The position numbers were made by a program, and so were the translations under genes. 64,000 bases of DNA, from positions 124,001-188,000 of the forward strand of contig NZ_JAAAGB010000009.1 in assembly GCF_010586825.1 (NCBI RefSeq), in the 5' to 3' direction. Of this stretch, positions 1-64,000 are shown piece by piece. This DNA comes from Draconibacterium mangrovi (GTDB lineage: Bacteria; Bacteroidota; Bacteroidia; Bacteroidales; Prolixibacteraceae). Under the pieces are notes generated by a model, which had not been told where the DNA came from, did not search any database, and saw nothing but the letters and a program-made list of their open reading frames with translations. Numbering within the stretch: the first letter of the stretch is position 1; each line of letters opens with the position of its first letter.

Positions 1-1
1 A

Positions 2-2392
2 AGTAACACCGGGTTAATGGCATTTGATTTAACCGAAGAAAAAGTTGTAGCGAGTTATTTCGAATCGGACGGATTATCGAATAATTTGATTTACAGTACC
101 ATTCATGCAAATAACGAATTATGGATGAGTACCAACCGCGGAATCAGCCGGCTAAAATTAGGCGACTTTTCAATAGAGAAATACCTTGGAGACGATCTGT
201 TCATGGATGATGCGTTTTATCTCGATCCAAGCGGTAAAATATATTTTGGAGGCTATGATGGGTTTATAAGTTTTATACCGGAAGAAATCACGAATAACAC
301 ATCGCCTCCAACTCCAATTATAACCGATTTGTATTTGAATAATCATAAAATAAAGGTTGGAGAAAAAATAAAGGATCGTATGATTCTCTCGAATTCAATT
401 GAAAAGCTTAAAACCTTAGAACTTGATTACAGCTCCAGTTCATTTTCACTGGTTTTTGATGCATTTCCCTTTAACTATCCCGACCAAACCATTTTCAGAT
501 ACCGACTGAGCGGACAATCTGATGACTGGGTTTTGGTACCTCAACAAAGCAACCAGGCCGTGTTCTCAAATCTGTCTCCGAATAACTACACTTTTGAAGT
601 TCAGGCCAGTGAGAACGGAAGAAACTGGAGCGCTGCAAAACAGCTTAACCTTTCTATTATTCCCCCTTTTTATAAAACGTCGTGGTTTAAAGCTTTATTG
701 ATATTCTTTATTATCACCATACTGTATGCAATACAACGAATTCGTTTTCATACAATTAAACGTTGGAATATGCAGCTTGAGAAAAAGATAAAAGAACAAA
801 CTTTTTCGATAGAAGAACAAAAGAATAAGATTATTGCCCAAAAGGAAAAAATGGTAGCACTTAACCAAAAACTGCACGAAGCAGATCAGGCTAAATTAAG
901 ATACTACACCAACCTTTCGCATGAATTCAGAACTCCACTAACAATAATTATGGGTAATATCGATCAGTTAAAAGATCTCGGTGTTAATCAATTCATTCTA
1001 AAAAACATCAGGAGAAGTTCTGACAGATTATTTCGCCTGGTGAATCAATTTATCGATCTGCACAAATTTGATCATGGAGAGCTAAAACTACAGGTTTCAA
1101 ATTTCGATATTGTTTCGTTTACCAAAGAAATTGCAGATACCTTTAATGATTATGCCCAGCGCAAAAACATTACCATTCAATTAATAAAACCACATGAAAC
1201 CATTCCCCTTTGGCTCGACAAGGATAAGACAGATAAAATAATTTACAACATTTTAACCAACGCCATAAAATACACCAATGAAGGAGGCACGATTTTAATC
1301 GACTTTGCAAAACAGGAAAACGGAGTTGAATTAAAAATCACCGACACAGGAATGGGTATTTCAGAAGAAGAACAAAAAAATATTTTTAATCGTTTCTTCA
1401 GAAGTGAAAAAATAGATACTTATACCGACGGACACGGAATGGGTTTAACACTTGTTAAGGCTCTGGTTGAAATACAAAAAGGCACAATCACTTGTAAGAG
1501 TCAGGAAAACGTAGGAACAACGTTTACAATATTTTTTAAAGATGGGAAACAGCATTTCAAAACATCTGAAATTGTTGACGAAGAATTACTTCCAAACATT
1601 AAACAGGTTGAAAAACAGGCAATTATAGAAATCGATCCGGGAAATCCTTCCGGAGAAGAAATATTACTGGTTGAGGATAACCCGGAATTACTCGAATATT
1701 TATCATCTCTTTTAGGAAAATATTACAAAATACAGGCTGCCACAAATGGTAAGGAGGCAATCGAAAAATTAAAAACAAGTATTCCTGAGTTGGTTATAAC
1801 AGACCTAATGATGCCGGTAATGGATGGACTTGCGTTATCAAAAAATATCCGGGAAATGCCCGAAACCCGTTTTATTCCCATTATAATGCTTAGTGCTAAA
1901 ACCGATGTGTCGTCAAAAATTGAAGGCTACAAAACCAGTATTGATGATTACATTGAGAAACCATTTAACCCAAATCTTTTACTTTCCAGAATAAATAACA
2001 TCCTGAATAAATACAAGGACATAAGGAAAGATGTTGAACAATTTTCAGCAACCAAAAACGATAGCTGGAGTGAAGATGATAAATCATTCTTCAAGAAGAT
2101 ACTGATCATTCTTGACAGTAATTTTTCTGATCCTGAATTTAATGCTGACACTTTTAGCAGCTTAATTGGGATGAGCCGGGTTACTTTCTACCGGCGAATG
2201 AAAAAGCTAAACCAGGAGAATCCCGGAGAATTTATTCGCAAATACCGCTTAAAGAAAGCATCAAATCTGATACAAGAAGGAAGTAAAACAATTAGCGAAA
2301 TAGCTACAGAAGTAGGATTCCAGAGTCTTCCTCATTTCCGAAAATGTTTTAAAGATGAATATGGCACAACACCATCAGAATACAAAAGTTAG
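2..2392 (+). CDS. Hybrid two-component system regulator (HTCS), 5' end outside window
   Basis: The frame is open from base 2 to the stop at 2390-2392, so the protein starts left of the window. Numbering from the Met at base 17: residues 1-100 are the tail of a Reg_prop beta-propeller sensor, about 130-215 a Y_Y_Y domain, about 225-243 a membrane segment, and then a coiled linker. A HisKA domain carries the phospho-acceptor His302 in LSHEFRTPL. An HATPase domain with GMGIS and GHGMGL boxes follows, then a receiver domain with Asp596 in VITDLMMPVMDG. A C-terminal AraC-type HTH occupies about 690-791. Such one-protein systems sense oligosaccharides in the periplasm and activate PUL genes. It lies tail-to-tail with the sulfatase PUL, which is its likely target, although that PUL also has its own sigma/anti-sigma pair. 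All catalytic residues look intact. Confidence 0.95.
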   Translation, partial: SNTGLMAFDLTEEKVVASYFESDGLSNNLIYSTIHANNELWMSTNRGISRLKLGDFSIEKYLGDDLFMDDAFYLDPSGKIYFGGYDGFISFIPEEITNNTSPPTPIITDLYLNNHKIKVGEKIKDRMILSNSIEKLKTLELDYSSSSFSLVFDAFPFNYPDQTIFRYRLSGQSDDWVLVPQQSNQAVFSNLSPNNYTFEVQASENGRNWSAAKQLNLSIIPPFYKTSWFKALLIFFIITILYAIQRIRFHTIKRWNMQLEKKIKEQTFSIEEQKNKIIAQKEKMVALNQKLHEADQAKLRYYTNLSHEFRTPLTIIMGNIDQLKDLGVNQFILKNIRRSSDRLFRLVNQFIDLHKFDHGELKLQVSNFDIVSFTKEIADTFNDYAQRKNITIQLIKPHETIPLWLDKDKTDKIIYNILTNAIKYTNEGGTILIDFAKQENGVELKITDTGMGISEEEQKNIFNRFFRSEKIDTYTDGHGMGLTLVKALVEIQKGTITCKSQENVGTTFTIFFKDGKQHFKTSEIVDEELLPNIKQVEKQAIIEIDPGNPSGEEILLVEDNPELLEYLSSLLGKYYKIQAATNGKEAIEKLKTSIPELVITDLMMPVMDGLALSKNIREMPETRFIPIIMLSAKTDVSSKIEGYKTSIDDYIEKPFNPNLLLSRINNILNKYKDIRKDVEQFSATKNDSWSEDDKSFFKKILIILDSNFSDPEFNADTFSSLIGMSRVTFYRRMKKLNQENPGEFIRKYRLKKASNLIQEGSKTISEIATEVGFQSLPHFRKCFKDEYGTTPSEYKS

Positions 2393-2479
2393 TTTATTAA
2401 TGATATTAAAATAGCCTGGCTCACGATTTATGCTAACCAGATGGCAGCCTACATTCTCAATGGCAGCGTTGTTAATCGG

Positions 2480-3260
2480 GATGGCAAACAGTAAAGCGAT
2501 TACACTTTGTACCACGCATAATTGAGTAATGTGTATCACCGGTACCAACAGGAGCCTCAAAATTCCAGATAACTGATACTTTTGCATGAACACCCTTTAA
2601 TAAATATGTAAATTCACCATTAGAATATACTTTTAGTTTGTCAACGTCAACATCCTTTTCACGAAAATCAGGATATTACTCTATTTGTGTAACCTTAGTG
2701 AACATCTCGTGTGTTAAATCGGTAGTCCAGTGTTTTGCTGAAAGTATCTCAACATCTGTTTTATTTAAGATTATTCCAGGAAATGCTTCCCACTGAATAA
2801 GATCAACCAAATGAGTTGTAACAACAACAATGCCTTCGCCTTGTTGTTGGGTATCAAAAAACCATGCTGGTCTTTTAAGCAGCTTGCCAGAAACGCACTT
2901 AAAAAAGTGATGAACACTCTCTTTTGTTATCGCAGGCTAATCTTCCGTACCAATTTGCAATGTACCAAAAACCTCTTGTTTTAAGGCCAATTCGCGTTGC
3001 AAAATAGCTGTTATCATGTGGCGTTCAGTCATAATATCATACAATAAAACCCCATTATTTTCAGCCACGATAAAAGCTTCTTCAAGTTTCGGAAACTCAT
3101 CCAGCGAAATCACCATTGGCTTGTCGGCTAAAACATTAATTCCCTCTATAACTGCTTTCAAAATGTACTAGGTTTTTTTATGCATCGTTTCCGGCAGCAT
3201 TTCGGAAAGGTCGTACGGTGAGTAGGCTATTATATCCAAAGAGTATACTGAGCAGTATGA
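2480..3260 (-). pseudogene. Decayed Gfo/Idh/MocA-type oxidoreductase
   Basis: One minus-strand frame keeps recognisable family sequence but is broken by stops. About 3170 to 2940 reads YILKAVIEGINVLADKPM and then AENNGVLLYDIMTERH, typical of the NAD-binding half. After an in-frame TAG near 2936 the same frame continues with ESVHHFFK, RPAWFFDTQQQGEGIV and TTHLVDLIQWE. After a TAA near 2690 it continues with KGVHAKVSVIWNFEAP and GDTHYSIMRGTK. A further TAG sits at 3168-3170. This is the pattern of the Bacteroidota oxidoreductases with a dedicated C-terminal domain. At least three stops and a missing N-terminus make it a pseudogene. Similarity fades below about 2490, where I cannot place the sequence. 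It was probably once a sugar-modifying enzyme of the neighbouring PUL. Confidence 0.85.
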
Positions 3261-3412
3261 TTTGGTTGTATAAAATCATTCAAACACCTCATTGTTTTCA
3301 TTGAGAGTTTTTTTTTAATATTGTATACAAGTTCAATTACAGCTTGTCAGTTGCGAAACACTACAAACCTGTCATACAGATAATTAAAATTATTCCAACG
3401 CGTTATATTTTT

Positions 3413-5059
3413 TTATTTCTTAGAAGGAATCTCAAACAATTTCTGCAAATCTTCGCGGCTCATTTTCCAGTATTCAATACGCGGATTCATTTTCACCTTT
3501 TCGTTGTACTCATCTATAAATTTCTGATTCAGCTCATCACGGTCCTCGTAATTTGCTCTGAGTTCTTCCAATTGTTTATGAAGATCGGCCTGCACATCGG
3601 CATAAGCAGGATCGTTATAAACATCGTGCATTTCATTCGGGTCTTTTTCCAAATCGAACAGCTCCCAATCGTCCATATCATAATAAAAATGAATAAGTTT
3701 ATACTTATCTGTGGTTATTCCGTAATGACGCATCACATTGTGTTCCGACGGATGCTCGTAGTAATGATAGTAGTGTGCTTTTCGCCAGTTTTCGGGTGTT
3801 TCGCCTTTTAATATTGGCAGCAAACTCTGACCCTGCATATCGGCAGGCACTTCACCACCGGCAACATCTATAAGTGTTTCGCCAAAATCAAGATTCGATA
3901 CCAAGGCGTTGTTCACCGAACCGGCTTCGATGGTTCCCGGCCAGCTGACCAGCAATGGTGTATTTAACGATTCTTTGTACATCCAGCGTTTATCAAACCA
4001 ACCATGTTCTCCAAGGTAAAACCCCTGATCTGACGAGTAAATCACAATCGTATTCTTATCCAGTCCACTTTCTTTTAAATAATCCAGCACTTTACCTACA
4101 CTTTTATCCACTGCAGAAATACAGGCCAGGTAATCGCGCATGTAACGCTGAAATTTAAAACGAACCAAATCTATTCCCTGTGGATTTTCCTTTTTGAATG
4201 CTTCGTAAATAGGTCCGTAAACTGCATCCCAGGCTTTTAACTGCTCTTCATTCAAGCCTCTTCGTGGCTGATCAGTCATTTTCAGATCCCGGTCCAAAGT
4301 CATTACATCGGCAATACTCATGTAATTTAACGATGCAGGTTCCCTTGTTTCATACTCATCAAAAAGTGATTCAGGTTCCGGGAAAGTTGTGTTCTCGTAC
4401 ATCCCCAATTCGTTTGGTCCGGGATCCCATGCGCGGTGCGGAGCTTTGTGCCACATCATTACCATAAATGGCTGTGTTGAATCTTTTACCGACTGTAACC
4501 AATTGATGGTTTTATCGGTAATGATCTCAGTGGTGTAACCTTCCATTTGGTACTCACCTTCCTGGTTGATAAACGTGGGGTTGTAATAGGCTCCCTGCCC
4601 CGGCAAGATGTCGAAATAATCAAATCCTGTCGGTGTCCCTCCAAGATGAAGTTTACCAATCACAGCTGTTTTATAGCCATTCTTCTGCAGTTCTTTTGGA
4701 AACGAATTCTGACTAAAATCAAATTTCGATCCCATTGTATTATCGATAAAACCATTTTGGTGGCTGTACTTTCCAGTAAAAATAGTTGCCCGCGACGGGC
4801 CGCAAATCGAATTGGTTACCAAACACTGGTTAAAGCGCATTCCTGCATTCGCAATCCTGTCGATATTTGGCGTTGGCGCCAGATCTGCCAACGGGCCGCC
4901 ATAAGCACTTATTGCCTGAAAAGCATGGTCATCAGCCATGATAAAAAGAATATTGGGGCGCTGATTTGTTTTTTCTTCGGTGCCGGATTTACACCCTGTC
5001 AGAAAGAATGAAAATACCATAAAGCACAGTACTATTCTAAAAAATTTGATTGATTTCAT
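3413..5059 (-). CDS. S1-family sulfatase, lipoprotein (N-acetylglucosamine-6-sulfatase-like)
   Basis: 548-residue formylglycine-dependent sulfatase. The signal peptide ends in a lipobox with Cys23, so it is probably anchored in the outer membrane. The metal site starts with NILFIMADDH (about 36-45). The sulfatase signature CGPSR puts the Cys to be converted to formylglycine at residue 86. SSDQGFYLGEHGWFDKRWMY in the middle and DDWELFDLEKDPNEMHDVY near the C-terminus are typical of the sulfatase group that includes bacterial GlcNAc-6-sulfatases, but the substrate is inferred. It is the last gene of a three-sulfatase string and starts 2 bases after the upstream sulfatase stop. It closely resembles the first gene of the string (6594-8198), which points to a local duplication. 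Confidence 0.92.
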   Translation of the reverse strand: MKSIKFFRIVLCFMVFSFFLTGCKSGTEEKTNQRPNILFIMADDHAFQAISAYGGPLADLAPTPNIDRIANAGMRFNQCLVTNSICGPSRATIFTGKYSHQNGFIDNTMGSKFDFSQNSFPKELQKNGYKTAVIGKLHLGGTPTGFDYFDILPGQGAYYNPTFINQEGEYQMEGYTTEIITDKTINWLQSVKDSTQPFMVMMWHKAPHRAWDPGPNELGMYENTTFPEPESLFDEYETREPASLNYMSIADVMTLDRDLKMTDQPRRGLNEEQLKAWDAVYGPIYEAFKKENPQGIDLVRFKFQRYMRDYLACISAVDKSVGKVLDYLKESGLDKNTIVIYSSDQGFYLGEHGWFDKRWMYKESLNTPLLVSWPGTIEAGSVNNALVSNLDFGETLIDVAGGEVPADMQGQSLLPILKGETPENWRKAHYYHYYEHPSEHNVMRHYGITTDKYKLIHFYYDMDDWELFDLEKDPNEMHDVYNDPAYADVQADLHKQLEELRANYEDRDELNQKFIDEYNEKVKMNPRIEYWKMSREDLQKLFEIPSKK

Positions 5060-5061
5060 TT

Positions 5062-6588
5062 TTATTGGATTATAGATTTTTGTGACTTTTGTTTTGCCAA
5101 ATTAAAGCGTTTCCGCATTTCTTCTATAAGTTTATTCTGATCCGGGTGATCTATTAAATTTTCGAGTTCTTCAGGATCTGATTTATGGTTGTACAATTCT
5201 TCGTTACCGCTATTAATATCCTCTCCCCAACGCGTATACCTGTACTTCCCAGAAACCAATGTACCTGCATTTCCCCTGTTGGTAATTGTGAATGCTTCGG
5301 CATCATTATCAACCAGGTTCCCTTTTTCAATGTATTTAACAAGACTTTCTCCCTGCAGAATTTCCGGGGCTTTATTAGAATACCCCCCCAATTCAACCAG
5401 TGTTGGATACAAATCGATCAACTCGGCTATCGACTCACATTTTACTCCATACGTTTTTTCCATTCCAGGAACTGAAATAACGAGTGGCACCCTTACGGTT
5501 CCTTCCCACAAACTGGTTTTTGCCCAGCAATCATGTTCACCCAGGTTGTATCCATGGTCGGAGAGAAAAACGACAATGGTATTTTTACGCAAATCCAGCT
5601 GATCCATTGTATTTAAAAGCCGCCCGATCTGTTCGTCCATAAACTTAACACTAGCCATGTAAGCACTTATGGTTTTCTTTTTTTGAAGTTCGTCCATTCC
5701 CCAGATTTTGTCATTTTGTCGTACCAGCGCCTCTTTTGGAACATTATCTCCTACTACAACCGGAGGAAGAACACTCTCTTCGTCGGGATAATTTGCAAAA
5801 CAGCTTTCAGTAGAAATCAAAGGGACATGCGGTCTCACAAATCCTACAGCCAGGAAAAATGGTGCATCAGGTTTTATCTTTACCTTGTTTGTGGCTCCGC
5901 TTGCAACTTTTTTTGCACGACTCTCAAGAATGGCAATTGCCTGATTGGCTGCTAAATAATCGGTTTGGAAATACCGGAGCGAATCGGGTAAAATTAGGCG
6001 CGCAAAATTTGATCCGTAATGTAGGTTTTTGGGTGAAAGTAATTCCAACTCTCCGGGACTGAGCGTTTCGGGTCCCATAACATTAAAGGCGTAGTCCCAG
6101 GATTCGGGCTCGTCTCCTCCGGGTTCACCACGTTCAATTCCGCCGGGTACACCCATATGAAATATCTTTGAAACACGTGCTGTAAAATAGCCTTGCTCCC
6201 TGAAGAAACCAGCCATTGAAGGATGATCTTTCAGTGCCGGATTGATTTTTTTATAACTCCCGGGAGTGTCATCATTACCCAAAACACCATTGGTAGCCGG
6301 ATACAAACCACTCATAATTGAAGCCCGCGAAGGTCCGCAAAGCGGATACTGGCAGTAGGCACGAGTGAACATTACTCCTTCTTTTGCCAGCCTATCGAGA
6401 TTTGGAGTGTGTTCATCAATCCCCAAATACGGACCAATCCTTGTGTTTAAATCATCTGAAAATATCAGAAGGATATTGGGCTGAGCATTTATAAACATTG
6501 GAGCCAAAATCAATAGTAGTAAAAAGAAATACCTCGAAAGCGAGGTATTTCCTTTTTGGTATAATTGGTTTAGATTAAACAAAGCCAT
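5062..6588 (-). CDS. S1-family sulfatase, iduronate-2-sulfatase-like
   Basis: 508 residues. The N-terminal 36 residues form a signal peptide with a long n-region and a hydrophobic core (YFFLLLLILAPMFINA) ending before QPNILLIFSDDLN. There is no lipobox, so it is exported to the periplasm. CGPSRASIMSG gives the formylglycine Cys84. Features such as SKIFHMGVPG, PFFLAVGFVRPHVPL and LSDHGYNLGEH match the iduronate-2-sulfatase-like group of S1 sulfatases. It therefore differs from both neighbours, and the trio probably removes different sulfate groups from one glycan. It starts 5 bases after the upstream sulfatase stop. The first codons overlap a perfect 11-bp hairpin followed by five U (6521-6551). 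Confidence 0.92.
   Translation of the reverse strand: MALFNLNQLYQKGNTSLSRYFFLLLLILAPMFINAQPNILLIFSDDLNTRIGPYLGIDEHTPNLDRLAKEGVMFTRAYCQYPLCGPSRASIMSGLYPATNGVLGNDDTPGSYKKINPALKDHPSMAGFFREQGYFTARVSKIFHMGVPGGIERGEPGGDEPESWDYAFNVMGPETLSPGELELLSPKNLHYGSNFARLILPDSLRYFQTDYLAANQAIAILESRAKKVASGATNKVKIKPDAPFFLAVGFVRPHVPLISTESCFANYPDEESVLPPVVVGDNVPKEALVRQNDKIWGMDELQKKKTISAYMASVKFMDEQIGRLLNTMDQLDLRKNTIVVFLSDHGYNLGEHDCWAKTSLWEGTVRVPLVISVPGMEKTYGVKCESIAELIDLYPTLVELGGYSNKAPEILQGESLVKYIEKGNLVDNDAEAFTITNRGNAGTLVSGKYRYTRWGEDINSGNEELYNHKSDPEELENLIDHPDQNKLIEEMRKRFNLAKQKSQKSIIQ
6521..6551 (-). terminator. Terminator-like hairpin inside the 5' codons of the middle sulfatase
   Basis: On the minus strand an 11-bp perfect stem (6551-6541 with 6536-6526) closes a 4-base CTTT loop and is followed at once by five T (6525-6521). 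It lies 37-68 bases into the sulfatase gene 5062-6588. It looks like an intrinsic terminator or attenuator acting after the first sulfatase gene. Ribosomes starting at 6588 would melt it, so read-through may depend on translation. The function is inferred. Confidence 0.5.
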
Positions 6589-6593
6589 TGTCT

Positions 6594-8198
6594 TTAATTA
6601 TTGTTGCGGTTTCTTTGTTGTTCCTGATGGTCGAGATATGCTTTCAGGTATTTTTGATCCAGCTCATCGCTATCGCCGTACTTGGAGCGAGTTTCAGTAA
6701 GCTTTTCGTGAAGCATCTTTTGCACATCGGCATACGTCGGATCATCGTAAATATTATGCATTTCCCGGGGATCTTTTTCCAAATCGTACATTTCCCATTC
6801 ATCTACATCGTAATAAAAATGCATCAGTTTATACCTGCTTGTTGCCACTCCGTAATGGCGTTTTACCATATGTACAGCCGGGTATTCGTAGTATGTGTAG
6901 TAAATAGCGTCGCGGAACTCAGAAGTTTCGCCACTAACCAACCGGCGGAATGACTCGCCTTGCATACCGGCAGGAACTTCAATACCGGCATAATCCAGAA
7001 AAGTAGGTGCAAAATCGAGGTTTTGTACCAGGTTGTCGATCTTAGTTCCGGGCTTAATTTCATTGGGATAGCGAACAATCAATGGGGTTCGCAATGACTC
7101 TTCGTACATAAAACGTTTATCAAACCATCCATGTTCGCCGAGGTAAAACCCCTGATCGGAAGTGTACACAACAATTGTATTTTTATCCAGACCTGTTTCT
7201 TTAAGGTAGTCGAGCAGTTCTCCAACACCATCATCAACTGATTTTATGCAACGCAGATAGTCTTTTATGTAGCGGTTAAATTTCCATTTTGCCAGCTCTT
7301 CGCCTTCCGGTTTATTTTTCAAAAATTCCTGATTTTCACTTTCGTAAGCTGCCATCCAGTTTGCACGTTGTTCCTCGTTCATTCGCTTTAGGTCCGGAAC
7401 AAAGTTGGTGCTGTCGCCATTAGGATCGACAATAAATTTGAAATCGTGCCCCCACATCATATCACGGTTGATTTCCATTTCCTGTTCTTTTGCCGCCGAA
7501 CCACGATCCGAATAATCGTCGAAGAAAGTTTCCGGTAATTCGAATGTTTTATCGTCGTAAAGATTTACATATTCCGGGGCAGGAAGCCAGTTGCGGTGTG
7601 GGGCTTTTTGATGATACAATAGACAGAAAGGTTTATCCTGATCGCGTTTATTTTTTAACCAATCAAGTGCTGTTTCAGTAATGATATCGGTTACATAACC
7701 TTCTTTTCGAACGCGTTCTCCTTCAATCAGGAAATCGGGATTGTAGTATTGCCCTTGTCCTGGTAAAACCATTGAAAAATCAAATCCCTGGGGAATTCCG
7801 TCAAGGTGGATCTTCCCGATCATTGCAGTTTGGTAACCATTGGACTGAAGTATTTTAGGGAAATTAGACTGATCCCAGTTAAAGGCCTGTACATTATCCA
7901 CTTTCCCGTTAATAAAACTGTGTTTACCTGTTAAAAGCACAGCTCTGCTTGGCGCGCATAATGAATTTGTTACGCAAGCACGGGTAAAAATAGCTCCCTC
8001 GTTTGCTAACCTATCGATGTTAGGCGTTTCGTTTAATCCATAACCGTAGGCACTAATGGCCTGGTAGGCATGGTCATCGCTCATGATGTAGATAATATTG
8101 GGATGCTGCGAAGATTCCTCACTCTTAGAGGGTGCACATGAGAGAACTGCCGTACCCAACACTAAAAAGGCAATAAACAATTGAAATTCTCTGATCAT
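6594..8198 (-). CDS. S1-family sulfatase, lipoprotein (N-acetylglucosamine-6-sulfatase-like)
   Basis: 534 residues with a lipobox at Cys21 (TAVLSC). NIIYIMSDDHAYQAISAYG opens the metal site. CAPSRAVLLTGK gives the formylglycine Cys81. TSDQGFYLGEHGWFDKRFMY and the C-terminal DEWEMYDLEKDPREMHNIYD parallel the gene at 3413-5059 closely along the whole length. The two are paralogs that may differ in sulfate position or accessory sugar. It is the first sulfatase transcribed after SusD, separated from it by about 110 bases that contain a hairpin (8251-8282). Conversion of the Cys to formylglycine needs a maturase that is not in this window. Confidence 0.92.
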   Translation of the reverse strand: MIREFQLFIAFLVLGTAVLSCAPSKSEESSQHPNIIYIMSDDHAYQAISAYGYGLNETPNIDRLANEGAIFTRACVTNSLCAPSRAVLLTGKHSFINGKVDNVQAFNWDQSNFPKILQSNGYQTAMIGKIHLDGIPQGFDFSMVLPGQGQYYNPDFLIEGERVRKEGYVTDIITETALDWLKNKRDQDKPFCLLYHQKAPHRNWLPAPEYVNLYDDKTFELPETFFDDYSDRGSAAKEQEMEINRDMMWGHDFKFIVDPNGDSTNFVPDLKRMNEEQRANWMAAYESENQEFLKNKPEGEELAKWKFNRYIKDYLRCIKSVDDGVGELLDYLKETGLDKNTIVVYTSDQGFYLGEHGWFDKRFMYEESLRTPLIVRYPNEIKPGTKIDNLVQNLDFAPTFLDYAGIEVPAGMQGESFRRLVSGETSEFRDAIYYTYYEYPAVHMVKRHYGVATSRYKLMHFYYDVDEWEMYDLEKDPREMHNIYDDPTYADVQKMLHEKLTETRSKYGDSDELDQKYLKAYLDHQEQQRNRNNN

Positions 8199-8250
8199 AA
8201 CATATATTTTAAAGTATTCGGTAATATAAGCCGATATTTCAAGCTATAAA

Positions 8251-8282
8251 GGGATAGCTTTCAGATAAACCGAAAGCTACCC
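8251..8282 (-). terminator. Hairpin between susD and the sulfatase genes
   Basis: On the minus strand an 8-bp stem (TAGCTTTC with GAAAGCTA) extends by 3 bp past a one-base bulge and is followed by CTTTATA. The poly-T run is weak, so it may be a partial terminator or an RNA-processing and stability element that lowers sulfatase mRNA relative to susCD. Confidence 0.45.
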
Positions 8283-8307
8283 TCTAATTTTAACTAACTA
8301 AACTATA

Positions 8308-9822
8308 CTATTCCCATCCGGGATTTTGTACCAATAATGGATTAGCATCCAATTCTGTCTGTGGAATTGGCATTAAATTCATAGCATCCTTGAAATTATC
8401 TTTTATTTGTAATTTCTGTGCTGCTTCAAACGAATCAGTGAATTGACTTTCATTTTCAGCATGTTCAAACATTCTTTCTTTTAGAATATCCCAACGAACC
8501 AGGTCAAACCAACGTTTACCTTCATGCACGAGTTCCATCCAGCGTTCTCTCCTGATCCATTCAGTAAGGTTCTCTTTCGTTTTATCTCCGGTTAAAATTC
8601 CCTCCGGATCGTCTTGATATGCCCTGTTGCGTACGCGTTGAAGATGGGTATATGCCGCATCAGGATCACCACTTTCATTTAAAGCTTCAGCATAAAGTAA
8701 AAGTGCATCTACGTATCGCAGAACAAACATGTTTACTGCTGAGTTTGGCGCATTAAACTCATTCTCATCCCATGCTTTAGTAAAAATTGGCAGGTCTACA
8801 TAGTAGATTGTTGGATCAATAGGACTGGTAAACTCTTTACTGAAGAAAACAAATTTTCGTTGATCTTTATCACTATACTGAGCATATAGTTCTTCAATAG
8901 GTATATCAGCCTCGTTCATTTGGTTTCGCCCTGGTATTTGCTGTGTTTTATAGGTAGCCTGAAGTGCATATTTAGGGCCTGATAGCTGCATATCACCATT
9001 TCCATTTGATGGAGGCGAATCAAACTGTACCGAAAAAACACACTCTTTACCATTTTCTGTGGCAACCCTGTAATTGTCTTTTACATCGTCCCACAAACCG
9101 TAACCATAACTTCCCTCGTTGTTCACGACTGCGCCGAGCTCGGTTACGGCAGCGTTCCAGTTTTTCATGGTTACGTAAACATATCCTAGCAGTACTGAGG
9201 CAGCACCCGAAGTTGCTCTGCCAACATCTGACCCACTATAGCTTTTAGGTAAAGCTTTTGCATCGTTAAGGTCGGAAATAATTTGTGCATAAACATCAGC
9301 AAGCGGCATACGGGCAGTAACCGTTTCGTCAACCGATGTGGATAATGGTAAAGGAACATCGCCAAATGCGCGTACAAGATTGAAATAGTACAATGCCCTC
9401 AAAAATTTAGCCTCATTGATTAACCTGGTTTTCAAGGTTTCATCCATTTCGATATTCGGAACTTGTTCCAGTGCATTATTTGCCCTGAAAATTCCGGCGT
9501 AACTATCTCTCCAAAAGTTATTAATAAAGGTATTATTAGGAGTGTAACGCATGTACTCAAGGTTTTGTAAGTATTGGTTAGGCATACCACGGCCATTTTT
9601 TTCATCATCAACCGGGAGGTCGAAAACCAAAAACATTAGTCTTTCATACAAACTGTATAAGCCATTATAAATTGAGGTAACTGAAGCAACTGCGCCCGAC
9701 TCGTCGGTGTATACATTGCTAACTACATACCTGTCAACAGGATTCTCTTCGAGAAAATCGCTACATGAATTGAAAAGAGTTGCAGGTATAAGTATTAATA
9801 GGATGCATATAATTTTTTTCAT
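8308..9822 (-). CDS. SusD/RagB-family outer-membrane glycan-binding lipoprotein
   Basis: 504 residues with a lipobox at Cys20 (LFNSC) followed by DFLEENP, the usual SusD start. Helical TPR-like segments include FLRALYYFNLVRAFGDVPLP, and the C-terminal part has RRERWMELVHEGKRWFDLVRW and ends with NPLLVQNPGWE, all typical of the family. It caps the SusC barrel on the cell surface and delivers oligosaccharides. It lies 17 bases after the SusC stop and is clearly cotranscribed with it. The ligand is unknown; the sulfatases downstream suggest a sulfated polysaccharide. Confidence 0.95.
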   Translation of the reverse strand: MKKIICILLILIPATLFNSCSDFLEENPVDRYVVSNVYTDESGAVASVTSIYNGLYSLYERLMFLVFDLPVDDEKNGRGMPNQYLQNLEYMRYTPNNTFINNFWRDSYAGIFRANNALEQVPNIEMDETLKTRLINEAKFLRALYYFNLVRAFGDVPLPLSTSVDETVTARMPLADVYAQIISDLNDAKALPKSYSGSDVGRATSGAASVLLGYVYVTMKNWNAAVTELGAVVNNEGSYGYGLWDDVKDNYRVATENGKECVFSVQFDSPPSNGNGDMQLSGPKYALQATYKTQQIPGRNQMNEADIPIEELYAQYSDKDQRKFVFFSKEFTSPIDPTIYYVDLPIFTKAWDENEFNAPNSAVNMFVLRYVDALLLYAEALNESGDPDAAYTHLQRVRNRAYQDDPEGILTGDKTKENLTEWIRRERWMELVHEGKRWFDLVRWDILKERMFEHAENESQFTDSFEAAQKLQIKDNFKDAMNLMPIPQTELDANPLLVQNPGWE

Positions 9823-9839
9823 TTTTCAAGTTTTAAATG

Positions 9840-12800
9840 TTAAAAATCAATTTGTACTCCAAACATTACTGTTTTGGATTGCGGATAAGTACTGTAATCT
9901 TCACCCATAGTAAGATTCGAAGCACCATGCAAACTAACTTCAGGATCGAAGCCTGAGTAGTTAGTGAACGTAATAAAGTTGTTCAGCGAGGAGTACAAGT
10001 ATAGGCGGTCAGCAAATTTCACCATACTTTTTGGGAAAGTATATCCAAGCACAATGTTCTTTATTTTCAGATATGAGCCATCTTCGATGTAATAGTCATT
10101 GAAAACGATCTGGCGGTTGGTACTGGCCAGCGGAAGTTCATTGCTTGGATTTTCAGGAGTCCATCGGTTCACCATTTCTGCATAAACATTTTGCCCTCCG
10201 GTAGGCAGGGTTAATTGTGTTTTATCAAAATTCAGGATATCGTTTCCAACCGACCATTGCATAAATATGCTGAGCTTGAAATTTTTATATGAAAAATTAT
10301 TATTCATACCTCCAATAAAATCGGGTAAAGCATTTCCAATAACCTGTCTGTCGGCATTATCTACCACGCCATCTGGCGCTCCGGTGTATTTGCCGTCGTC
10401 AGGATTATCATCTTCACTTGAAACATCCTTATATTTTCTTCTACCCGGTCCTACCTGACTAATTGTTTGGTTTAAGGTTTCTCCTTCCTGAATGATACCA
10501 TCAAATTGCCATCCGTAGAAAGCACCGATGGATTCTCCTACAAATATTCGTCTCGACCAAGGATCGATTTTTAAGTGTCCCTGGTCTACACCGACATCTT
10601 TATACAGAACACCTGCAAGACTAAGAACCTTATTCCGGTTAAGAGATAGGTTAAAATCTGTATCCCATTTTAGCTCTCCTTTCAGGATATCACCTCTTAT
10701 CTCCAGTTCGAAACCCTGGTTTTGCATGCTTCCAATATTGTTTAAGTAGGTAGTAAAACCGGTTGTGTAAGGAACCTGCTCACTGTAAAGCATTTCTGTA
10801 GTTTTCTTATAATAATAATCGAGCGTTAATCCCAATCGGTTATCAAAGAATGCAACATCTATTCCGGCATCGAACTGGGCTGTTTTTTCCCATTGAAGAT
10901 CGGCATTTGCAATTTTGTTCGGGCTAACACCAGTAGCCAACGATCCATCTCCGAACGTATAGGTTTGGGTTCCGGTTGTTGGTAATGAGTTATACAGACC
11001 AATTTCCTGATTACCTGTATAACCAAAACTTGCACGTAATTTCAGGTATGAAAACAGGTTAAGATCTTGAATAAATTGTTCTTCACTGGCACGCCAGGCT
11101 ACAGATCCGGATGGGAAAAAAGCATACTTGTTATTTTCTCCAAACCGGGAAGATCCATCAGTACGCCCCGCGATAGAAGCAAGATATTTTCCCTTGTATG
11201 AATAGTTTACACGGGCAAGATAAGATATTAGACCCCATCTTGTTTTTCCAGATTCCGGGCTATTGTACGTTTCGGCACCCTGAAGACTGTTTTCTTGCAA
11301 AATATCATTGGTAAATCCCTGAGAAGAACCGGAAACGTATTCAAAAATATTTTCCTGGAAAGTGGCTCCAACAACAGCACTAAGCGAATGATCGCCAAAT
11401 TCGTTTATATAACTTAAAGTATTCTCGTTTAACCAGTTTTGGTTTAAGTTATACCTGATGGTCCCACTTCCGTTTGATCCCTGGCCTTCGTTTGTATTGC
11501 TCGGAAGGTAGGTATCGTTTTTAACATTTGAAATATCTGCTCCTCCTTTAATCTTTGCAGTTAAGTTTGGCGTGAGTTTAAATTCTAAAAATATATCTCC
11601 GAGTATACCGTTTCGTTGTGTTTGCCGAACTACTTCATTCATTGTAGCTACCGGATTGTTAATGATAATACCATCGTTAACCAAGGTATATTCACTGGCA
11701 CTTGAACTCGGAAGGAAAGAGTACCCCTGCCCCGAATATATTGGCAGTATTGGACTAAATTGAGTGGCACCGTTTACAACACCTAATCCATCAACGTTTT
11801 GTTGATTGGAAAAAATCCTGAATGCAGAAATATGAGTACCTGCTTTAAGCCAGCTATTCATTTGGCGGGTAAGATTAATTCTGGATGAAAAGCGTTCAAA
11901 ATCTGTGCTTTTTATAATTCCGTCTTGTTTGGTATAACCACCGGTAATCGCATAACTCGTTTTTCTGTCACCACCAGTAAACGATATATTGTATTCCTGC
12001 GTAGGGGCCACCTCGAAGACTTCGTCTTGCCAATTTGTTCCTAATTCCGGATTGTTTTTTATTTCTTCCAAATCGGCTGAAGAATAAATCGGAGCACTAC
12101 CCTCATTGGTATAGGCCTCATTTTTTAATACGGCATATTGGTATGCATCCATTACATCCATCTTTTTAGTAACACTCTGAAATCCGTAATTGGCAGAGAA
12201 TGAAATTTTGTCATTTCCAACAGTACCCGATTTTGTTGTGATAAGAATTACACCATTTGCAGCTCTTGCTCCGTAAATTGATGTTGCGGATGCATCTTTT
12301 AATATTTCAATGCTTTCAATATCGTTTGGATTGATATTCGCGATACCACTAATATTTGACGAACCAGCTGCCGTTCCGGCATTTCCGCTTCCTGCTCCAG
12401 CATAAATTGGGAAACCATCAACAACATACAGCGGTTCGTTAGCACCTTGCAACGATGTTGTACCACGAACCCTAACGGCAGGTGCCGATCCGGGAACTCC
12501 AGATGACTGAGTTACCTGGACTCCCGCTGCCCGTCCGGCCAGAGCCTGATCTATCGATTGCATTTTCACGTTTTCAAGATCTTCCGTTTTAACCGATGTA
12601 ACTGATCCCGTTAAATCACTCTTTTTAATGGTTCCATAACCAATCGCTACCACTTCGTCGATTCCTATGGCGTCTTCTTCCATGGTTACATTGATCTGGG
12701 CTTGATTATCTACGGTAATTTCCTGCATTTTCATTCCTACAAACGAGAATTTCAATACCGCATCATCCGGGACTTCAGGAATTAAATACACACCATCAAT

Positions 12801-13301
12801 ATCAGTAATCGTTCCCAAAGTGGTTCCTTTAATAATTACTGTTACCCCTGGTAGTGGGCTTCCGGATCTATCTATTACTTTTCCGCTTACAGATCCTTGT
12901 TGGGGAGCTATAAAGGTCTCATCGGATAAAAGCTCCGGTGTTGCCAAAACAATTATCCGGTCCTTGATAGTGTACTCCACATCAGTACCATAAAAAATAG
13001 AGTTTAAAACATCATCAATCTTTTTATCATCAACTTCCACAGATACTACTCTGTCTGCATCAATGACTTTGCTGCTGTACATAAAGTAGAATTCGCTCTG
13101 ATCTTCGATAGCTCCAAGAACTTCTTTTACTGTTGAATTTTCAATTGACAGGCTTAGCTTTTTAGTTTGGGAATAGGTTTTGCCGGCAAAGGCAGTAACC
13201 ACTGAAATTAGGATGAGTAAGTTAGTTAGTTTCATTATCATCATAAGTTTCTTAAATCCAGGAGATATTCCATTCCTGAACGTACACGTTATATTTTTCA
13301 T
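9840..13301 (-). CDS. SusC/RagA TonB-dependent transporter with N-terminal STN signalling domain
   Basis: 1153 residues. After a signal peptide ending near TYSQ, a Secretin/TonB N-terminal (STN) domain covers about 48-120 (SIENSTVKEVLGAIEDQ). A carboxypeptidase-regulatory-like domain follows at about 135-215 (GKVIDRSGSPLPGVTVIIKG), then a TonB box, a plug with YGARAANGVILITTKSG, and the beta-barrel ending in aromatic VQIDF. The STN domain is the part that touches the FecR anti-sigma protein, and the FecR and sigma genes lie immediately upstream. The transporter should therefore both import oligosaccharides and report their arrival. The other two SusC proteins in the window have no STN domain, in line with their different regulators. 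Confidence 0.96.
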   Translation of the reverse strand: MKNITCTFRNGISPGFKKLMMIMKLTNLLILISVVTAFAGKTYSQTKKLSLSIENSTVKEVLGAIEDQSEFYFMYSSKVIDADRVVSVEVDDKKIDDVLNSIFYGTDVEYTIKDRIIVLATPELLSDETFIAPQQGSVSGKVIDRSGSPLPGVTVIIKGTTLGTITDIDGVYLIPEVPDDAVLKFSFVGMKMQEITVDNQAQINVTMEEDAIGIDEVVAIGYGTIKKSDLTGSVTSVKTEDLENVKMQSIDQALAGRAAGVQVTQSSGVPGSAPAVRVRGTTSLQGANEPLYVVDGFPIYAGAGSGNAGTAAGSSNISGIANINPNDIESIEILKDASATSIYGARAANGVILITTKSGTVGNDKISFSANYGFQSVTKKMDVMDAYQYAVLKNEAYTNEGSAPIYSSADLEEIKNNPELGTNWQDEVFEVAPTQEYNISFTGGDRKTSYAITGGYTKQDGIIKSTDFERFSSRINLTRQMNSWLKAGTHISAFRIFSNQQNVDGLGVVNGATQFSPILPIYSGQGYSFLPSSSASEYTLVNDGIIINNPVATMNEVVRQTQRNGILGDIFLEFKLTPNLTAKIKGGADISNVKNDTYLPSNTNEGQGSNGSGTIRYNLNQNWLNENTLSYINEFGDHSLSAVVGATFQENIFEYVSGSSQGFTNDILQENSLQGAETYNSPESGKTRWGLISYLARVNYSYKGKYLASIAGRTDGSSRFGENNKYAFFPSGSVAWRASEEQFIQDLNLFSYLKLRASFGYTGNQEIGLYNSLPTTGTQTYTFGDGSLATGVSPNKIANADLQWEKTAQFDAGIDVAFFDNRLGLTLDYYYKKTTEMLYSEQVPYTTGFTTYLNNIGSMQNQGFELEIRGDILKGELKWDTDFNLSLNRNKVLSLAGVLYKDVGVDQGHLKIDPWSRRIFVGESIGAFYGWQFDGIIQEGETLNQTISQVGPGRRKYKDVSSEDDNPDDGKYTGAPDGVVDNADRQVIGNALPDFIGGMNNNFSYKNFKLSIFMQWSVGNDILNFDKTQLTLPTGGQNVYAEMVNRWTPENPSNELPLASTNRQIVFNDYYIEDGSYLKIKNIVLGYTFPKSMVKFADRLYLYSSLNNFITFTNYSGFDPEVSLHGASNLTMGEDYSTYPQSKTVMFGVQIDF

Positions 13302-13308
13302 AAATTTG
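13301..13308 (+). promoter_or_regulatory. Possible -7 element for an antisense RNA
   Basis: TAAATTTG on the plus strand matches the Bacteroidota -7 consensus TAnnTTTG. No TTTG is seen at the expected -33 position, so support is partial. Transcription would start near 13314 and run opposite to the susC leader. Confidence 0.3.
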
Positions 13309-13313
13309 CGTTG

Positions 13314-13399
13314 ATTAGTTTGTAACTACCCTATACCGTCATATAGGGTTAAAAATTTAATCTCGACAGGGAAGTGTTGGCGCATTTCCCTGTTTTTTT
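13314..13399 (+). ncRNA. Candidate cis-antisense small RNA to the susC leader
   Basis: The space between the FecR and susC genes (both minus strand) contains a plus-strand intrinsic terminator: stem ACAGGGAA/TTCCCTGT (13366-13373 with 13386-13393) followed by a run of T to 13399. No plus-strand gene ends here. Just upstream is a second perfect 8-bp hairpin (13328-13335 with 13342-13349). With a -7-like box at 13301 this makes an RNA of about 85 bases, fully complementary to the susC 5' leader. Bacteroides PULs of the sigma/anti-sigma type are known to carry such antisense RNAs (DonS type) that repress susC. The exact 5' end is a guess. Confidence 0.5.
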
Positions 13400-13451
13400 A
13401 ATTTAGGTTTTCCATAGGCAAAATGTTCTTTTAGTTAGATTTAATTAGTTA

Positions 13452-14507
13452 TTATTTCTTATCTAATATTATCCTTTGTTTTGAATAAGTTCCATCCGGA
13501 TTCTTCTCTCTTTTCAGAATGGAATACTTAATCGGGCTGGCAAGTGTCATTAAGTCCAGAATCTGATAAAGAGGCTCATCAATTAAGGTTACCGTATAAT
13601 TGTAATCCATTATCGATTCTTTCACGATTATCTCCACGTTAAACATTCGGCTCAATTTATCTGCGACTTCGGTTATTGGTGTCTCCTCAAATATTGTTAC
13701 TCCATCAATCCAGGCAATAAACTTATTTACTTCACCTGTTGAGGTTTTTATTGTGCCATCACTTATATTAAAATCGGTATGTTGTCCGGGAATCATGACT
13801 CCTAATTCCTCATTGGTTTTAGCATTTTCAATTCGCACTTTGCCTTTTACTAATGTTGTCTCAATAATATTTTGGTTGTTATACGCTGATACATTAAAGG
13901 ATGTTCCCAGGACCGCCACGTTTAAAAACTCCGTTTTTACGATGAAAGGCATATCTTCTTTGTGCGTTACTTCGAAAAAGGCTTCACCGGTTAAAGTAAC
14001 CTCCCTGCTATCACCATTAAAAATCTGTGGGTATTTAATCTTACTTCCCGAATTTAAATGTATTACGGTACTATCAGAAAGCTGAACAACTGTTCTAGAT
14101 CCCATTGGAGCTATAACTTCTAAAGAATCAGTTATATTCCGAAAGTCATTTTGTGCTATTTTGTTTCGCTCAGAAATGGTGTAAGAAAAAAGTAATAGAA
14201 CCGGAATCAACAGAATCACTGCAACCCGGGAAATCAATCTAATAACCTTTGAATAATTCCACTTTTCGTTGTGTGTTTGCAAATATCTTGTGTTATCCGA
14301 TTCAATTTCATTTAGAATATTATCAAATATTGAATCTATTCTTTGATCATCAATCTCAACATTATCACATGCCGATTTCCAACACTCGATAACCTCATCT
14401 TTTGCATCTTCGCTCCATTGCTTACTTTTCACCCAACGGATTACTTCTTCCAATTCAGCAGGAGAACATTGATTATTTAAATATTTAACTATTAGCTCCT
14501 TATTCAT
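13452..14507 (-). CDS. FecR-family anti-sigma factor
   Basis: 351 residues from the ATG at 14507; a TTG three codons upstream is less likely. The N-terminal 85 residues are the cytoplasmic sigma-binding part (YLNNQCSPAELEEVIRWV). A membrane segment lies at about 90-112 (RVAVILLIPVLLLFSYTI). The periplasmic FecR domain follows at about 125-220 (GSRTVVQLSDSTVIHLNSGS, then LTGEAFFEVTH). A C-terminal DUF4974-type domain at about 270-340 contacts the STN domain of the transporter. It holds the sigma factor inactive until SusC signals that substrate is present. It lies between the sigma and susC genes, in the same direction. Confidence 0.95.
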   Translation of the reverse strand: MNKELIVKYLNNQCSPAELEEVIRWVKSKQWSEDAKDEVIECWKSACDNVEIDDQRIDSIFDNILNEIESDNTRYLQTHNEKWNYSKVIRLISRVAVILLIPVLLLFSYTISERNKIAQNDFRNITDSLEVIAPMGSRTVVQLSDSTVIHLNSGSKIKYPQIFNGDSREVTLTGEAFFEVTHKEDMPFIVKTEFLNVAVLGTSFNVSAYNNQNIIETTLVKGKVRIENAKTNEELGVMIPGQHTDFNISDGTIKTSTGEVNKFIAWIDGVTIFEETPITEVADKLSRMFNVEIIVKESIMDYNYTVTLIDEPLYQILDLMTLASPIKYSILKREKNPDGTYSKQRIILDKK

Positions 14508-14632
14508 CTTTTTCAATTGCTAAAACTCTTTCTTTTATTCAACAAGTAGATATGTACTGAATAACCATTTTATGCTTGTTTACTATGTAATACGTTTAAA
14601 CCTGTATAAGGGAGTATGCTCTGGCAAAAGAA

Positions 14633-15217
14633 TTATAAAAAAAGGTGCATAAACAGGAGGGCTGCAAACATGTTGTTTTGCATATTCGTTTTCAAATATG
14701 ACAAGGTGTTTGCCATATGTTTTTTTACTGTAGTAGCCGATATATTTAATTTTTCACCAATCTCCTGATATGTTAATCCGGATTCTCTACTTAACTTATA
14801 AATCTCTTTTTGTCGTGGAGTCAAGGCATCAATTAAATAACTAACCTGCTCTTTTAAATCATTAAATTGAATTTCATCAATCAGTTCAGGAGTCTTTTTC
14901 TCTTTTTGTAATGCAAATAGGTGCTCCAGATATTTTTTTTCATTTATACGCTTTCGGAACAAGCTGATTGTTGAATTATAAGCGATAGTAAACAAGAAGG
15001 ATTCAAATGATGAATAGGCGTCAATTGTTCTCCTTTTTTCCCATATTTTAACAAAGACTTCCTGAACGATTTCTTCCGTATCCGATTCCTGTTTTATAAA
15101 ACGGAAAACAAAACTGTACAAGCGTTTACTATAACGTTCATAAAGATTATAGAATGCAACTTTATCGTCCTGTTTAAGTCGCAATAACAGTTCAGTATTG
15201 GTTTTATTAGTTTTCAT
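14633..15217 (-). CDS. ECF RNA polymerase sigma factor
   Basis: 194 residues. Sigma region 2 lies at about 20-80 (LYERYSKRLYSFVFRFIKQ, then EEIVQEVFVKIWEKR). Region 4 lies at about 130-185 (LTPRQKEIYKLSRESGLTYQ and EIGEKLNISATTVKKHMA). No other domain is present, as usual for the Bacteroidota ECF group that pairs with FecR. It is 125 bases upstream of the FecR gene and probably transcribes the susC-susD-sulfatase genes when released. It is the first gene of the locus on the minus strand. Confidence 0.95.
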   Translation of the reverse strand: MKTNKTNTELLLRLKQDDKVAFYNLYERYSKRLYSFVFRFIKQESDTEEIVQEVFVKIWEKRRTIDAYSSFESFLFTIAYNSTISLFRKRINEKKYLEHLFALQKEKKTPELIDEIQFNDLKEQVSYLIDALTPRQKEIYKLSRESGLTYQEIGEKLNISATTVKKHMANTLSYLKTNMQNNMFAALLFMHLFL

Positions 15218-15633
15218 TCATTTAGGCACACACAAAATATGAATTTAATGTTATATAAAAAAGTGAATTTCAAAGCCTTCTCTTAACTCCTCCAAAAGAC
15301 ATGTTTCGTTGGGATCAATTCTGTTGTGAAGGATGTTATTAGTAGGTCTATTATTGACAAAGAAGAGCCTTGTTAATATGAATTCGTTCCATGTTGTAGT
15401 CAAACGCCTCATTGTTTTAGTACGGAGGATCCTCATTATGTATCCAAGTTCATATACGTGAGGTAAACAAAAGATCTAGAATTATGGAGTTGTGGAAACT
15501 GCCCTACTCTATCGTATTGATTATGTATACATTAAAAAACGATTTAAAAACGGGCAACCTACTCTAACAGGAAGTAAAATTCACAACTAATAGTAAAACC
15601 CAGGGGCACAATCCAAGATATTTTTAAAACGAC
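15218..15633. other. Gene-poor spacer between the sigma factor and the GH30 gene
   Basis: About 415 bases, rich in A and T. A 61-codon minus-strand reading frame at 15251-15436 has no recognisable family, no ribosome-site signal I trust and an odd composition, so I do not call it a gene. The promoter of the sigma operon must lie at the left end, but no clear TTTG/TAnnTTTG pair is seen. It marks the border between two PULs. Confidence 0.5.
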
Positions 15634-15670
15634 AAAAGCGCCTAAATCAAAAATTTAAGCGCTTTTATTT
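15630..15670 (-). terminator. Terminator after the GH30 gene
   Basis: Inverted repeat AAAAGCGCcTAAAT / ATTTAaGCGCTTTT (15634-15647 with 15653-15666) with one mismatch, just downstream of the stop of the minus-strand GH30 gene. It likely ends the left beta-glucan operon. Confidence 0.7.
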
Positions 15671-15699
15671 TGCAATTGTATTTATGAAAGAACCAAACT

Positions 15700-17190
15700 T
15701 TATAAAGTAATGGTCATTATCGAATGAGGTAAACTTTCAAGATCGGTTGATTTGCCATTTATCAGCAATTGGTAGTTGAATTTTTCTTCTGATCGGTTTA
15801 GTACAACAACAGCAATTGACCCATCAGGATTTACAAAAGCAGTTGCCTGCAAATCGGTGCGACTTGATGATGTTGCAATTCTACGTGCTCCTTCTTTTAC
15901 AAACTTTGAAAAATGCCCTATGTAATAGTAGCTGTTGGTATAAATTAACTCGCCGGTTTGCGTATTGGCGTGTATGGGCGCAAAACATAAGTTACCAACA
16001 TGGTTTGGACCGCCGTTTTCGTCCAGCAGGATGTTCCAGTCGGTCCATGCAACGGTTCCGCTGTTAAAATCATTCAGCATCGAGTAGCCATAACGTTCGC
16101 CCAAAGCCCAGTCGTTAACCCGGTTTATATCAAACGCTTCAACACAACCTTCTGTAAAAATGAGTTTTGTATCCGGGAAAGCATCGTTTACAAGTTTTGT
16201 GTTTTCAAACTGCATATCGCCACCGGTCCAGGGTTCGTACCAGTGAAAACCAATTCCCCAAACATACTTTGCAGCTTCCGGATCGCTTAAAATAGTGGTA
16301 GCACGCTGATAAACCTGGTCGCGGTTATGGTCCCAGGCGATTAGTTTTTTATCGCCCATTCCATTACTGTGCAAAGTCGGACCAAGATATTTCTTTATAA
16401 AATCGCGTTCCTCATCGGCAGTGTACACGCATGATTCCCAACGTTGAACAGCCATCGGTTCGTTTTGTACCGAAAGGCCCCAAACCGGAATATCGCGTTT
16501 CTCGTACTCTTCGATAAACTTTACGTAATACTCTGCCCATGCGGGTTTAAACTGTTCCAGCAGTTTTCCTCCCTGCAAAACGTTATTATTGCTTTTCATC
16601 CAGGCCGGAGGGCTCCACGGGCTAACAAATATTTTTAGTTCGCCACCTGCCGCTTCAATTGTTTCTTTAATAAACGGAATTCGGTATTGTTCGTCGTGCT
16701 GAACACTAAAAGTAGTCAGCAACGAATCGTTCTCCTCCACGTAGTTGTAAGATGCGCTTGAAAAATCGCAACTGGCAATATTTGTGCGTGAAAAGTTATA
16801 GCCAATTCCTTTTTCCTGGTCGAAAAAGGCAGTAAGGATTTCCTGACGAATATTTCGTGGCATTTTATAAAATGTTTCGGCCGAAGCATCGGTTAAAGCA
16901 GCTCCTATACCTTCGATGGTTTGAAACTTCTTTGCCGGATCAATCAGAACAAAAGGCTGTGTTTCCAAAGGCTGGCCGGCTACCTGCAGACTGAATTCAC
17001 CAATTGCATCTAAGCGAAGATTGGTATCTTTTGCGGTTACATACACGTTTACTTTTTCGGGATTTACAACTACCGGTGGCTGCTCCACTTCTTTATTCAC
17101 TTCCTTGTTCGTGCATCCGGCAATAAATAAACCCGATACAGCAACAACACCAACCACCGTTTTCAAAATATTCTTCATGATCATCTTCAT
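15700..17190 (-). CDS. GH30-family beta-glucanase/glucosylceramidase-like lipoprotein
   Basis: 496 residues. A Met at residue 5 also fits as start and gives a cleaner signal peptide. Lipobox GLFIAGC puts the lipid on Cys26. The GH30 (clan A) barrel carries the acid/base Glu244 in LSVQNEPMAVQRW and the nucleophile Glu347 in KLIFTEGCVE. FVSPWSPPAWMKSNN is also typical, and a beta-sandwich occupies the C-terminus. In Bacteroides, GH30 enzymes in SusCD loci act on beta-1,6-glucan. Exo or endo action cannot be told here. It is the last gene of the left beta-glucan locus, separated from the preceding binding-protein gene by a terminator-like hairpin, so it may be less expressed. Confidence 0.9.
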   Translation of the reverse strand: MKMIMKNILKTVVGVVAVSGLFIAGCTNKEVNKEVEQPPVVVNPEKVNVYVTAKDTNLRLDAIGEFSLQVAGQPLETQPFVLIDPAKKFQTIEGIGAALTDASAETFYKMPRNIRQEILTAFFDQEKGIGYNFSRTNIASCDFSSASYNYVEENDSLLTTFSVQHDEQYRIPFIKETIEAAGGELKIFVSPWSPPAWMKSNNNVLQGGKLLEQFKPAWAEYYVKFIEEYEKRDIPVWGLSVQNEPMAVQRWESCVYTADEERDFIKKYLGPTLHSNGMGDKKLIAWDHNRDQVYQRATTILSDPEAAKYVWGIGFHWYEPWTGGDMQFENTKLVNDAFPDTKLIFTEGCVEAFDINRVNDWALGERYGYSMLNDFNSGTVAWTDWNILLDENGGPNHVGNLCFAPIHANTQTGELIYTNSYYYIGHFSKFVKEGARRIATSSSRTDLQATAFVNPDGSIAVVVLNRSEEKFNYQLLINGKSTDLESLPHSIMTITL

Positions 17191-17233
17191 TTTCTTCGTT
17201 CAACATTCTTTTCAGAAATGCCAAAAACGTCTA

Positions 17234-17282
17234 ACAAAAAAGGCTGTGAGACCTCCCAATATGGGAAGCCCACAACCTTTTA
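17234..17282 (-). terminator. Intra-locus terminator
   Basis: Stem AAAGGcTGTG / CACAaCCTTT (17239-17248 with 17271-17280) with one mismatch. On the minus strand it is followed by T residues (17240-17236). It lies just after the binding-protein gene and before the last GH30 gene. Confidence 0.65.
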
Positions 17283-17301
17283 TATATCTACCTTTTCTCT
17301 C

Positions 17302-18636
17302 TTATTTTTTTGTAACTGTTAAAACTGCCTGATCGTTTCCTGCCGAAAGATCAACCGTAAATACATAAGTTGCACCATCTTCCAGGGTCACTCCATCAAC
17401 CAAACCAAGGTTACCACTGTCGCGGCCATTTGTACCGTCGCCAATGAATACGATGTCGCTTGTTGTTGAAATGGCGTCTCCTCCAAATTCTCCGCCCCAG
17501 CCTTTTTGGTGGAAGAATTTAAAGTTAATTCCGCCGGTACTGATATTTGTACCTCCAACTACAGTCAACTGGTATTTTTTGTCGCCAATTGGAGCCATAC
17601 ACAATGCATTGTCAGGACTCCAGCCCACAGTCTTATCAGCAAACGATGGTTTTCCAACATTCTCGCCAATCACCCAAACGGCACCTGTTCCGTCAGCATT
17701 TAAAACAGCGGGTGTGTTGCCATCCAAAGCCTCTATTCTGAAATAGTTCAACTCCAGATTAGCCGTTACACGGTATTTTCCTGTGATAGGAACAAAAGTG
17801 TAAAGCCCGGCTTCCTGCGTGGCCAGATAATCAGCATCGATCCACCAGTCGGCAATATTTCCCAAACCTTGAATACTTACCTCCTGCCCTTGCGTCAGCT
17901 CAACATCAAGTTGATAATTGTTTTTATCAACCATGTTCATGTTCTCTCCGTTAAGCAGGATTTCGAAGAATGGCCCGGCCTCGTATGTTTTGGTATTAAA
18001 TGTTACCGAGTAAGTTCCACCCACAGGGCTTACAAAGGGGATATATGTAGAAACCCCGTTTGTAACCGCACCCGCTTCCCAACCAAATACGATTTCAGTC
18101 CCTTTATCATCAACCACCGGCGTTTTAATGTAGGCCGACAAATCGGTTGACGGGAATGCTTCCGTAGCCGCATACTCATTTGCTTCGCCGGTCGGCAACA
18201 TAGGGTACGTCGCGTTTTCGCTTACCAAAATAAGGTAAGGGTATTGCGCACGCGTAATCGGCACATCAAAAGTTTCAATACTGCTATTCATTGTTGTGTT
18301 GAGCAATACAAACTTCAATGTGGCTGTACCATCAGGAATATCTTTCTCAAAAGGAATTTCTATTGTACCTGAATATTCACCATTTTCTTTTGTGCGAATT
18401 GTCGTTCTTTCCACCTCTTCTTCGCCAAAATAAAGAATGGCAGTTAGTGTCGATAGCGAAATTTCGTCGCTAACCGAAACAGTAAACGGAAGTACATCTC
18501 CGAAATGTACATCGGAGAATTGGTTCTCAATTTCCATAACGGGATTTCCCGCCGGTTCGATTTCGCTGATATCGTCGGAGCACGACAAAACAGCCAAACC
18601 CAAAATGCTTAATATGAAATATTTTAAGTTCTTCAT
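17302..18636 (-). CDS. Surface glycan-binding lipoprotein, SusE/F-like position
   Basis: 444 residues from the ATG at 18636. An ATG at 18660 would overlap the preceding GH30 gene and spoil the lipoprotein signal, which ends at Cys19 (LAVLSC). The protein looks like three to four beta-sandwich domains: an Ig-like N-terminal part (VMEIENQFSDVHFGDVLPFT), a middle part and a C-terminal part rich in Trp and Gly (FKFFHQKGWGGEFGGDAI). No catalytic motif is seen. It is flanked by two GH30 genes, so a role in holding beta-glucan at the cell surface is likely. The domain family is similar to that of the protein at 20152-21543 only in general layout. Confidence 0.75.
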   Translation of the reverse strand: MKNLKYFILSILGLAVLSCSDDISEIEPAGNPVMEIENQFSDVHFGDVLPFTVSVSDEISLSTLTAILYFGEEEVERTTIRTKENGEYSGTIEIPFEKDIPDGTATLKFVLLNTTMNSSIETFDVPITRAQYPYLILVSENATYPMLPTGEANEYAATEAFPSTDLSAYIKTPVVDDKGTEIVFGWEAGAVTNGVSTYIPFVSPVGGTYSVTFNTKTYEAGPFFEILLNGENMNMVDKNNYQLDVELTQGQEVSIQGLGNIADWWIDADYLATQEAGLYTFVPITGKYRVTANLELNYFRIEALDGNTPAVLNADGTGAVWVIGENVGKPSFADKTVGWSPDNALCMAPIGDKKYQLTVVGGTNISTGGINFKFFHQKGWGGEFGGDAISTTSDIVFIGDGTNGRDSGNLGLVDGVTLEDGATYVFTVDLSAGNDQAVLTVTKK

Positions 18637-18647
18637 TGCGTTAGTTT

Positions 18648-20147
18648 TTATTTTTTCCATTGGTATGAAATAACCGATTTAGCAGGCACTTCGTAACTGA
18701 AGTGATTGGTGCCATCGTCGAGTGTTATCATTTTTGAAGCCGAATTGCTGTTTAATAAAACCACAGCATAAGTTCCGTCGGTGTTTTCGAATGCCGAGTA
18801 GTAAAATCCGGCATCAGAAAAACCCGAAGTGCCGATACGCACCGCACCGGGCTTAACTACCGACGATAAATGGCCGACGATGTAATAGTGCGAATTACGT
18901 GTAATTGATGAATAGTTGGCTCTGTCGATATCCACCGCGCCATAGCAAGTCTGGCATCCGCCGTCGCGGTTGGGGCCTCTGTCGCTATCAAGCATCAGAT
19001 TCCACACAATTACTCCTTTACACCAGTTATTTACGGTTCCCAGTGCCACTTCGCGCATGTCTTCAATTAAACGATTTTGCAGGTTGCGGCCATCATTCCA
19101 GGTACCGATAGATGTTTCGGTGAATATTAATCCTCTTTCAGGATTTTTTGCATGTATATCAAGCAATTCATCCTTGTTTCCACCATAATTGTGATAAGCT
19201 GCTCCCGCCACAAGATCTTCGTCGATACCAGCATTGTAAATTTTCACCGGGTAATCATTCTGCTCACCCATGTTGTCGTAGTTGTAATTGTGGTCGAACA
19301 AATAAATTTTAGTGTTCAGTGATGCGGCTTTAAAAGCAGGCACCAGGTTGTTTTTTACAAAATCAAGTTGTTCTTCCCAGCCCATATATAACGATGCTGA
19401 ATTACCTCTGTTAAGCGGTTCGTTTTGTGGCGTAACCGAGTAAATATCGATTCCGTATTCCTTTAAAACCTGAATCCACTTTACAAAATACGTGGCATAA
19501 TCGGCATAATACGCCGGATTTAACTGACCGCTTGTCCACGAGTTGAAGGGTTGCAAATCGGTAAGATTATTCACCTTCATCCAGCGAGGGCACGTCCATG
19601 GCGATCCCAAAATTTTAAGATCAGGATTAATGGCCTGAATTTCCTGTAAAATCGGAAGCACGTAATCGGTTTCTTCCGAAGTGAGACCGAAGTTTTCAAT
19701 TCCTTTGGTATCGCAACAGGTGTATTCGCTCAACGAAAAGTCGGAACAACCGATGGAAATACGAACGTAACTGTAACCCATTCCCTCTGTTGGCGAGAAG
19801 GTTTCTTTCAGAAACTTCTCCCGGTTATCTTCTGTCATCTGTAACAGGTTATAACAGGTTGAGCCTGTAATTGCCGCTCCAAAACCATCCATGGTCTGGT
19901 ACCGTGTTTCAGGCTCCAGGTTAATGGTTGATGGCGACATATTGCTTTTATCGCTAAAGTCAACCGCTTTTGTGGCAAAATCCTGCGAGCGAGTATTGGT
20001 AGTTATGTAAAGCGTAACATCTCCTGTTTCCGGTTCCGGTTGCTCAGGTTCTTCAATGTCTCCACTGTTATCATCGCTACAGGCTACAAAACCACAGCAA
20101 AGCAGCGCTATCAGCAAGATAAATTTTGTATCGAATAATTTCCTCAT
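18648..20147 (-). CDS. GH30-family endo/exo beta-1,6-glucanase-like lipoprotein
   Basis: 499 residues with lipobox Cys23 (GFVAC), then an acidic linker (about 26-43) that holds the enzyme away from the membrane. The catalytic barrel has the acid/base Glu243 in VTPQNEPLNRGN and the nucleophile Glu344 in GLIFTETSIGTW. GSPWTCPRWMK is also typical. The set SusC-SusD-binding protein-GH30 matches the beta-1,6-glucan locus known from Bacteroides thetaiotaomicron, which is the basis for the substrate call. It starts 4 bases from the preceding binding-protein gene. The other GH30 (15700-17190) is clearly diverged from it, suggesting different roles. Confidence 0.92.
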   Translation of the reverse strand: MRKLFDTKFILLIALLCCGFVACSDDNSGDIEEPEQPEPETGDVTLYITTNTRSQDFATKAVDFSDKSNMSPSTINLEPETRYQTMDGFGAAITGSTCYNLLQMTEDNREKFLKETFSPTEGMGYSYVRISIGCSDFSLSEYTCCDTKGIENFGLTSEETDYVLPILQEIQAINPDLKILGSPWTCPRWMKVNNLTDLQPFNSWTSGQLNPAYYADYATYFVKWIQVLKEYGIDIYSVTPQNEPLNRGNSASLYMGWEEQLDFVKNNLVPAFKAASLNTKIYLFDHNYNYDNMGEQNDYPVKIYNAGIDEDLVAGAAYHNYGGNKDELLDIHAKNPERGLIFTETSIGTWNDGRNLQNRLIEDMREVALGTVNNWCKGVIVWNLMLDSDRGPNRDGGCQTCYGAVDIDRANYSSITRNSHYYIVGHLSSVVKPGAVRIGTSGFSDAGFYYSAFENTDGTYAVVLLNSNSASKMITLDDGTNHFSYEVPAKSVISYQWKK

Positions 20148-20151
20148 CGTA

Positions 20152-21543
20152 TTAAAGCGTTACTTTTTCAATGTTTACCGTGTTATCGTTTAAGTTGATG
20201 GTAAAACGATAGTTGGCTGATTCAATCGCAGGATCATTCTCACCATTCGGGATGGTCCAGTCGTTATCACCCGATATGATCTGCTCGCCGGTAAACGTAA
20301 ACTGACCTGCTTTTTTCTCATTTGCCCAACCGGTATTTTCAAAAGGTTTGAATCCGGCAAAATGATCGTGATCGCCCGGCGTAAAGAATGTTCCCTGGTA
20401 AATGCCATCGCCAATTTGACGCAGCAACACGTAATTCAGCACATTTCCGAAACCCCAGCTGGTATGAACGCGGGTATGGCCCGGGTAAACAGCGCCAATT
20501 GCATCGGTGCTTACGTTTGTTGGATAACCCAAACCATAACCACAAGCCAGCAGGTATTGCGGATATGCAGGATTATCAACGCCAACAAAAATGTTTTTAC
20601 GAACCGGGTTGTAATAAATGGTGTATTCACCGGTTACTCCAAGGAAAGTTACACGGCTGTCGGCTGTGCGCTCGAAGAAATCGGGATTGTAAATATTCGC
20701 TGCATCGCCCAACTGCCCAAACACGGTGTAGGTTTTTCCCTTTTCCAGTGTGCGTGTAAGCGTGCGGAAAGCTTCGCCGTTAACATCCTGATTACCAAAT
20801 GCAGAAAGAGCCAAATCATCGTCACCCAATTGGCTTCCGGTGGTTGCCGCTGTAAAAGCGAAATTGTCGAAAACAAACGTTTTTGTGTAATCGGCATCAG
20901 GCGTGTATACAAAAGCCGACTCGCCACTTTGGTCGATCATGGCCAATTTTCCATTCACATTGCCATAAACATCGCCACTGTAATTAATCGTATAGTCTGA
21001 ATTGAGCTTTTCAGCAATTTTGTAATTCACCGATGTTTCCAGTGTTAAGTCGTTGCCCACAAACTGGTTGTTGTCTGATGACTCTAAACTAACCACGCTA
21101 CCGTTGTCGGTAACCAGGTACAACCGGCTGTATATCGGGCGATTCCCTGTCAGTTCTGTAATTTCAGTACTAACCGAACCTTTGAGCACATTCCGGGCTT
21201 CCAACTTTATCTGAACCGCAGAATTATCGGCCTGATCGGCTAATAAGGGAACATAAATCGCTTGTTCAACCTCATAATCGTCGCCGGCTAATGGAATTTC
21301 GCCACTTACAACAGTTCGTCCTTCCGACACCAGCTCGTAAGCCAGCGAAGTAAGCATGGTAGCCGGATCGGTAATTCTTGCCGACAAGGTAATTGAATCT
21401 CCAAATGTAAAGCTCGAAGGGCTAACTGTGGCCGCCTCAATAAAAGGCGTAGATTCTTTTCGGGGGCCGTATTCGTCTTCGCACGAAGCAAATAACAGGG
21501 CAATTATCCCGGTTAAAATAAATATTTTATATAAAGGTTTCAT
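20152..21543 (-). CDS. Surface glycan-binding lipoprotein (SGBP)
   Basis: 463 residues with lipobox Cys21 (LLFASCEDEYG). The N-terminal 100 residues look like an Ig-type domain (FTFGDSITLSARITDP). The rest is beta-rich with many aromatics and ends in NYRFTINLNDNTVNIEKVTL. It contains no enzyme motif. It sits between SusD and GH30, the usual place of the third surface-binding component of a PUL. It likely captures beta-glucan together with SusD. The family assignment is by position and architecture, as the sequence itself is not diagnostic. Confidence 0.78.
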   Translation of the reverse strand: MKPLYKIFILTGIIALLFASCEDEYGPRKESTPFIEAATVSPSSFTFGDSITLSARITDPATMLTSLAYELVSEGRTVVSGEIPLAGDDYEVEQAIYVPLLADQADNSAVQIKLEARNVLKGSVSTEITELTGNRPIYSRLYLVTDNGSVVSLESSDNNQFVGNDLTLETSVNYKIAEKLNSDYTINYSGDVYGNVNGKLAMIDQSGESAFVYTPDADYTKTFVFDNFAFTAATTGSQLGDDDLALSAFGNQDVNGEAFRTLTRTLEKGKTYTVFGQLGDAANIYNPDFFERTADSRVTFLGVTGEYTIYYNPVRKNIFVGVDNPAYPQYLLACGYGLGYPTNVSTDAIGAVYPGHTRVHTSWGFGNVLNYVLLRQIGDGIYQGTFFTPGDHDHFAGFKPFENTGWANEKKAGQFTFTGEQIISGDNDWTIPNGENDPAIESANYRFTINLNDNTVNIEKVTL

Positions 21544-21575
21544 TTTTCTCTCTTTTATATTTTTCGGTTTGAATA

Positions 21576-23114
21576 CTAATATCCGGGATTTTGTACCAGG
21601 TTTGGATTCTGGTCAATAATATCCTGCGGAACAGGGAGGATATACGACAGGTTTGTAAACGGATAAACCTGTGCCGGACGTCCTTCGTCTTTGGCGTATA
21701 CTGCATTCATTACTTCCTCAACTTTTTCTAAACGAACAAGGTCGAACCAGCGCTGGCCTTCCATTGCCAGCTCAAGGCGGCGTTCTTTCATATAAGCCTC
21801 AGTAATTGCCTCCTCGCTCGCTGAAGCTGATGCAGGCAGATTGTTCAAGCCTGCGCGCTGGCGGGTTTGGTTGATAATCTGAGCTGCGCCACTGTAATCT
21901 CCTTTTCCGATCAGCGCCTCAGCTTTTAGCAAAAGAATATCGGCATAACGCATTTTAATTGTACTGTTGTAGGCACTGCGGCACTTGTACATAAACGCAT
22001 AATTATCAGCAGGATAATAAATATTCCAACCACAGCTGTAAAAAACCACTGTTTCGGCGTAGCGTTTGTCGCCAACTTCGCTTTGAAAAGCTTTGATCAG
22101 ATCGCGTGATGGAGTGATCCACTTCGCCCAGGTGAAATAGAAAGTCCAGTCGTTAAGCGGACGACCATACATCCAGGTTGCCCAGTTGGTATTTCCCGGG
22201 AAATATTGTGCTTCATAAATGGTCTCCTTTGTATTACGGGCTTTGGCATCAATTGCCTTATTTTCTTGTGAAGGTGGCGAGTTTGGATCTGTTAGTATTA
22301 CACCAAACAAATCGCTGTAATCGTCAACCAGTTCATAACCATCAGCAGCCAGTTCATCGGCATATTGAATTACTTTGTCATAATCGCGCAAAGGTTTTTC
22401 GGCATAAACTTTAGCCAGTAAAGCACGGGCAACCGATTTCGAGAACTGTGTTTTATCCTGCGGGTCGTTAGCAGGTGCATATTGCAAACCTTCCAAAAGG
22501 TCGGCCTCAATTTGCTGATAAATAGTTAAAGCATCGGTTTGTGGCGGGAAATAAGCCGGGTAAACATCGTCAATGGTTTCTGAAGTAATATCGCCGGCAA
22601 CTGTTGTTACCAAAGGAACATTTCCCCAAATGCGAACCATATCAAAATAGATCATCGCCCTTAATATTTTCGCCTCGACTTTATACTGAAGCTTTTCAGC
22701 ATCTGTTAAGGCCGGATCATTTACATCGTCAATAAAACTGATCAAGCGGTTGGCCTGGGCAATATTTCCCATGTGGCTGTTCCAGTCTCTTCTCAGGTTG
22801 GTGTTCGATCCTTCGATTGAGTTTACCTCGAAAGGTGTAGTTTCAGCGCCTGGTGAACCTGCATAAGCATTATCCGAGTGCGATTCGGCCAGCAATAACA
22901 TGTCGAGATACCAGTGCTCCTGGCTGTTTTTGTACAAATTAAGTAGTGTCTGCCTGTGCGCTAAAACGTCAGCTTTATCTTCAAATACAACCTGAACGCT
23001 GTCCTCGCTCACTCCTTCAGTTACATCCGAATAGGTATCTAAAGGATCATAATCCATGGAGCAAGCTGCCAGCAGGGATATGATAAGAATGGATAAAATA
23101 TATCTTGTCTTCAT
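21576..23114 (-). CDS. SusD/RagB-family outer-membrane glycan-binding lipoprotein
   Basis: 512 residues with lipobox Cys18 (SLLAACSMDYDPLDTYSD). RNWNSHMGNIAQAN-like and KILRAMIYFDMVRIWGNVPL segments, KERRLELAMEGQRWFDLVRL and the terminal NPNLVQNPGY are family hallmarks. It is the partner of the SusC at 23126-26101 (11 bases away) in the left beta-glucan locus, binding the glucan chain at the cell surface and feeding the barrel. Confidence 0.95.
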   Translation of the reverse strand: MKTRYILSILIISLLAACSMDYDPLDTYSDVTEGVSEDSVQVVFEDKADVLAHRQTLLNLYKNSQEHWYLDMLLLAESHSDNAYAGSPGAETTPFEVNSIEGSNTNLRRDWNSHMGNIAQANRLISFIDDVNDPALTDAEKLQYKVEAKILRAMIYFDMVRIWGNVPLVTTVAGDITSETIDDVYPAYFPPQTDALTIYQQIEADLLEGLQYAPANDPQDKTQFSKSVARALLAKVYAEKPLRDYDKVIQYADELAADGYELVDDYSDLFGVILTDPNSPPSQENKAIDAKARNTKETIYEAQYFPGNTNWATWMYGRPLNDWTFYFTWAKWITPSRDLIKAFQSEVGDKRYAETVVFYSCGWNIYYPADNYAFMYKCRSAYNSTIKMRYADILLLKAEALIGKGDYSGAAQIINQTRQRAGLNNLPASASASEEAITEAYMKERRLELAMEGQRWFDLVRLEKVEEVMNAVYAKDEGRPAQVYPFTNLSYILPVPQDIIDQNPNLVQNPGY

Positions 23115-23125
23115 TTTCGTCTTAT

Positions 23126-26101
23126 TTAAAATTCAACATTCAACCCAAAAACAAAAGTCTTACTGTGTGGGTAGGTTCCCCAATCGATACCCTGAACGGC
23201 ACCACTGTTTCCCCATTGGTTTACTTCAGGATCCATTCCGCTATAGTCAGTAAGCGTTAACAGGTTGGTTGCGGTAACATAAGGTTGCAAACGCGAAACT
23301 CCCAGTTTGTTTAAAATTCCGCCACTGAAGTTGTAAGAGAAAGTGATGTCTTTTACACGCAGGTAACTGCCGTCTTCAATAAAATAACTTGATGGCTGCA
23401 TAACAAAACCGGCTTTTGGAACATCGGTAATTTGTCCTGGCGTACGCCAGCGGTGAAGCACTTCTGTAGATTGGTTTTTCAAATCGTACATCCCCATCAC
23501 ATCACCTTTCGATGCATTAAAGATGTCGTTTCCAACAGCTCCCTGCAGAAACACGTTTAGACTAAAACCTTTGTACGCAAACGAGTTGGTTAAACCAAAA
23601 GTAAAGGCCGGGTTCGGGTCGCCAATATAGGTTCTGTCTGACGCTGTAATTTTGCCGTCTTCATTTGTGTCGCGGTACATCAGTTCTCCTGTTTCAGGGT
23701 CAACTCCATCGCTTATATAACCGTAGAATCCACCCAACGCACGACCTGGTTCGTTACGAACAACACGAATTTGGTGAAAAGCATCGGTAGTTTCAGCATC
23801 ATAATAAATCTGCTGCAATTCAAGGCTTTTCAATTCGTTTGTGTTATGCGAAATATTAAAGTCGGTGTTCCAGGTGAAAGCACCTGTAAAGTTGCGTGAG
23901 CTTACCGATAATTCAACACCACGGTTCATCATTTCACCTTCGTTTCGAACAATATTGCTTGATGCTGCAGCACCTGCCGGCAACGAAACATACATCAGCA
24001 TATCCTCAGTGTGTTTCGAATAATAGTCCATGGCAATCGTCACACGATCAGCAAACAGCGTGGCATCCAAACCAAGGTTAATTTGCGAAGTCGTTTCCCA
24101 TGTTAGGTCGGAGGTACGAAGGTTAGCCTGCGTAATCAATGGCAAGGCATCTTCCTTCCCGGTTTCGAACCAGGCCTGACGGGTGATGTTGTAACGTTGC
24201 AAATAAGCATAGTCGCCAACTCCCGACTGGTTACCGGTTTGTCCCCAGCCTCCTCTGATTTTCAAGTCGTCGATCCAGGTTAATCCCTGCATAAATTCTT
24301 CCGATGACATACGCCATGCTGCCGAGAAAGACGGGAATGTTCCCCAGCGATAATCGGGATGCAGTTTTGAAGAACCATCTTCACGAATATTGAATGTAAA
24401 AAGGTATTTACTTTCGTAATTGTATGAAAGACGTCCGAAAACAGACATAATTCCCCAGGCCGAAGCGCCGGACCCTGTACCGTTCCACGAAATTTTATTT
24501 GCCGCGTTTAAAGTATGGATATTATCATCTTTATAGTGCGAGCCATTAATATAGCTTTGCGACCACTGCGAATCGGTCCATGATGAACCGGCCATTGCTT
24601 CAAAATTGTGTTTATCGGCAAAGGTCTTTTTGTAGGTCAGTACATTATCGAAAACCAGCAATGTATTGGTGCTTCGGGTATCCCAGGCATTTCCCCAGTC
24701 ATCTCTGTCGGCACCATGTACCGGAGGATTAAAGCCGGTATTTTTTCCATTACGACGATCTAAGGTGAACGACGATTTTAACGTTAATTCAGGTAAAAAA
24801 GTAATGGTTGAACTACCTGAAGCAATCAGGCGGTTTTCGTTATTCTTATTGTTTTTACCATTTTCGATCGATTCAATCGGGTTTACAATATTTTGCCCGA
24901 AGAAAGTGCGGTTATACAACCCGGTTTGAGGATCGATAATGTTTGAAGCAGTTGGCAGGTTAACCACCGCCAGTACTACACCACCACGGTTTGATCCGGC
25001 ACCGGTAGTTACTCCGTTACGGGTATTATCCGAATACGACAGGTTTAACCCGATATTCAACCAGCTACGCACCTGGCTTTCGACGTTACTCCGCAGGTTA
25101 TATCTGCGGAAAAATGCAGAGCTAAGCACCCCTTTTTCGTTCAGATAACCTCCGGAAATAAAGCAGCGCGTTTTATCGTTACCATCCGAAATCTGTAACT
25201 GATAGTTTTGAGTGATGCCGGTTCCGTATACTTCATTGAACCAGTCGGTTTGATCAGTAGTACCTTCAGGAATTGCTCCAGGGCGAATTTCGTCCATCAA
25301 CTCTTTATACTGCGAGGCATTTAACGACTCGATCTGGTTGGCAACACGGCTAACTCCAAACTGCGTATTCAATGAAATTTTTGCTTCTCCACTGGCCTGC
25401 TTGGTGGTAATAAGAATTACACCGTTTGCTGCTCTCGATCCGTAAATAGCCGCCGATGAAGCATCTTTCAGAATTTGCATACTGGCAATATCCATTGGCG
25501 AAAGGAAGTTGAGGTTATCAACCGGAACTCCGTCTACCACGTATAAAGGGCTGTTGCTTCCGTTAAACGAAGTAGTACCACGCACGCGAATAACCATTTC
25601 GCCACCGGGAGCTCCGCTGGGCTGGTAAACGTTAACACCTGCCGCTTTCCCCTGAATAGCCTGCGCTGCCGATACAATCGGACGTTCGTCGATCTCTTTG
25701 GTTGAAACTGTCGAAACCGCTGTGGTAACGTCTTTTCGGGCAACCGAACCATAACCGATTACCACCACTTCGTCCAGTTGCTTTAAGTCTTCTTTCAACG
25801 ATACATTTATCTCGCTTTGGTTACCCACAGTAACTTCCTGCGAATTATACCCGATAAATGAAAATACAAGAACAGCATCACTACCGGGAACCGTAATCCT
25901 GTAATTACCGTTTGGATCGGTAAGCGTTCCCTGCAACGTGCCTTTAATAACAATATTCACACCTGGTAAGGGATCGCCTGATGCATCGCTTACCACTCCT
26001 CTAACATCAATTGAATTTTGTGCATGCACTGAGAGATTAAATCCCAATAACAACACCAAAAAGAAGAGAGGAATTTTAAATTTTAAGAGTCTTGTCCTCA
26101 T
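23126..26101 (-). CDS. SusC/RagA TonB-dependent transporter (left beta-glucan locus)
   Basis: 991 residues. The signal peptide ends near NLSVHAQ. A carboxypeptidase-regulatory-like domain lies at about 30-105 (VRGVVSDASGDPLPGVNIVI). Then come a TonB-box region (LDEVVVIGYGS), a plug with YGSRAANGVILITTKQ and a barrel ending in VFGLNVEF. There is no STN domain, so it does not signal through FecR; the SusR-like regulator just upstream fits that. It probably imports beta-glucan oligosaccharides using energy from TonB/ExbBD. It is the first gene of a tight operon reaching to 15700. Confidence 0.95.
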   Translation of the reverse strand: MRTRLLKFKIPLFFLVLLLGFNLSVHAQNSIDVRGVVSDASGDPLPGVNIVIKGTLQGTLTDPNGNYRITVPGSDAVLVFSFIGYNSQEVTVGNQSEINVSLKEDLKQLDEVVVIGYGSVARKDVTTAVSTVSTKEIDERPIVSAAQAIQGKAAGVNVYQPSGAPGGEMVIRVRGTTSFNGSNSPLYVVDGVPVDNLNFLSPMDIASMQILKDASSAAIYGSRAANGVILITTKQASGEAKISLNTQFGVSRVANQIESLNASQYKELMDEIRPGAIPEGTTDQTDWFNEVYGTGITQNYQLQISDGNDKTRCFISGGYLNEKGVLSSAFFRRYNLRSNVESQVRSWLNIGLNLSYSDNTRNGVTTGAGSNRGGVVLAVVNLPTASNIIDPQTGLYNRTFFGQNIVNPIESIENGKNNKNNENRLIASGSSTITFLPELTLKSSFTLDRRNGKNTGFNPPVHGADRDDWGNAWDTRSTNTLLVFDNVLTYKKTFADKHNFEAMAGSSWTDSQWSQSYINGSHYKDDNIHTLNAANKISWNGTGSGASAWGIMSVFGRLSYNYESKYLFTFNIREDGSSKLHPDYRWGTFPSFSAAWRMSSEEFMQGLTWIDDLKIRGGWGQTGNQSGVGDYAYLQRYNITRQAWFETGKEDALPLITQANLRTSDLTWETTSQINLGLDATLFADRVTIAMDYYSKHTEDMLMYVSLPAGAAASSNIVRNEGEMMNRGVELSVSSRNFTGAFTWNTDFNISHNTNELKSLELQQIYYDAETTDAFHQIRVVRNEPGRALGGFYGYISDGVDPETGELMYRDTNEDGKITASDRTYIGDPNPAFTFGLTNSFAYKGFSLNVFLQGAVGNDIFNASKGDVMGMYDLKNQSTEVLHRWRTPGQITDVPKAGFVMQPSSYFIEDGSYLRVKDITFSYNFSGGILNKLGVSRLQPYVTATNLLTLTDYSGMDPEVNQWGNSGAVQGIDWGTYPHSKTFVFGLNVEF

Positions 26102-26500
26102 AAAAGAATTTGATTAGTTAAATATTTATTATAAACAGAACCTATTCCCCGACCCGGGAAATAGTCATAGACTTTGCATATAAAAATTAGCTCGAAAGAC
26201 AAACTTTCATTGCCGTAGTTCTTCATCGTAAAGCTTATCTGTTTTCTCAAGCACAAATCTATCGTTTGAATTGACCGCTATTTTTTTAAGGGATAGGAAA
26301 GTGGATTAGGGAGAGACAACAAAATATTCAAAATGCTCTATAGCAGGCTCTTGGATCTTTTGGTATGCAAAATAAAAGTGGATCAATTGGAAAGATGAGT
26401 GAACGAATAAGGGGGAGTTATGGGAAGTAAAACCGAACAAAATTGATTTCGCTCTTTAAAACATTAACACCAAACAGGATTAAAACAGATTCGTCTGTAA
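26102..26500 (-). promoter_or_regulatory. Leader/promoter region of the left beta-glucan operon
   Basis: 399 bases without a gene, between the end of the regulator gene and the susC start. On the minus strand TAGATTTG (26260-26253) fits the TAnnTTTG -7 box, giving a leader of roughly 145 bases, but no good TTTG -33 partner is present. The operator for the SusR-like regulator should lie here. I see no strong repeat. Confidence 0.35.
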
Positions 26501-28141
26501 TTATCGAATTTGTATAATCATATCTTCGAAATCGTTACGGGATTTGGCGCGGTTTTTTGTTTTTGCCCGGTAGTTATAAATGGTATTTACCGAGTATCGT
26601 AAAAAGTCGGCAATTTGCGAGCTGTTAATAATTCCCAACCTTATCAATGCCAGAATTCGCAATTCGGTATTTAGTAGCTCTTCTTCGTTTAACTCAAACT
26701 TTTCTTCATCAAGCAGCATCTCGTTCACCTTTTCTACAAAATGTGGGAAAATGCGCAAAAATGCCTTATCAAAATTCCGGTAAAGTTCTTCTGTTTCATC
26801 ATCCATCATTTCTTGCGAACGGGTAAGCGCATGCAACTCGGCAACCTGGCCGTTGGTTATCTTTTTGTTTACCAAACGACGGAAACCATCCATTTTATCA
26901 ATATAGGTTGAGCAAAGTTTTATAAAGTGCGCAATATAAACCTCTTTAATTTGGTTCGATTCCGAAAGATCTACATTCACGATTTGCAGCTGATCATTTA
27001 CTTTCTGAAGCTCTGTGTTCAGGTTTTGTAAACTAGAATTGGCCTTTTGCAAATACTTTCGGGTCTCAGACAAACGCCTCATCTGGCTGTAAATATAAAC
27101 AAGCGCAACAGTTAGCAAAAGCCCCAAAATACTGGAGAGTAAAAGGTAATTTTGTAGTTGCCGGTTTTTCTTTTCAACGGTTGCCTGATAAGTTCTGTCG
27201 ATTAGCGACAATATTCCGGCACTTTGTAAACTACGGAGACGTGCGTTATAAAATACAGTTTCGCTCCACGAAAAACGAATGTAGTTGTAAGCACGTTCCA
27301 TATCATTTTCCTGAAACAGTATTTCTGCCAGCATCCACAACGAGGCATGGTCTTTTGTGGCCGACAATATATCGGACAAAGCCGACTGAGCAAGGTAATT
27401 CTTTAACCCATCGGTGTCTTTTATTCTCCGGTAGGTTAACGAACGGTTATAACTCGCTATTGCAAACTCGCGCGTACCCATCGTACTGTTGGCCAATATA
27501 GTATCATTTAAGCTAAGCGCTTCCTCTATCTTTCCGGCGTTACGCAGTCTTTCCTCTTTCAAGGCATAATACAAATCATTTGTTGAAGTAAGTACATTAT
27601 AAAGCGAATCTGTGTAACGATTTGATATCTGCCAGTAGCGATCGGCGCCCTTTTTGTTTTGCGTATAAAAAGCTAATTCAGAGTAAACATGTCGGTAAGT
27701 ATTGTAGTATTCACTCAGTAAATCTTCAGGAACTTTTTCTTTTTCAATGGAAGAAATTAAATCAACAGCCTCAAGATACATCCCGGTAGAAGCCATCAGA
27801 TAAGCCAGGTTAAGCTCGCTTTCGTATAACAGAGCGGTATTATCCAGGTGTTTGGCAACATCTATATTCCGGTTTTTGTAGTGTATCGCCGAATCGCAAA
27901 TGTATGGTCGGTATTCATCATACAATTTCGCATTCAGCCGGTACTCCTCAATGGTATTGGGCGAAACCGTACGCAATTGATTCTTCAGCGCCTGAATCCG
28001 ATCTTCCTTCTGCTGTTGATAAACCTTATGATTTTCGATAGCTGCATCCAAACGGTTCAAAAGTGAATCAAGGGGCGATTGCCCCAGAACCGCACCGGGA
28101 TATAAGAATACAAGGCAGATAAACAATCTGAAAAATTTCAT
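26501..28141 (-). CDS. SusR-like membrane-bound transcription regulator (DUF6377 type)
   Basis: 546 residues. The N-terminal signal peptide ends at VLGQ. A helical TPR-like periplasmic sensor covers about 25-320, and a membrane segment lies at about 328-350 (LLLSSILGLLLTVALVYIY). A coiled coil follows (about 355-400, SLQNLNTELQKVNDQL). The cytoplasmic C-terminal part has a LuxR-like HTH at about 485-530 (LGIINSSQIADFLRYS and VNTIYNYRAKTKN). This is the build of SusR, the starch-locus regulator of Bacteroides and related proteins. It lies directly upstream of, and in the same direction as, the left SusC, so it is the likely activator of that operon, sensing a glucan oligosaccharide in the periplasm. 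Confidence 0.85.
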   Translation of the reverse strand: MKFFRLFICLVFLYPGAVLGQSPLDSLLNRLDAAIENHKVYQQQKEDRIQALKNQLRTVSPNTIEEYRLNAKLYDEYRPYICDSAIHYKNRNIDVAKHLDNTALLYESELNLAYLMASTGMYLEAVDLISSIEKEKVPEDLLSEYYNTYRHVYSELAFYTQNKKGADRYWQISNRYTDSLYNVLTSTNDLYYALKEERLRNAGKIEEALSLNDTILANSTMGTREFAIASYNRSLTYRRIKDTDGLKNYLAQSALSDILSATKDHASLWMLAEILFQENDMERAYNYIRFSWSETVFYNARLRSLQSAGILSLIDRTYQATVEKKNRQLQNYLLLSSILGLLLTVALVYIYSQMRRLSETRKYLQKANSSLQNLNTELQKVNDQLQIVNVDLSESNQIKEVYIAHFIKLCSTYIDKMDGFRRLVNKKITNGQVAELHALTRSQEMMDDETEELYRNFDKAFLRIFPHFVEKVNEMLLDEEKFELNEEELLNTELRILALIRLGIINSSQIADFLRYSVNTIYNYRAKTKNRAKSRNDFEDMIIQIR

Positions 28142-28253
28142 AAATGGTTATTCCGTTTTCTAAACATGCACAAAATAAACATTTTTCATTTCATTTTATA
28201 CATCGTCCTAATTCTTGGAGAACTCGTAATTCTCAAATAGTTTCAAATGGAAA

Positions 28254-28541
28254 TTAAAGCACAATCACTCCCTCAATCTTATCCACTTTCTCGGTTATCA
28301 CAATAATTTGGTCGGCCGATTCCATTAACGCCACACAGGTAACCGATACGTGTTTCAGATTATCAGTATGTTTAAAGGTTACTTCACCTTCAGTTGGCAG
28401 CAAAGCTTTTACCTGATCAACTTTCCCTTCTTCATTCGGAATAATAAACTTAAACATATATTTCAACGGCCATTTTTCAGATTCCATCAGCCGGTAGCGC
28501 AGATTTTTATATTTATCCATTTCCTTATCTTTCACATCCAT
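28254..28541 (-). CDS. DUF493 family protein (YbeD-like)
   Basis: 95 residues. The sequence WPLKYMFKFIIPNEEGKVDQ followed by a short beta-alpha fold ending EKVDKIEGVIVL fits the DUF493/YbeD fold, a small ACT-like domain of unclear function, often a house-keeping gene. No signal peptide. It stands alone between two PUL regulators that do not otherwise involve it, with intergenic spaces on both sides, so it is probably unrelated to glucan use. Confidence 0.8.
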   Translation of the reverse strand: MDVKDKEMDKYKNLRYRLMESEKWPLKYMFKFIIPNEEGKVDQVKALLPTEGEVTFKHTDNLKHVSVTCVALMESADQIIVITEKVDKIEGVIVL

Positions 28542-28723
28542 TTAATAATACAACCCACATTTCTTTTCGTTCACTTTTTAACCTAAAATCTCAATATCTT
28601 TTTGGGTTACAAAATTCAAACCGGAGCACAAAGATTAGATTTTTAGCCAAATTTCACCACTTGATATTAATATTGTATTTTAGAAACGTGTTATTAGATA
28701 ATATCCACCAACAGCCCTGAGTT

Positions 28724-31594
28724 TTGAAAAAGAGTTTACTCATACTGCTTCTCGTTTTTCCATCACTTGTTTTTTCGCAAGTGAAAAGGTTCGGTGTTCC
28801 GAATATACTGAATTACCCCAAAGCGGATTACCGGGCCGGTACCCAAAACTGGGGTGTTGCGCAAGACCCGAATGGATTTATGTATTTTGCCAACAATCTT
28901 GGCCTGCTTCGTTTCGATGGTTTGAACTGGGATTTGTATAATGACTCCTTCACCTCAAATGTTCGATCGGTGTGTATTGATGATGATGGAGTTATTTATA
29001 TCGGATTAGATGAGGACTTTGGAATTTTTGATCCTAATTCCCCGGAAGGCCCGGCATTTAAGAGTTTGACCGATAAGCTGCCTGAAGATATTCCGGAAAC
29101 AGATGTGATCTGGAAAATATACAACACTCAGTATGGAATTGTATTTCAATCATATAGCTATATTTTTATTTACAGGGATGATAAAATTGATATAATTAGG
29201 CCACAAAAAGCATTTTACTATTCGTTTTATATCAATAACCGGCTCTTTTTTCACGAACCCGGAGTTGGTTTATTCGAGTACATTAACGGATTTGTAAATA
29301 AAGTACCATGGGCCGATGAGCTGAAAGATCATGAAATTCAATCGATGGTTAGCTTTTTCGAAAATCATTTGCTCATTGGAACGGCCCAGTCGGGTTGGTT
29401 CGAATACAAAAATGGAAAGCTAAGCAAATGGGATGTTCCGGCCAATACACAAACCGAAAACGATGTTTTGTATTGCGGTATTAAGCTCGATGGAAATAAC
29501 CTAGCTATTGGCACCATATTAAACGGGCTCATCATTGCAAATTCCGAAGGCGAGATCATTCAGCATTTAAACCTGAATAACGGCTTACAAAACAATACGA
29601 TTTTAAGCCTTTGCAACGATCGGTCGGGAAATTTATGGCTTGGGCTAGATAATGGTATCGACTACATCGAGCTAAATTCGCCAATCAGTTATACGTCACG
29701 TTCTGAAAATATTGGAACAGGCTACTGTGCAGTCATACACGACAACCTGCTATACCTTGGCACCAACCAGGGGCTTTTTACCAAAAAGTTCTCTACTATT
29801 GGACAGGACAATACCGAGGTTTTCAAAATAATTCCCGGTACGGAAGGACAGGTTTGGAGTTTAAAAGTTATAAACGGACAATTACTTTGCGGACACAACC
29901 TGGGTACATTTGCAGTAAACGGACGAGAAGTGCGGCAAATCAGCGATGATCCCGGATTATGGACTTTTATTCAACTAAAAAATGATACCAACTACGCTAT
30001 TGGTGGTAGTTTCACCGGCATATCCCTGTTTCAATTCGACAAGGGGCAATGGGATTTAAAAACAAAAATAAAGGGGTTTAGCGAATCGAGCCGTTTTCTG
30101 TCGGAAGATGAGGACGGAAATATTTGGGTTAGTCACGGAGCTAAAGGGGTTTTCCGCGTTACCTTAAATGCCCAACGCGATTCGGCAACCAATGTAAAAC
30201 TTTATGGCACAAAAGACGGACTTCCTCTCGATCTGATGAATATACTGTTGAAGTTCGATAATACGTGGTGCATCTCAACAGTTGATGGAGTATATAGTTA
30301 CAATGCCGCGGCCGACCGTTTTGAAAAAAATAAATCGTTAAACGAAATTTTCGCCCCATATAACCGCTTGAAATATATTGAAAAAGACTTTCGGGGAAAC
30401 TACTGGTACATTGCTGAAACCGAGGTAGGAGTACTGCATAAAAACGATGATACCAGCTACACAAGAATTACAACTCCATTCCAGCAATTACGCAACAAAC
30501 TGGTGCGCGAATGGGAATTTTTATATGTGTTCGATTTAAATAATGTATTTTTTGCCACCGAAAATGGTTTTGCACATTATGCTTCGCGAATTGTTACGTC
30601 ATACAACCAGGCGTTTAAATGTTTTATTACACAAATTGATGTTCCCAATCTTGATACCGTTGTGTACCCCGTAAACCAACTCGACCCCACTGAGTTTCCT
30701 TTTCAAAAAAACGCCTTTCGTTTCAATTTTTCAGCTCCTTTTTATCAAAATCCCGAGCAACTGGAGTTTAGCTATTTTATCGATAACTACTCCGACTCAT
30801 GGTCGGTGTGGTCGAACGATAACTACCGCGATTTAACCAACCTGCCCGAAAACGATTATGTGTTTAGGGTAAAAGCCCGAAACAGTTTTGGCGTTGAAAG
30901 CGATGAAGCTACTTTTTCATTCGTGATCACTCCCCCATGGCACCGCTCAAAAACCGCTACTTACATTTACATATTAATTGTGTTTGTAATAGTTGTAATA
31001 ATTGCCTGGTTTATTAATAAACGCTTCGAAAAATCGAAACAAAAGGAACGCAAAAAACACGAGCAAAAATTACGGGAAAAAGAAAAGGAATTTGAGCAAC
31101 AAGCTGTACTGGCCGAAAAAGAGATTATACGATTAAAAAACGAAAAGCTTGAAGCACAAAAACTTTCGCTGGATAAAGAATTGGCCAACCAAACGCTTAG
31201 CATTGTAAATAAAAATAAGTTCCTGATGAAAATTAACGAGGAACTTAAACGGGTTTCCAATGAAACTTCTGACGGGGCTGTTAAAACAAAAATGGCGATT
31301 CTAAAGAAACGTATCGACAAGGAAATCGACAACCAAAATCAGAATCAAATATTCGAGAGTTATTTTGAAGAAGTACATGCTGATCTCTTTGAGCGTTTAA
31401 AAGACAAATTCCCTCACTTGTCGCCAAAAGATTTGCGTCTTTGTGCGTACATCCGAATGAACATGTCGACCAAAGAAATCGCTACCCTATTAAATATCTC
31501 TGACAGAGGCGTAGAAATCAGCCGTTATCGCTTGAGAAAGAAAATGGAGCTTTCACGCGAATTAAACCTTTCTACTTTCCTACTGAACGTATAG
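28724..31594 (+). CDS. Beta-propeller/Y_Y_Y/HTH membrane regulator
   Basis: 956 residues starting at a TTG codon (28724); the TTG start is supported because the next residues make a perfect signal peptide (KKSLLILLLVFPSLVFSQ). A Reg_prop beta-propeller covers about 20-650 (LWLGLDNGIDYIEL repeats). A Y_Y_Y domain lies at about 660-735, a membrane helix at about 746-768 and a long charged coiled coil at about 770-860. The C-terminal LuxR-type HTH covers about 900-945 (MSTKEIATLLNISDRGVEIS). It lacks a kinase and receiver, so unlike the HTCS at the left edge it signals directly from periplasm to DNA. It sits upstream of, and in line with, the right SusC and is its likely regulator. Confidence 0.88.
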   Translation: MKKSLLILLLVFPSLVFSQVKRFGVPNILNYPKADYRAGTQNWGVAQDPNGFMYFANNLGLLRFDGLNWDLYNDSFTSNVRSVCIDDDGVIYIGLDEDFGIFDPNSPEGPAFKSLTDKLPEDIPETDVIWKIYNTQYGIVFQSYSYIFIYRDDKIDIIRPQKAFYYSFYINNRLFFHEPGVGLFEYINGFVNKVPWADELKDHEIQSMVSFFENHLLIGTAQSGWFEYKNGKLSKWDVPANTQTENDVLYCGIKLDGNNLAIGTILNGLIIANSEGEIIQHLNLNNGLQNNTILSLCNDRSGNLWLGLDNGIDYIELNSPISYTSRSENIGTGYCAVIHDNLLYLGTNQGLFTKKFSTIGQDNTEVFKIIPGTEGQVWSLKVINGQLLCGHNLGTFAVNGREVRQISDDPGLWTFIQLKNDTNYAIGGSFTGISLFQFDKGQWDLKTKIKGFSESSRFLSEDEDGNIWVSHGAKGVFRVTLNAQRDSATNVKLYGTKDGLPLDLMNILLKFDNTWCISTVDGVYSYNAAADRFEKNKSLNEIFAPYNRLKYIEKDFRGNYWYIAETEVGVLHKNDDTSYTRITTPFQQLRNKLVREWEFLYVFDLNNVFFATENGFAHYASRIVTSYNQAFKCFITQIDVPNLDTVVYPVNQLDPTEFPFQKNAFRFNFSAPFYQNPEQLEFSYFIDNYSDSWSVWSNDNYRDLTNLPENDYVFRVKARNSFGVESDEATFSFVITPPWHRSKTATYIYILIVFVIVVIIAWFINKRFEKSKQKERKKHEQKLREKEKEFEQQAVLAEKEIIRLKNEKLEAQKLSLDKELANQTLSIVNKNKFLMKINEELKRVSNETSDGAVKTKMAILKKRIDKEIDNQNQNQIFESYFEEVHADLFERLKDKFPHLSPKDLRLCAYIRMNMSTKEIATLLNISDRGVEISRYRLRKKMELSRELNLSTFLLNV

Positions 31595-31794
31595 TTTTAG
31601 TTTCCTGTTGTATAGCATATTATTTTATGAGGTATTTGCATATGACAATTAGCAATTGCTATATGTCTATTATTCAGCTATATAAAATCCTTATGATGTA
31701 TTTTTGATGTGTTACAAAATATGCTATGTAGTGTTTTTGTTGAGCTTTTTTTTCTTGCCTTTATTTGGATAACCTGATATTTAAAATGTGAAAT

Positions 31795-31825
31795 TTTGTT
31801 AATACTTTAAAATTAACTACTCTTG
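31795..31825 (+). promoter_or_regulatory. Promoter of the right beta-glucan operon
   Basis: TTTG at 31795-31798, a 19-base spacer, then TACTCTTG at 31818-31825 (one base off TAnnTTTG). Transcription would start near 31833, giving a leader of about 165 bases before the susC ATG at 32001. The rest of the gap from 31595 to 32000 is A/T-rich, and I see no gene in it. Confidence 0.5.
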
Positions 31826-32000
31826 TATTTGTATAAAGAACAATAAGACTAAAATTAATATAACTAATTATGAATCTAAAAATCTATTCTTTAAAGTCCC
31901 TCATACAGCCTTTCACGTAAGTAAAAGAATATGATCGACTTTACACACTTTGCGTGGTGCGCAATTATTATCCATTAATACTATTATCAAAATTAGATCT

Positions 32001-35000
32001 ATGAGAGAAAAACTAGTAATGAGAAAAATGCTCCTGTTATTTGTGGGTACATTTTTCGTCTTGGGGGCATTTGCCCAGGAAGTTGTTCTTAAGGGTGCGG
32101 TAACCTCTTCTGACGATAATCAACCCTTACCGGGGGTATCGATTACAGTTGAAGGAACCACAAACGGAACAGTTACCGACTTTGATGGGAATTATACATT
32201 AACTGTACCATCAGATGCTATGCTTGTGTATTCCTACATCGGAATGAAACCACAAGTTATCGGTGTGGAGGGAAGAACTGAAATCAACGTGCAACTCGAA
32301 CCTGATTTGTTTAACGTTGACGAAGTAGTAGTTGTTGGTTATGGTGTTCAGAAGAAAGCTTTAACCACCGGTGCAAACATAAATGTTAAAGGTGAAGATA
32401 TTGCGGAGCTTAATACAGGCTCAGCAATGGAAGCTTTGCAAGGTGTTGCTGCCGGTATTAGTATTACACGTAACAATGGTGCGCCAGGCGCTGGAACCCG
32501 AGTAACAATTCGTGGTTTAGGAACCATCGGTAATTCAAACCCTTTATACATTGTTGACGGTGTTGCAGTTGGCGACATTGACTACCTGAGTCCTTCGGAC
32601 ATTGCTTCAATTGATGTATTAAAAGATGCGGCATCTGCAGCCATTTATGGTTCGAGAGCTGCAAACGGAGTTGTGCTGGTAACCACTGTAAAAGGTAGCG
32701 AAGACCGACCAGCAAAAATTACTTACGACGCTTATTATGGTGTTCAGAATATTTACAAAAATCTGGATCCGTTAACTGCTCAGGAGTACATGTACATTAT
32801 GGACGAAGGCTACATGAACGATGGCAAGGCTCCAATAGATTGGCAAAAGGAGATTTCAGGGAACAACTGGCTTAGAAGCAACTATGGCGATGCATTAGCC
32901 GACCAGTTAGGTAATGATGTGTGGAACGCACTTCAGAACGGTTGGGAAGGTACCAACTGGATAGATGAAATTACCAGCAGTAATGTTCCGATGCAAAGTC
33001 ATGCTTTGAACATTACCGGAGGAAGTAAAGATATTACCTACTCTGCAGGGGTTTCGTATTTCGACCAAAAAAGTATTATCGGAAGTGAAATTACAGATGC
33101 CGGATACAAAAGGTTGACAGCGCGATTAAATACAGAAATGGTATTGAAAAAGAATAAGAATCACAATATTATTACTGTTGGTGAAAATATCACTTATACC
33201 AATACTGAAAACAGAAGTGCCAGAACCGGTAACATTTACTGGAATGACTTGCACAACGCTTTGGTTCAGCACCCGTTAATGCCTGCTTACTGGCAACCGG
33301 CTATTGATAATAACATCAACGAATTTGGTTTTACGCCAACCATGGATGACATAAACCAGGCAACCAACCCTATTGCCTCGATGTACTATGCTACAAATTA
33401 CAACTATGGCAAAGGAAACCGCGTTGTTGGAAACGTTTATGCAATAGTTGAACCTATTAAAGACTTAAAATTAAGATCTTCATACGGACTTGATGCATGG
33501 TTTGGTTGGGGCAGATCGATGAACCCGACTTACCGATTAGGAACGCTTTATACTGATGCCACTGACGGAGCTTCTCAAAACCAAAACCTGGGAAGTAACT
33601 GGACATGGACAACCACACTTTCATACGATCGTAAGTTAGGAGACCACGATATAACAGGGTTAGTTGGTTATGAGTTACTTCAGAACGATATAAATATGGA
33701 AGTAGGAGGTTCAAGAAATAATTTATTATTCCCCGGAGATCCTCGCTACGCCTATATTAATAATACCGAAAGTCCGTCTTCAATCAGCGAAATTAATACA
33801 TGGGGAGCTGATTGGGCTGCCGGTGGCGGCGGTTTAATGTCGTACATGGCAAGAGCGCAATACAACTACAAAGAGAAGTACCTGCTATCTGTTACCATGC
33901 GTGCTGATGGTTCTTCTAACTTTGCCAAAGGAAACCGTTGGGGATATTTCCCTTCAGTATCAGCAGGTTGGGTACTTACCAGCGAAGATTTTATGGAAAG
34001 TACTTCAGACTTTCTTGATTTCGCGAAAGTGCGTTTAAGCTGGGGACAAAACGGTAACCAATCAATCGACAACTTTATTTACTCGTCACAAATAACTTAT
34101 GCTTTCCCTGGTTATTTCTTTGGAGATACAAAACCGGTATCGGGAACAACAGCCTATCCGTCAAAAGTTCCAAACCCGGATGTAACCTGGGAAACCTCGG
34201 AGCAGTTGAACATCGGACTTGATGCCAGATTATTGGATTCAAGACTTGGTATTGCCTTAGACTGGTACAAGAAAACCACAAAAGACTGGTTGGTTGTAGC
34301 TCCTATTTTGGGTACCTCAGGCGCCGGTGCTCCTTTTATCAATGGAGGAGATATTGAAAACAAAGGTTTTGAAATGGTTATAAACTGGAGCGACAATATC
34401 AGCGATTTTAGATATAGTGTTGTTTTAAGCGGTGCTCATAACAAAAACGAAGTAACAAGAATTGCCAATACCGATGGTATTATTCACGGACCTTCTCATG
34501 TAATATCACAAGGTACAGCAGAGGTTTCAAGAGTTGAAGAGGGATTCCCAATTGGTTATTTCTACGGATACGAAACAGATGGTATTCTGCAGAATCAGGA
34601 TGAAGTTGAAGCATATGTTGGACCAGACGGATCACCTTATTTTAATGATCAACGCCCTGGAGATGTACGTTTTGTAGATAAAAACATGGACGGTATAATC
34701 GACGAAAACGATAAAGGCTATCTGGGAAATCCTAATCCTGATTTGGAAATGGGATTGCAGTTAAACCTTGCTTATAAAGGATTTTACGTTAATACCACTT
34801 TAGCCGGAAAATTTGGAATGCAGGTAATGCAATCGTACCGTTCATTTGCTGATAGTCCAACACAAAACTACACCTCATCTGTTTTTGAACGCTGGCACGG
34901 CGAAGGTACTTCTAACAAAATGCCACGACTATCTTCTGTATCAAACCGGAATCAGCAATACGTTTCTGACATTTATATGCATGATGCAGATTATGTGAGA

Positions 35001-35231
35001 ATCAACAACCTGACATTTGGATACGATTTTAGCAAATTACTCTCAAGTTTTGAGGCTGTTTCAACGCTTAAAGTATACGCTGCAGTAAACAACCTGCACA
35101 CTTTCACAAGCTATGATGGAATGGATCCTGAAGTTCGTTTCGGACACGATGCCGGTTGGGCATCCGGAATTGATCTTGGATTATACCCACTACCAAGAAC
35201 AGTTATGTTTGGAGTAAATGTTGCCTTTTAA
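32001..35231 (+). CDS. SusC/RagA TonB-dependent transporter (right beta-glucan locus)
   Basis: 1076 residues from the ATG at 32001; an in-frame TTG at 31950 would add a non-signal leader and is rejected. Signal peptide MRKMLLLFVGTFFVLGAFAQ, carboxypeptidase-regulatory-like domain at about 28-105 (LPGVSITVEGTTNGTVTDFD), TonB-box region (VDEVVVVGYGV), plug with YGSRAANGVVLVTTVKG, and a barrel ending VMFGVNVAF. There is no STN domain. It pairs with the SusD 15 bases downstream. It likely takes up laminarin oligosaccharides, as GH16 and GH3 genes follow in the same direction. Confidence 0.95.
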   Translation: MREKLVMRKMLLLFVGTFFVLGAFAQEVVLKGAVTSSDDNQPLPGVSITVEGTTNGTVTDFDGNYTLTVPSDAMLVYSYIGMKPQVIGVEGRTEINVQLEPDLFNVDEVVVVGYGVQKKALTTGANINVKGEDIAELNTGSAMEALQGVAAGISITRNNGAPGAGTRVTIRGLGTIGNSNPLYIVDGVAVGDIDYLSPSDIASIDVLKDAASAAIYGSRAANGVVLVTTVKGSEDRPAKITYDAYYGVQNIYKNLDPLTAQEYMYIMDEGYMNDGKAPIDWQKEISGNNWLRSNYGDALADQLGNDVWNALQNGWEGTNWIDEITSSNVPMQSHALNITGGSKDITYSAGVSYFDQKSIIGSEITDAGYKRLTARLNTEMVLKKNKNHNIITVGENITYTNTENRSARTGNIYWNDLHNALVQHPLMPAYWQPAIDNNINEFGFTPTMDDINQATNPIASMYYATNYNYGKGNRVVGNVYAIVEPIKDLKLRSSYGLDAWFGWGRSMNPTYRLGTLYTDATDGASQNQNLGSNWTWTTTLSYDRKLGDHDITGLVGYELLQNDINMEVGGSRNNLLFPGDPRYAYINNTESPSSISEINTWGADWAAGGGGLMSYMARAQYNYKEKYLLSVTMRADGSSNFAKGNRWGYFPSVSAGWVLTSEDFMESTSDFLDFAKVRLSWGQNGNQSIDNFIYSSQITYAFPGYFFGDTKPVSGTTAYPSKVPNPDVTWETSEQLNIGLDARLLDSRLGIALDWYKKTTKDWLVVAPILGTSGAGAPFINGGDIENKGFEMVINWSDNISDFRYSVVLSGAHNKNEVTRIANTDGIIHGPSHVISQGTAEVSRVEEGFPIGYFYGYETDGILQNQDEVEAYVGPDGSPYFNDQRPGDVRFVDKNMDGIIDENDKGYLGNPNPDLEMGLQLNLAYKGFYVNTTLAGKFGMQVMQSYRSFADSPTQNYTSSVFERWHGEGTSNKMPRLSSVSNRNQQYVSDIYMHDADYVRINNLTFGYDFSKLLSSFEAVSTLKVYAAVNNLHTFTSYDGMDPEVRFGHDAGWASGIDLGLYPLPRTVMFGVNVAF

Positions 35232-35246
35232 TTCTAAAAATTGAAA

Positions 35247-36965
35247 ATGATGAAAAAACTATTTTATATAACATTCATTGCAGGTCTTGTTCTTGCAACG
35301 AGTTGTAGTCAGGATTATCTGGATACCGATAATCTATACGGAAAAAGTTTAGAAACCTTTTACAGCACTCCTCAGGATATAAAGGAGGCAATGGCAGGGG
35401 TTTATAATGCAATCTATACGCCTAATGTACACAGTAACGAATCTGTTGCTGCAAGTTTGATGTCTGATTTAATGCTTGGCGGCGGTGGTGCTGATGATAA
35501 ATCGGCAAAATGGGTTGATAATTTTGAAGACCCGGCAGAAGATACTTACAGAGATATGTGGGTACAATGTTACAATGGTATTTCAAGGGCAAGCGCAATT
35601 ATCGAAAAAACAGCAGCAGCTGACTTTTCGCCATATTTCAGTAGTCCGGAAGAAGCTCAGAATTATAAAGATCAGGCAATTGGAGAAGCATTGTTTATGC
35701 GTGCGTTCTACTATTTCCGCTTAGCGAAATTCTTTGGTGGTGTACCTTTAATCGTTACATTCGATGCACCACGTGACGTTGCAAGATCCACTTATACCGA
35801 GACTTTTGCGCAAATTGCATCAGACCTGAAACTCGCAATCGAAACTATGCCATCGGTTCCGTTTGCTAGTATCCCGGAAGCGGATTACGGACATGCAAAC
35901 AAATGGGTAGCACAAGCTTACATGGCAAGAGTATATTTGTTTTACACTGGTTACATGACCAATATTGAAGGGCAAGCTACAACCGAACTTCCCTTGGTTG
36001 AAGGCGGATCAGTATCAGCCTCTGCTGTTGAAAGCTATTTAGAAGACTGTATTGATAATAGCGGTTACGGACTGGTTGATGATTTCAGAAATCTGTGGCC
36101 TTACTCTTACGTAAACATTGCAGCTAATGATACAACTGTATTGCCATGGGCACACGAAAACGGACTATCGTGGGTAGGCCAGGATGGTCACACACCTACT
36201 TTTGGTCGTGGAAATAAAGAATCCATGTTCGTTCAACGATTCTCTTTCGGAGACTGGGGATGGTCAAATGGAAATATCTATACCAACAGACTATCATTAT
36301 TCACAAGTATTCGGGATAATTCTTTGGTACCTTTTGGTCAGGGCTGGGGATGGTGTACTGTTAATCCAAGATTGTTTACCGGATGGGATGATAACGACCC
36401 AAGAAAACTGGGTTCAATCCTTCAGGTTGGCCAGGCCGACCAGGGTACCGGCGACTATGTGGGAGATAAAGGTGATCATGAAACAGGATTTTTCAACAAG
36501 AAATATACTGCCATTCAATACTGGGATACTGATGACCAGGCCAATGTGGGAATGTTTGTTCAGTTGTACAACTGGGGAAATACAGATATGCAGCTGATGC
36601 ACGCACAAGACTTTATTTTCATGCGTTTTGCCGATGTATTACTCATGCACTCTGAAGTTACCGGAACTGCCGATGGAATGAACGAGGTAAGAGCCAGAGC
36701 AGGATTAGATCCGGTTTCTTATTCTCTTGATGCACTAAAAGAAGAAAGAATGCACGAATTGGCTTTTGAAGCTTTACGTTGGTTCGACCTTGTTCGCTGG
36801 GGAGACGTTAATACTGCTTTTAACGAAACAATACCTGTTAGAAACTCAGGAAGCGACGCGAATTACTCAGTTACCTACAGACCGGAAACCAAAGGATTAG
36901 TTCCAATTCCGGAAACGGAAGTGAGGTTAGCAAATGGAGTTTATGAACAAAACCCTGGATGGTAA
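35247..36965 (+). CDS. SusD/RagB-family lipoprotein (right beta-glucan locus)
   Basis: 572 residues from the ATG at 35247. Lipobox Cys20 (LVLATSCSQDYLDTD). EALFMRAFYYFRLAKFFGGV and KEERMHELAFEALRWFDLVRW are family marks, and the C-terminus is YEQNPGW. At 572 residues it is longer than the other two SusD proteins (504 and 512); the extra sequence is in the middle (about 300-400, rich in Trp and Gly). It lies between SusC and a small lipoprotein in one operon and probably binds beta-1,3-glucan. Confidence 0.95.
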   Translation: MMKKLFYITFIAGLVLATSCSQDYLDTDNLYGKSLETFYSTPQDIKEAMAGVYNAIYTPNVHSNESVAASLMSDLMLGGGGADDKSAKWVDNFEDPAEDTYRDMWVQCYNGISRASAIIEKTAAADFSPYFSSPEEAQNYKDQAIGEALFMRAFYYFRLAKFFGGVPLIVTFDAPRDVARSTYTETFAQIASDLKLAIETMPSVPFASIPEADYGHANKWVAQAYMARVYLFYTGYMTNIEGQATTELPLVEGGSVSASAVESYLEDCIDNSGYGLVDDFRNLWPYSYVNIAANDTTVLPWAHENGLSWVGQDGHTPTFGRGNKESMFVQRFSFGDWGWSNGNIYTNRLSLFTSIRDNSLVPFGQGWGWCTVNPRLFTGWDDNDPRKLGSILQVGQADQGTGDYVGDKGDHETGFFNKKYTAIQYWDTDDQANVGMFVQLYNWGNTDMQLMHAQDFIFMRFADVLLMHSEVTGTADGMNEVRARAGLDPVSYSLDALKEERMHELAFEALRWFDLVRWGDVNTAFNETIPVRNSGSDANYSVTYRPETKGLVPIPETEVRLANGVYEQNPGW

Positions 36966-36992
36966 CAGGTTTTAATTTTAATAGAAAGAGAT

Positions 36993-37781
36993 ATGAAACG
37001 AAATAATATAATACAAGGTATTTTTGTTGCATTGCTGGCGCTGATGATTGTGTCGTGCGATGCTATTGTAGACGAACAATTCCTTGAAAACAGTACAACT
37101 GTTGAAGGCGTTGAGTTAGTTGCTACTCAGAACTCAGCGAATGGAAATACGATCGAATTAAGTATGAATACGCCGGGCGTTACGGGTTACTGGAATTACA
37201 ACTTAGGTGTAGCGCTAACCAATAGAGTTGAAATTGTTTATCCTATTCCGGGAACTTCAACTTTTACTTTCGTGGGAACTTTAGGTGCTGAGTTTTTCGA
37301 GAAAACAATCGACGTAACAGTTGATGTACTTGACACTCCACTTGAGCAGGATTGGTACGACCTTGTGAGTGACAATACATCTGCAGGTAAAACCTGGGTA
37401 TTTGATGGTACCGGCGGCGATAATGGCTTGTGGTGGTTTATGTCCGACCCGGGTAACCCTTGGGGAGTATGGTGGAATGCCGGTGGTACCTGTTGCCCTC
37501 CGGGTGATGCAAACGGCAGCATGACTTTTAACCTTGATGGGGCAGCAAATTATATTTATGACGATGGCAACGGAAATGTAACCAACGCTTCCTTTGTGTT
37601 GGATACAGAAAACCAACAGCTCCATTTTAACGGAGCTTCAATATTGGGTTACGATGCAGATCGAGTGAATCCCAACGGTGTTTATAATATTGTTGAGCTT
37701 AGCGAAGACAAGATGGTTCTTTTTACACCAACAAACGGTGGAGGCACCGGTTGGACCTGGGTGTTGGTTCCTGCAGAATAA
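36993..37781 (+). CDS. Small beta-sandwich lipoprotein, likely laminarin-binding protein
   Basis: 262 residues with lipobox Cys22 (ALMIVSCDAIVDE). The first part (about 30-110) resembles a PKD-like/Ig sandwich (YPIPGTSTFTFVGTLG). The rest (about 120-260) is rich in Trp, Gly and Asp (GLWWFMSDPGNPWGVWWNAG), the sort of aromatic surface that binds glucan. No catalytic residues of a known family. It follows SusD by 27 bases, the place of a surface glycan-binding protein, and is followed by a terminator. The call rests on position and composition, not on a recognised family. Confidence 0.7.
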   Translation: MKRNNIIQGIFVALLALMIVSCDAIVDEQFLENSTTVEGVELVATQNSANGNTIELSMNTPGVTGYWNYNLGVALTNRVEIVYPIPGTSTFTFVGTLGAEFFEKTIDVTVDVLDTPLEQDWYDLVSDNTSAGKTWVFDGTGGDNGLWWFMSDPGNPWGVWWNAGGTCCPPGDANGSMTFNLDGAANYIYDDGNGNVTNASFVLDTENQQLHFNGASILGYDADRVNPNGVYNIVELSEDKMVLFTPTNGGGTGWTWVLVPAE

Positions 37782-37843
37782 TAACAATCAGAAATTTAAA
37801 AATTTGGCTGTTGAGCCAATTCAGTTTGATAGTTTAGTTAGAT

Positions 37844-37874
37844 AAATGGGGAGAGAAACTCTCCCCATTTTTAT
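37844..37874 (+). terminator. Strong hairpin terminator inside the laminarin-type locus
   Basis: Perfect 12-bp stem AAATGGGGAGAG / CTCTCCCCATTT (37844-37855 with 37859-37870), a 3-base loop, then TTAT. It separates susC-susD-binding protein from the enzyme genes, so the enzymes may have lower or separate expression. The poly-T run is short. Confidence 0.7.
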
Positions 37875-38019
37875 CAACTTTCTATTTTAAGAGTATTATT
37901 TCAATAAAACTCAGTACGGCCGATTGCCTTTAGTTTAGTGTTAAGGGCCATATATCTTATCATAATATCTTCTTCCTCATAAAGGAAAAGAACTTAATAC
38001 CTAACTACTTATAGAACTG

Positions 38020-39276
38020 ATGAAACTTCTTCTTTCCATATTATGTACTCTCCTCTCGGCTCTAAATATTTTCGGGCAGGTTGGCGATTTACTGTGGGAA
38101 GACAATTTTAATACCGGCCAGCTCAAACTTGAGAACTGGAACATAGAAACAGGAACGGGCGTTAACGGTGATTTTGGAACCGGCCAGCTGGACCGCGCTA
38201 CCAACCGCGAAGAAAATATCAGTTTTAGCAACAACGTGCCGGGAGCCGAAGATGGCTGCCTGGTAATTACAACACGAAAAGAATTTTACATCGACAGAAA
38301 TTATACCAGTGGCCGATTAAACACAGCCGGTAAAAAATCGTGGGGACCAGGACACCGTATTGTGGCCAGAATATTTCCGCGCGACGTAAAACAAATGGGA
38401 CAAGGCTTTGCTTTTTGGATGATGCCCGACGAAATCCCTGAGGGCTGGAACAGTTTGATGTGGCCGCAAGGTGGCGAAATCGATATTATGGAATATGTTG
38501 GATCTATTCCCTTCCATAATCTCGGCAGCGTACACTACGCCTGGTTTTGGCAAAACAACGAATGGGCCGACTGGAACCATGGACACAAGGGATTTTATTA
38601 CAGCTACAAAACACAACAGGTCCCAAATCCTGCCGAACCCGGTTATGGGAATTATCCGCCGGATGAAAACGATTCGAATGCCGGAAGCTATGGATTTCAC
38701 GAGTACGGGATTGATTGGTATTCCGACCGGATAGAGTTCTTTATCGACAACAAGGTATACCACATCCATTACTTAAACGATGGTGGTGCTTTCCAGGTAA
38801 ATGGTGAAGATCAAACTGTGGTTTCACTACGCGATGGAAAACGAGTTGGTATTTCTGAATATTCCAATCACTTTAGCGAATGGCACCCTTTCGAACACAA
38901 AATGTACCCAATTTTAAGTGCCGGCGTTAACGGAAGAGACTATTCGTATGGAGGCCCGGTAAATGACGATGCCGAATTTCCCTGCTCCGTTTTTATCGAC
39001 TGGATAAGGGTTTACAAACTCGATATTAATGTGGGCATAGAACAAAATACAGCAAGGAAACTTAAAATCTACCCCAACCCGGCAAAAGAGAATTTTACGG
39101 TTAAAAACCCAGGCACTTTCGAAGTAAAACTGATCGATATAGCTGGAAATACTATACTGCAAAAAACTTTCAGTAATTCCGCAGAAATTAATACCAGCGG
39201 CTTTCAAAAAGGACTGTACATGGTAATGATCGACATTGGAAACCGATCTGCCTCTGAAAAAATAGTAATTCAATAA
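38020..39276 (+). CDS. GH16 beta-glucanase with type IX secretion tail
   Basis: 418 residues. Signal peptide ends near LNIFGQ with no lipobox. The GH16 beta-jelly roll covers about 22-335, with the active-site motif GGEIDIMEYVG (Glu153 nucleophile, Asp155, Glu158 acid/base), as in laminarinases. The last 70 residues (KIYPNPAKENFTVKNPG and GLYMVMIDIG) are a type A Por sorting domain, so the protein is exported through the type IX system and released or attached at the surface. It would act as an endo-beta-1,3-glucanase outside the cell. Other GH16 activities (agar, carrageenan) are less likely, since the locus has GH3 and no sulfatase. Confidence 0.92.
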   Translation: MKLLLSILCTLLSALNIFGQVGDLLWEDNFNTGQLKLENWNIETGTGVNGDFGTGQLDRATNREENISFSNNVPGAEDGCLVITTRKEFYIDRNYTSGRLNTAGKKSWGPGHRIVARIFPRDVKQMGQGFAFWMMPDEIPEGWNSLMWPQGGEIDIMEYVGSIPFHNLGSVHYAWFWQNNEWADWNHGHKGFYYSYKTQQVPNPAEPGYGNYPPDENDSNAGSYGFHEYGIDWYSDRIEFFIDNKVYHIHYLNDGGAFQVNGEDQTVVSLRDGKRVGISEYSNHFSEWHPFEHKMYPILSAGVNGRDYSYGGPVNDDAEFPCSVFIDWIRVYKLDINVGIEQNTARKLKIYPNPAKENFTVKNPGTFEVKLIDIAGNTILQKTFSNSAEINTSGFQKGLYMVMIDIGNRSASEKIVIQ

Positions 39277-39284
39277 AAAACAAT

Positions 39285-40616
39285 ATGCGTAAAACATTTA
39301 ACAAACAAAAACGAAACTGGCCCTGTTTATTGGCACTTCTTATTCTTATTGCTCCTTTAAAGGGATGCAGCGAAGAGGGAGCAGATGCCGGTTTCACAGC
39401 CGATTTTTCGTATTCATTTATTGATGATAACAACGTTCGGTTTACCAACGAATCGGAAGGAGACTACCTGAGAATGAACTGGAATTTTGGTAACGGCCGC
39501 ACGGAATCAACAACGACAAAATCTCAGTCGTACGATGTTTATTATCCTGAAGCAGGAGATTACAATGTAAACCTTCTGGTAATTGGTCTCGATAGCGAAC
39601 AAAAGTCAGCCTCAAAATCAATAAATATTACCAACACCGATTTTGCTATTAGTTTTACCGCCGAAGCAGATGCAACCAATCCGAACAATATCAATCTGAA
39701 AAACACTTCGGTTGGCGATTTCGACTCTTTTCAATGGAAATTCAGAGATAAAACCATTGAAAACGAAACGAATGCTGTGGCCTATTTTCCCTATGCAGGA
39801 ACGTACACTATTGAGTTAATTATTACCAAAAACGGAGATACTTTTTCTTCAACAGAAAATATCACCATTGCTGCCAACGATTCAGAATATTTCTCGAAAC
39901 TGGAGCTGGTTTGGGAGGATAATTTTGATGGGAACGCTGTAATTACCGACAACTGGACCTTCGAAACCGGCTCGGGTGGCTGGGGAAACAACGAGCTGCA
40001 AAATTATACGGCCGGAGACAATGCTGTGGTTAAGGATGGCATTCTTACCATAAAGGCAAAAAAACTAAACGAAGCTAAAGTTGCCGGATCGTACACCTCA
40101 TCGCGAATGATAAGCAGTGGTAAAAAAGAATTTACCTACGGCCGAATGGAAATCCGTGCTAAACTGCCGTCGGGAACAGGAATCTGGCCGGCAATCTGGA
40201 TGCTGGGCGCCAATATCGGTACAGCAGGCTGGCCCGCATGTGGCGAAATTGATATTATGGAATATGTGGGTTACCAACCCAATACTGTTCATGCAACGGT
40301 GCACACTTCGGCGGGATATGGCGGAAACGGCGACGGCAGTAGTAAAACTCTTGAAACTGCTGAAGAAGAATTTCATGTTTACGGCCTGTTCTGGACCGAA
40401 AAAGAACTGGTATTTTATACCGATTCTCCCGAAAATATTACACACCGTTATGCGCCCTCAAGCAAAAACAACGACAACTGGCCGTTTAACAAACCACATT
40501 TTTTTATCCTGAATGTGGCAGTTGGTGGTAACTGGGGAGGAGCCCAGGGAATTGATAATGCCATTTTCCCTCAATCGATGGAAGTGGATTACGTTCGTGT
40601 ATATCAGGAAATGTAG
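39285..40616 (+). CDS. GH16 laminarinase-like lipoprotein with PKD-like domains
   Basis: 443 residues with lipobox Cys28 (APLKGC). Two PKD-like beta domains lie at about 35-115 (LRMNWNFGNGR) and 120-200 (FDSFQWKFRDK). The GH16 domain covers about 205-443 with CGEIDIMEYVGYQ (Glu321, Asp323, Glu326). Compared with the GH16 in front of it the catalytic core is shorter and close to the classical laminarinase type. It starts 8 bases after that gene. Anchored by lipid on the surface, it would cut beta-1,3-glucan for import by the SusCD pair. Confidence 0.93.
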   Translation: MRKTFNKQKRNWPCLLALLILIAPLKGCSEEGADAGFTADFSYSFIDDNNVRFTNESEGDYLRMNWNFGNGRTESTTTKSQSYDVYYPEAGDYNVNLLVIGLDSEQKSASKSINITNTDFAISFTAEADATNPNNINLKNTSVGDFDSFQWKFRDKTIENETNAVAYFPYAGTYTIELIITKNGDTFSSTENITIAANDSEYFSKLELVWEDNFDGNAVITDNWTFETGSGGWGNNELQNYTAGDNAVVKDGILTIKAKKLNEAKVAGSYTSSRMISSGKKEFTYGRMEIRAKLPSGTGIWPAIWMLGANIGTAGWPACGEIDIMEYVGYQPNTVHATVHTSAGYGGNGDGSSKTLETAEEEFHVYGLFWTEKELVFYTDSPENITHRYAPSSKNNDNWPFNKPHFFILNVAVGGNWGGAQGIDNAIFPQSMEVDYVRVYQEM

Positions 40617-40633
40617 AACAAATACTAACTATA

Positions 40634-42877
40634 ATGAAGATTAGAGCTTTAATATTAATTATTGGAACCTGGCTGGTAACAGGTTGTACAGCAACATTCA
40701 CCGAGAACCCTGATCCGGTAGAACAAAAGATCAGCAGCCTGCTGAGCGAGATGACACTTGATGAAAAGATAGGCCAGATGCAGCAGGTTAACGACGGTTT
40801 TTTTGGTGACGAAGAAGCCACAAAACAAGCCATCAGAGATGGCAAAGTTGGATCGTTTCTAAATACGACAGGTGCCGATCGGGTTGCAGAGTATCAACGC
40901 ATTGCTTTGGAAAAAAGTAAACACGGAATTCCTTTGCTTTTTGGGCGCGATGTAATTCACGGCTATCGCACGATTTTCCCTATTCCGCTGGGCATGGCCT
41001 CATCGTGGGAGCCAGAACTGGCTGAAAAGGCTATGCGTATTTCGGCAATCGAAGCCTCATCGATGGGAATTAACTGGACGTTTGCACCGATGATGGATGT
41101 TACCTGGGATCCGCGCTGGGGACGAATTGCAGAAAGTTGTGGAGAAGACCCGCTGCTAACATCAGAGTTTGCAGCTGCCATGGTAAAAGGATTTCAGGGC
41201 GACCTGGGCGATCCAACAGCAGTTGCAGCCTGTGCCAAACACTTTGTTGGTTACGGAATGTCGGAAGCCGGCCGCGATTACAATACCACTTATATTGCTG
41301 AACCGCTGCTTAGAAACGTTCACCTACGCCCGTTTAAAGCGGCAGTTGATGCGGGAGCTTTAACTTTTATGTCGGCATTTAACGACTTAAACGGAGTGCC
41401 AACCTCCGGAAATGAATTCACGCTAAAACAAATTTTGCGCAACGAGTGGAACTACAAAGGAATGGTGGTTAGCGACTGGGGATCGATTGAAGAAATGATT
41501 AACCACGGTTTTGCTGCCGATAAAAAACAAGCCGCCGAAATTGCCGCCAAAGCCGGTGTTGATATGGAAATGGCAACAACCTGTTACACTGATAATTTAA
41601 AGACATTGATTGAAGAGGGCGCGATTACAGAAGATATGATCGACACTTATGTGGGCAATATTTTGCGTGTAAAGTTTAAGTTGGGATTGTTTGACAAACC
41701 TTACGACAATCACGTTTCAACCGACACCATTCTGGCACCAAGCCATTTGGCGGTATCGCGCGAAGCAGCACGAAAAAGTATGATTTTGCTGAAAAATGAC
41801 AATAACACTCTGCCTATCTCAAAAAATATTCATTCGCTGGCCGTAATTGGCCCGCTTGCCGATGCTGCACGCGATCAGCTGGGAACCTGGATTTTCGACG
41901 GGCAAGGCGAAGACTCAACAACACCAAAACAAGCTTTTGGCGAGATCCTTGGCTCAAAGATGAACTATGTTTCCGGGTTGGAATACAGCCGCGATAAATC
42001 GACAAAAGGATTTGCCGAAGCTATTGCGGCCGCTAAACGTTCTGATGCCATTTTATTCTTTGCCGGCGAAGAGTCTATCCTTTCGGGCGAAGCAAATGCA
42101 CGTGGTATTATTGATCTTCCGGGAGTTCAATCGGAACTGATTACCGAATTGAGAAAGACAGGCAAACCGCTTATTTTGGTAGTAATGGCCGGAAGACCGC
42201 TGGGAATTGGTGCAGAAATGGATATGGCCGATGCCGTACTTTATGCCTGGCATCCGGGAACGATGGCCGGCCCCGCAGTAGCCGACCTGATTTTTGGCGA
42301 CTATTCGCCTTCAGGGAAATTACCTGTAACTTTTGTAAAAGGTGCCGGGCAAATTCCGTTTTATTACTACCGCAAAAACACCGGTCGCCCGGCTACCGAA
42401 GATGATGTTACGTACATCGATGATATTCCGAGAAATTCGAAACAACTTTCGCTTGGATTTAAATCCATGCACATCGATTACGGTATTACACCTCTCCTGC
42501 CCTTTGGATATGGTTTGAGTTACACCGAGTTTAAATACGAAAATCTTAAACTATCGTCAAACGAAATGGCAACAGACGGATCGATTACCGTTTCGGCCGA
42601 TATTAAAAACATTGGCAACTTCGAAACGGAAGAGATTGTACAGCTTTATGTGCACGACAAGGTGGGCAGTATTACTCGCCCCATTAAAGAACTAAAAGGT
42701 TTTGAAAAGATTAACTTAAAACCGGGCGACGTTAAAAACGTAAGCTTCGAGCTTAAAGCTGAAGATTTGCAATTTTTTAACGGCGATGATTTTGTAATCG
42801 AACCGGGCGATTTTGAAGTTTGGATCGGACCGAATTCTGACGAAGGATTAAAGGGAGCCTTTAAGTTAAAGGAGTAA
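40634..42877 (+). CDS. GH3 beta-glucosidase
   Basis: 747 residues with a lipobox-like Cys18 (WLVTGC). The (beta/alpha)8 domain has KHFVGYG and the nucleophile Asp281 in GMVVSDWGSIEE. The second alpha/beta sandwich domain follows (VLYAWHPGTMAGPAVADLIF, then GDYSPSGKLPVTF), with a fibronectin-like end (about 650-747). It lies 17 bases after the second GH16 and ends the operon. It would release glucose from short beta-glucan pieces in the periplasm. Preference for 1,3 or 1,6 links cannot be read from the sequence. Confidence 0.94.
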   Translation: MKIRALILIIGTWLVTGCTATFTENPDPVEQKISSLLSEMTLDEKIGQMQQVNDGFFGDEEATKQAIRDGKVGSFLNTTGADRVAEYQRIALEKSKHGIPLLFGRDVIHGYRTIFPIPLGMASSWEPELAEKAMRISAIEASSMGINWTFAPMMDVTWDPRWGRIAESCGEDPLLTSEFAAAMVKGFQGDLGDPTAVAACAKHFVGYGMSEAGRDYNTTYIAEPLLRNVHLRPFKAAVDAGALTFMSAFNDLNGVPTSGNEFTLKQILRNEWNYKGMVVSDWGSIEEMINHGFAADKKQAAEIAAKAGVDMEMATTCYTDNLKTLIEEGAITEDMIDTYVGNILRVKFKLGLFDKPYDNHVSTDTILAPSHLAVSREAARKSMILLKNDNNTLPISKNIHSLAVIGPLADAARDQLGTWIFDGQGEDSTTPKQAFGEILGSKMNYVSGLEYSRDKSTKGFAEAIAAAKRSDAILFFAGEESILSGEANARGIIDLPGVQSELITELRKTGKPLILVVMAGRPLGIGAEMDMADAVLYAWHPGTMAGPAVADLIFGDYSPSGKLPVTFVKGAGQIPFYYYRKNTGRPATEDDVTYIDDIPRNSKQLSLGFKSMHIDYGITPLLPFGYGLSYTEFKYENLKLSSNEMATDGSITVSADIKNIGNFETEEIVQLYVHDKVGSITRPIKELKGFEKINLKPGDVKNVSFELKAEDLQFFNGDDFVIEPGDFEVWIGPNSDEGLKGAFKLKE

Positions 42878-42931
42878 CTAACTATTAACAACAAAGGGTG
42901 AAAAACATCCTTTGCTAACTAACACTGCTAG

Positions 42932-42970
42932 CAGGCATTTCCATTTGCGAAATGCCTGTTTTCTTTTTTT
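42932..42970 (+). terminator. Terminator after the GH3 gene
   Basis: Stem CAGGCATTTC / GAAATGCCTG (42932-42941 with 42949-42958), loop of 7 bases, then a T-rich run. It closes the right beta-glucan operon; the next gene is on the other strand. Confidence 0.85.
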
Positions 42971-42975
42971 TCAGT

Positions 42976-43536
42976 TTACAAAGCCACCTTAAACTCAACT
43001 TTCCAAAGTCCACGGAACTCATTCAAGGTATAACCCGTTGCCAAATCATTCGGGTACAATTCATTCAGCTTTGTTTTGGTTGCCTCGTTGATATCTGTTT
43101 CAGGGTTTCCATGACATTTTAAACAGGCCGGCATCGCTGTTGTTATCTGCTTGTAATAAACCAAATCACTGCCATTTTGCAATACCGTGTCGGCCAGTTG
43201 ATTGTTGGCAAAAAGTTTCCACATCTGTTTTTCCTGCTCAGTATTAAGCGCATTTTGTGGATTACGGTTTTTGGCCGAAACTCTTGAAATGTCGCAACCA
43301 AATACACGGTTTAAACTATCTACAATTGAGCTTGCTTCAAGGTTACAGAATTCAACTGCGTATTCCGGCCCGCCGGTTTGAATGGCTTTTCCCACATTAG
43401 TCAAAAGCACAGCTTGTACATTGGCAGTAATTTCCTGTCCGCTGTTTTGATACTTTTTATAGGTCTCCGTATCCAGTTTCGGAGAACAGGAGAAGCAAAA
43501 AAATAGCAGCAGAATTGGTAAGATTTTGTTTGTCAT
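42976..43536 (-). CDS. Heme-binding DUF3365-like lipoprotein, cytochrome c type
   Basis: 186 residues. Lipobox Cys17 (CFSCSPKLD). The core has SRVSAKNRNPQNALN, KCHGNPETDI and a single c-type heme motif Cys-x-x-Cys-His (CLKCHG). The end GYTLNEFRGLWKVEFKVAL is typical of the DUF3365 group (Tll0287-like), small haem proteins that often act as redox or gas sensors. Here it stands alone on the minus strand, divergent from the methionine genes. The gene is probably a stand-alone redox protein and its partner is unknown. Confidence 0.8.
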   Translation of the reverse strand: MTNKILPILLLFFCFSCSPKLDTETYKKYQNSGQEITANVQAVLLTNVGKAIQTGGPEYAVEFCNLEASSIVDSLNRVFGCDISRVSAKNRNPQNALNTEQEKQMWKLFANNQLADTVLQNGSDLVYYKQITTAMPACLKCHGNPETDINEATKTKLNELYPNDLATGYTLNEFRGLWKVEFKVAL

Positions 43537-43601
43537 AGCTCACATTTCTTAAATAAATGGTTCAAAATATCTTTAATTCGTAAACTGCAAGTTCTGCTTT
43601 A

Positions 43602-43631
43602 TTTGTTAAATCACAAAATCAACTATCTTTG
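43602..43631 (+). promoter_or_regulatory. Promoter of the methionine/homocysteine operon
   Basis: TTTG at 43602-43605, 18 bases, then TATCTTTG at 43624-43631, a full match to TAnnTTTG. Transcription would start near 43638, about 25 bases before the riboswitch. Confidence 0.65.
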
Positions 43632-43659
43632 CGGCATCAAATATTCTTTCAAAGGGTGT

Positions 43660-43770
43660 TTGCTTATACAGAAGAGTGGAGAGATCGGGCTCTGTGAAAC
43701 TCTGGCAACCTTGTTCGGCAACCGGCGGACAAAAAGGTGCCAATACCCGGCCGGAAACGGAATTATAATT
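43660..43770 (+). ncRNA. SAM-I (S-box) riboswitch
   Basis: The conserved S-box core is present: CTTATAC at 43663, AGAGTGGAGAG, TGTGAAACTCTGGCAACC (43693-43710) and AAAAAGGTGCCAATACC (43731-43747). These form P2 to P4 around the SAM pocket. P1 is weak (TTATA/TATAA) but possible. It lies downstream of a good promoter and upstream of the homocysteine genes, so high SAM should shut the operon off. No clear terminator follows, so control could also be by translation of the micro-ORF. Confidence 0.85.
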
Positions 43771-43782
43771 AAAACACAATCG

Positions 43783-43860
43783 ATGAAGAAACTGCACTAC
43801 AAATTATTTTTTACAAGCTATCTGCACGGGGCAAATATGTGTATGCGTCAGCGGTTTTAA
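43783..43860 (+). CDS. 25-residue micro-ORF, candidate leader peptide
   Basis: Just after the riboswitch an ATG opens a 25-codon frame that starts MKKLHYKLFFTSYL and ends GANMCMRQRF. The end is unusual in having Met-Cys-Met in a row, which fits a peptide whose translation could report methionine or cysteine supply. The stop codon overlaps a small hairpin (GCGGT/ACCGC, 43851-43864). The gene that uses the leader, the DUF39 protein, starts 116 bases further on. I do not recognise the peptide as a described family. Without a homology search, coding status is inferred from the position, the clean ATG and the odd motif. Confidence 0.45.
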   Translation: MKKLHYKLFFTSYLHGANMCMRQRF

Positions 43861-43976
43861 CCGCATAAAATTAGCTGAGTAAAGAATATCAATACAAACT
43901 TTTAAATGAAGACAGTTGCCGGTTTCGAAGATTCATGCTTCGGTATCCTGGCTTCCAACTTCCGACTTTTTAAAAT

Positions 43977-45140
43977 ATGTCGACAACAAAAACTTACGAA
44001 GAGATTAACCAAAAACTGAAGGCCGGAAAAGCAGTTGTTTTAACCGCCGAAGAAGTTGCACAAATGGCGAAAGAGTTAACGCCGGAGGAAATAGTTGAGA
44101 AAGTTGATGTAGTAACCACTGCAACCTTTGGCGCTATGTGCTCATCGGGGGCGATTATAAATTTCGGTCACGCGAATCCGCCAATCCGGATGGAAAAAAT
44201 ACGGCTGAACGGCGTTCCATGCTACGAAGGTCTGGCTGCGGTTGATTCATACATTGGCGCCACTGCCTGTAACCCTGACAATCCGGAGTACGGGGGTGCA
44301 CACGTTATTCAGGATCTGCTGGAAGGAAAAGATGTGGTTTTGGAGGCCTGGGCAAAAGGCACCGATTGTTATCCGCGGAAACATATAAAAACCAAAATCA
44401 ACATTAACACGATTAATGAGTTTACCTTGTTCAACCCGCGGAATGCTTATCAGAACTACAATGTGGCGGTAAATACCACTTCCACCATAAAATATACCTA
44501 CATGGGCAGTTTGCTTCCGAATTTGCGCAATGCCACCTACTCTACTTCAGGCGAATTAAGTCCACTTCTGAACGATCCGGAGTTTAAAACCATCGGGCTG
44601 GGAACACGCATATTTTTAGGAGGAACACAGGGTTTTGTGGTTTGGCCGGGAACACAGTTTCATACCACGAAACCAAAAAACGAGCTGGGAGTTCCGGTTA
44701 CCAATGGCGCTACCATTGCGGTAATGGGCAATCTGAAAGAAATGTCGGCCGAATACATTCAGGCTGCATCATACGAGAAATACGGGGTGAGCATGTTTGT
44801 GGGAATTGGTATTCCGATACCGGTTTTAAACACAGACATTGCCAAACGCGTATCGATTAACAACAGCCAGATTGAAACTTCGGTTCTTGATTACGGGACG
44901 GTTGGAACGCCCAAACTCGGGCAGGTTACCTACGAGGAATTGCAGTCGGGAACCATAAAAGTGAAAGGTAAAAAGATAAGAACCGCGCCGGTTGCCAGCT
45001 TAAAAAAAGCACGCAAAATTGCTGATGAACTGAAGAAATGGTTGCAAAACGGAGAGTTCGAAGTAACCAAACCCGTACACATGTTCCCGTCAAATACATC
45101 GCTAAACGGACTAAAAGAAATGGAGGTTGACAATGATTAA
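43977..45140 (+). CDS. Homocysteine biosynthesis protein (DUF39/COG1900)
   Basis: 387 residues. DUF39 marks include TFGAMCSSGAIINFGHANPP (about 44-63) with a central Cys, and CNPDNPEYGGAHVIQDLLEG (about 90-110). Proteins of this group, together with the NIL/ferredoxin encoded next, are needed in Methanosarcina and sulfate reducers for making homocysteine straight from sulfide and an aspartate-semialdehyde-derived intermediate. This avoids cystathionine and O-acylhomoserine. No signal peptide; cytoplasmic. The last 8 bases overlap the ferredoxin gene, so the two are translated together. It lies under the SAM riboswitch, which fits the pathway. Confidence 0.9.
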   Translation: MSTTKTYEEINQKLKAGKAVVLTAEEVAQMAKELTPEEIVEKVDVVTTATFGAMCSSGAIINFGHANPPIRMEKIRLNGVPCYEGLAAVDSYIGATACNPDNPEYGGAHVIQDLLEGKDVVLEAWAKGTDCYPRKHIKTKININTINEFTLFNPRNAYQNYNVAVNTTSTIKYTYMGSLLPNLRNATYSTSGELSPLLNDPEFKTIGLGTRIFLGGTQGFVVWPGTQFHTTKPKNELGVPVTNGATIAVMGNLKEMSAEYIQAASYEKYGVSMFVGIGIPIPVLNTDIAKRVSINNSQIETSVLDYGTVGTPKLGQVTYEELQSGTIKVKGKKIRTAPVASLKKARKIADELKKWLQNGEFEVTKPVHMFPSNTSLNGLKEMEVDND

Positions 45141-45543
45141 AAAAAGATACATACTGAATTTCCCTCCGCAAAGCGGCGACAAAGCGTTTACTTACCACTT
45201 GGTGAAGGAATACGATATCCGGATAAATATTCTGAAAGCAGAGGTATACCCCGGGAAACGCGGCAGTCTTTTACTTGAGCTGCAAGGCAAAAAAGAAAAC
45301 ATTGAAAAAGGCGTTGAGTACATTAAAAGCCACAAAATCACCTGCGAATCGCTCGACAAACGTATTCGCTGGAAAGAAGAAAAATGTATCGACTGCGGAA
45401 ACTGTACCGCCGTATGTTTTGCCGGTGCATTAAACATGGACAAGCAGTCGTGGAAACTGGAATTCGACAAAAGCAAATGTGTAGTTTGCGAACTTTGTAT
45501 TCCGGCTTGCCCGCTAAACCTGTTCGAAATTGATTTTAGATAG
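45133..45543 (+). CDS. NIL-domain ferredoxin of homocysteine synthesis
   Basis: 136 residues from the ATG at 45133, which overlaps the DUF39 stop. An N-terminal NIL domain (about 1-75) is a small ACT-like regulatory or binding fold. It is followed by two 4Fe-4S motifs: CIDCGNCTAVC (Cys85, 88, 91, 95) and CVVCELCIPAC (Cys116, 119, 122, 126). Each has four cysteines, with the usual proline-type ends. It is the redox partner of the DUF39 protein in sulfide incorporation; the electron donor is unknown. Confidence 0.92.
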   Translation: MIKKRYILNFPPQSGDKAFTYHLVKEYDIRINILKAEVYPGKRGSLLLELQGKKENIEKGVEYIKSHKITCESLDKRIRWKEEKCIDCGNCTAVCFAGALNMDKQSWKLEFDKSKCVVCELCIPACPLNLFEIDFR

Positions 45544-45579
45544 AAAGACGCATTTTCGCAAAATCACGATTTTTAAACG

Positions 45580-46332
45580 ATGAATATTTTTGAAGAACGT
45601 ACATACCGCAGCCAGTTTAACACCGACCGTTTTACAGGTTTTGAAGTAAAATACCTTGAAACTGATCTTTGGATCGGTGTCGATCCGGCCTCTTACAAAG
45701 AAGAGATGCAGGAAGTGGCTTTGGCAAAAGCGAAATCGTTGCGTCAAACTTTCGATGATTATATCGAAAAGGAACCGTTTTTCAGGAAAAGCCTGAAACC
45801 TTTTCAGCCGTCAGACTTTGCTCCTGAAGAAGCAAAAGAAATGGCGCTGGCTGCCGAAAAAGCGGGAATTGGTCCGATGTCGGCAGTGGCAGGTTTGTTT
45901 GCCCGCGAAGTTGGAGATGAAATTTGTAAAAACTTTTCGGTGAAGGAGCTGTTAGTTGAAAACGGTGGCGACATTTATTTGCTTTTACAGGAAGAATTGA
46001 TTTTATCTGTTTTTGCAGGCGAATCCATTCTATCCGAGCGTATCGGGCTGGTAATTCCAGCAGGGAGTAGTACCTTTGGTATTTGTACTTCGGCCGGAAC
46101 AGTTGGTCCCTCGTTAAGTTATGGAAAAGCGGATGCCGTTGTGGTGGTTTGTGAAGATATTCTTATGGCAGATGCGCTGGCAACGGCCCTGGGAAATAAG
46201 GTTAAAACACCTGACCACGTTGAGAAAGTGATTAAACAGGCAGAAAATTATAAAGAAATACAATCGTTGCTCATTATTTGCGAAGATAAAATCGGGATCA
46301 AAGGAGACAACGAAATTCGAATATTGAAGTAG
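45580..46332 (+). CDS. UPF0280/COG2122 ApbE-like protein
   Basis: 250 residues. GPMSAVAGLFAREVGDEI and VENGGDIYLLLQEE mark the UPF0280 family, which shares the ApbE fold. IPAGSSTFGICTSAGTVGPS is the conserved stretch near the middle. Members of this family have been linked genetically to the same homocysteine route as the DUF39 and NIL/ferredoxin proteins, although their chemistry is not settled. It lies 36 bases after the ferredoxin gene. The set of three is thus complete in one operon. Confidence 0.88.
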   Translation: MNIFEERTYRSQFNTDRFTGFEVKYLETDLWIGVDPASYKEEMQEVALAKAKSLRQTFDDYIEKEPFFRKSLKPFQPSDFAPEEAKEMALAAEKAGIGPMSAVAGLFAREVGDEICKNFSVKELLVENGGDIYLLLQEELILSVFAGESILSERIGLVIPAGSSTFGICTSAGTVGPSLSYGKADAVVVVCEDILMADALATALGNKVKTPDHVEKVIKQAENYKEIQSLLIICEDKIGIKGDNEIRILK

Positions 46333-46375
46333 ATGAAACAAACGATAAATTAAATAAGATGCTTGACCTACTTAT

Positions 46376-46410
46376 TCAATTCCCCCTTTGAAGGGGGCCA
46401 GGGGGATGAA
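46376..46410 (+). repeat. C/G-rich palindromic repeat, left border of DUF559 unit
   Basis: The sequence CCCCCTTTGAAGGGGG followed by CCAGGGGGATGA is a palindrome of a type seen often between Bacteroidota genes. It recurs in variant form at 46809-46834 and in 51711-51820. Confidence 0.7.
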
Positions 46411-46428
46411 CATATTAATTTTAAAACC

Positions 46429-46806
46429 ATGTCCGAAGATTTTTCAAATAATAATTACAATAAAAATCTAAAAGAACATGCCAGAAAACTTAGAAGTAAT
46501 TCAACACTGGCAGAAGTCATTTTATGGGACGAAGTTTTAAAACAAAAACAACTAAAAGGATATGCGTTTTTAAGGCAAAGACCAATAGGAAATTATATTG
46601 TAGATTTTTTCTGTAAAGAGTTGAAAATGATTATAGAACTGGACGGAACAATTCATCGGTTTCAGAAAAGTAAGGATAAAAAGAGAGAAGAGGATTTACA
46701 AGCAATGGGATATAATATTATACGGTTTCATAATGAGGAAATTCTAAAAAATATTCATAATGTGAAGATATCTTTGGAACTTTACATTGAGGACATAAAA
46801 GTGTAA
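46429..46806 (+). CDS. DUF559 (VSR-like endonuclease fold) protein
   Basis: 125 residues from the ATG at 46429; an upstream ATG at 46363 would translate the palindromic repeat and is rejected. Motifs [38 protein letters not shown] and [11 protein letters not shown] match the DUF559 family, which has the restriction-endonuclease-like fold of Vsr. It is cytoplasmic and a lone gene. It is framed by C/G-rich repeats and splits the homocysteine genes from metH, so it looks like a mobile or inserted unit. The function is unknown; a nuclease role is only inferred from the fold. Confidence 0.85.
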
Positions 46807-46808
46807 AT

Positions 46809-46834
46809 CACCCCTTAATCCCCTCAAGGGGAGA
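46809..46834 (+). repeat. C/G-rich palindromic repeat, right border of DUF559 unit
   Basis: CACCCCTTAATCCCCTCAAG followed by GGGAGA; it contains the palindrome CCCCTCAAGGGG and lies right after the DUF559 stop. Same family as 46376-46410. Confidence 0.65.
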
Positions 46835-46876
46835 TCAGACAAAACAACGGCTACAAAGAAATTGAAAGAGAGAAAA

Positions 46877-49800
46877 ATGAAGATAAAAAGAGACATACGG
46901 GAAGAACTCAAAAAGAGAGTATTGGTATTGGATGGAGCAATGGGATCTCTGATTCAGGAATATAAATTGGAAGAGGCCGATTACAGGGGCGAATTGTTGA
47001 AAGATCACCCCAGTGATATGAAAGGGAACAACGACATGCTGTCGCTGACTCGCCCTGATGTTATTTCGGAAATCCATGAGGCTTATCTGGAAGCCGGTGC
47101 CGATATAATCTGCACCAACACATTTAATGCAACCAGCATTTCGCAGGCCGATTACTATACTGAAGAGTATGTCTATAAAATGAATAAGGCTTCGGCTGAG
47201 ATTGCCAAAGAACTGACCGATAAATTCACCTTGGCCAATCCGGATAAACCACGTTACGTTGCCGGATCAGTTGGTCCTACAAACAAAACATTATCACTTT
47301 CGCCTGATGTAAATGATCCCGGTTATCGCGCCATCTCATTCGACGAGTTGAAACAAGCGTATCGCGAACAGGTGGAAGCATTACTTGATGGCGGCGTTGA
47401 TCTGTTACTGATCGAAACAATTTTTGATACGCTAAACAGCAAAGCAGCCATTTTTGCCATTGAAGAAGTTCTTGACGAAAGAGGTATAAATATTCCTCTA
47501 ATGGTTTCTGGAACCATTACCGATGCCAGTGGCCGTACACTTTCCGGTCAAACGCTGGAAGCTTTCCTGAACTCGGTTTCGCACGTTGATTTGTTAAGTA
47601 TAGGACTAAACTGCTCGTTGGGAGCTACCGATCTTCAGCCGTACATTAAAGAACTGGCCGGGAAAGCACCATTTCATATTAGTGCACACCCAAACGCAGG
47701 ATTACCAAACCAGTTTGGCGAGTACGACGAAACACCGGAAATTATGGCCGGCCACATCAAACAGTATCTCGATAATAACTATGTAAATATTATTGGTGGT
47801 TGCTGTGGTACAACACCTGCTCACATTAAGGCATTTGCCGATATGGCTGCCAAAGCAAATCCGCACCATCGGGCCGAAGCGACCACTTATACAAAGCTGA
47901 GTGGACTGGAGCCGGTTACCATCACCGAAAACACCAACTTCCTGAATATTGGAGAACGTTGTAACGTTGCCGGATCGCGTAAATTTGCACGACTGATCAG
48001 TGAAGAAAAATATGAGGAAGCGCTTACAATCGCACGTCACCAGGTAGAAAATGGGGCACAGGTGATCGACGTAAACATGGACGATGCCATGTTGGACGCC
48101 GAAAAAGAAATGGTGACTTTCCTGAACCTGATTATGGCAGAACCCGACATTGCCAGGCTTCCGATTATGATCGACTCGTCGAAGTGGCATGTGATTGAAG
48201 CAGGGTTAAAATGTTTGCAAGGAAAAGCTATTGTAAACTCCATCAGTTTAAAGGAAGGCGATGAAGTTTTTATCGAGCAGGCAAAAAAAATTAAACGCTA
48301 CGGTGCAGCAGTTATCGTTATGGCATTTGATGAAAAAGGCCAGGCCGACAACACCGAACGCCGCAAAGAAATTTGCAGCCGTGCTTATAAAATTCTTACC
48401 GAAAAAGTTGGACTGCCTGCCCAGGATATAATTTTCGATCCGAACGTGCTGACGATCGGTACCGGAATTGAAGAGCATAATAATTATGCCGTATCGTTCA
48501 TCGAATCGGTGAAATGGATAAAAGAGAATCTGCCGCTGGCAAAAGTTAGTGCCGGTGTAAGTAATGTTTCGTTTGCTTTCCGCGGAAACAATGTGGTACG
48601 CGAAGCGATGCACTCTGTGTTCCTGTTTCACGCGATAAAAGCCGGTCTCGACATGGGAATTGTAAACCCGGGAATGTTGCAGATTTACGATGAAATCCCA
48701 AAAGACTTCCTTGAAAGAATTGAAGACCTTGTATTAAATCGTAGGCCGGATGCAACGGAAAGATTGCTTGAATTTGCCGAAAGCCTGAAGTCGACTTCGA
48801 AAAAAGAAGAAAGAAAAGACGAATGGCGCGAACTGCCGCTTGAGAAACGGATTGCTCACTCGCTGGTAAAAGGATTGCCCGAATTTGTTGACGAAGATAT
48901 GGCCGAAGCCGTTCAGAAATACTCGCCTGCATTGGATATTATCGAAGGTCCGTTAATGGACGGTATGAACATCGTTGGTGAGTTATTTGGCTCAGGAAAA
49001 ATGTTCCTGCCTCAGGTGATAAAATCGGCAAGGGTAATGAAAAAAGCTGTAGCTTATTTGCTGCCGTTTATTGAAGCCGATAAAGCAAAATTCAAAAACA
49101 GCACGTCGCAGAAAAAGGTGCTGATGGCCACCGTTAAAGGCGATGTTCACGACATTGGTAAAAATATAGTTGGTGTGGTACTGGCCTGTAATAACTACGA
49201 AATCATAGATTTGGGCGTTATGGTTCCAACCGAGAAAATCCTTGAGGAAGCCATTAAAAACGAAGTTGATGTAATCGGGCTGAGCGGATTAATCACTCCG
49301 TCGCTGGAAATAATGGTGGAGATTGCCAAAGAAATGGAACGCCGCAAGATGAATATCCCGGTGATGATCGGCGGTGCAACCACGTCAAAAATACACACTG
49401 CCGTTAAAATTGCTCCTGAATATTCGGCACCGGTTGTTCACGTAAAAGATGCATCACTGGCCGTTAATGTGGTTTCCCACCTGATTTCCGGAAACGAAAA
49501 ATTCCTTCAGAATCTGGATGCTGAGTACGCTCAGATTCGCGAATTCCAGGGAAAACGAAAAACAAAAGAATACTTAAGCCTTGAAAAAGCACGCGAGAAT
49601 AAATTCCCGATCGATTGGAACAATACTCCAATTTATAAACCGAATTTTACCGGGGTAAAACACTTGATCGACTTCCCGCTGGAAGAACTGCGGAATTACA
49701 TCGACTGGACATTCTTTTTTATCACCTGGGGATTAAAAGGACATTACCCGCAAATTCTGGCCGATGAAAAACAGGGCGAAGAGGCTAAAAAGCTTTTCAA

Positions 49801-50545
49801 AGAAGGAAATGAATTCCTGGATGAAATTATAGAGAAAAAGATGCTGCAGGCCAATGCTGCTTTTGGAATCTGGCCGGCACAATCGGATGGCGACGACGTT
49901 GTTCTATACGAAGATGAATCGTGCGAGAAAGAGATCGGACGTTTCTATCATCTTCGCCAGCAGGAAAAGAAAAAAGAGGGTGTGGCTAATTTCTGTTTGT
50001 CAGACTTTGTCGCTCCAAAAGAGTTGGGGAAAGTGGATTATTGCGGAGGTTTTGCCACTACTGCCGGAATTGGAATCGAAAAATGGACGAAACAATTCCG
50101 CGAAGAGCACAACGATTATAAAGCCATCATGGTAGAAGCTCTGGCCGACCGTTTAAGTGAAGCTTTTGCAGAACTGCTTCACCTCGAAATTCGTAAAAAT
50201 TACTGGGGTTATGCACCCGACGAAAAACTGTCGCTCGACGAAATCCTGAAAATAAAATACCAGGGAATTCGTCCGGCTTTGGGTTACCCGGCTTGTCCGG
50301 AACACGCTGAAAAAGAGAATCTGTTTCAACTGTTAGATGCTGAGGAGATTGGCATTTCGCTTACCGAGCATTTTGCAATGTATCCGAATGCATCGGTTTC
50401 TGGACAGTACTTCGTGCATCCTGAATCGCGCTATTTCAGTCTCGAAAAAGTGGGGAAAGACCAGGTTGAGGATTATGCGAAACGTAAAAATGTATCGGTA
50501 GAATTTGTTGAGAAGTTTTTGCCAACAAACCTGAATTATAAATAA
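46877..50545 (+). CDS. metH: Cobalamin-dependent methionine synthase
   Basis: 1222 residues from the ATG at 46877; an in-frame TTG at 46862 is less likely. It has all four modules. The homocysteine/zinc domain lies at about 10-320, with zinc Cys residues in LNCSLG and [10 protein letters not shown]. The methyl-folate (pterin) domain lies at about 350-620 ([18 protein letters not shown]). The B12 part lies at about 645-890, with the cobalt-binding His in [13 protein letters not shown]. The C-terminal activation domain lies at about 900-1220. It methylates homocysteine from the homocysteine genes upstream with methyl-tetrahydrofolate made by MetF. The length is normal for a full-size MetH. Confidence 0.97.
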
Positions 50546-50623
50546 CAGAGTCCGATTCATTTTAAAAAACTGTCATTTATTTTTCAATTTGAAGTTTATT
50601 CAGACGATCAGGTACGAAATTGT

Positions 50624-50631
50624 TAAATTTG
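50624..50631 (+). promoter_or_regulatory. -7 element before metF
   Basis: TAAATTTG, a full match to TAnnTTTG, 25 bases before the metF ATG. No TTTG -33 box is present at the usual distance, so metF may have its own weak promoter. Confidence 0.4.
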
Positions 50632-50656
50632 CATCAGCAAAACAGACTAAAATCGC

Positions 50657-51610
50657 ATGAAAGTTATAGACACCATAAATCAGGCAAAGAAAACCGTTTT
50701 TTCTTTTGAACTGTTGCCGCCATTAAAGGGCAACGATGTTTCGCGCCTGCATAAAACGATTGAAAGCTTAACCGAGTTCGATCCGAAATACATTAACATT
50801 ACTACCCACCGCGACGAGATTGAATTTAAAGAACTCGCCGATGGAAGCATTGTAAAACAAACAGTACGCAAACGCCCGGGAACAGTTGCTATTGCTGCCG
50901 ATATTCAGCACAAATACGGCATTCCGGTGGTTCCACATATTTTATGTGGCGGTTTTACAAAGAGTGAAACAGAACACGTACTTATCGACCTTAACTTTTT
51001 GGGAATTAACAACGTTCTGGCCTTACGCGGCGACGGGTTAAAAAACCAGCATGTGTTTCAACCCACCGAGAATGGCCACTCAAATGCCAACGAACTGGTA
51101 AAACAAATTAAAGATCTTGGAAAAGGGAAGTACCTGGATGCCGACCTGAAAAACAATAAACCACTTGATTTTTGTATTGGCGTTGCCGGTTATCCGGAGA
51201 AGCATTTTGAAGCGCCAAACATGGAGCAAGACATGGCTTACCTGAAACAAAAAGTTGACGAAGGAGCCGATTACATTGTAACCCAAATGTTTTTCGACAA
51301 CCAGGTATATTACGATTTTGTGGACAGATGCCGTGCAATGGGAATTACTGTTCCGATTATTCCGGGTATTAAGCCTATCAACCTGAAAAATCAGTTGACT
51401 GTGCTTCCAAAAATCTTTAGCATCGACTTGCCTCAGGAGTTGTCAAAAGAGCTGACAAAGTGCAAAAATAACGATGACGCACGCCGTGTAGGAACAGAGT
51501 GGGCCATTTTCCAATCGAAGGATTTGGTTGCGCATAATGTACCATCGTTACACATTTATACGTATGGTATTTCTGATAATGTTAGTGAAATTGTAAAAGC
51601 TGCTTTCTAA
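50657..51610 (+). CDS. metF: Methylenetetrahydrofolate reductase
   Basis: 317 residues. FSFELLPPLKGND (about 16-28) is the N-terminal barrel strand with the catalytic Glu. LALRGD and DYIVTQMFFDNQVYYDFVDR (about 210-230) are MetF hallmarks. It makes 5-methyl-tetrahydrofolate for MetH, which is encoded 111 bases upstream. No signal peptide. A strong terminator follows 25 bases after the stop. Confidence 0.96.
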   Translation: MKVIDTINQAKKTVFSFELLPPLKGNDVSRLHKTIESLTEFDPKYINITTHRDEIEFKELADGSIVKQTVRKRPGTVAIAADIQHKYGIPVVPHILCGGFTKSETEHVLIDLNFLGINNVLALRGDGLKNQHVFQPTENGHSNANELVKQIKDLGKGKYLDADLKNNKPLDFCIGVAGYPEKHFEAPNMEQDMAYLKQKVDEGADYIVTQMFFDNQVYYDFVDRCRAMGITVPIIPGIKPINLKNQLTVLPKIFSIDLPQELSKELTKCKNNDDARRVGTEWAIFQSKDLVAHNVPSLHIYTYGISDNVSEIVKAAF

Positions 51611-51635
51611 GCAGAAATTAACCAAAATCAAAAAA

Positions 51636-51677
51636 AAAAAGCAGGCTGGAAAAATCAATTTCCAGCCTGCTTTTTTT
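51636..51677 (+). terminator. Strong bidirectional terminator after metF
   Basis: Perfect 12-bp stem GCAGGCTGGAAA / TTTCCAGCCTGC (51641-51652 with 51659-51670), with an A run before and a T run after. It can stop metF and also minus-strand transcripts from the DUF4837 gene. Confidence 0.92.
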
Positions 51678-51710
51678 AAATGTATTGCTCAATTATATTC
51701 TTTCTAAAAC

Positions 51711-51820
51711 ATCCTCCGGCTTCCTTCGTCAGCCACCTCCTTTAGAAGGAGGATTGACAATATTCCACGTCAGTGGTTAAGTAAGAATTCCCCTTTGAAG
51801 GGGAAAAGAAGGGGATGATA
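51711..51820. repeat. Intergenic palindromic repeat, distant copy of the DUF559 border
   Basis: Contains CCACCTCCTTTAGAAGGAGG (palindrome around 51731-51753) and CCCCTTTGAAGGGG (51791-51804), close to the borders of the DUF559 unit 5 kb away. No gene lies between this and the terminator. Confidence 0.6.
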
Positions 51821-51866
51821 GCTATTAATTCCCTGAATAATTATAATTTTTATTCTGAATTTCCAC

Positions 51867-52910
51867 TTATCCTTCCACCTGAATTTCAATATCCTGCTGA
51901 TTTAGTTTATCGTTATCAGCCTGGTTGTTTAACTTTAATGAATAAATCATTGCTTCCACCTGGCGCAACAAGTTGCGTTTATCTTTACTTGGCGCATACA
52001 CAAAGCCAAAAGCGTTAATTACACGCTGGTTCGAAGCATCCAATTCCGATAGAGCAACGTATGGTCCACCCATAAAATCATTCTCAACACGCCACAAACC
52101 ACGCATTTCGGATGCATAATTTCCATTGTGCTTAATTACATTATTAATCTGGTCGATGCGTTTTTCTGTCGACATATAACTTCCGTCGGTTGGGCCGGGA
52201 ACATATTTTTTAAGCAAACTGTCGCGGATTGGCAACTGATAACCAACTGTAAAAGCGCTGTCCGAAACATACGGATACGAATAAATTACAATTCCCTGTG
52301 TAATTTCAGGCGAATCGAACTGTACCCACAAAAAATCCTTTTTCTTTTCCATGATCCGGAAACCCGGTGGCACTTTCATGGTTGCATTAAACTCGGTATT
52401 CAGCGTATTAAAAACGGCCTTTTCGTAGGTGTTTTTATAATTCATTGTTATACGCTCTTTCTCGGCCTGCACAAAATAGGAGAGTATTCTGTCCTTGTTT
52501 TCGTTGAAGATCTTTTCAAATTCTTCGGCATTTTTAGCGCTAATTTGTATGGTGGCCTGTGGATAAGCCCATACATCGTCGGTGAATTTTATACCGCTCT
52601 CGTCAACATTCGGTGAGATAGAAGTTTGTACAATGTTTCGGGTCGATCTGAAAATATCTTTAAAAGCTTCGTGCGGCACATCAATCAAATCGAAAAGCGG
52701 TTCTTCCTGTGGCAAGCCCGCGTGCGGCTGCGCCAGTGTTTCGCGAAGAACTTCTCCGGGCTTACCATTCCACGAATCTTTTGATATTACTACAACCATT
52801 TCACCGGCTTTTCCGGTAATATTCTTGTACATAACAGTTGAATCTGAATCGCAGCCGGCAAAAATTGCAGCAACGAGTACCAGATAAACAAGGTGGCTAA
52901 TACGTTTCAT
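51867..52910 (-). CDS. DUF4837 family lipoprotein
   Basis: 347 residues from the ATG at 52910. Lipobox Cys20 (AAIFAGCDSDSTV). The mature part matches the Bacteroidota family DUF4837 (SWNGKPGEVLRETLAQPHAG, then LFDLIDVPHEAFKDIFRSTR). It has no known activity; many members sit among cell-envelope genes. The gene ends the block that begins with M23 peptidase, but a terminator after tatA suggests it is transcribed separately. Confidence 0.85.
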   Translation of the reverse strand: MKRISHLVYLVLVAAIFAGCDSDSTVMYKNITGKAGEMVVVISKDSWNGKPGEVLRETLAQPHAGLPQEEPLFDLIDVPHEAFKDIFRSTRNIVQTSISPNVDESGIKFTDDVWAYPQATIQISAKNAEEFEKIFNENKDRILSYFVQAEKERITMNYKNTYEKAVFNTLNTEFNATMKVPPGFRIMEKKKDFLWVQFDSPEITQGIVIYSYPYVSDSAFTVGYQLPIRDSLLKKYVPGPTDGSYMSTEKRIDQINNVIKHNGNYASEMRGLWRVENDFMGGPYVALSELDASNQRVINAFGFVYAPSKDKRNLLRQVEAMIYSLKLNNQADNDKLNQQDIEIQVEG

Positions 52911-53003
52911 ATAATCAGTTTTTTGGATTTCTAACATAAATAACAAAAACCTTACCAGACTGTTATTCTACAACATGGTGTAATAAAAGACCATTGGATG
53001 AAA

Positions 53004-53041
53004 TACAAAAAATCCCGTAACTGTAACACAGACGGGATTTT
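53004..53041 (-). terminator. Terminator after tatA
   Basis: Stem AAATCCCGT / ACGGGATTT (53010-53018 with 53032-53040) with a 13-base loop, followed on the minus strand by a T run. It lies 20 bases after the tatA stop. Confidence 0.8.
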
Positions 53042-53061
53042 AATATCTATTTCGATATTAA

Positions 53062-53262
53062 TTACTTGTCGATTTTTTCGCTTTCCGGTTTTGTATCCTC
53101 AGCGTCGTCCTCTTTTGTGGCTTGTTTAAATTCCTTCATTCCTTTTCCCAGCCCTTTCATCAATTCCGGAATTTTACGACCACCAAACAGAAGTAAAACA
53201 ATAATTAAGATGATTATTATTTCCTGAGGTCCGATAAATCCTGCAACTACAAATAAATTCAT
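53062..53262 (-). CDS. tatA: Twin-arginine translocase subunit TatA/E
   Basis: 66 residues. One N-terminal membrane helix ([13 protein letters not shown]), then the amphipathic helix with [19 protein letters not shown] and an acidic tail. Forms the pore of the Tat system for folded proteins. TatC is not in the window. It is 46 bases downstream of rseP in the same direction. Confidence 0.95.
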
Positions 53263-53308
53263 ATACTAATAAGTTAATTGGTTCAACAACAAAAATAGTT
53301 TTTTTTCA

Positions 53309-54649
53309 TTAAAATGTACCGTTAATCATTTTAATTATATCGTTGGCATTTGCATAAAGTACCAAAGCCAAAAGTAATACCATTCCGGCAATTTGTGCAT
53401 ACTCAAGGAATTTTTCTCCGGGCTTTCGTCCGGTAATCATTTCGCCAAATAAAAACATTACGTGTCCGCCATCCAATGCAGGAATTGGCAAGAGATTCAT
53501 AATGGCAAGAATAATAGAAATAAACGCTGTCATATCCCAGAAATGTGCCCAATCCCAGGTAGGTGAAAATATATTTCCAATGGTTGCAAACCCACCCAGC
53601 GATTCGTATGCTTTTGTTTCTTTCTTAAAGAATAACTTAAACTGTTTCAGATAATTACCGGTGGTTTGAACACCACGATTTATACCTGCAGGAATAGATT
53701 CAAGGAAACCATATTTTATGGTTTTAAACTCGAACATATCTTCAGGATTATTAAATGCAGCATTAAATCCTATTTTCCCATCTTCGTTTACCGTCAGCGT
53801 TTTAGTCATTTCCTGACCATCGCGGGTAATTTCCATCGCAATTTGCTGATCTTTCTTTGATTCTAAATAGTTGGTAAACTGATCGTAATAATCAAACGAA
53901 TTACCATCAACATTTCCCAAAATATCTCCAACCTGAAGACCGGCCTGTTGTGCCGGAAAATCTTTTGCCAAGCGTCCGATCTGAATATCGTAAGGAATAC
54001 GTTCTTCCCAGATACCTTTGCTTTTTAGCAATAGCGCCAGATCCTCTCCTGTGATCTCCACATCTACTTTTTGTCCGTCGCGTTCTACCTGAACGGTTTT
54101 TGCACCATCTAAAACAATGGTTGGTACAATTTTGCGGAATTGCTCAATGTATTGATTATCAACGGTAAGAATTTTATCGCCTGTTTCAAATCCGATCTTC
54201 TCCCCCGTTTCGTTAACAACAACTCCGTATTTTACATTCTCGGTTGGCAGGTATTCTTCGCCCCAGGCATAAAGCACACCGATATAGATTACCATGGCAA
54301 AAATAAAATTCATCAGTACTCCACCCACCATAATAAGCAAACGCTGCCAGGCCGGTTTTGCCCTAAATTCATAGGGTTGCGGTGGTAGTTTCATCGCTTC
54401 TTTGTCCATCGATTCATCGATCATTCCCGAAATTTTTACATAACCGCCAAGTGGCAACCAACCGATTCCGTATTCGGTTTCGCCCTTTTTTATTTTAAAA
54501 AGCGAAAACCACGGATTAAAAAAGAGGTAAAATTTTTCTACCCGCGTTTTAAATAAACGGGCAAACATAAAGTGGCCGGCTTCGTGCAAAACCACTAATA
54601 TCGACAGACTTAAGAGTAATTGTGCTGTTTTAATTAATATCGACTCCAT
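53309..54649 (-). CDS. rseP: Site-2 protease RseP (M50)
   Basis: 446 residues. HEAGH at about 22-26 is the zinc motif in the first membrane helix. The second zinc ligand lies in NLLPIPALDGGHVMF (about 388-402). One or two PDZ domains lie between (about 120-310, QQAGLQVGDILGNVDGNSFD). Cuts membrane anti-sigma proteins and cleared signal peptides. It is 9 bases from dxr, a common bacterial arrangement. Confidence 0.95.
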   Translation of the reverse strand: MESILIKTAQLLLSLSILVVLHEAGHFMFARLFKTRVEKFYLFFNPWFSLFKIKKGETEYGIGWLPLGGYVKISGMIDESMDKEAMKLPPQPYEFRAKPAWQRLLIMVGGVLMNFIFAMVIYIGVLYAWGEEYLPTENVKYGVVVNETGEKIGFETGDKILTVDNQYIEQFRKIVPTIVLDGAKTVQVERDGQKVDVEITGEDLALLLKSKGIWEERIPYDIQIGRLAKDFPAQQAGLQVGDILGNVDGNSFDYYDQFTNYLESKKDQQIAMEITRDGQEMTKTLTVNEDGKIGFNAAFNNPEDMFEFKTIKYGFLESIPAGINRGVQTTGNYLKQFKLFFKKETKAYESLGGFATIGNIFSPTWDWAHFWDMTAFISIILAIMNLLPIPALDGGHVMFLFGEMITGRKPGEKFLEYAQIAGMVLLLALVLYANANDIIKMINGTF

Positions 54650-54658
54650 TAAATTCTT

Positions 54659-55819
54659 CTAAATTTTGTTTTCTGTTAACAACTGTGCCACTGTTCTTGT
54701 TTCGTTGTTGGTCTCAATTAAATCATTGAGTGTTGGCTGATTAACAAAATCAACCTTGTTCATGGCTTGTTCTATTATTTCGGGCATTTGCAAAAAGCTG
54801 ATTTTCCGTTTCAAAAATGCCTCAACAACTATTTCGTTTGCAGCATTTAAAATACAGGGCATATTTCCGCCCTTTTCCATTGCCGCAAAGGCGAGTGCAA
54901 GGTTACGAAAAATTTCTGTATTTGGCTGCTCAAAATGCAAAGACGGGTAATCTAAAAAGTTGAACCGCGGGAAGTTATTTTTAATCCGGTTCGGAAATCC
55001 CATGGCATATTGTATGGGTAACTTCATGTCAGGCAATCCCATTTGTGCTTTCATCGAACCATCTTCAAACTGAACGATGGAATGAACGATAGACTCGGGA
55101 TGAACGATAACATCTATTTTTGAAGCAGGCAATCCAAAAAGCCAGTGCGCCTCAATTACCTCGAAACCTTTGTTCATAAGCGTTGCCGAATCGATGGTAA
55201 TTTTTGCGCCCATATCCCAGTTGGGGTGCGCCAGGGCATCATCAACGGTAACATGCTGAAGTTCGTCAAGTGTTTTTCCACGAAACGGACCTCCGGAACA
55301 AGTAAGGTAAATTTTTTCAATCGGATTCATAAACTCGCCAACCAAACACTGGAAAATGGCTGAATGCTCCGAATCAACCGGCAGCAGATCAACCTGTTTT
55401 TCGAGGGCTGCTTTTGTTATGATTTCGCCGGCAACCACCAGCGTTTCTTTATTTGCCAGCGCAATTGGTTTCCCGGCCTTAACGGCATTATAAGTCGGAA
55501 TCAATCCTGAATAACCCACCATGGCTGTTAAGACCAAATCGATGGTATCCATTTCCACCACCTGGTTTAATGCCTCTTCTCCGGCGTATACTTTTATATC
55601 TTCATCCTCAAGAGCATCAGAAACCAGCCGGTAGTTGTCCTTGTTGGCGATAACCACCACATTGGGCTGAAATTTTTTTGCCTGCTGAATGAGCAGTTCC
55701 ACACTGTTATTTGCTGTTAAAACCTCAACTTCAAACAATTCAGGATTTCGCTCAATCACCTCGAGCGCCTGGGTTCCTATGGATCCTGTTGATCCAAGAA
55801 TTGCTATTTTCTTCTTCAT
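54659..55819 (-). CDS. dxr: 1-deoxy-D-xylulose-5-phosphate reductoisomerase
   Basis: 386 residues from the ATG at 55819; an upstream start would overlap the M23 gene. NADPH-binding LGSTGSIGTQALEVI at the N-terminus, then LLPVDSEHSAIFQ, SCGGPF-like CSGGPFRGKT and LMNKGFEVIEAHWLFG. Second step of the non-mevalonate isoprenoid route. It starts 1 base from the M23 gene end, showing a tight operon with rseP. Confidence 0.97.
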   Translation of the reverse strand: MKKKIAILGSTGSIGTQALEVIERNPELFEVEVLTANNSVELLIQQAKKFQPNVVVIANKDNYRLVSDALEDEDIKVYAGEEALNQVVEMDTIDLVLTAMVGYSGLIPTYNAVKAGKPIALANKETLVVAGEIITKAALEKQVDLLPVDSEHSAIFQCLVGEFMNPIEKIYLTCSGGPFRGKTLDELQHVTVDDALAHPNWDMGAKITIDSATLMNKGFEVIEAHWLFGLPASKIDVIVHPESIVHSIVQFEDGSMKAQMGLPDMKLPIQYAMGFPNRIKNNFPRFNFLDYPSLHFEQPNTEIFRNLALAFAAMEKGGNMPCILNAANEIVVEAFLKRKISFLQMPEIIEQAMNKVDFVNQPTLNDLIETNNETRTVAQLLTENKI

Positions 55820-55820
55820 C

Positions 55821-56669
55821 TTAAAAGTCAATGTACTGTTCCGGATCAAGTGCGGTTCCATCGTGCCACAACTCAAAATGCAGGTGCGGCCCACTTGATA
55901 ATTCTCCTGTATTTCCGATAATGGCAACGGCCTCCCCGGCTTTGACTGTCTGTCCGGTTTTCTTCAATAATTCGGCATTGTGTTTATACACCGAAACCAA
56001 ATTGGCTTCGTGCTGAATGTAGGCTACATAACCCGTTTCTAGCGTCCACCCGGCAAAAATCACCGTTCCGTCTAACACCGACGAAATACGGGCATTGGGC
56101 TCACTCACCAAATCAACACCAAAATGATCGGGTGTATTTTTAAAATGTTGCGATACAACACCTTTTACCGGCACAAAAAAGTGTACCTGGCTGAGTTGTG
56201 TAATATCGGTATTATTGTTTCGAATGGAAAGACTCAACTGTTCGGCCAGCAATTTATCCTGAAAAACAGAATCGTGATTGTACTGTTTAAATTCTACCTC
56301 ATCCGTCTCAATATCGGCTGCGGTCATTTGGTCATCCTCTGGTACTTCGCCCGACATAATGGCCTGTATACCTTTAAAAAACTGATCGCGTTTTGCCAAC
56401 TCCTGTTCCAGCGAATCGACCACCAAAGCATTACGTACCAACATTTGCCGGTACTCTGCTTTTGGGTAACCTGGAATATATTCACGCAACCCGGTAGTTG
56501 CAATCAGCAAAATTACGAGTATTACCAAAACTGCCGATGTTAAACTGGTTACAGTAAACACTTTCAGCCGCGAAAGCTTCATGCTCCACACCGACTGAAA
56601 CGTGGTATCGTTGTAAATAATTAACCGGTATTGATTTTTTAGTTTATCAAAAAACTTCTTCTCTTCCAC
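55821..56669 (-). CDS. M23-family (LytM/NlpD) metallopeptidase
   Basis: 282 residues from a GTG at 56669; starting at the next Met would lose the family's conserved N-terminus (KLKNQYRLIIYND). One membrane segment at about 38-60 (TSLTSAVLVILVILLIATTG) and a helical linker. The LytM zinc site is complete: DHFGVDL and GPHLHFELW near the C-terminus. It would cut peptidoglycan or act as a division/envelope regulator. It is the first gene of the operon with dxr, rseP and tatA. Confidence 0.9.
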   Translation of the reverse strand: MEEKKFFDKLKNQYRLIIYNDTTFQSVWSMKLSRLKVFTVTSLTSAVLVILVILLIATTGLREYIPGYPKAEYRQMLVRNALVVDSLEQELAKRDQFFKGIQAIMSGEVPEDDQMTAADIETDEVEFKQYNHDSVFQDKLLAEQLSLSIRNNNTDITQLSQVHFFVPVKGVVSQHFKNTPDHFGVDLVSEPNARISSVLDGTVIFAGWTLETGYVAYIQHEANLVSVYKHNAELLKKTGQTVKAGEAVAIIGNTGELSSGPHLHFELWHDGTALDPEQYIDF

Positions 56670-56776
56670 TCCCCCAAAATTTTTAAGGCTACAAATTTAG
56701 TAAGAATTGAGACATAGCCCTGCCGTTTAGGTATTTTTAACCAATTGATTTAGAACTAAAAGAAATTAGGTTGTGC

Positions 56777-57781
56777 CTATTGTTCAACAGGATAGCAAAT
56801 TCGGGTGATCCATTTTGCCGGATCGGGTTCCTGCTGCGGATCAGTTAGGTATATTTCCATTGGTGCACTGGCTAGGTTAAAACCGTGTGCTTCCATCCAT
56901 TTTTGCAACAAAATGTGTCCTTCCTGCAAATTGCTGTAATCGCCATAAAAATCGAGGCAGGCACAAGTAGTGGTTGGAAAGGTAGACACTTTTACAATAC
57001 TGTTTCCATCAACATCGGCGTCAATCGGGATACCACATTCAAGGTCAATATTTTCTTCATCCATCAGGTGGTACAGGGCAAAAGGCATTCCAGCCATTTC
57101 AATTTCCTCTTGTGCCAAAAACCTGCTAATCTCGCTGTACATTTCACTCATTTCACGACTCACCTCAATAAAAGGCACTGTTTCGCGAATACCGGCATAT
57201 TTCATTTCTGCTATATCTTCAAGTAATATTACTTGTTCTTTCTCTTTTTCAATTACCTGGCAAAGTGCTTTTAATTTAACCAGACCGTTGTCGAAATCGG
57301 TTGCCATACTCTTTTTCATCAGCAGCCCGATCCAACGTGCAAATGGGTTATTACCAACATCATATGTCAGTGTCCAGGTTACTGTGGCTCCTTCGTTTTT
57401 ATCTGCTAATAAAAAACTACTTAAGGCCTCGCCTCGCTGCATAAAATCAAGCGAAACGGTAACTTTGCTTAATGGGTCTGCCTCAATAATTTCAATGGTT
57501 GCGCCACTGTTTTCTTTGGTTTCATTTGTCCAGATATAGCCGCCGCCCATACCAACACCGTGGTTAATATACTCCACACTCATATTCTCGCCCATTCGTT
57601 TCCAGGGCGACCAATGATCCCACTGATGCAAATCAACTAGTTGTGCATATACGGTTTTTACAGGGGCCTGAATATCGGTACTCCGCTCAACTACTACTGT
57701 TTTGGGTAAAAAATAAGCAAGGGCAACAAACAACGCTCCCCACAACAAAACCCACATAATAATTCTGGCAAATCGGCTCAT
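56777..57781 (-). CDS. SRPBCC domain plus GyrI-like effector-binding domain, membrane-anchored
   Basis: 334 residues. An N-terminal membrane helix (IIMWVLLWGALFVALAYFL) is followed by an SRPBCC lipid/ligand-binding fold at about 30-170 (STDIQAPVKTVYAQLVDLHQ, then WDHWSPWKRM). A GyrI-like (AraC-effector) domain lies at about 190-334 (MKYAGIRETVPFIEVSREMS). The combination is common in Bacteroidota, with unknown ligand. No DNA-binding domain. It stands alone on the minus strand, divergent from the DPP7 gene. Confidence 0.85.
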   Translation of the reverse strand: MSRFARIIMWVLLWGALFVALAYFLPKTVVVERSTDIQAPVKTVYAQLVDLHQWDHWSPWKRMGENMSVEYINHGVGMGGGYIWTNETKENSGATIEIIEADPLSKVTVSLDFMQRGEALSSFLLADKNEGATVTWTLTYDVGNNPFARWIGLLMKKSMATDFDNGLVKLKALCQVIEKEKEQVILLEDIAEMKYAGIRETVPFIEVSREMSEMYSEISRFLAQEEIEMAGMPFALYHLMDEENIDLECGIPIDADVDGNSIVKVSTFPTTTCACLDFYGDYSNLQEGHILLQKWMEAHGFNLASAPMEIYLTDPQQEPDPAKWITRICYPVEQ

Positions 57782-57964
57782 AAGAAGTTTTTAATTTCAA
57801 TATAGTGCAATTCGTGTAATTCAAGCAGCATTTCAAATACAAATGTTGAAACCGGACCAAAATTTACAGGAAAGTTAAAAATGCTACTGTAGATTGACCT
57901 AATTACAATAATCTATATTCTCTTCCTTTAAATAAAACCGAAGGACAAAAGAGATATAAATCAC

Positions 57965-57994
57965 GTTGTCAAGTATTTTGAAAAACTATATTTG
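57965..57994 (+). promoter_or_regulatory. Promoter of the DPP7-like gene
   Basis: GTTG (57965-57968), 18 bases, then TATATTTG (57987-57994), a full match to TAnnTTTG. Start of transcription near 58001, which supports the ATG at 58026. Confidence 0.5.
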
Positions 57995-58025
57995 CACAAA
58001 TTTTTTGAATAGAACAATTATTAAA

Positions 58026-60182
58026 ATGATGAGAAAATTAAATCTGATACTGTTGATATCGATCTTCATGATTGGTTCAGCAGTTGCAAAAGAAGGAATG
58101 TGGCTTCCTTCACTTATTCACAAACTGAACATTAAAACCATGCAAGATATGGGCTGCGAATTGAGTGCTGAAGATATTTACAGCATCAATCAATCGAGCC
58201 TGAAAGATGCGATCGTTGCACTCGACCGCGGATCGTGTACCGCCGAAGTAATTTCAAAAGACGGTTTGCTTTTAACCAACCACCACTGTGGTTTTGGCGA
58301 AATTCAACAACATTCGAGTGTTGAGCACGATTACCTCCAAGATGGTTTTTGGGCCCGTTCGAAAGAAGACGAACTTCCGAACCCGGGCAAAACAGTTACT
58401 TTCCTTATTTCGGTTGAAGATGTAACGGCTAAGGTTTTGGCCGACATTACCGACGAAATGAGCGAAAGCGAAAGAAACAACAAAATCGACCAGGTAGTTC
58501 GTCAGCTGGAAAGAGAAGCAAAAGGCGACTCGCACTACGAAGTTTATATCAGAGACTTTTTTAAAGCCAACCAATACTTCCTGTTTGTTACCGAAACTTT
58601 TAAAGATGTTCGTTTGGTAGGAGCACCTCCGCAAGCATTGGGTAAATTTGGTGGCGACACCGACAACTGGATGTGGCCACGCCATACCAACGATTTTTCG
58701 ATGTTCCGCGTTTATTGCGCTCCTGACGGAACTCCTGCAGAATACTCGGAAGACAATGTGCCTTACCAGCCAAAACACCACCTGCCAATTTCGCTTAAAG
58801 GTGTTGACGAAGGCGACTTTGCTATGGTATTTGGCTACCCTGGAAGCACCAACCGTTACAAAACATCGTGGGGAATTGACTACACCATGAAAGTAACAAA
58901 CACTGCCCGTATATTGGTTCGCGAGAAAAAACTGGACATAATTGCCAACTATATGGCTACCAGCCAAAAAGCAAAAATCCAGTATGCATCGAAACACGCA
59001 CGCAGCGCCAACTACTACAAAAATGCAATTGGCCAAAACGAAGCATTGACAAAACTGGGCATTATTGCACAAAAACAGGAATTGGAAAAAGAATTTACCA
59101 ATTGGGTAAATGCCAATGCCGACAGAAAAGCAAAATACGGAGAAGCACTTCCTTTAATTGAAGGATCGTACGAAAATGTAGAGGCTGAAAAAGCAATGGA
59201 ATTTGCCGCCGAAGCTTTGTTGCGCGGACCAGAGATTTTTATGTTTGCCTACCGCGCCAGCCAATTGGCCGACCTGTTGGAGAAACCGGAAGATAACAAA
59301 GACAAAATTGAAGCCTTTGCCGGCAGACTGGAAGAATCACTGGATGCTTTCTACAAAGATTACGACGCTGCTACCGACGAAAAAATTGTTGCCGCACTGA
59401 TGAAGATCTATGCTGAAAATGTTTCGTCAAGTTATTACCCGTCTTTCTACTCTGAAATTCAGAACAAATACAAAGGTGATTACGCTAAGTACACCGAAAA
59501 AATGTTTAATAAGTCGATTTTCGACAACCAGGAAGAGCTAACTGCATTCCTCAAAAATCCTTCGTTAAAAACACTGCAGAAAGACATGGTTTTCCAGGCA
59601 ACTGTTGATATTTTTGATATGTACCGTGCCACATCGATGAGTTTAAGAGAAGGTGACGAAAAGCTGCTAAAAGGAAGAAGATTATTTGTAGCCGGTTTGA
59701 TGGAAATGCAGCCTGACAAGAAATTCTACCCGGATGCCAACTCAACCATGCGTTTAACTTACGGAACCGTAATGCCATACGATCCGCGCGATGGCGTAAC
59801 GTACAAATACTACACAACAACTGATGGTTACCTGGAAAAAGAAATTCCGGGCGATTACGAGTTCGACGTTCCAAAACGAATGAAAGAACTGTTGTTGGAT
59901 GAAAATTTTGGTCAGTATGCTGACGAAGATGGTAAACTTCGTACTTGTTTTATCACCGATAACGACATTACTGGCGGAAACTCAGGCAGCCCTGTTATTA
60001 ACGGAAAAGGCGAGCTGATCGGTATTGCTTTCGACGGAAACTGGGAAGCTATGAGTGGCGACCTTGATTTTGAAGAAAACCTGCAACGTTGTATTAACGT
60101 TGACATCCGTTTTGTACTTTGGGTAGTTGATATTTATGCCGGAGCACAAAACCTGATCGATGAAATGACAATTATTCGCTAA
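58026..60182 (+). CDS. S46-family dipeptidyl-peptidase, DPP7-like
   Basis: 718 residues from the ATG at 58026; the in-frame TTG at 57966 lies inside the promoter. Signal peptide LNLILLISIFMIGSAVAKEG. The catalytic His is in LLTNHHCGFGEIQQHSS and the catalytic Ser in ITGGNSGSPV. Eighteen residues after the Ser the pocket residue is Gly in AFDGNWEAMSGD. The family's DPP11 branch has Arg there and cuts after Asp/Glu, while Gly gives hydrophobic preference as in DPP7. It therefore likely takes hydrophobic dipeptides from peptides in the periplasm. It is a normal-length member with both key motifs. Confidence 0.95.
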   Translation: MMRKLNLILLISIFMIGSAVAKEGMWLPSLIHKLNIKTMQDMGCELSAEDIYSINQSSLKDAIVALDRGSCTAEVISKDGLLLTNHHCGFGEIQQHSSVEHDYLQDGFWARSKEDELPNPGKTVTFLISVEDVTAKVLADITDEMSESERNNKIDQVVRQLEREAKGDSHYEVYIRDFFKANQYFLFVTETFKDVRLVGAPPQALGKFGGDTDNWMWPRHTNDFSMFRVYCAPDGTPAEYSEDNVPYQPKHHLPISLKGVDEGDFAMVFGYPGSTNRYKTSWGIDYTMKVTNTARILVREKKLDIIANYMATSQKAKIQYASKHARSANYYKNAIGQNEALTKLGIIAQKQELEKEFTNWVNANADRKAKYGEALPLIEGSYENVEAEKAMEFAAEALLRGPEIFMFAYRASQLADLLEKPEDNKDKIEAFAGRLEESLDAFYKDYDAATDEKIVAALMKIYAENVSSSYYPSFYSEIQNKYKGDYAKYTEKMFNKSIFDNQEELTAFLKNPSLKTLQKDMVFQATVDIFDMYRATSMSLREGDEKLLKGRRLFVAGLMEMQPDKKFYPDANSTMRLTYGTVMPYDPRDGVTYKYYTTTDGYLEKEIPGDYEFDVPKRMKELLLDENFGQYADEDGKLRTCFITDNDITGGNSGSPVINGKGELIGIAFDGNWEAMSGDLDFEENLQRCINVDIRFVLWVVDIYAGAQNLIDEMTIIR

Positions 60183-60203
60183 GCGAATTCAAGATATTCA
60201 ATT

Positions 60204-60236
60204 AAAACCTCGTCAATTTTGGCGGGGTTTTTTGTT
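60204..60236 (+). terminator. Terminator after the DPP7-like gene
   Basis: Stem AAAACCTCG / CGGGGTTTT (60204-60212 with 60223-60231), one G-U pair, loop of 10, then a T run. Confidence 0.85.
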
Positions 60237-60341
60237 TATCAGATATGAGATTATGAGTATTGAGCAATGAGACAAACAAAAACAAAGTTTGTTTATTAAA
60301 AAGAATACTCACTACTTTGTATTCAAAATACAAATCAACAA

Positions 60342-60803
60342 ATGGCTCGTCCAAAAATTACGATATATACCGATGGTGCAGCACGCGGAAATCCGGGAAA
60401 CGGAGGCTACGGAATTGTGATGCTTTCCGGTCCTCACCGCAAAGAACTTTCGGAAGGGTTTAAACATACCACCAATAACCGGATGGAGTTGCTGGCGGTA
60501 ATTGTAGCATTGGAATCGCTGAAGATCGAAGGCTGCGATGTTACCGTTTACACCGACTCGAAATATGTTGCCGATGCGGTTGAAAAAGGATGGGTGTTTA
60601 ATTGGGTAAAGAAACGTTTTAAAGGCAAAAAAAATCCCGACCTTTGGATGCGTTTTCTCGAGATTTATAAAAAGCACATTGTTAAGTTTGTTTGGGTGAA
60701 AGGCCACGCCAATAACCCGCTTAACGAGCGTTGTGATGAACTGGCAGTTGAAGCATCGATGAAGCCAAATCTTTTAGTTGACGAAGGTTATAAACCGGAA
60801 TAA
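60342..60803 (+). CDS. rnhA: Ribonuclease H (type I)
   Basis: 153 residues. IYTDGAARGNPGNGGYG carries the first catalytic Asp (Asp11), NNRMELLAVI the Glu, VYTDSKY the second Asp, and NERCDELAVEA the last Asp. All four acidic residues (DEDD) are present. Removes RNA from RNA-DNA hybrids. No extra domain. It is 6 bases from the next gene. Confidence 0.95.
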   Translation: MARPKITIYTDGAARGNPGNGGYGIVMLSGPHRKELSEGFKHTTNNRMELLAVIVALESLKIEGCDVTVYTDSKYVADAVEKGWVFNWVKKRFKGKKNPDLWMRFLEIYKKHIVKFVWVKGHANNPLNERCDELAVEASMKPNLLVDEGYKPE

Positions 60804-60809
60804 TTTGAA

Positions 60810-61778
60810 ATGAAACGTTTAAGTTTGGTCCTGCTTCTTTTTACTTTTATTTCTTGCCAAAAAGAAGTGGAGCCGGATAACAAAATGGAAACCATAAAAT
60901 ATATAGAAAGAGCAAGCGGGGAAGTTAAAACCGAAAATGTTCCCGGCGAAGGAATGCTGAAATGGTTGTACGCACCGGGAAGCGGGAAAGCTGCCCTGAA
61001 TTTGTTGTTTAAACGCAAAATTGTTTCGGCAATGGGCGGCTGGTATATGAATTCCAGGCTTTCGGCTAAACGTATCCCGAAATTTGTTAACGAGCACCGC
61101 ATTAATTTAAACGAATGCGAAATCAGCGATATTCAGCATTTTAAAAGCTTTAATGACTTTTTCTATCGCAAGCTAAAACCGGGTGCGCGGCCTTTGCAGG
61201 AAGGTGTTGTTTCTCCGGCTGATGGAAAAATTCTGGCCTTTCAATCGATGAAGGATATTCCGTCGTTTTTTATTAAAGGATCTGAATTTAACCTGCAGAC
61301 TTTCCTTGGCGATGAAAGTCTGGCACAGAAATACGAAGCAGGAGCAATGGCAATTGTTCGTTTGGCTCCGGCCGATTATCACCGTTATCATTTCCCGGCA
61401 TCGGGAAAAGCGTCTGAATCGCATAAAATTAATGGCCACTATTATTCGGTTTCGCCACTGGCCTTGCGCGGAAGTCTGAAAATTTTCTGTGAAAACAAAC
61501 GCGAACACTGCACACTTTCAACCGAAGAATTTGGAGATATTCTAATCGTGGATGTAGGTGCCACAATGGTGGGAAGTATTATTCAAACCTACGAGGCAAA
61601 CAGCAAGGTAAATAAAGGAGATGAAAAAGGCTACTTTGCTTTTGGCGGCTCAACACTGGTTTTGCTGTTCGAAAAAGGAACGATCACATTTGATTCCGAC
61701 CTGATTGAAAACACAAAAAAAGGCATGGAAACCACCGTTAAGGTTGGCGAAAAAATTGCTTCTGCTATAAATGAGTGA
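60810..61778 (+). CDS. psd: Phosphatidylserine decarboxylase proenzyme, lipoprotein-like N-terminus
   Basis: 322 residues. SPADGKI (about 132-138) and the His in DYHRYHFP fit the self-cleavage triad. YFAFGGSTLVLLFEKGT near the C-terminus carries the Ser281 that becomes the pyruvoyl group. It makes phosphatidylethanolamine at the inner membrane. The odd part is the first 25 residues: KRLSLVLLLFTFISCQKE looks just like a lipoprotein signal with Cys16. A start at the ATG at 60885 (Met26) would remove it and give a more usual 297-residue enzyme. Which start is used cannot be settled from sequence; the gene starts 6 bases after rnhA. Confidence 0.9.
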   Translation: MKRLSLVLLLFTFISCQKEVEPDNKMETIKYIERASGEVKTENVPGEGMLKWLYAPGSGKAALNLLFKRKIVSAMGGWYMNSRLSAKRIPKFVNEHRINLNECEISDIQHFKSFNDFFYRKLKPGARPLQEGVVSPADGKILAFQSMKDIPSFFIKGSEFNLQTFLGDESLAQKYEAGAMAIVRLAPADYHRYHFPASGKASESHKINGHYYSVSPLALRGSLKIFCENKREHCTLSTEEFGDILIVDVGATMVGSIIQTYEANSKVNKGDEKGYFAFGGSTLVLLFEKGTITFDSDLIENTKKGMETTVKVGEKIASAINE

Positions 61779-61884
61779 TAGCATAACACGCATTCATACT
61801 ATCACCTCTTAAACTTTTTTATTTAATACTCCCTTACTTTCTCGCCAACAATTGTGATATTTGGGTAATTAACGAAACTAAACC

Positions 61885-63777
61885 ATGAAAAACCTAAGTC
61901 TCATTTTTCTTGCACTTGTACTTTTTGGGTGTAATCACTCTAACTCTGTCGTTCTTCAAAGTCCCGACAGAAAGCTAAAAATAAGCGTTACTGCCAACGA
62001 CACAGCTTTTGTTGTCTATTCAGTTGAATCGGAGGGAACTCCGTTAATCCAAAAATCAAAGCTGGGCTTTGCATTTGAAAATGCACCTACATTAGGCCGG
62101 AACATGGAAATTGTTTCCTCCTCCGAATTGCATGTCAACCAAAGCTGGAAACCGGTTTACGGTGAACGAGCAGAAATTCCGGATACATACCATCAGGCCA
62201 TCATTCACCTGAAAGAAACGGTTGAACCGGAACGGGAAATGGAGTTAACGGTTCGCGCATATAACGAAGGTATTGCGTTTCAATATACATTACTTCCAAC
62301 TGGAAATACAGAATCGGTAACAATTCAGCAAGAACTCACCGAATTCTGTTTTAGTAAAGATTATAATGGCTGGGTTTCCGACCGGGCACAATCGGAATAC
62401 CGGAAGGTTCCCATCAGCGAGATCACCAGTCCGGCCGAACGTCCGCTGGTGGTGGAAGCCGATGAAAAACTTGTGGCAATTGGCGAGGCAAAACTTGTCG
62501 ATTTTTCGCGCATGAAACTACAGGCTGGCGAGCGAGCCAATTCACTGGTCGCCACCTTACATGATAACCCATCAGTGAAATTGCCCTACACCTCTCCCTG
62601 GCGAACTATTATGACCGGTGATTCTCCCGGAGAATTGCTGGAGCACAACTACTTTCTGCAAAACCTGAATGATCCGTGTACTATTGAAGATGTTTCGTGG
62701 ATTAAACCGGGGAAAGTAATTCGCGAAGTTACGCTCACCACCCGAGGCGGAATGGCCTGCGTGGATTTTGCTGCAGAGAATGGCCTGCAATACGTTGAAT
62801 TTGATGCCGGCTGGTACGGTTTTGAATACGACGACAGCTCGGATGCCAGCACCATTACCGTTGATCCAAAACGCTCTCCCGGCCCATTGGAGCTTCAAAA
62901 GGTCATCAATTATGCCAATACCAAAGGAATAGGAATTATTCTTTATGTAAACCGCCGGGCGCTGGAAAAACAACTTGACGAAATACTGCCGCTGTATAAA
63001 TCGTGGGGCGTGAAAGGCGTAAAATATGGTTTTGTTCAAGTGGGTTCTCAGGAATGGACCACATGGTTACACGAGGCCGTAAAAAAAGCAGCGGATAACC
63101 AACTTATGGTGGACATTCACGATGAATATCGTCCCACCGGGTTTTCACGTACTTACCCCAATCTTATGACCCAGGAAGGTATCCGTGGCGACGAAGAAAG
63201 CCCGGACAATCAGCATACTTTAACCACACTTTTTACCCGGATGCTTGCCGGTGCTGCCGACAATACCATCTGTTACTTTGCTCCACGTGTTACTGAAAAA
63301 ATGGGCGGCCATGTTTCGCAGCTGGCAAAGGCAGTTATGATGTACAGCCCATGGCAATTTCTGTTCTGGTATGACCGGCCACCCAATTCTTCCGAAGTGA
63401 TTGGCGGCGTTCCCGGAGCCAAGGATTATATTGAGATTACCCCGGAACTGGAATTCTTTAAAAATATGCCCACTGTTTGGGACGAAACAAGAGTACTGGA
63501 GGGAGAAATCGGAGCATATGCCACGCTGGCACGCAAATCCGGTAACGATTGGTATTTGGGTTCACTCACAGGGAATGTTACGCACACCGCCCAACTGGAC
63601 TTATCATTTCTTGAGCCAGGCAAAAATTATGAAACCTTAATTTACTCTCATGATCCGGATGCTGAAGTTGCGACAAAAGTTAGAATCGATCATCAGGAAA
63701 TGCGTTATGATTCCATTTTGAGTTTTGATATTGGCGCGAATTCAGGCTTAGCTATTCATTTCAAACAAACGAACTAA
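61885..63777 (+). CDS. GH97-family glycosidase, lipoprotein
   Basis: 630 residues with lipobox Cys16 (LVLFGCNHSN). The N-terminal GH97 beta-domain lies at about 25-270. The barrel begins at about 275 with NGLQYVEFDAGWYGFEYDD. The C-terminal beta-domain follows. GVKYGFVQVG has Gly where retaining alpha-galactosidases of this family seem to have the nucleophile Asp. DEYRPTGFSRTYPNLMTQEG (about 413-432) is the conserved acidic loop. This favours the inverting branch (SusB-type alpha-glucosidase), but the substrate is not certain. It stands alone after psd, in no obvious PUL. Confidence 0.85.
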   Translation: MKNLSLIFLALVLFGCNHSNSVVLQSPDRKLKISVTANDTAFVVYSVESEGTPLIQKSKLGFAFENAPTLGRNMEIVSSSELHVNQSWKPVYGERAEIPDTYHQAIIHLKETVEPEREMELTVRAYNEGIAFQYTLLPTGNTESVTIQQELTEFCFSKDYNGWVSDRAQSEYRKVPISEITSPAERPLVVEADEKLVAIGEAKLVDFSRMKLQAGERANSLVATLHDNPSVKLPYTSPWRTIMTGDSPGELLEHNYFLQNLNDPCTIEDVSWIKPGKVIREVTLTTRGGMACVDFAAENGLQYVEFDAGWYGFEYDDSSDASTITVDPKRSPGPLELQKVINYANTKGIGIILYVNRRALEKQLDEILPLYKSWGVKGVKYGFVQVGSQEWTTWLHEAVKKAADNQLMVDIHDEYRPTGFSRTYPNLMTQEGIRGDEESPDNQHTLTTLFTRMLAGAADNTICYFAPRVTEKMGGHVSQLAKAVMMYSPWQFLFWYDRPPNSSEVIGGVPGAKDYIEITPELEFFKNMPTVWDETRVLEGEIGAYATLARKSGNDWYLGSLTGNVTHTAQLDLSFLEPGKNYETLIYSHDPDAEVATKVRIDHQEMRYDSILSFDIGANSGLAIHFKQTN

Positions 63778-63794
63778 GTACATTCCTCTATTTT

Positions 63795-64000
63795 TTAAAA
63801 TGCCACCGACAAACGGATTCCCGGATATACATTTTTAAAGAAGTCGTTAAAATAAAGTTCAGGTTTAATCATAAATGTATTGTTGATCTTTTTGTTTACC
63901 GACACTCTAAAAGTGTTGTCCTTAAAAAAGTCGTTGTTCCGTTTCACCAGGTAACCCACCGAAAAACCGTACCATTTGTCCTGCCCTGTAACATCCGAGA
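63795..64000 (-). CDS. Outer-membrane beta-barrel protein, C-terminal fragment (cut by window edge)
   Basis: The minus strand ends with a stop at 63797-63795 after a stretch of alternating polar/aromatic residues (KWYGFSVGYLVKRNNDFFKD and RVSVNKKINNTFMIKPELYF) ending in VYPGIRLSVAF. Short beta strands and a terminal Phe are marks of an outer-membrane barrel. Only the last 67 or so residues are inside the window; the gene continues past base 64000. Function unknown. Confidence 0.7.
   Translation of the reverse strand, partial: SDVTGQDKWYGFSVGYLVKRNNDFFKDNTFRVSVNKKINNTFMIKPELYFNDFFKNVYPGIRLSVAF

Follow-up and report, generated by a model that had tools for sequence, protein, structure and literature searches.

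A Met/Cys-ended leader peptide behind SAM-I riboswitches of Bacteroidales as a candidate second sensor of sulfur amino-acid supply

The leader of the hcyA-metH gene group of Draconibacterium mangrovi carries, directly behind a predicted SAM-I riboswitch, a short open reading frame (ORF) whose peptide is conserved in related leaders, and upstream ORFs (uORFs) with Met/Cys-rich tails stand in the same place in many lineages, with no conserved terminator behind them. On balance we favour a reading in which SAM would decide whether the leader peptide is started and the supply of methionine and cysteine would decide how fast its end is read. The parts of this reading differ in firmness. From comparative sequence evidence, we hold it very probable that the ORF is translated and selected, and likely that the aptamer gates its start, while sensing through the Met and Cys codons is a somewhat better than even prospect. 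Throughout, the window means the whole stretch of 64,000 nucleotides that was analysed; its relevant features are collected in Table 1.

Table 1. Features of the leader and the genes behind it, in window coordinates
Feature	Position	Strand	Evidence or remark
SAM-I riboswitch aptamer (RF00162), type B	43661..43771	+	cmscan 63.8 bits, E 1.6e-12
Gap from aptamer to leader ATG, 11 nt, A-rich start context as in other such uORFs	43772..43782	+	
Leader peptide ORF, 25 codons, MKKLHYKLFFTSYLHGANMCMRQRF-stop	43783..43860	+	conceptual translation, conservation, selection
Met19-Cys20-Met21 codons (ATG TGT ATG), proposed regulatory codons	43837..43845	+	
Stop-codon hairpin GCGGT-TTTA-ACCGC, GCGGTTTTAACCGC	43851..43864	+	stop codon 43858-43860 inside
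Spacer from leader stop to hcyA, sequence not conserved, intrinsic terminator not found	43861..43976	+	21-leader alignment; terminator scan
hcyA-like gene, homocysteine biosynthesis enzyme, HcyBio PF01837	43977..45140	+	E 3.4e-148
NIL + 4Fe-4S ferredoxin gene, listed start TTG	45127..45543	+	PF09383, PF00037
UPF0280/PRK04334-like gene	45580..46332	+	NCBIfam NF003323 244 bits, under cut-off 271
metH, B12-dependent methionine synthase	46862..50545	+	PF02965, PF02574, PF00809, PF02607, PF02310

The window aptamer scores well above the RF00162 gathering score of 44.4 bits, which places it among the SAM-I (S-box) elements as a predicted riboswitch; it reaches 77.3 bits with R1, a model built in this analysis, and is the only SAM-I match in the whole genome. 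The leader stop and the hcyA start are 116 nt apart. The NIL/4Fe-4S gene is presumably HcyB-like, to judge from its context, and UPF0280 is our presumed name for the gene that follows it, whose profile matches are PRK04334 models below their cut-offs. A DUF559 (endonuclease-like) gene occupies 46363-46806, between the UPF0280-like gene and metH.

The sequence-only reading had proposed a leader peptide here, and this proposal has held up well: related leaders have kept the peptide, its ATG and its position behind the aptamer. In a family set made up of 80 hcyA relatives and the window, with aptamers called by a model built here, 37 loci have a SAM-I aptamer, and in 26 of these 37 the peptide follows with its ATG at +7 to +13, so that the loss of peptide or ATG from related leaders, named beforehand as the outcome that would speak against the idea, is not what the family displays. 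The other aptamer-bearing loci are varied. Four have the ATG of hcyA itself at +7 to +12 instead of the peptide (L045, L046, L063, L099), and in L041, L042 and L044 the gene itself starts at +29 to +31. Nothing follows the aptamer in L056, the tail is present in L067 with no ATG in the usual place, L092 has a 16-residue ORF ending RMR, and L106 has an unrelated 45-codon ORF. Among the 44 hcyA loci without a detected aptamer, two carry the peptide motif. In one of them, L047, the contig begins too close upstream for an aptamer to be visible; the other, L052, has 3 kb of upstream sequence without a detected aptamer, yet a Met-Cys-Met peptide and a stop hairpin precede hcyA.

The suggested search for ORFs with an ANMCMR-like end behind SAM-I aptamers gave a similar picture. 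A 27-base peptide pattern matched once each in 34 of 140 family genomes, the reversed pattern found no match in the same 140 genomes, and 29 of the 30 matches that were fetched stand behind a SAM-I aptamer. The sole fetched match without one, L317, has the same peptide and the same place on its contig as L052, and there too the stop hairpin is retained before hcyA. Across 34 distinct cores the peptide reads S-[YF]-[ML]-[HY]-[GF]-[SA]-N-M-C-M, a pattern that the search itself partly demanded for loci from the 140-genome search. The Cys and the second Met never vary, having both been part of the search patterns, and the first Met is Met in 28 of 34 cores, Gly in four, Val in one and Ser in one. 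The earlier reading could not match the peptide to a named family, and neither the window peptide nor six related leader peptides match Pfam or NCBIfam.

Selection on the reading frame was assessed by pN/pS, which follows the earlier suggestion of a synonymous-site check. In frame the ratio is 0.26 over 23 uORFs and 0.21 over the 12 close ones; without the four codons by which the family was found it is 0.34 (bootstrap 0.21-0.50, 10 codons) and, for the close set, 0.28. Frames +1 and +2 give 0.89-1.25, against 0.21-0.34 in frame. Start signals agree with this. In the 12 nt before the start, A makes up 51% for 73 uORFs, compared with 46% for gene starts and 27% for 325 other leader ATGs, and Lys is the second residue in 38 of the 73 uORFs, so that with this A-rich context and second residue the uORF starts look real. 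Selection and start signals together indicate a short ORF, in all likelihood translated, upstream of a biosynthetic operon.

These results bear directly on the idea that the ORF arose by chance in an RNA element and owes its conservation to RNA structure. Some of the tails (ATGCGCATGCGC) are self-complementary, the stop-codon hairpin is conserved, and stop windows fold slightly more strongly than ORF bodies (mean z -1.15 against -0.43, 46 each), all of which would suit such an element. Nevertheless, synonymous change outpaces amino-acid change by a factor of 3 to 5, and does so in frame only, which largely refutes a purely structural origin; the start signals and the Cys-rich tails of different base sequence in the same place add to this. 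Given the frame-specific pN/pS, the start signals and the control leaders described below, we rule this explanation out for practical purposes and give it almost no credence.

To place the family in a wider setting, SAM-I aptamers were compared in three samples: an order sample of 295 genomes with 101 SAM-I matches, of which two below the cut-off were dropped and 99 were used; a class sample of 90 loci drawn from a longer list, best scores first with some rows skipped, and mostly of type A; and a phylum sample of 29 further loci. The aptamers of Bacteroidia (L001-L031, L112-L179, L180-L269) split into two kinds, type A (..TTAT..GAAAGG) and type B (..TTAT..GAAGAG and similar). We assigned an aptamer start of the form xxxTTAT..GAAA to type A and all others to type B, which includes the window with its start TTATACAGAAGAG; type B comprises 85 loci with 64 uORFs under a narrower pattern and otherwise 86 loci with 65 uORFs. 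The distance between aptamer and ATG is fixed in type B. Of 85 type-B leaders from the order, 73 have an ATG at +7..+16, whereas 200 dinucleotide shuffles give a mean of 16.4 and a maximum of 27; among the 92 type-A aptamers of order and class there are 10, against 15.4 in shuffles. Terminator-like hairpins are distributed the other way round, with 52 in the 92 type-A leaders (shuffles 4.7) and 17 in 48 type-B leaders (shuffles 6.0), the latter mostly with poor U tails.

What begins at the positioned ATG varies. A short ORF with at least two Met/Cys among its last eight residues is found at 44 of 86 type-B loci, and an early short ORF with fewer than two at 27 of 86, about one third; at 7 of 86 the positioned ATG is the start of metH itself, and 8 of 86 have no ATG at +3..+21. 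The poor tails and the missing ATGs speak against the reading favoured here. Because the ATG of an enzyme can occupy the same slot (seven metH and four hcyA loci), the aptamer probably gates whichever start lies there, and a start fixed at +7..+16 behind P1, be it of enzyme or peptide, points to riboswitch-controlled initiation at that place. Barrick and Breaker describe SAM-I elements with a ribosome-binding site in the 3' side of P1, for which a start at most 15 nt away is taken as direct translation control (PMC2258182). The leader ATG of the window lies within this distance, with the difference that the start in this place belongs to a leader peptide and not to the enzyme.

The ends of these uORFs are the second shared property. 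In 61 uORFs of at least 18 residues, Met accounts for 100 of 488 residues in the last eight positions and 29 of 1448 in the body, and Cys for 48 of 488 and 41 of 1448; the tail total of 148 Met and Cys compares with 54.9 (sd 5.9, maximum 78) in 2000 within-uORF shuffles. At least three Met/Cys occur in 25 of 64 uORFs, against 0.77% in shuffled leaders. With each family-level group counted as one, a uORF with at least two Met/Cys in its last eight residues occurs in 27 of 32, and one with at least three in 16 of 32. At least three Met/Cys in the last eight residues are seen in 28 of 86 type-B loci and in no control leader, the controls being 30 TPP-riboswitch leaders from the same order, 3 of which have an ATG at +7..+16; for type A the count is 0 of 13 in the order and 2 of 79 in the class sample, where type B reaches 6 of 11. 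Tail enrichment, and Met-Cys-Met in the window, thus place codons cognate to the end product of the pathway near the stop. One frame comparison is left aside: the tails give a mean of 2.33 in frame 0 but still 1.64 in frame +1, since ATGC reads TGC in that frame, and this confounded test is not used as evidence.

The tails take several forms. In the order they include NFTMPLLPMCMR (L139), SSMDMRCMR (L146) and IFSMRMR (L156) as well as poly-Cys ends such as CCCFCCC (L135, L137), with L113 also of this kind; outside the order there are SSYCCCC (L207), NMCMCCCC (L261) and CCHCMCC (L249, from a second ATG), and in the phylum loci YMCCCCR (L343) and CCMCICCPCC (L346). Such poly-Cys leader ORFs, directly behind SAM-I aptamers, were thus seen in L113, L135, L137, L207, L249, L261, L343 and L346. 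The presence of poly-Cys variants in the same place excludes one fixed RNA motif. A second kind of peptide, F[TI]MPxxPM[CS]M, has 8 matches in the 295 genomes, all 8 behind SAM-I; its members differ synonymously among the order loci, and in L176 and L179 the tail-bearing ORF starts beyond +16. As both peptide patterns were drawn from known members, the news lies in the fact that nothing else in those genomes matched them. Riboswitch and peptide in one leader had been called unusual for Bacteroidota, an estimate that has to be reversed: the arrangement is common in Bacteroidales and is also present outside the order.

The make-up of the peptides raises the question of how their ends would be read. 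In the 73 uORFs, Met residues are spaced by two in 42 cases and by one in a single case, so that Met forms M-x-M and not the tandem codons of classical attenuators; the poly-Cys variants do have runs. Arg is enriched along with Met, to the same extent as Cys (72 of 488 tail residues and 64 of 1448 body residues in the 61 uORFs). Neither the Arg enrichment nor the M-x-M spacing is explained by codon counting. The residues without sulfur that precede the Met/Cys codons are conserved too, which counts against codon reading, as simple codon counting does not need them. One could therefore suppose that the nascent peptide itself arrests the ribosome, perhaps aided by free methionine, cysteine or SAM; TnaC arrests the ribosome with tryptophan in a comparable way. 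The M-x-M spacing, the purifying selection on the residues before the Met/Cys codons (the value of 0.34 given above) and the second peptide kind, kept as F[TI]MPLMPMCMR with synonymous changes in the order, would all suit an arrest peptide. On the other hand, the tails are not bound to one sequence from family to family (CCCFCCC, SMDMRCMR, NMCMRQRF), a variation more easily reconciled with codons than with a single peptide fold, and conservation within a family may reflect ancestry and coding constraint. We regard arrest by the peptide as unlikely. Sensing through codons is the reading that we keep: the Met/Cys end is retained as an amino-acid property while the bases shift from ATGTGTATG to TGTTGTTGC, which suggests that elongation is the second input.

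In near relatives (21 leaders aligned) conservation covers the uORF and the stop hairpin but not the spacer to hcyA. Pairing is kept in 99.1% of the hairpin cells over 23 distinct rows, with slid versions reaching at most 54.8%, and one pair is changed on both sides in two rows; this count left out L036 and L040, whose stops are shifted, and the short-tail lineage (the L055-L064 kind), none of which has this hairpin. The hairpin over the stop codon, part of the original case for a leader peptide, therefore stands for near relatives, but its absence from some peptide-bearing lineages means that it is not the central element.

A terminator scan of the window leader found no site on the + strand and a single one on the - strand (shuffles 0.6). 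Two candidates were discarded: as a general feature, a hairpin with T5 at about 43906-43970, absent from the + strand scan and in a stretch that is not conserved; and a classical antiterminator in which the 3' arm ACCGC would pair with a downstream CGGT, a match that exists in the window only and is lost in near relatives. Neither an intrinsic terminator of the trp type nor a competing antiterminator is conserved among the leaders compared. CTTC-type repeat runs (CTTCCGACTTC) lie just before hcyA, at 43945-43970 in the window and in L032, L035, L048 and L309; they occur in Draconibacterium-like leaders and are not conserved in all, and an origin as a dispersed repeat was set aside; the window has three matches with one mismatch allowed, two of which are the run itself. 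Elsewhere, a leader ORF ending ATGCGCTGCATGCGC-stop is followed by a T-rich stretch (L073, L083, L089, L094, L103, L146, L159, L165), possibly a weak terminator that overlaps the last codons. A short GCGC hairpin is built from the last codons in Butyricimonas-like and three other hcyA leaders, and a T-rich stretch comes just behind the stop, so lineages may differ in output.

These features leave room for a simpler function, in which a riboswitch-gated uORF aids the downstream gene merely by being translated, which would ward off Rho or RNases or unfold structure, and its tail senses nothing. With no conserved terminator and no conserved spacer this is a natural thought, and the stop-to-gene spacers have a mild excess of C over G in type B relative to type A (p 0.0014; 46 and 83 leaders) that could favour Rho. 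It leaves unexplained, however, a tenfold enrichment of Met and a threefold enrichment of Cys that are confined to the last eight residues, and we consider it improbable. Wherever the downstream gene could be named, type-B leader ORFs precede a gene of homocysteine or methionine synthesis; from sequence motifs we take these genes to be O-acetylhomoserine sulfhydrylase-like metY, aspartokinase-like genes, hcyA, metH and metX. This constant neighbourhood is one argument against a small functional protein that acts in trans under riboswitch control, as the conserved peptide behind an aptamer might otherwise suggest by analogy with the cyanobacterial Downstream-peptide motif. Beyond a single family, moreover, the peptides share the Met/Cys tail but not the body, and the seven peptides compared with Pfam and NCBIfam had no match; a role in trans is very improbable.

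We therefore return to a leader that would combine SAM with amino-acid supply in tuning hcyA-metH, and outline how it may work. (i) Gated initiation. The leader ATG would be the place where the SAM-I riboswitch exerts its output. With little SAM, the P1 helix would open and ribosomes could begin the peptide; with ample SAM, P1 would close beside the start and initiation would fall. The aptamer would thus act on the enzyme only through the peptide. (ii) Reading of the end. Ribosomes that have started on the ORF would reach the Met/Cys codons at its end and, if charged Met-tRNA or Cys-tRNA is short, might slow or stop over the 5' arm of the stop-codon hairpin. With the geometry of Escherichia coli, a ribosome waiting at Met21 would cover this arm. 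(iii) Output. Slowed ribosomes may raise the amount of transcription or translation that reaches hcyA and the genes that follow. The idea of a second sensor, added to SAM control by the sequence-only reading, is in this sense plausible and fits the tails of unrelated uORFs, while the leader peptide is the part of that interpretation that is better supported. A bolder version can be stated for Bacteroidia as a whole: a two-input gate in which the aptamer licenses the start of the peptide and never the enzyme directly, and in which the Met-x-Met/Cys end of an arrest peptide reads the sulfur amino-acid state (tRNA charging or free amino acid), with no terminator-antiterminator pair. We offer it tentatively, as a possibility that we doubt.

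Poly-Cys leader peptides and riboswitch-uORF pairs are known separately; for leader peptides of the Met or Met/Cys kind that follow a SAM-I riboswitch, no report was found in the open-access full-text literature of PMC, a scope that excludes subscription papers and preprints. Cysteine-responsive attenuation in mycobacteria is reportedly the subject of a 2020 study by Canestrari, to judge from its title. In Actinobacteria, Cys leader ORFs (cys operons of Mycobacterium, cbs of Bifidobacterium) are described in which several Cys codons in a row directly precede the stop, and the polycysteine ORFs lie upstream of sulfur amino-acid genes with no conserved terminator, for which Rho was proposed (PMC1262725). 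The leaders studied here resemble them in the short ORF, the Cys near the stop in poly-Cys variants (Cys runs near the stop in L113, L135, L137, L207 and L261; the window peptide has one Cys) and the lack of a conserved terminator. They differ in phylum and in their Met-Cys-Met or M-x-M, whereas the actinobacterial leaders, as outlined there, use Cys only and have no riboswitch in front.

Other systems share one or another element. M. tuberculosis metE and ppe2 pair a B12 riboswitch with a uORF in one leader, and ppe2 is preceded by a translated leader under riboswitch control (PMC11260477); the ligand is another, the abstract names no amino-acid codons, and the termination-reinitiation proposed there for ppe2 is unlikely here given a median stop-to-gene spacer of 127.5 nt (46 loci). 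In the mgtCBR leader of Salmonella, tandem attenuators with two ORFs sense ATP and, by Pro codons, Pro-tRNA (PMC3641672), which likewise brings two signals into one leader, although the model in that abstract has no metabolite aptamer. The metA SAM-II leader of Sinorhizobium meliloti also has a SAM riboswitch, with two in-frame AUGs, the second far downstream, and an intrinsic terminator between them (PMC9373788); its aptamer class is different and no Met/Cys peptide figures in the account consulted. The cyanobacterial Downstream-peptide motif has a structured RNA and, behind it, a short conserved coding sequence that shows synonymous changes (PMC2864571), but there the peptide is the gene, and here it precedes an enzyme operon. 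A Bacteroides thetaiotaomicron map notes unvalidated sORFs in long 5' UTRs (PMC7366714).

If the proposal is true, Bacteroidota would possess a widespread leader peptide for methionine supply, and a riboswitch and a peptide sensor would stand in series, with the riboswitch deciding whether the second sensor is read at all. For annotation it predicts that the positions from +7 to +16 behind type-B SAM-I aptamers deserve inspection. The natural series of Met, Met-Cys and poly-Cys tails, together with enzyme ATGs in the same place, would also offer material for following the evolution of such gates.
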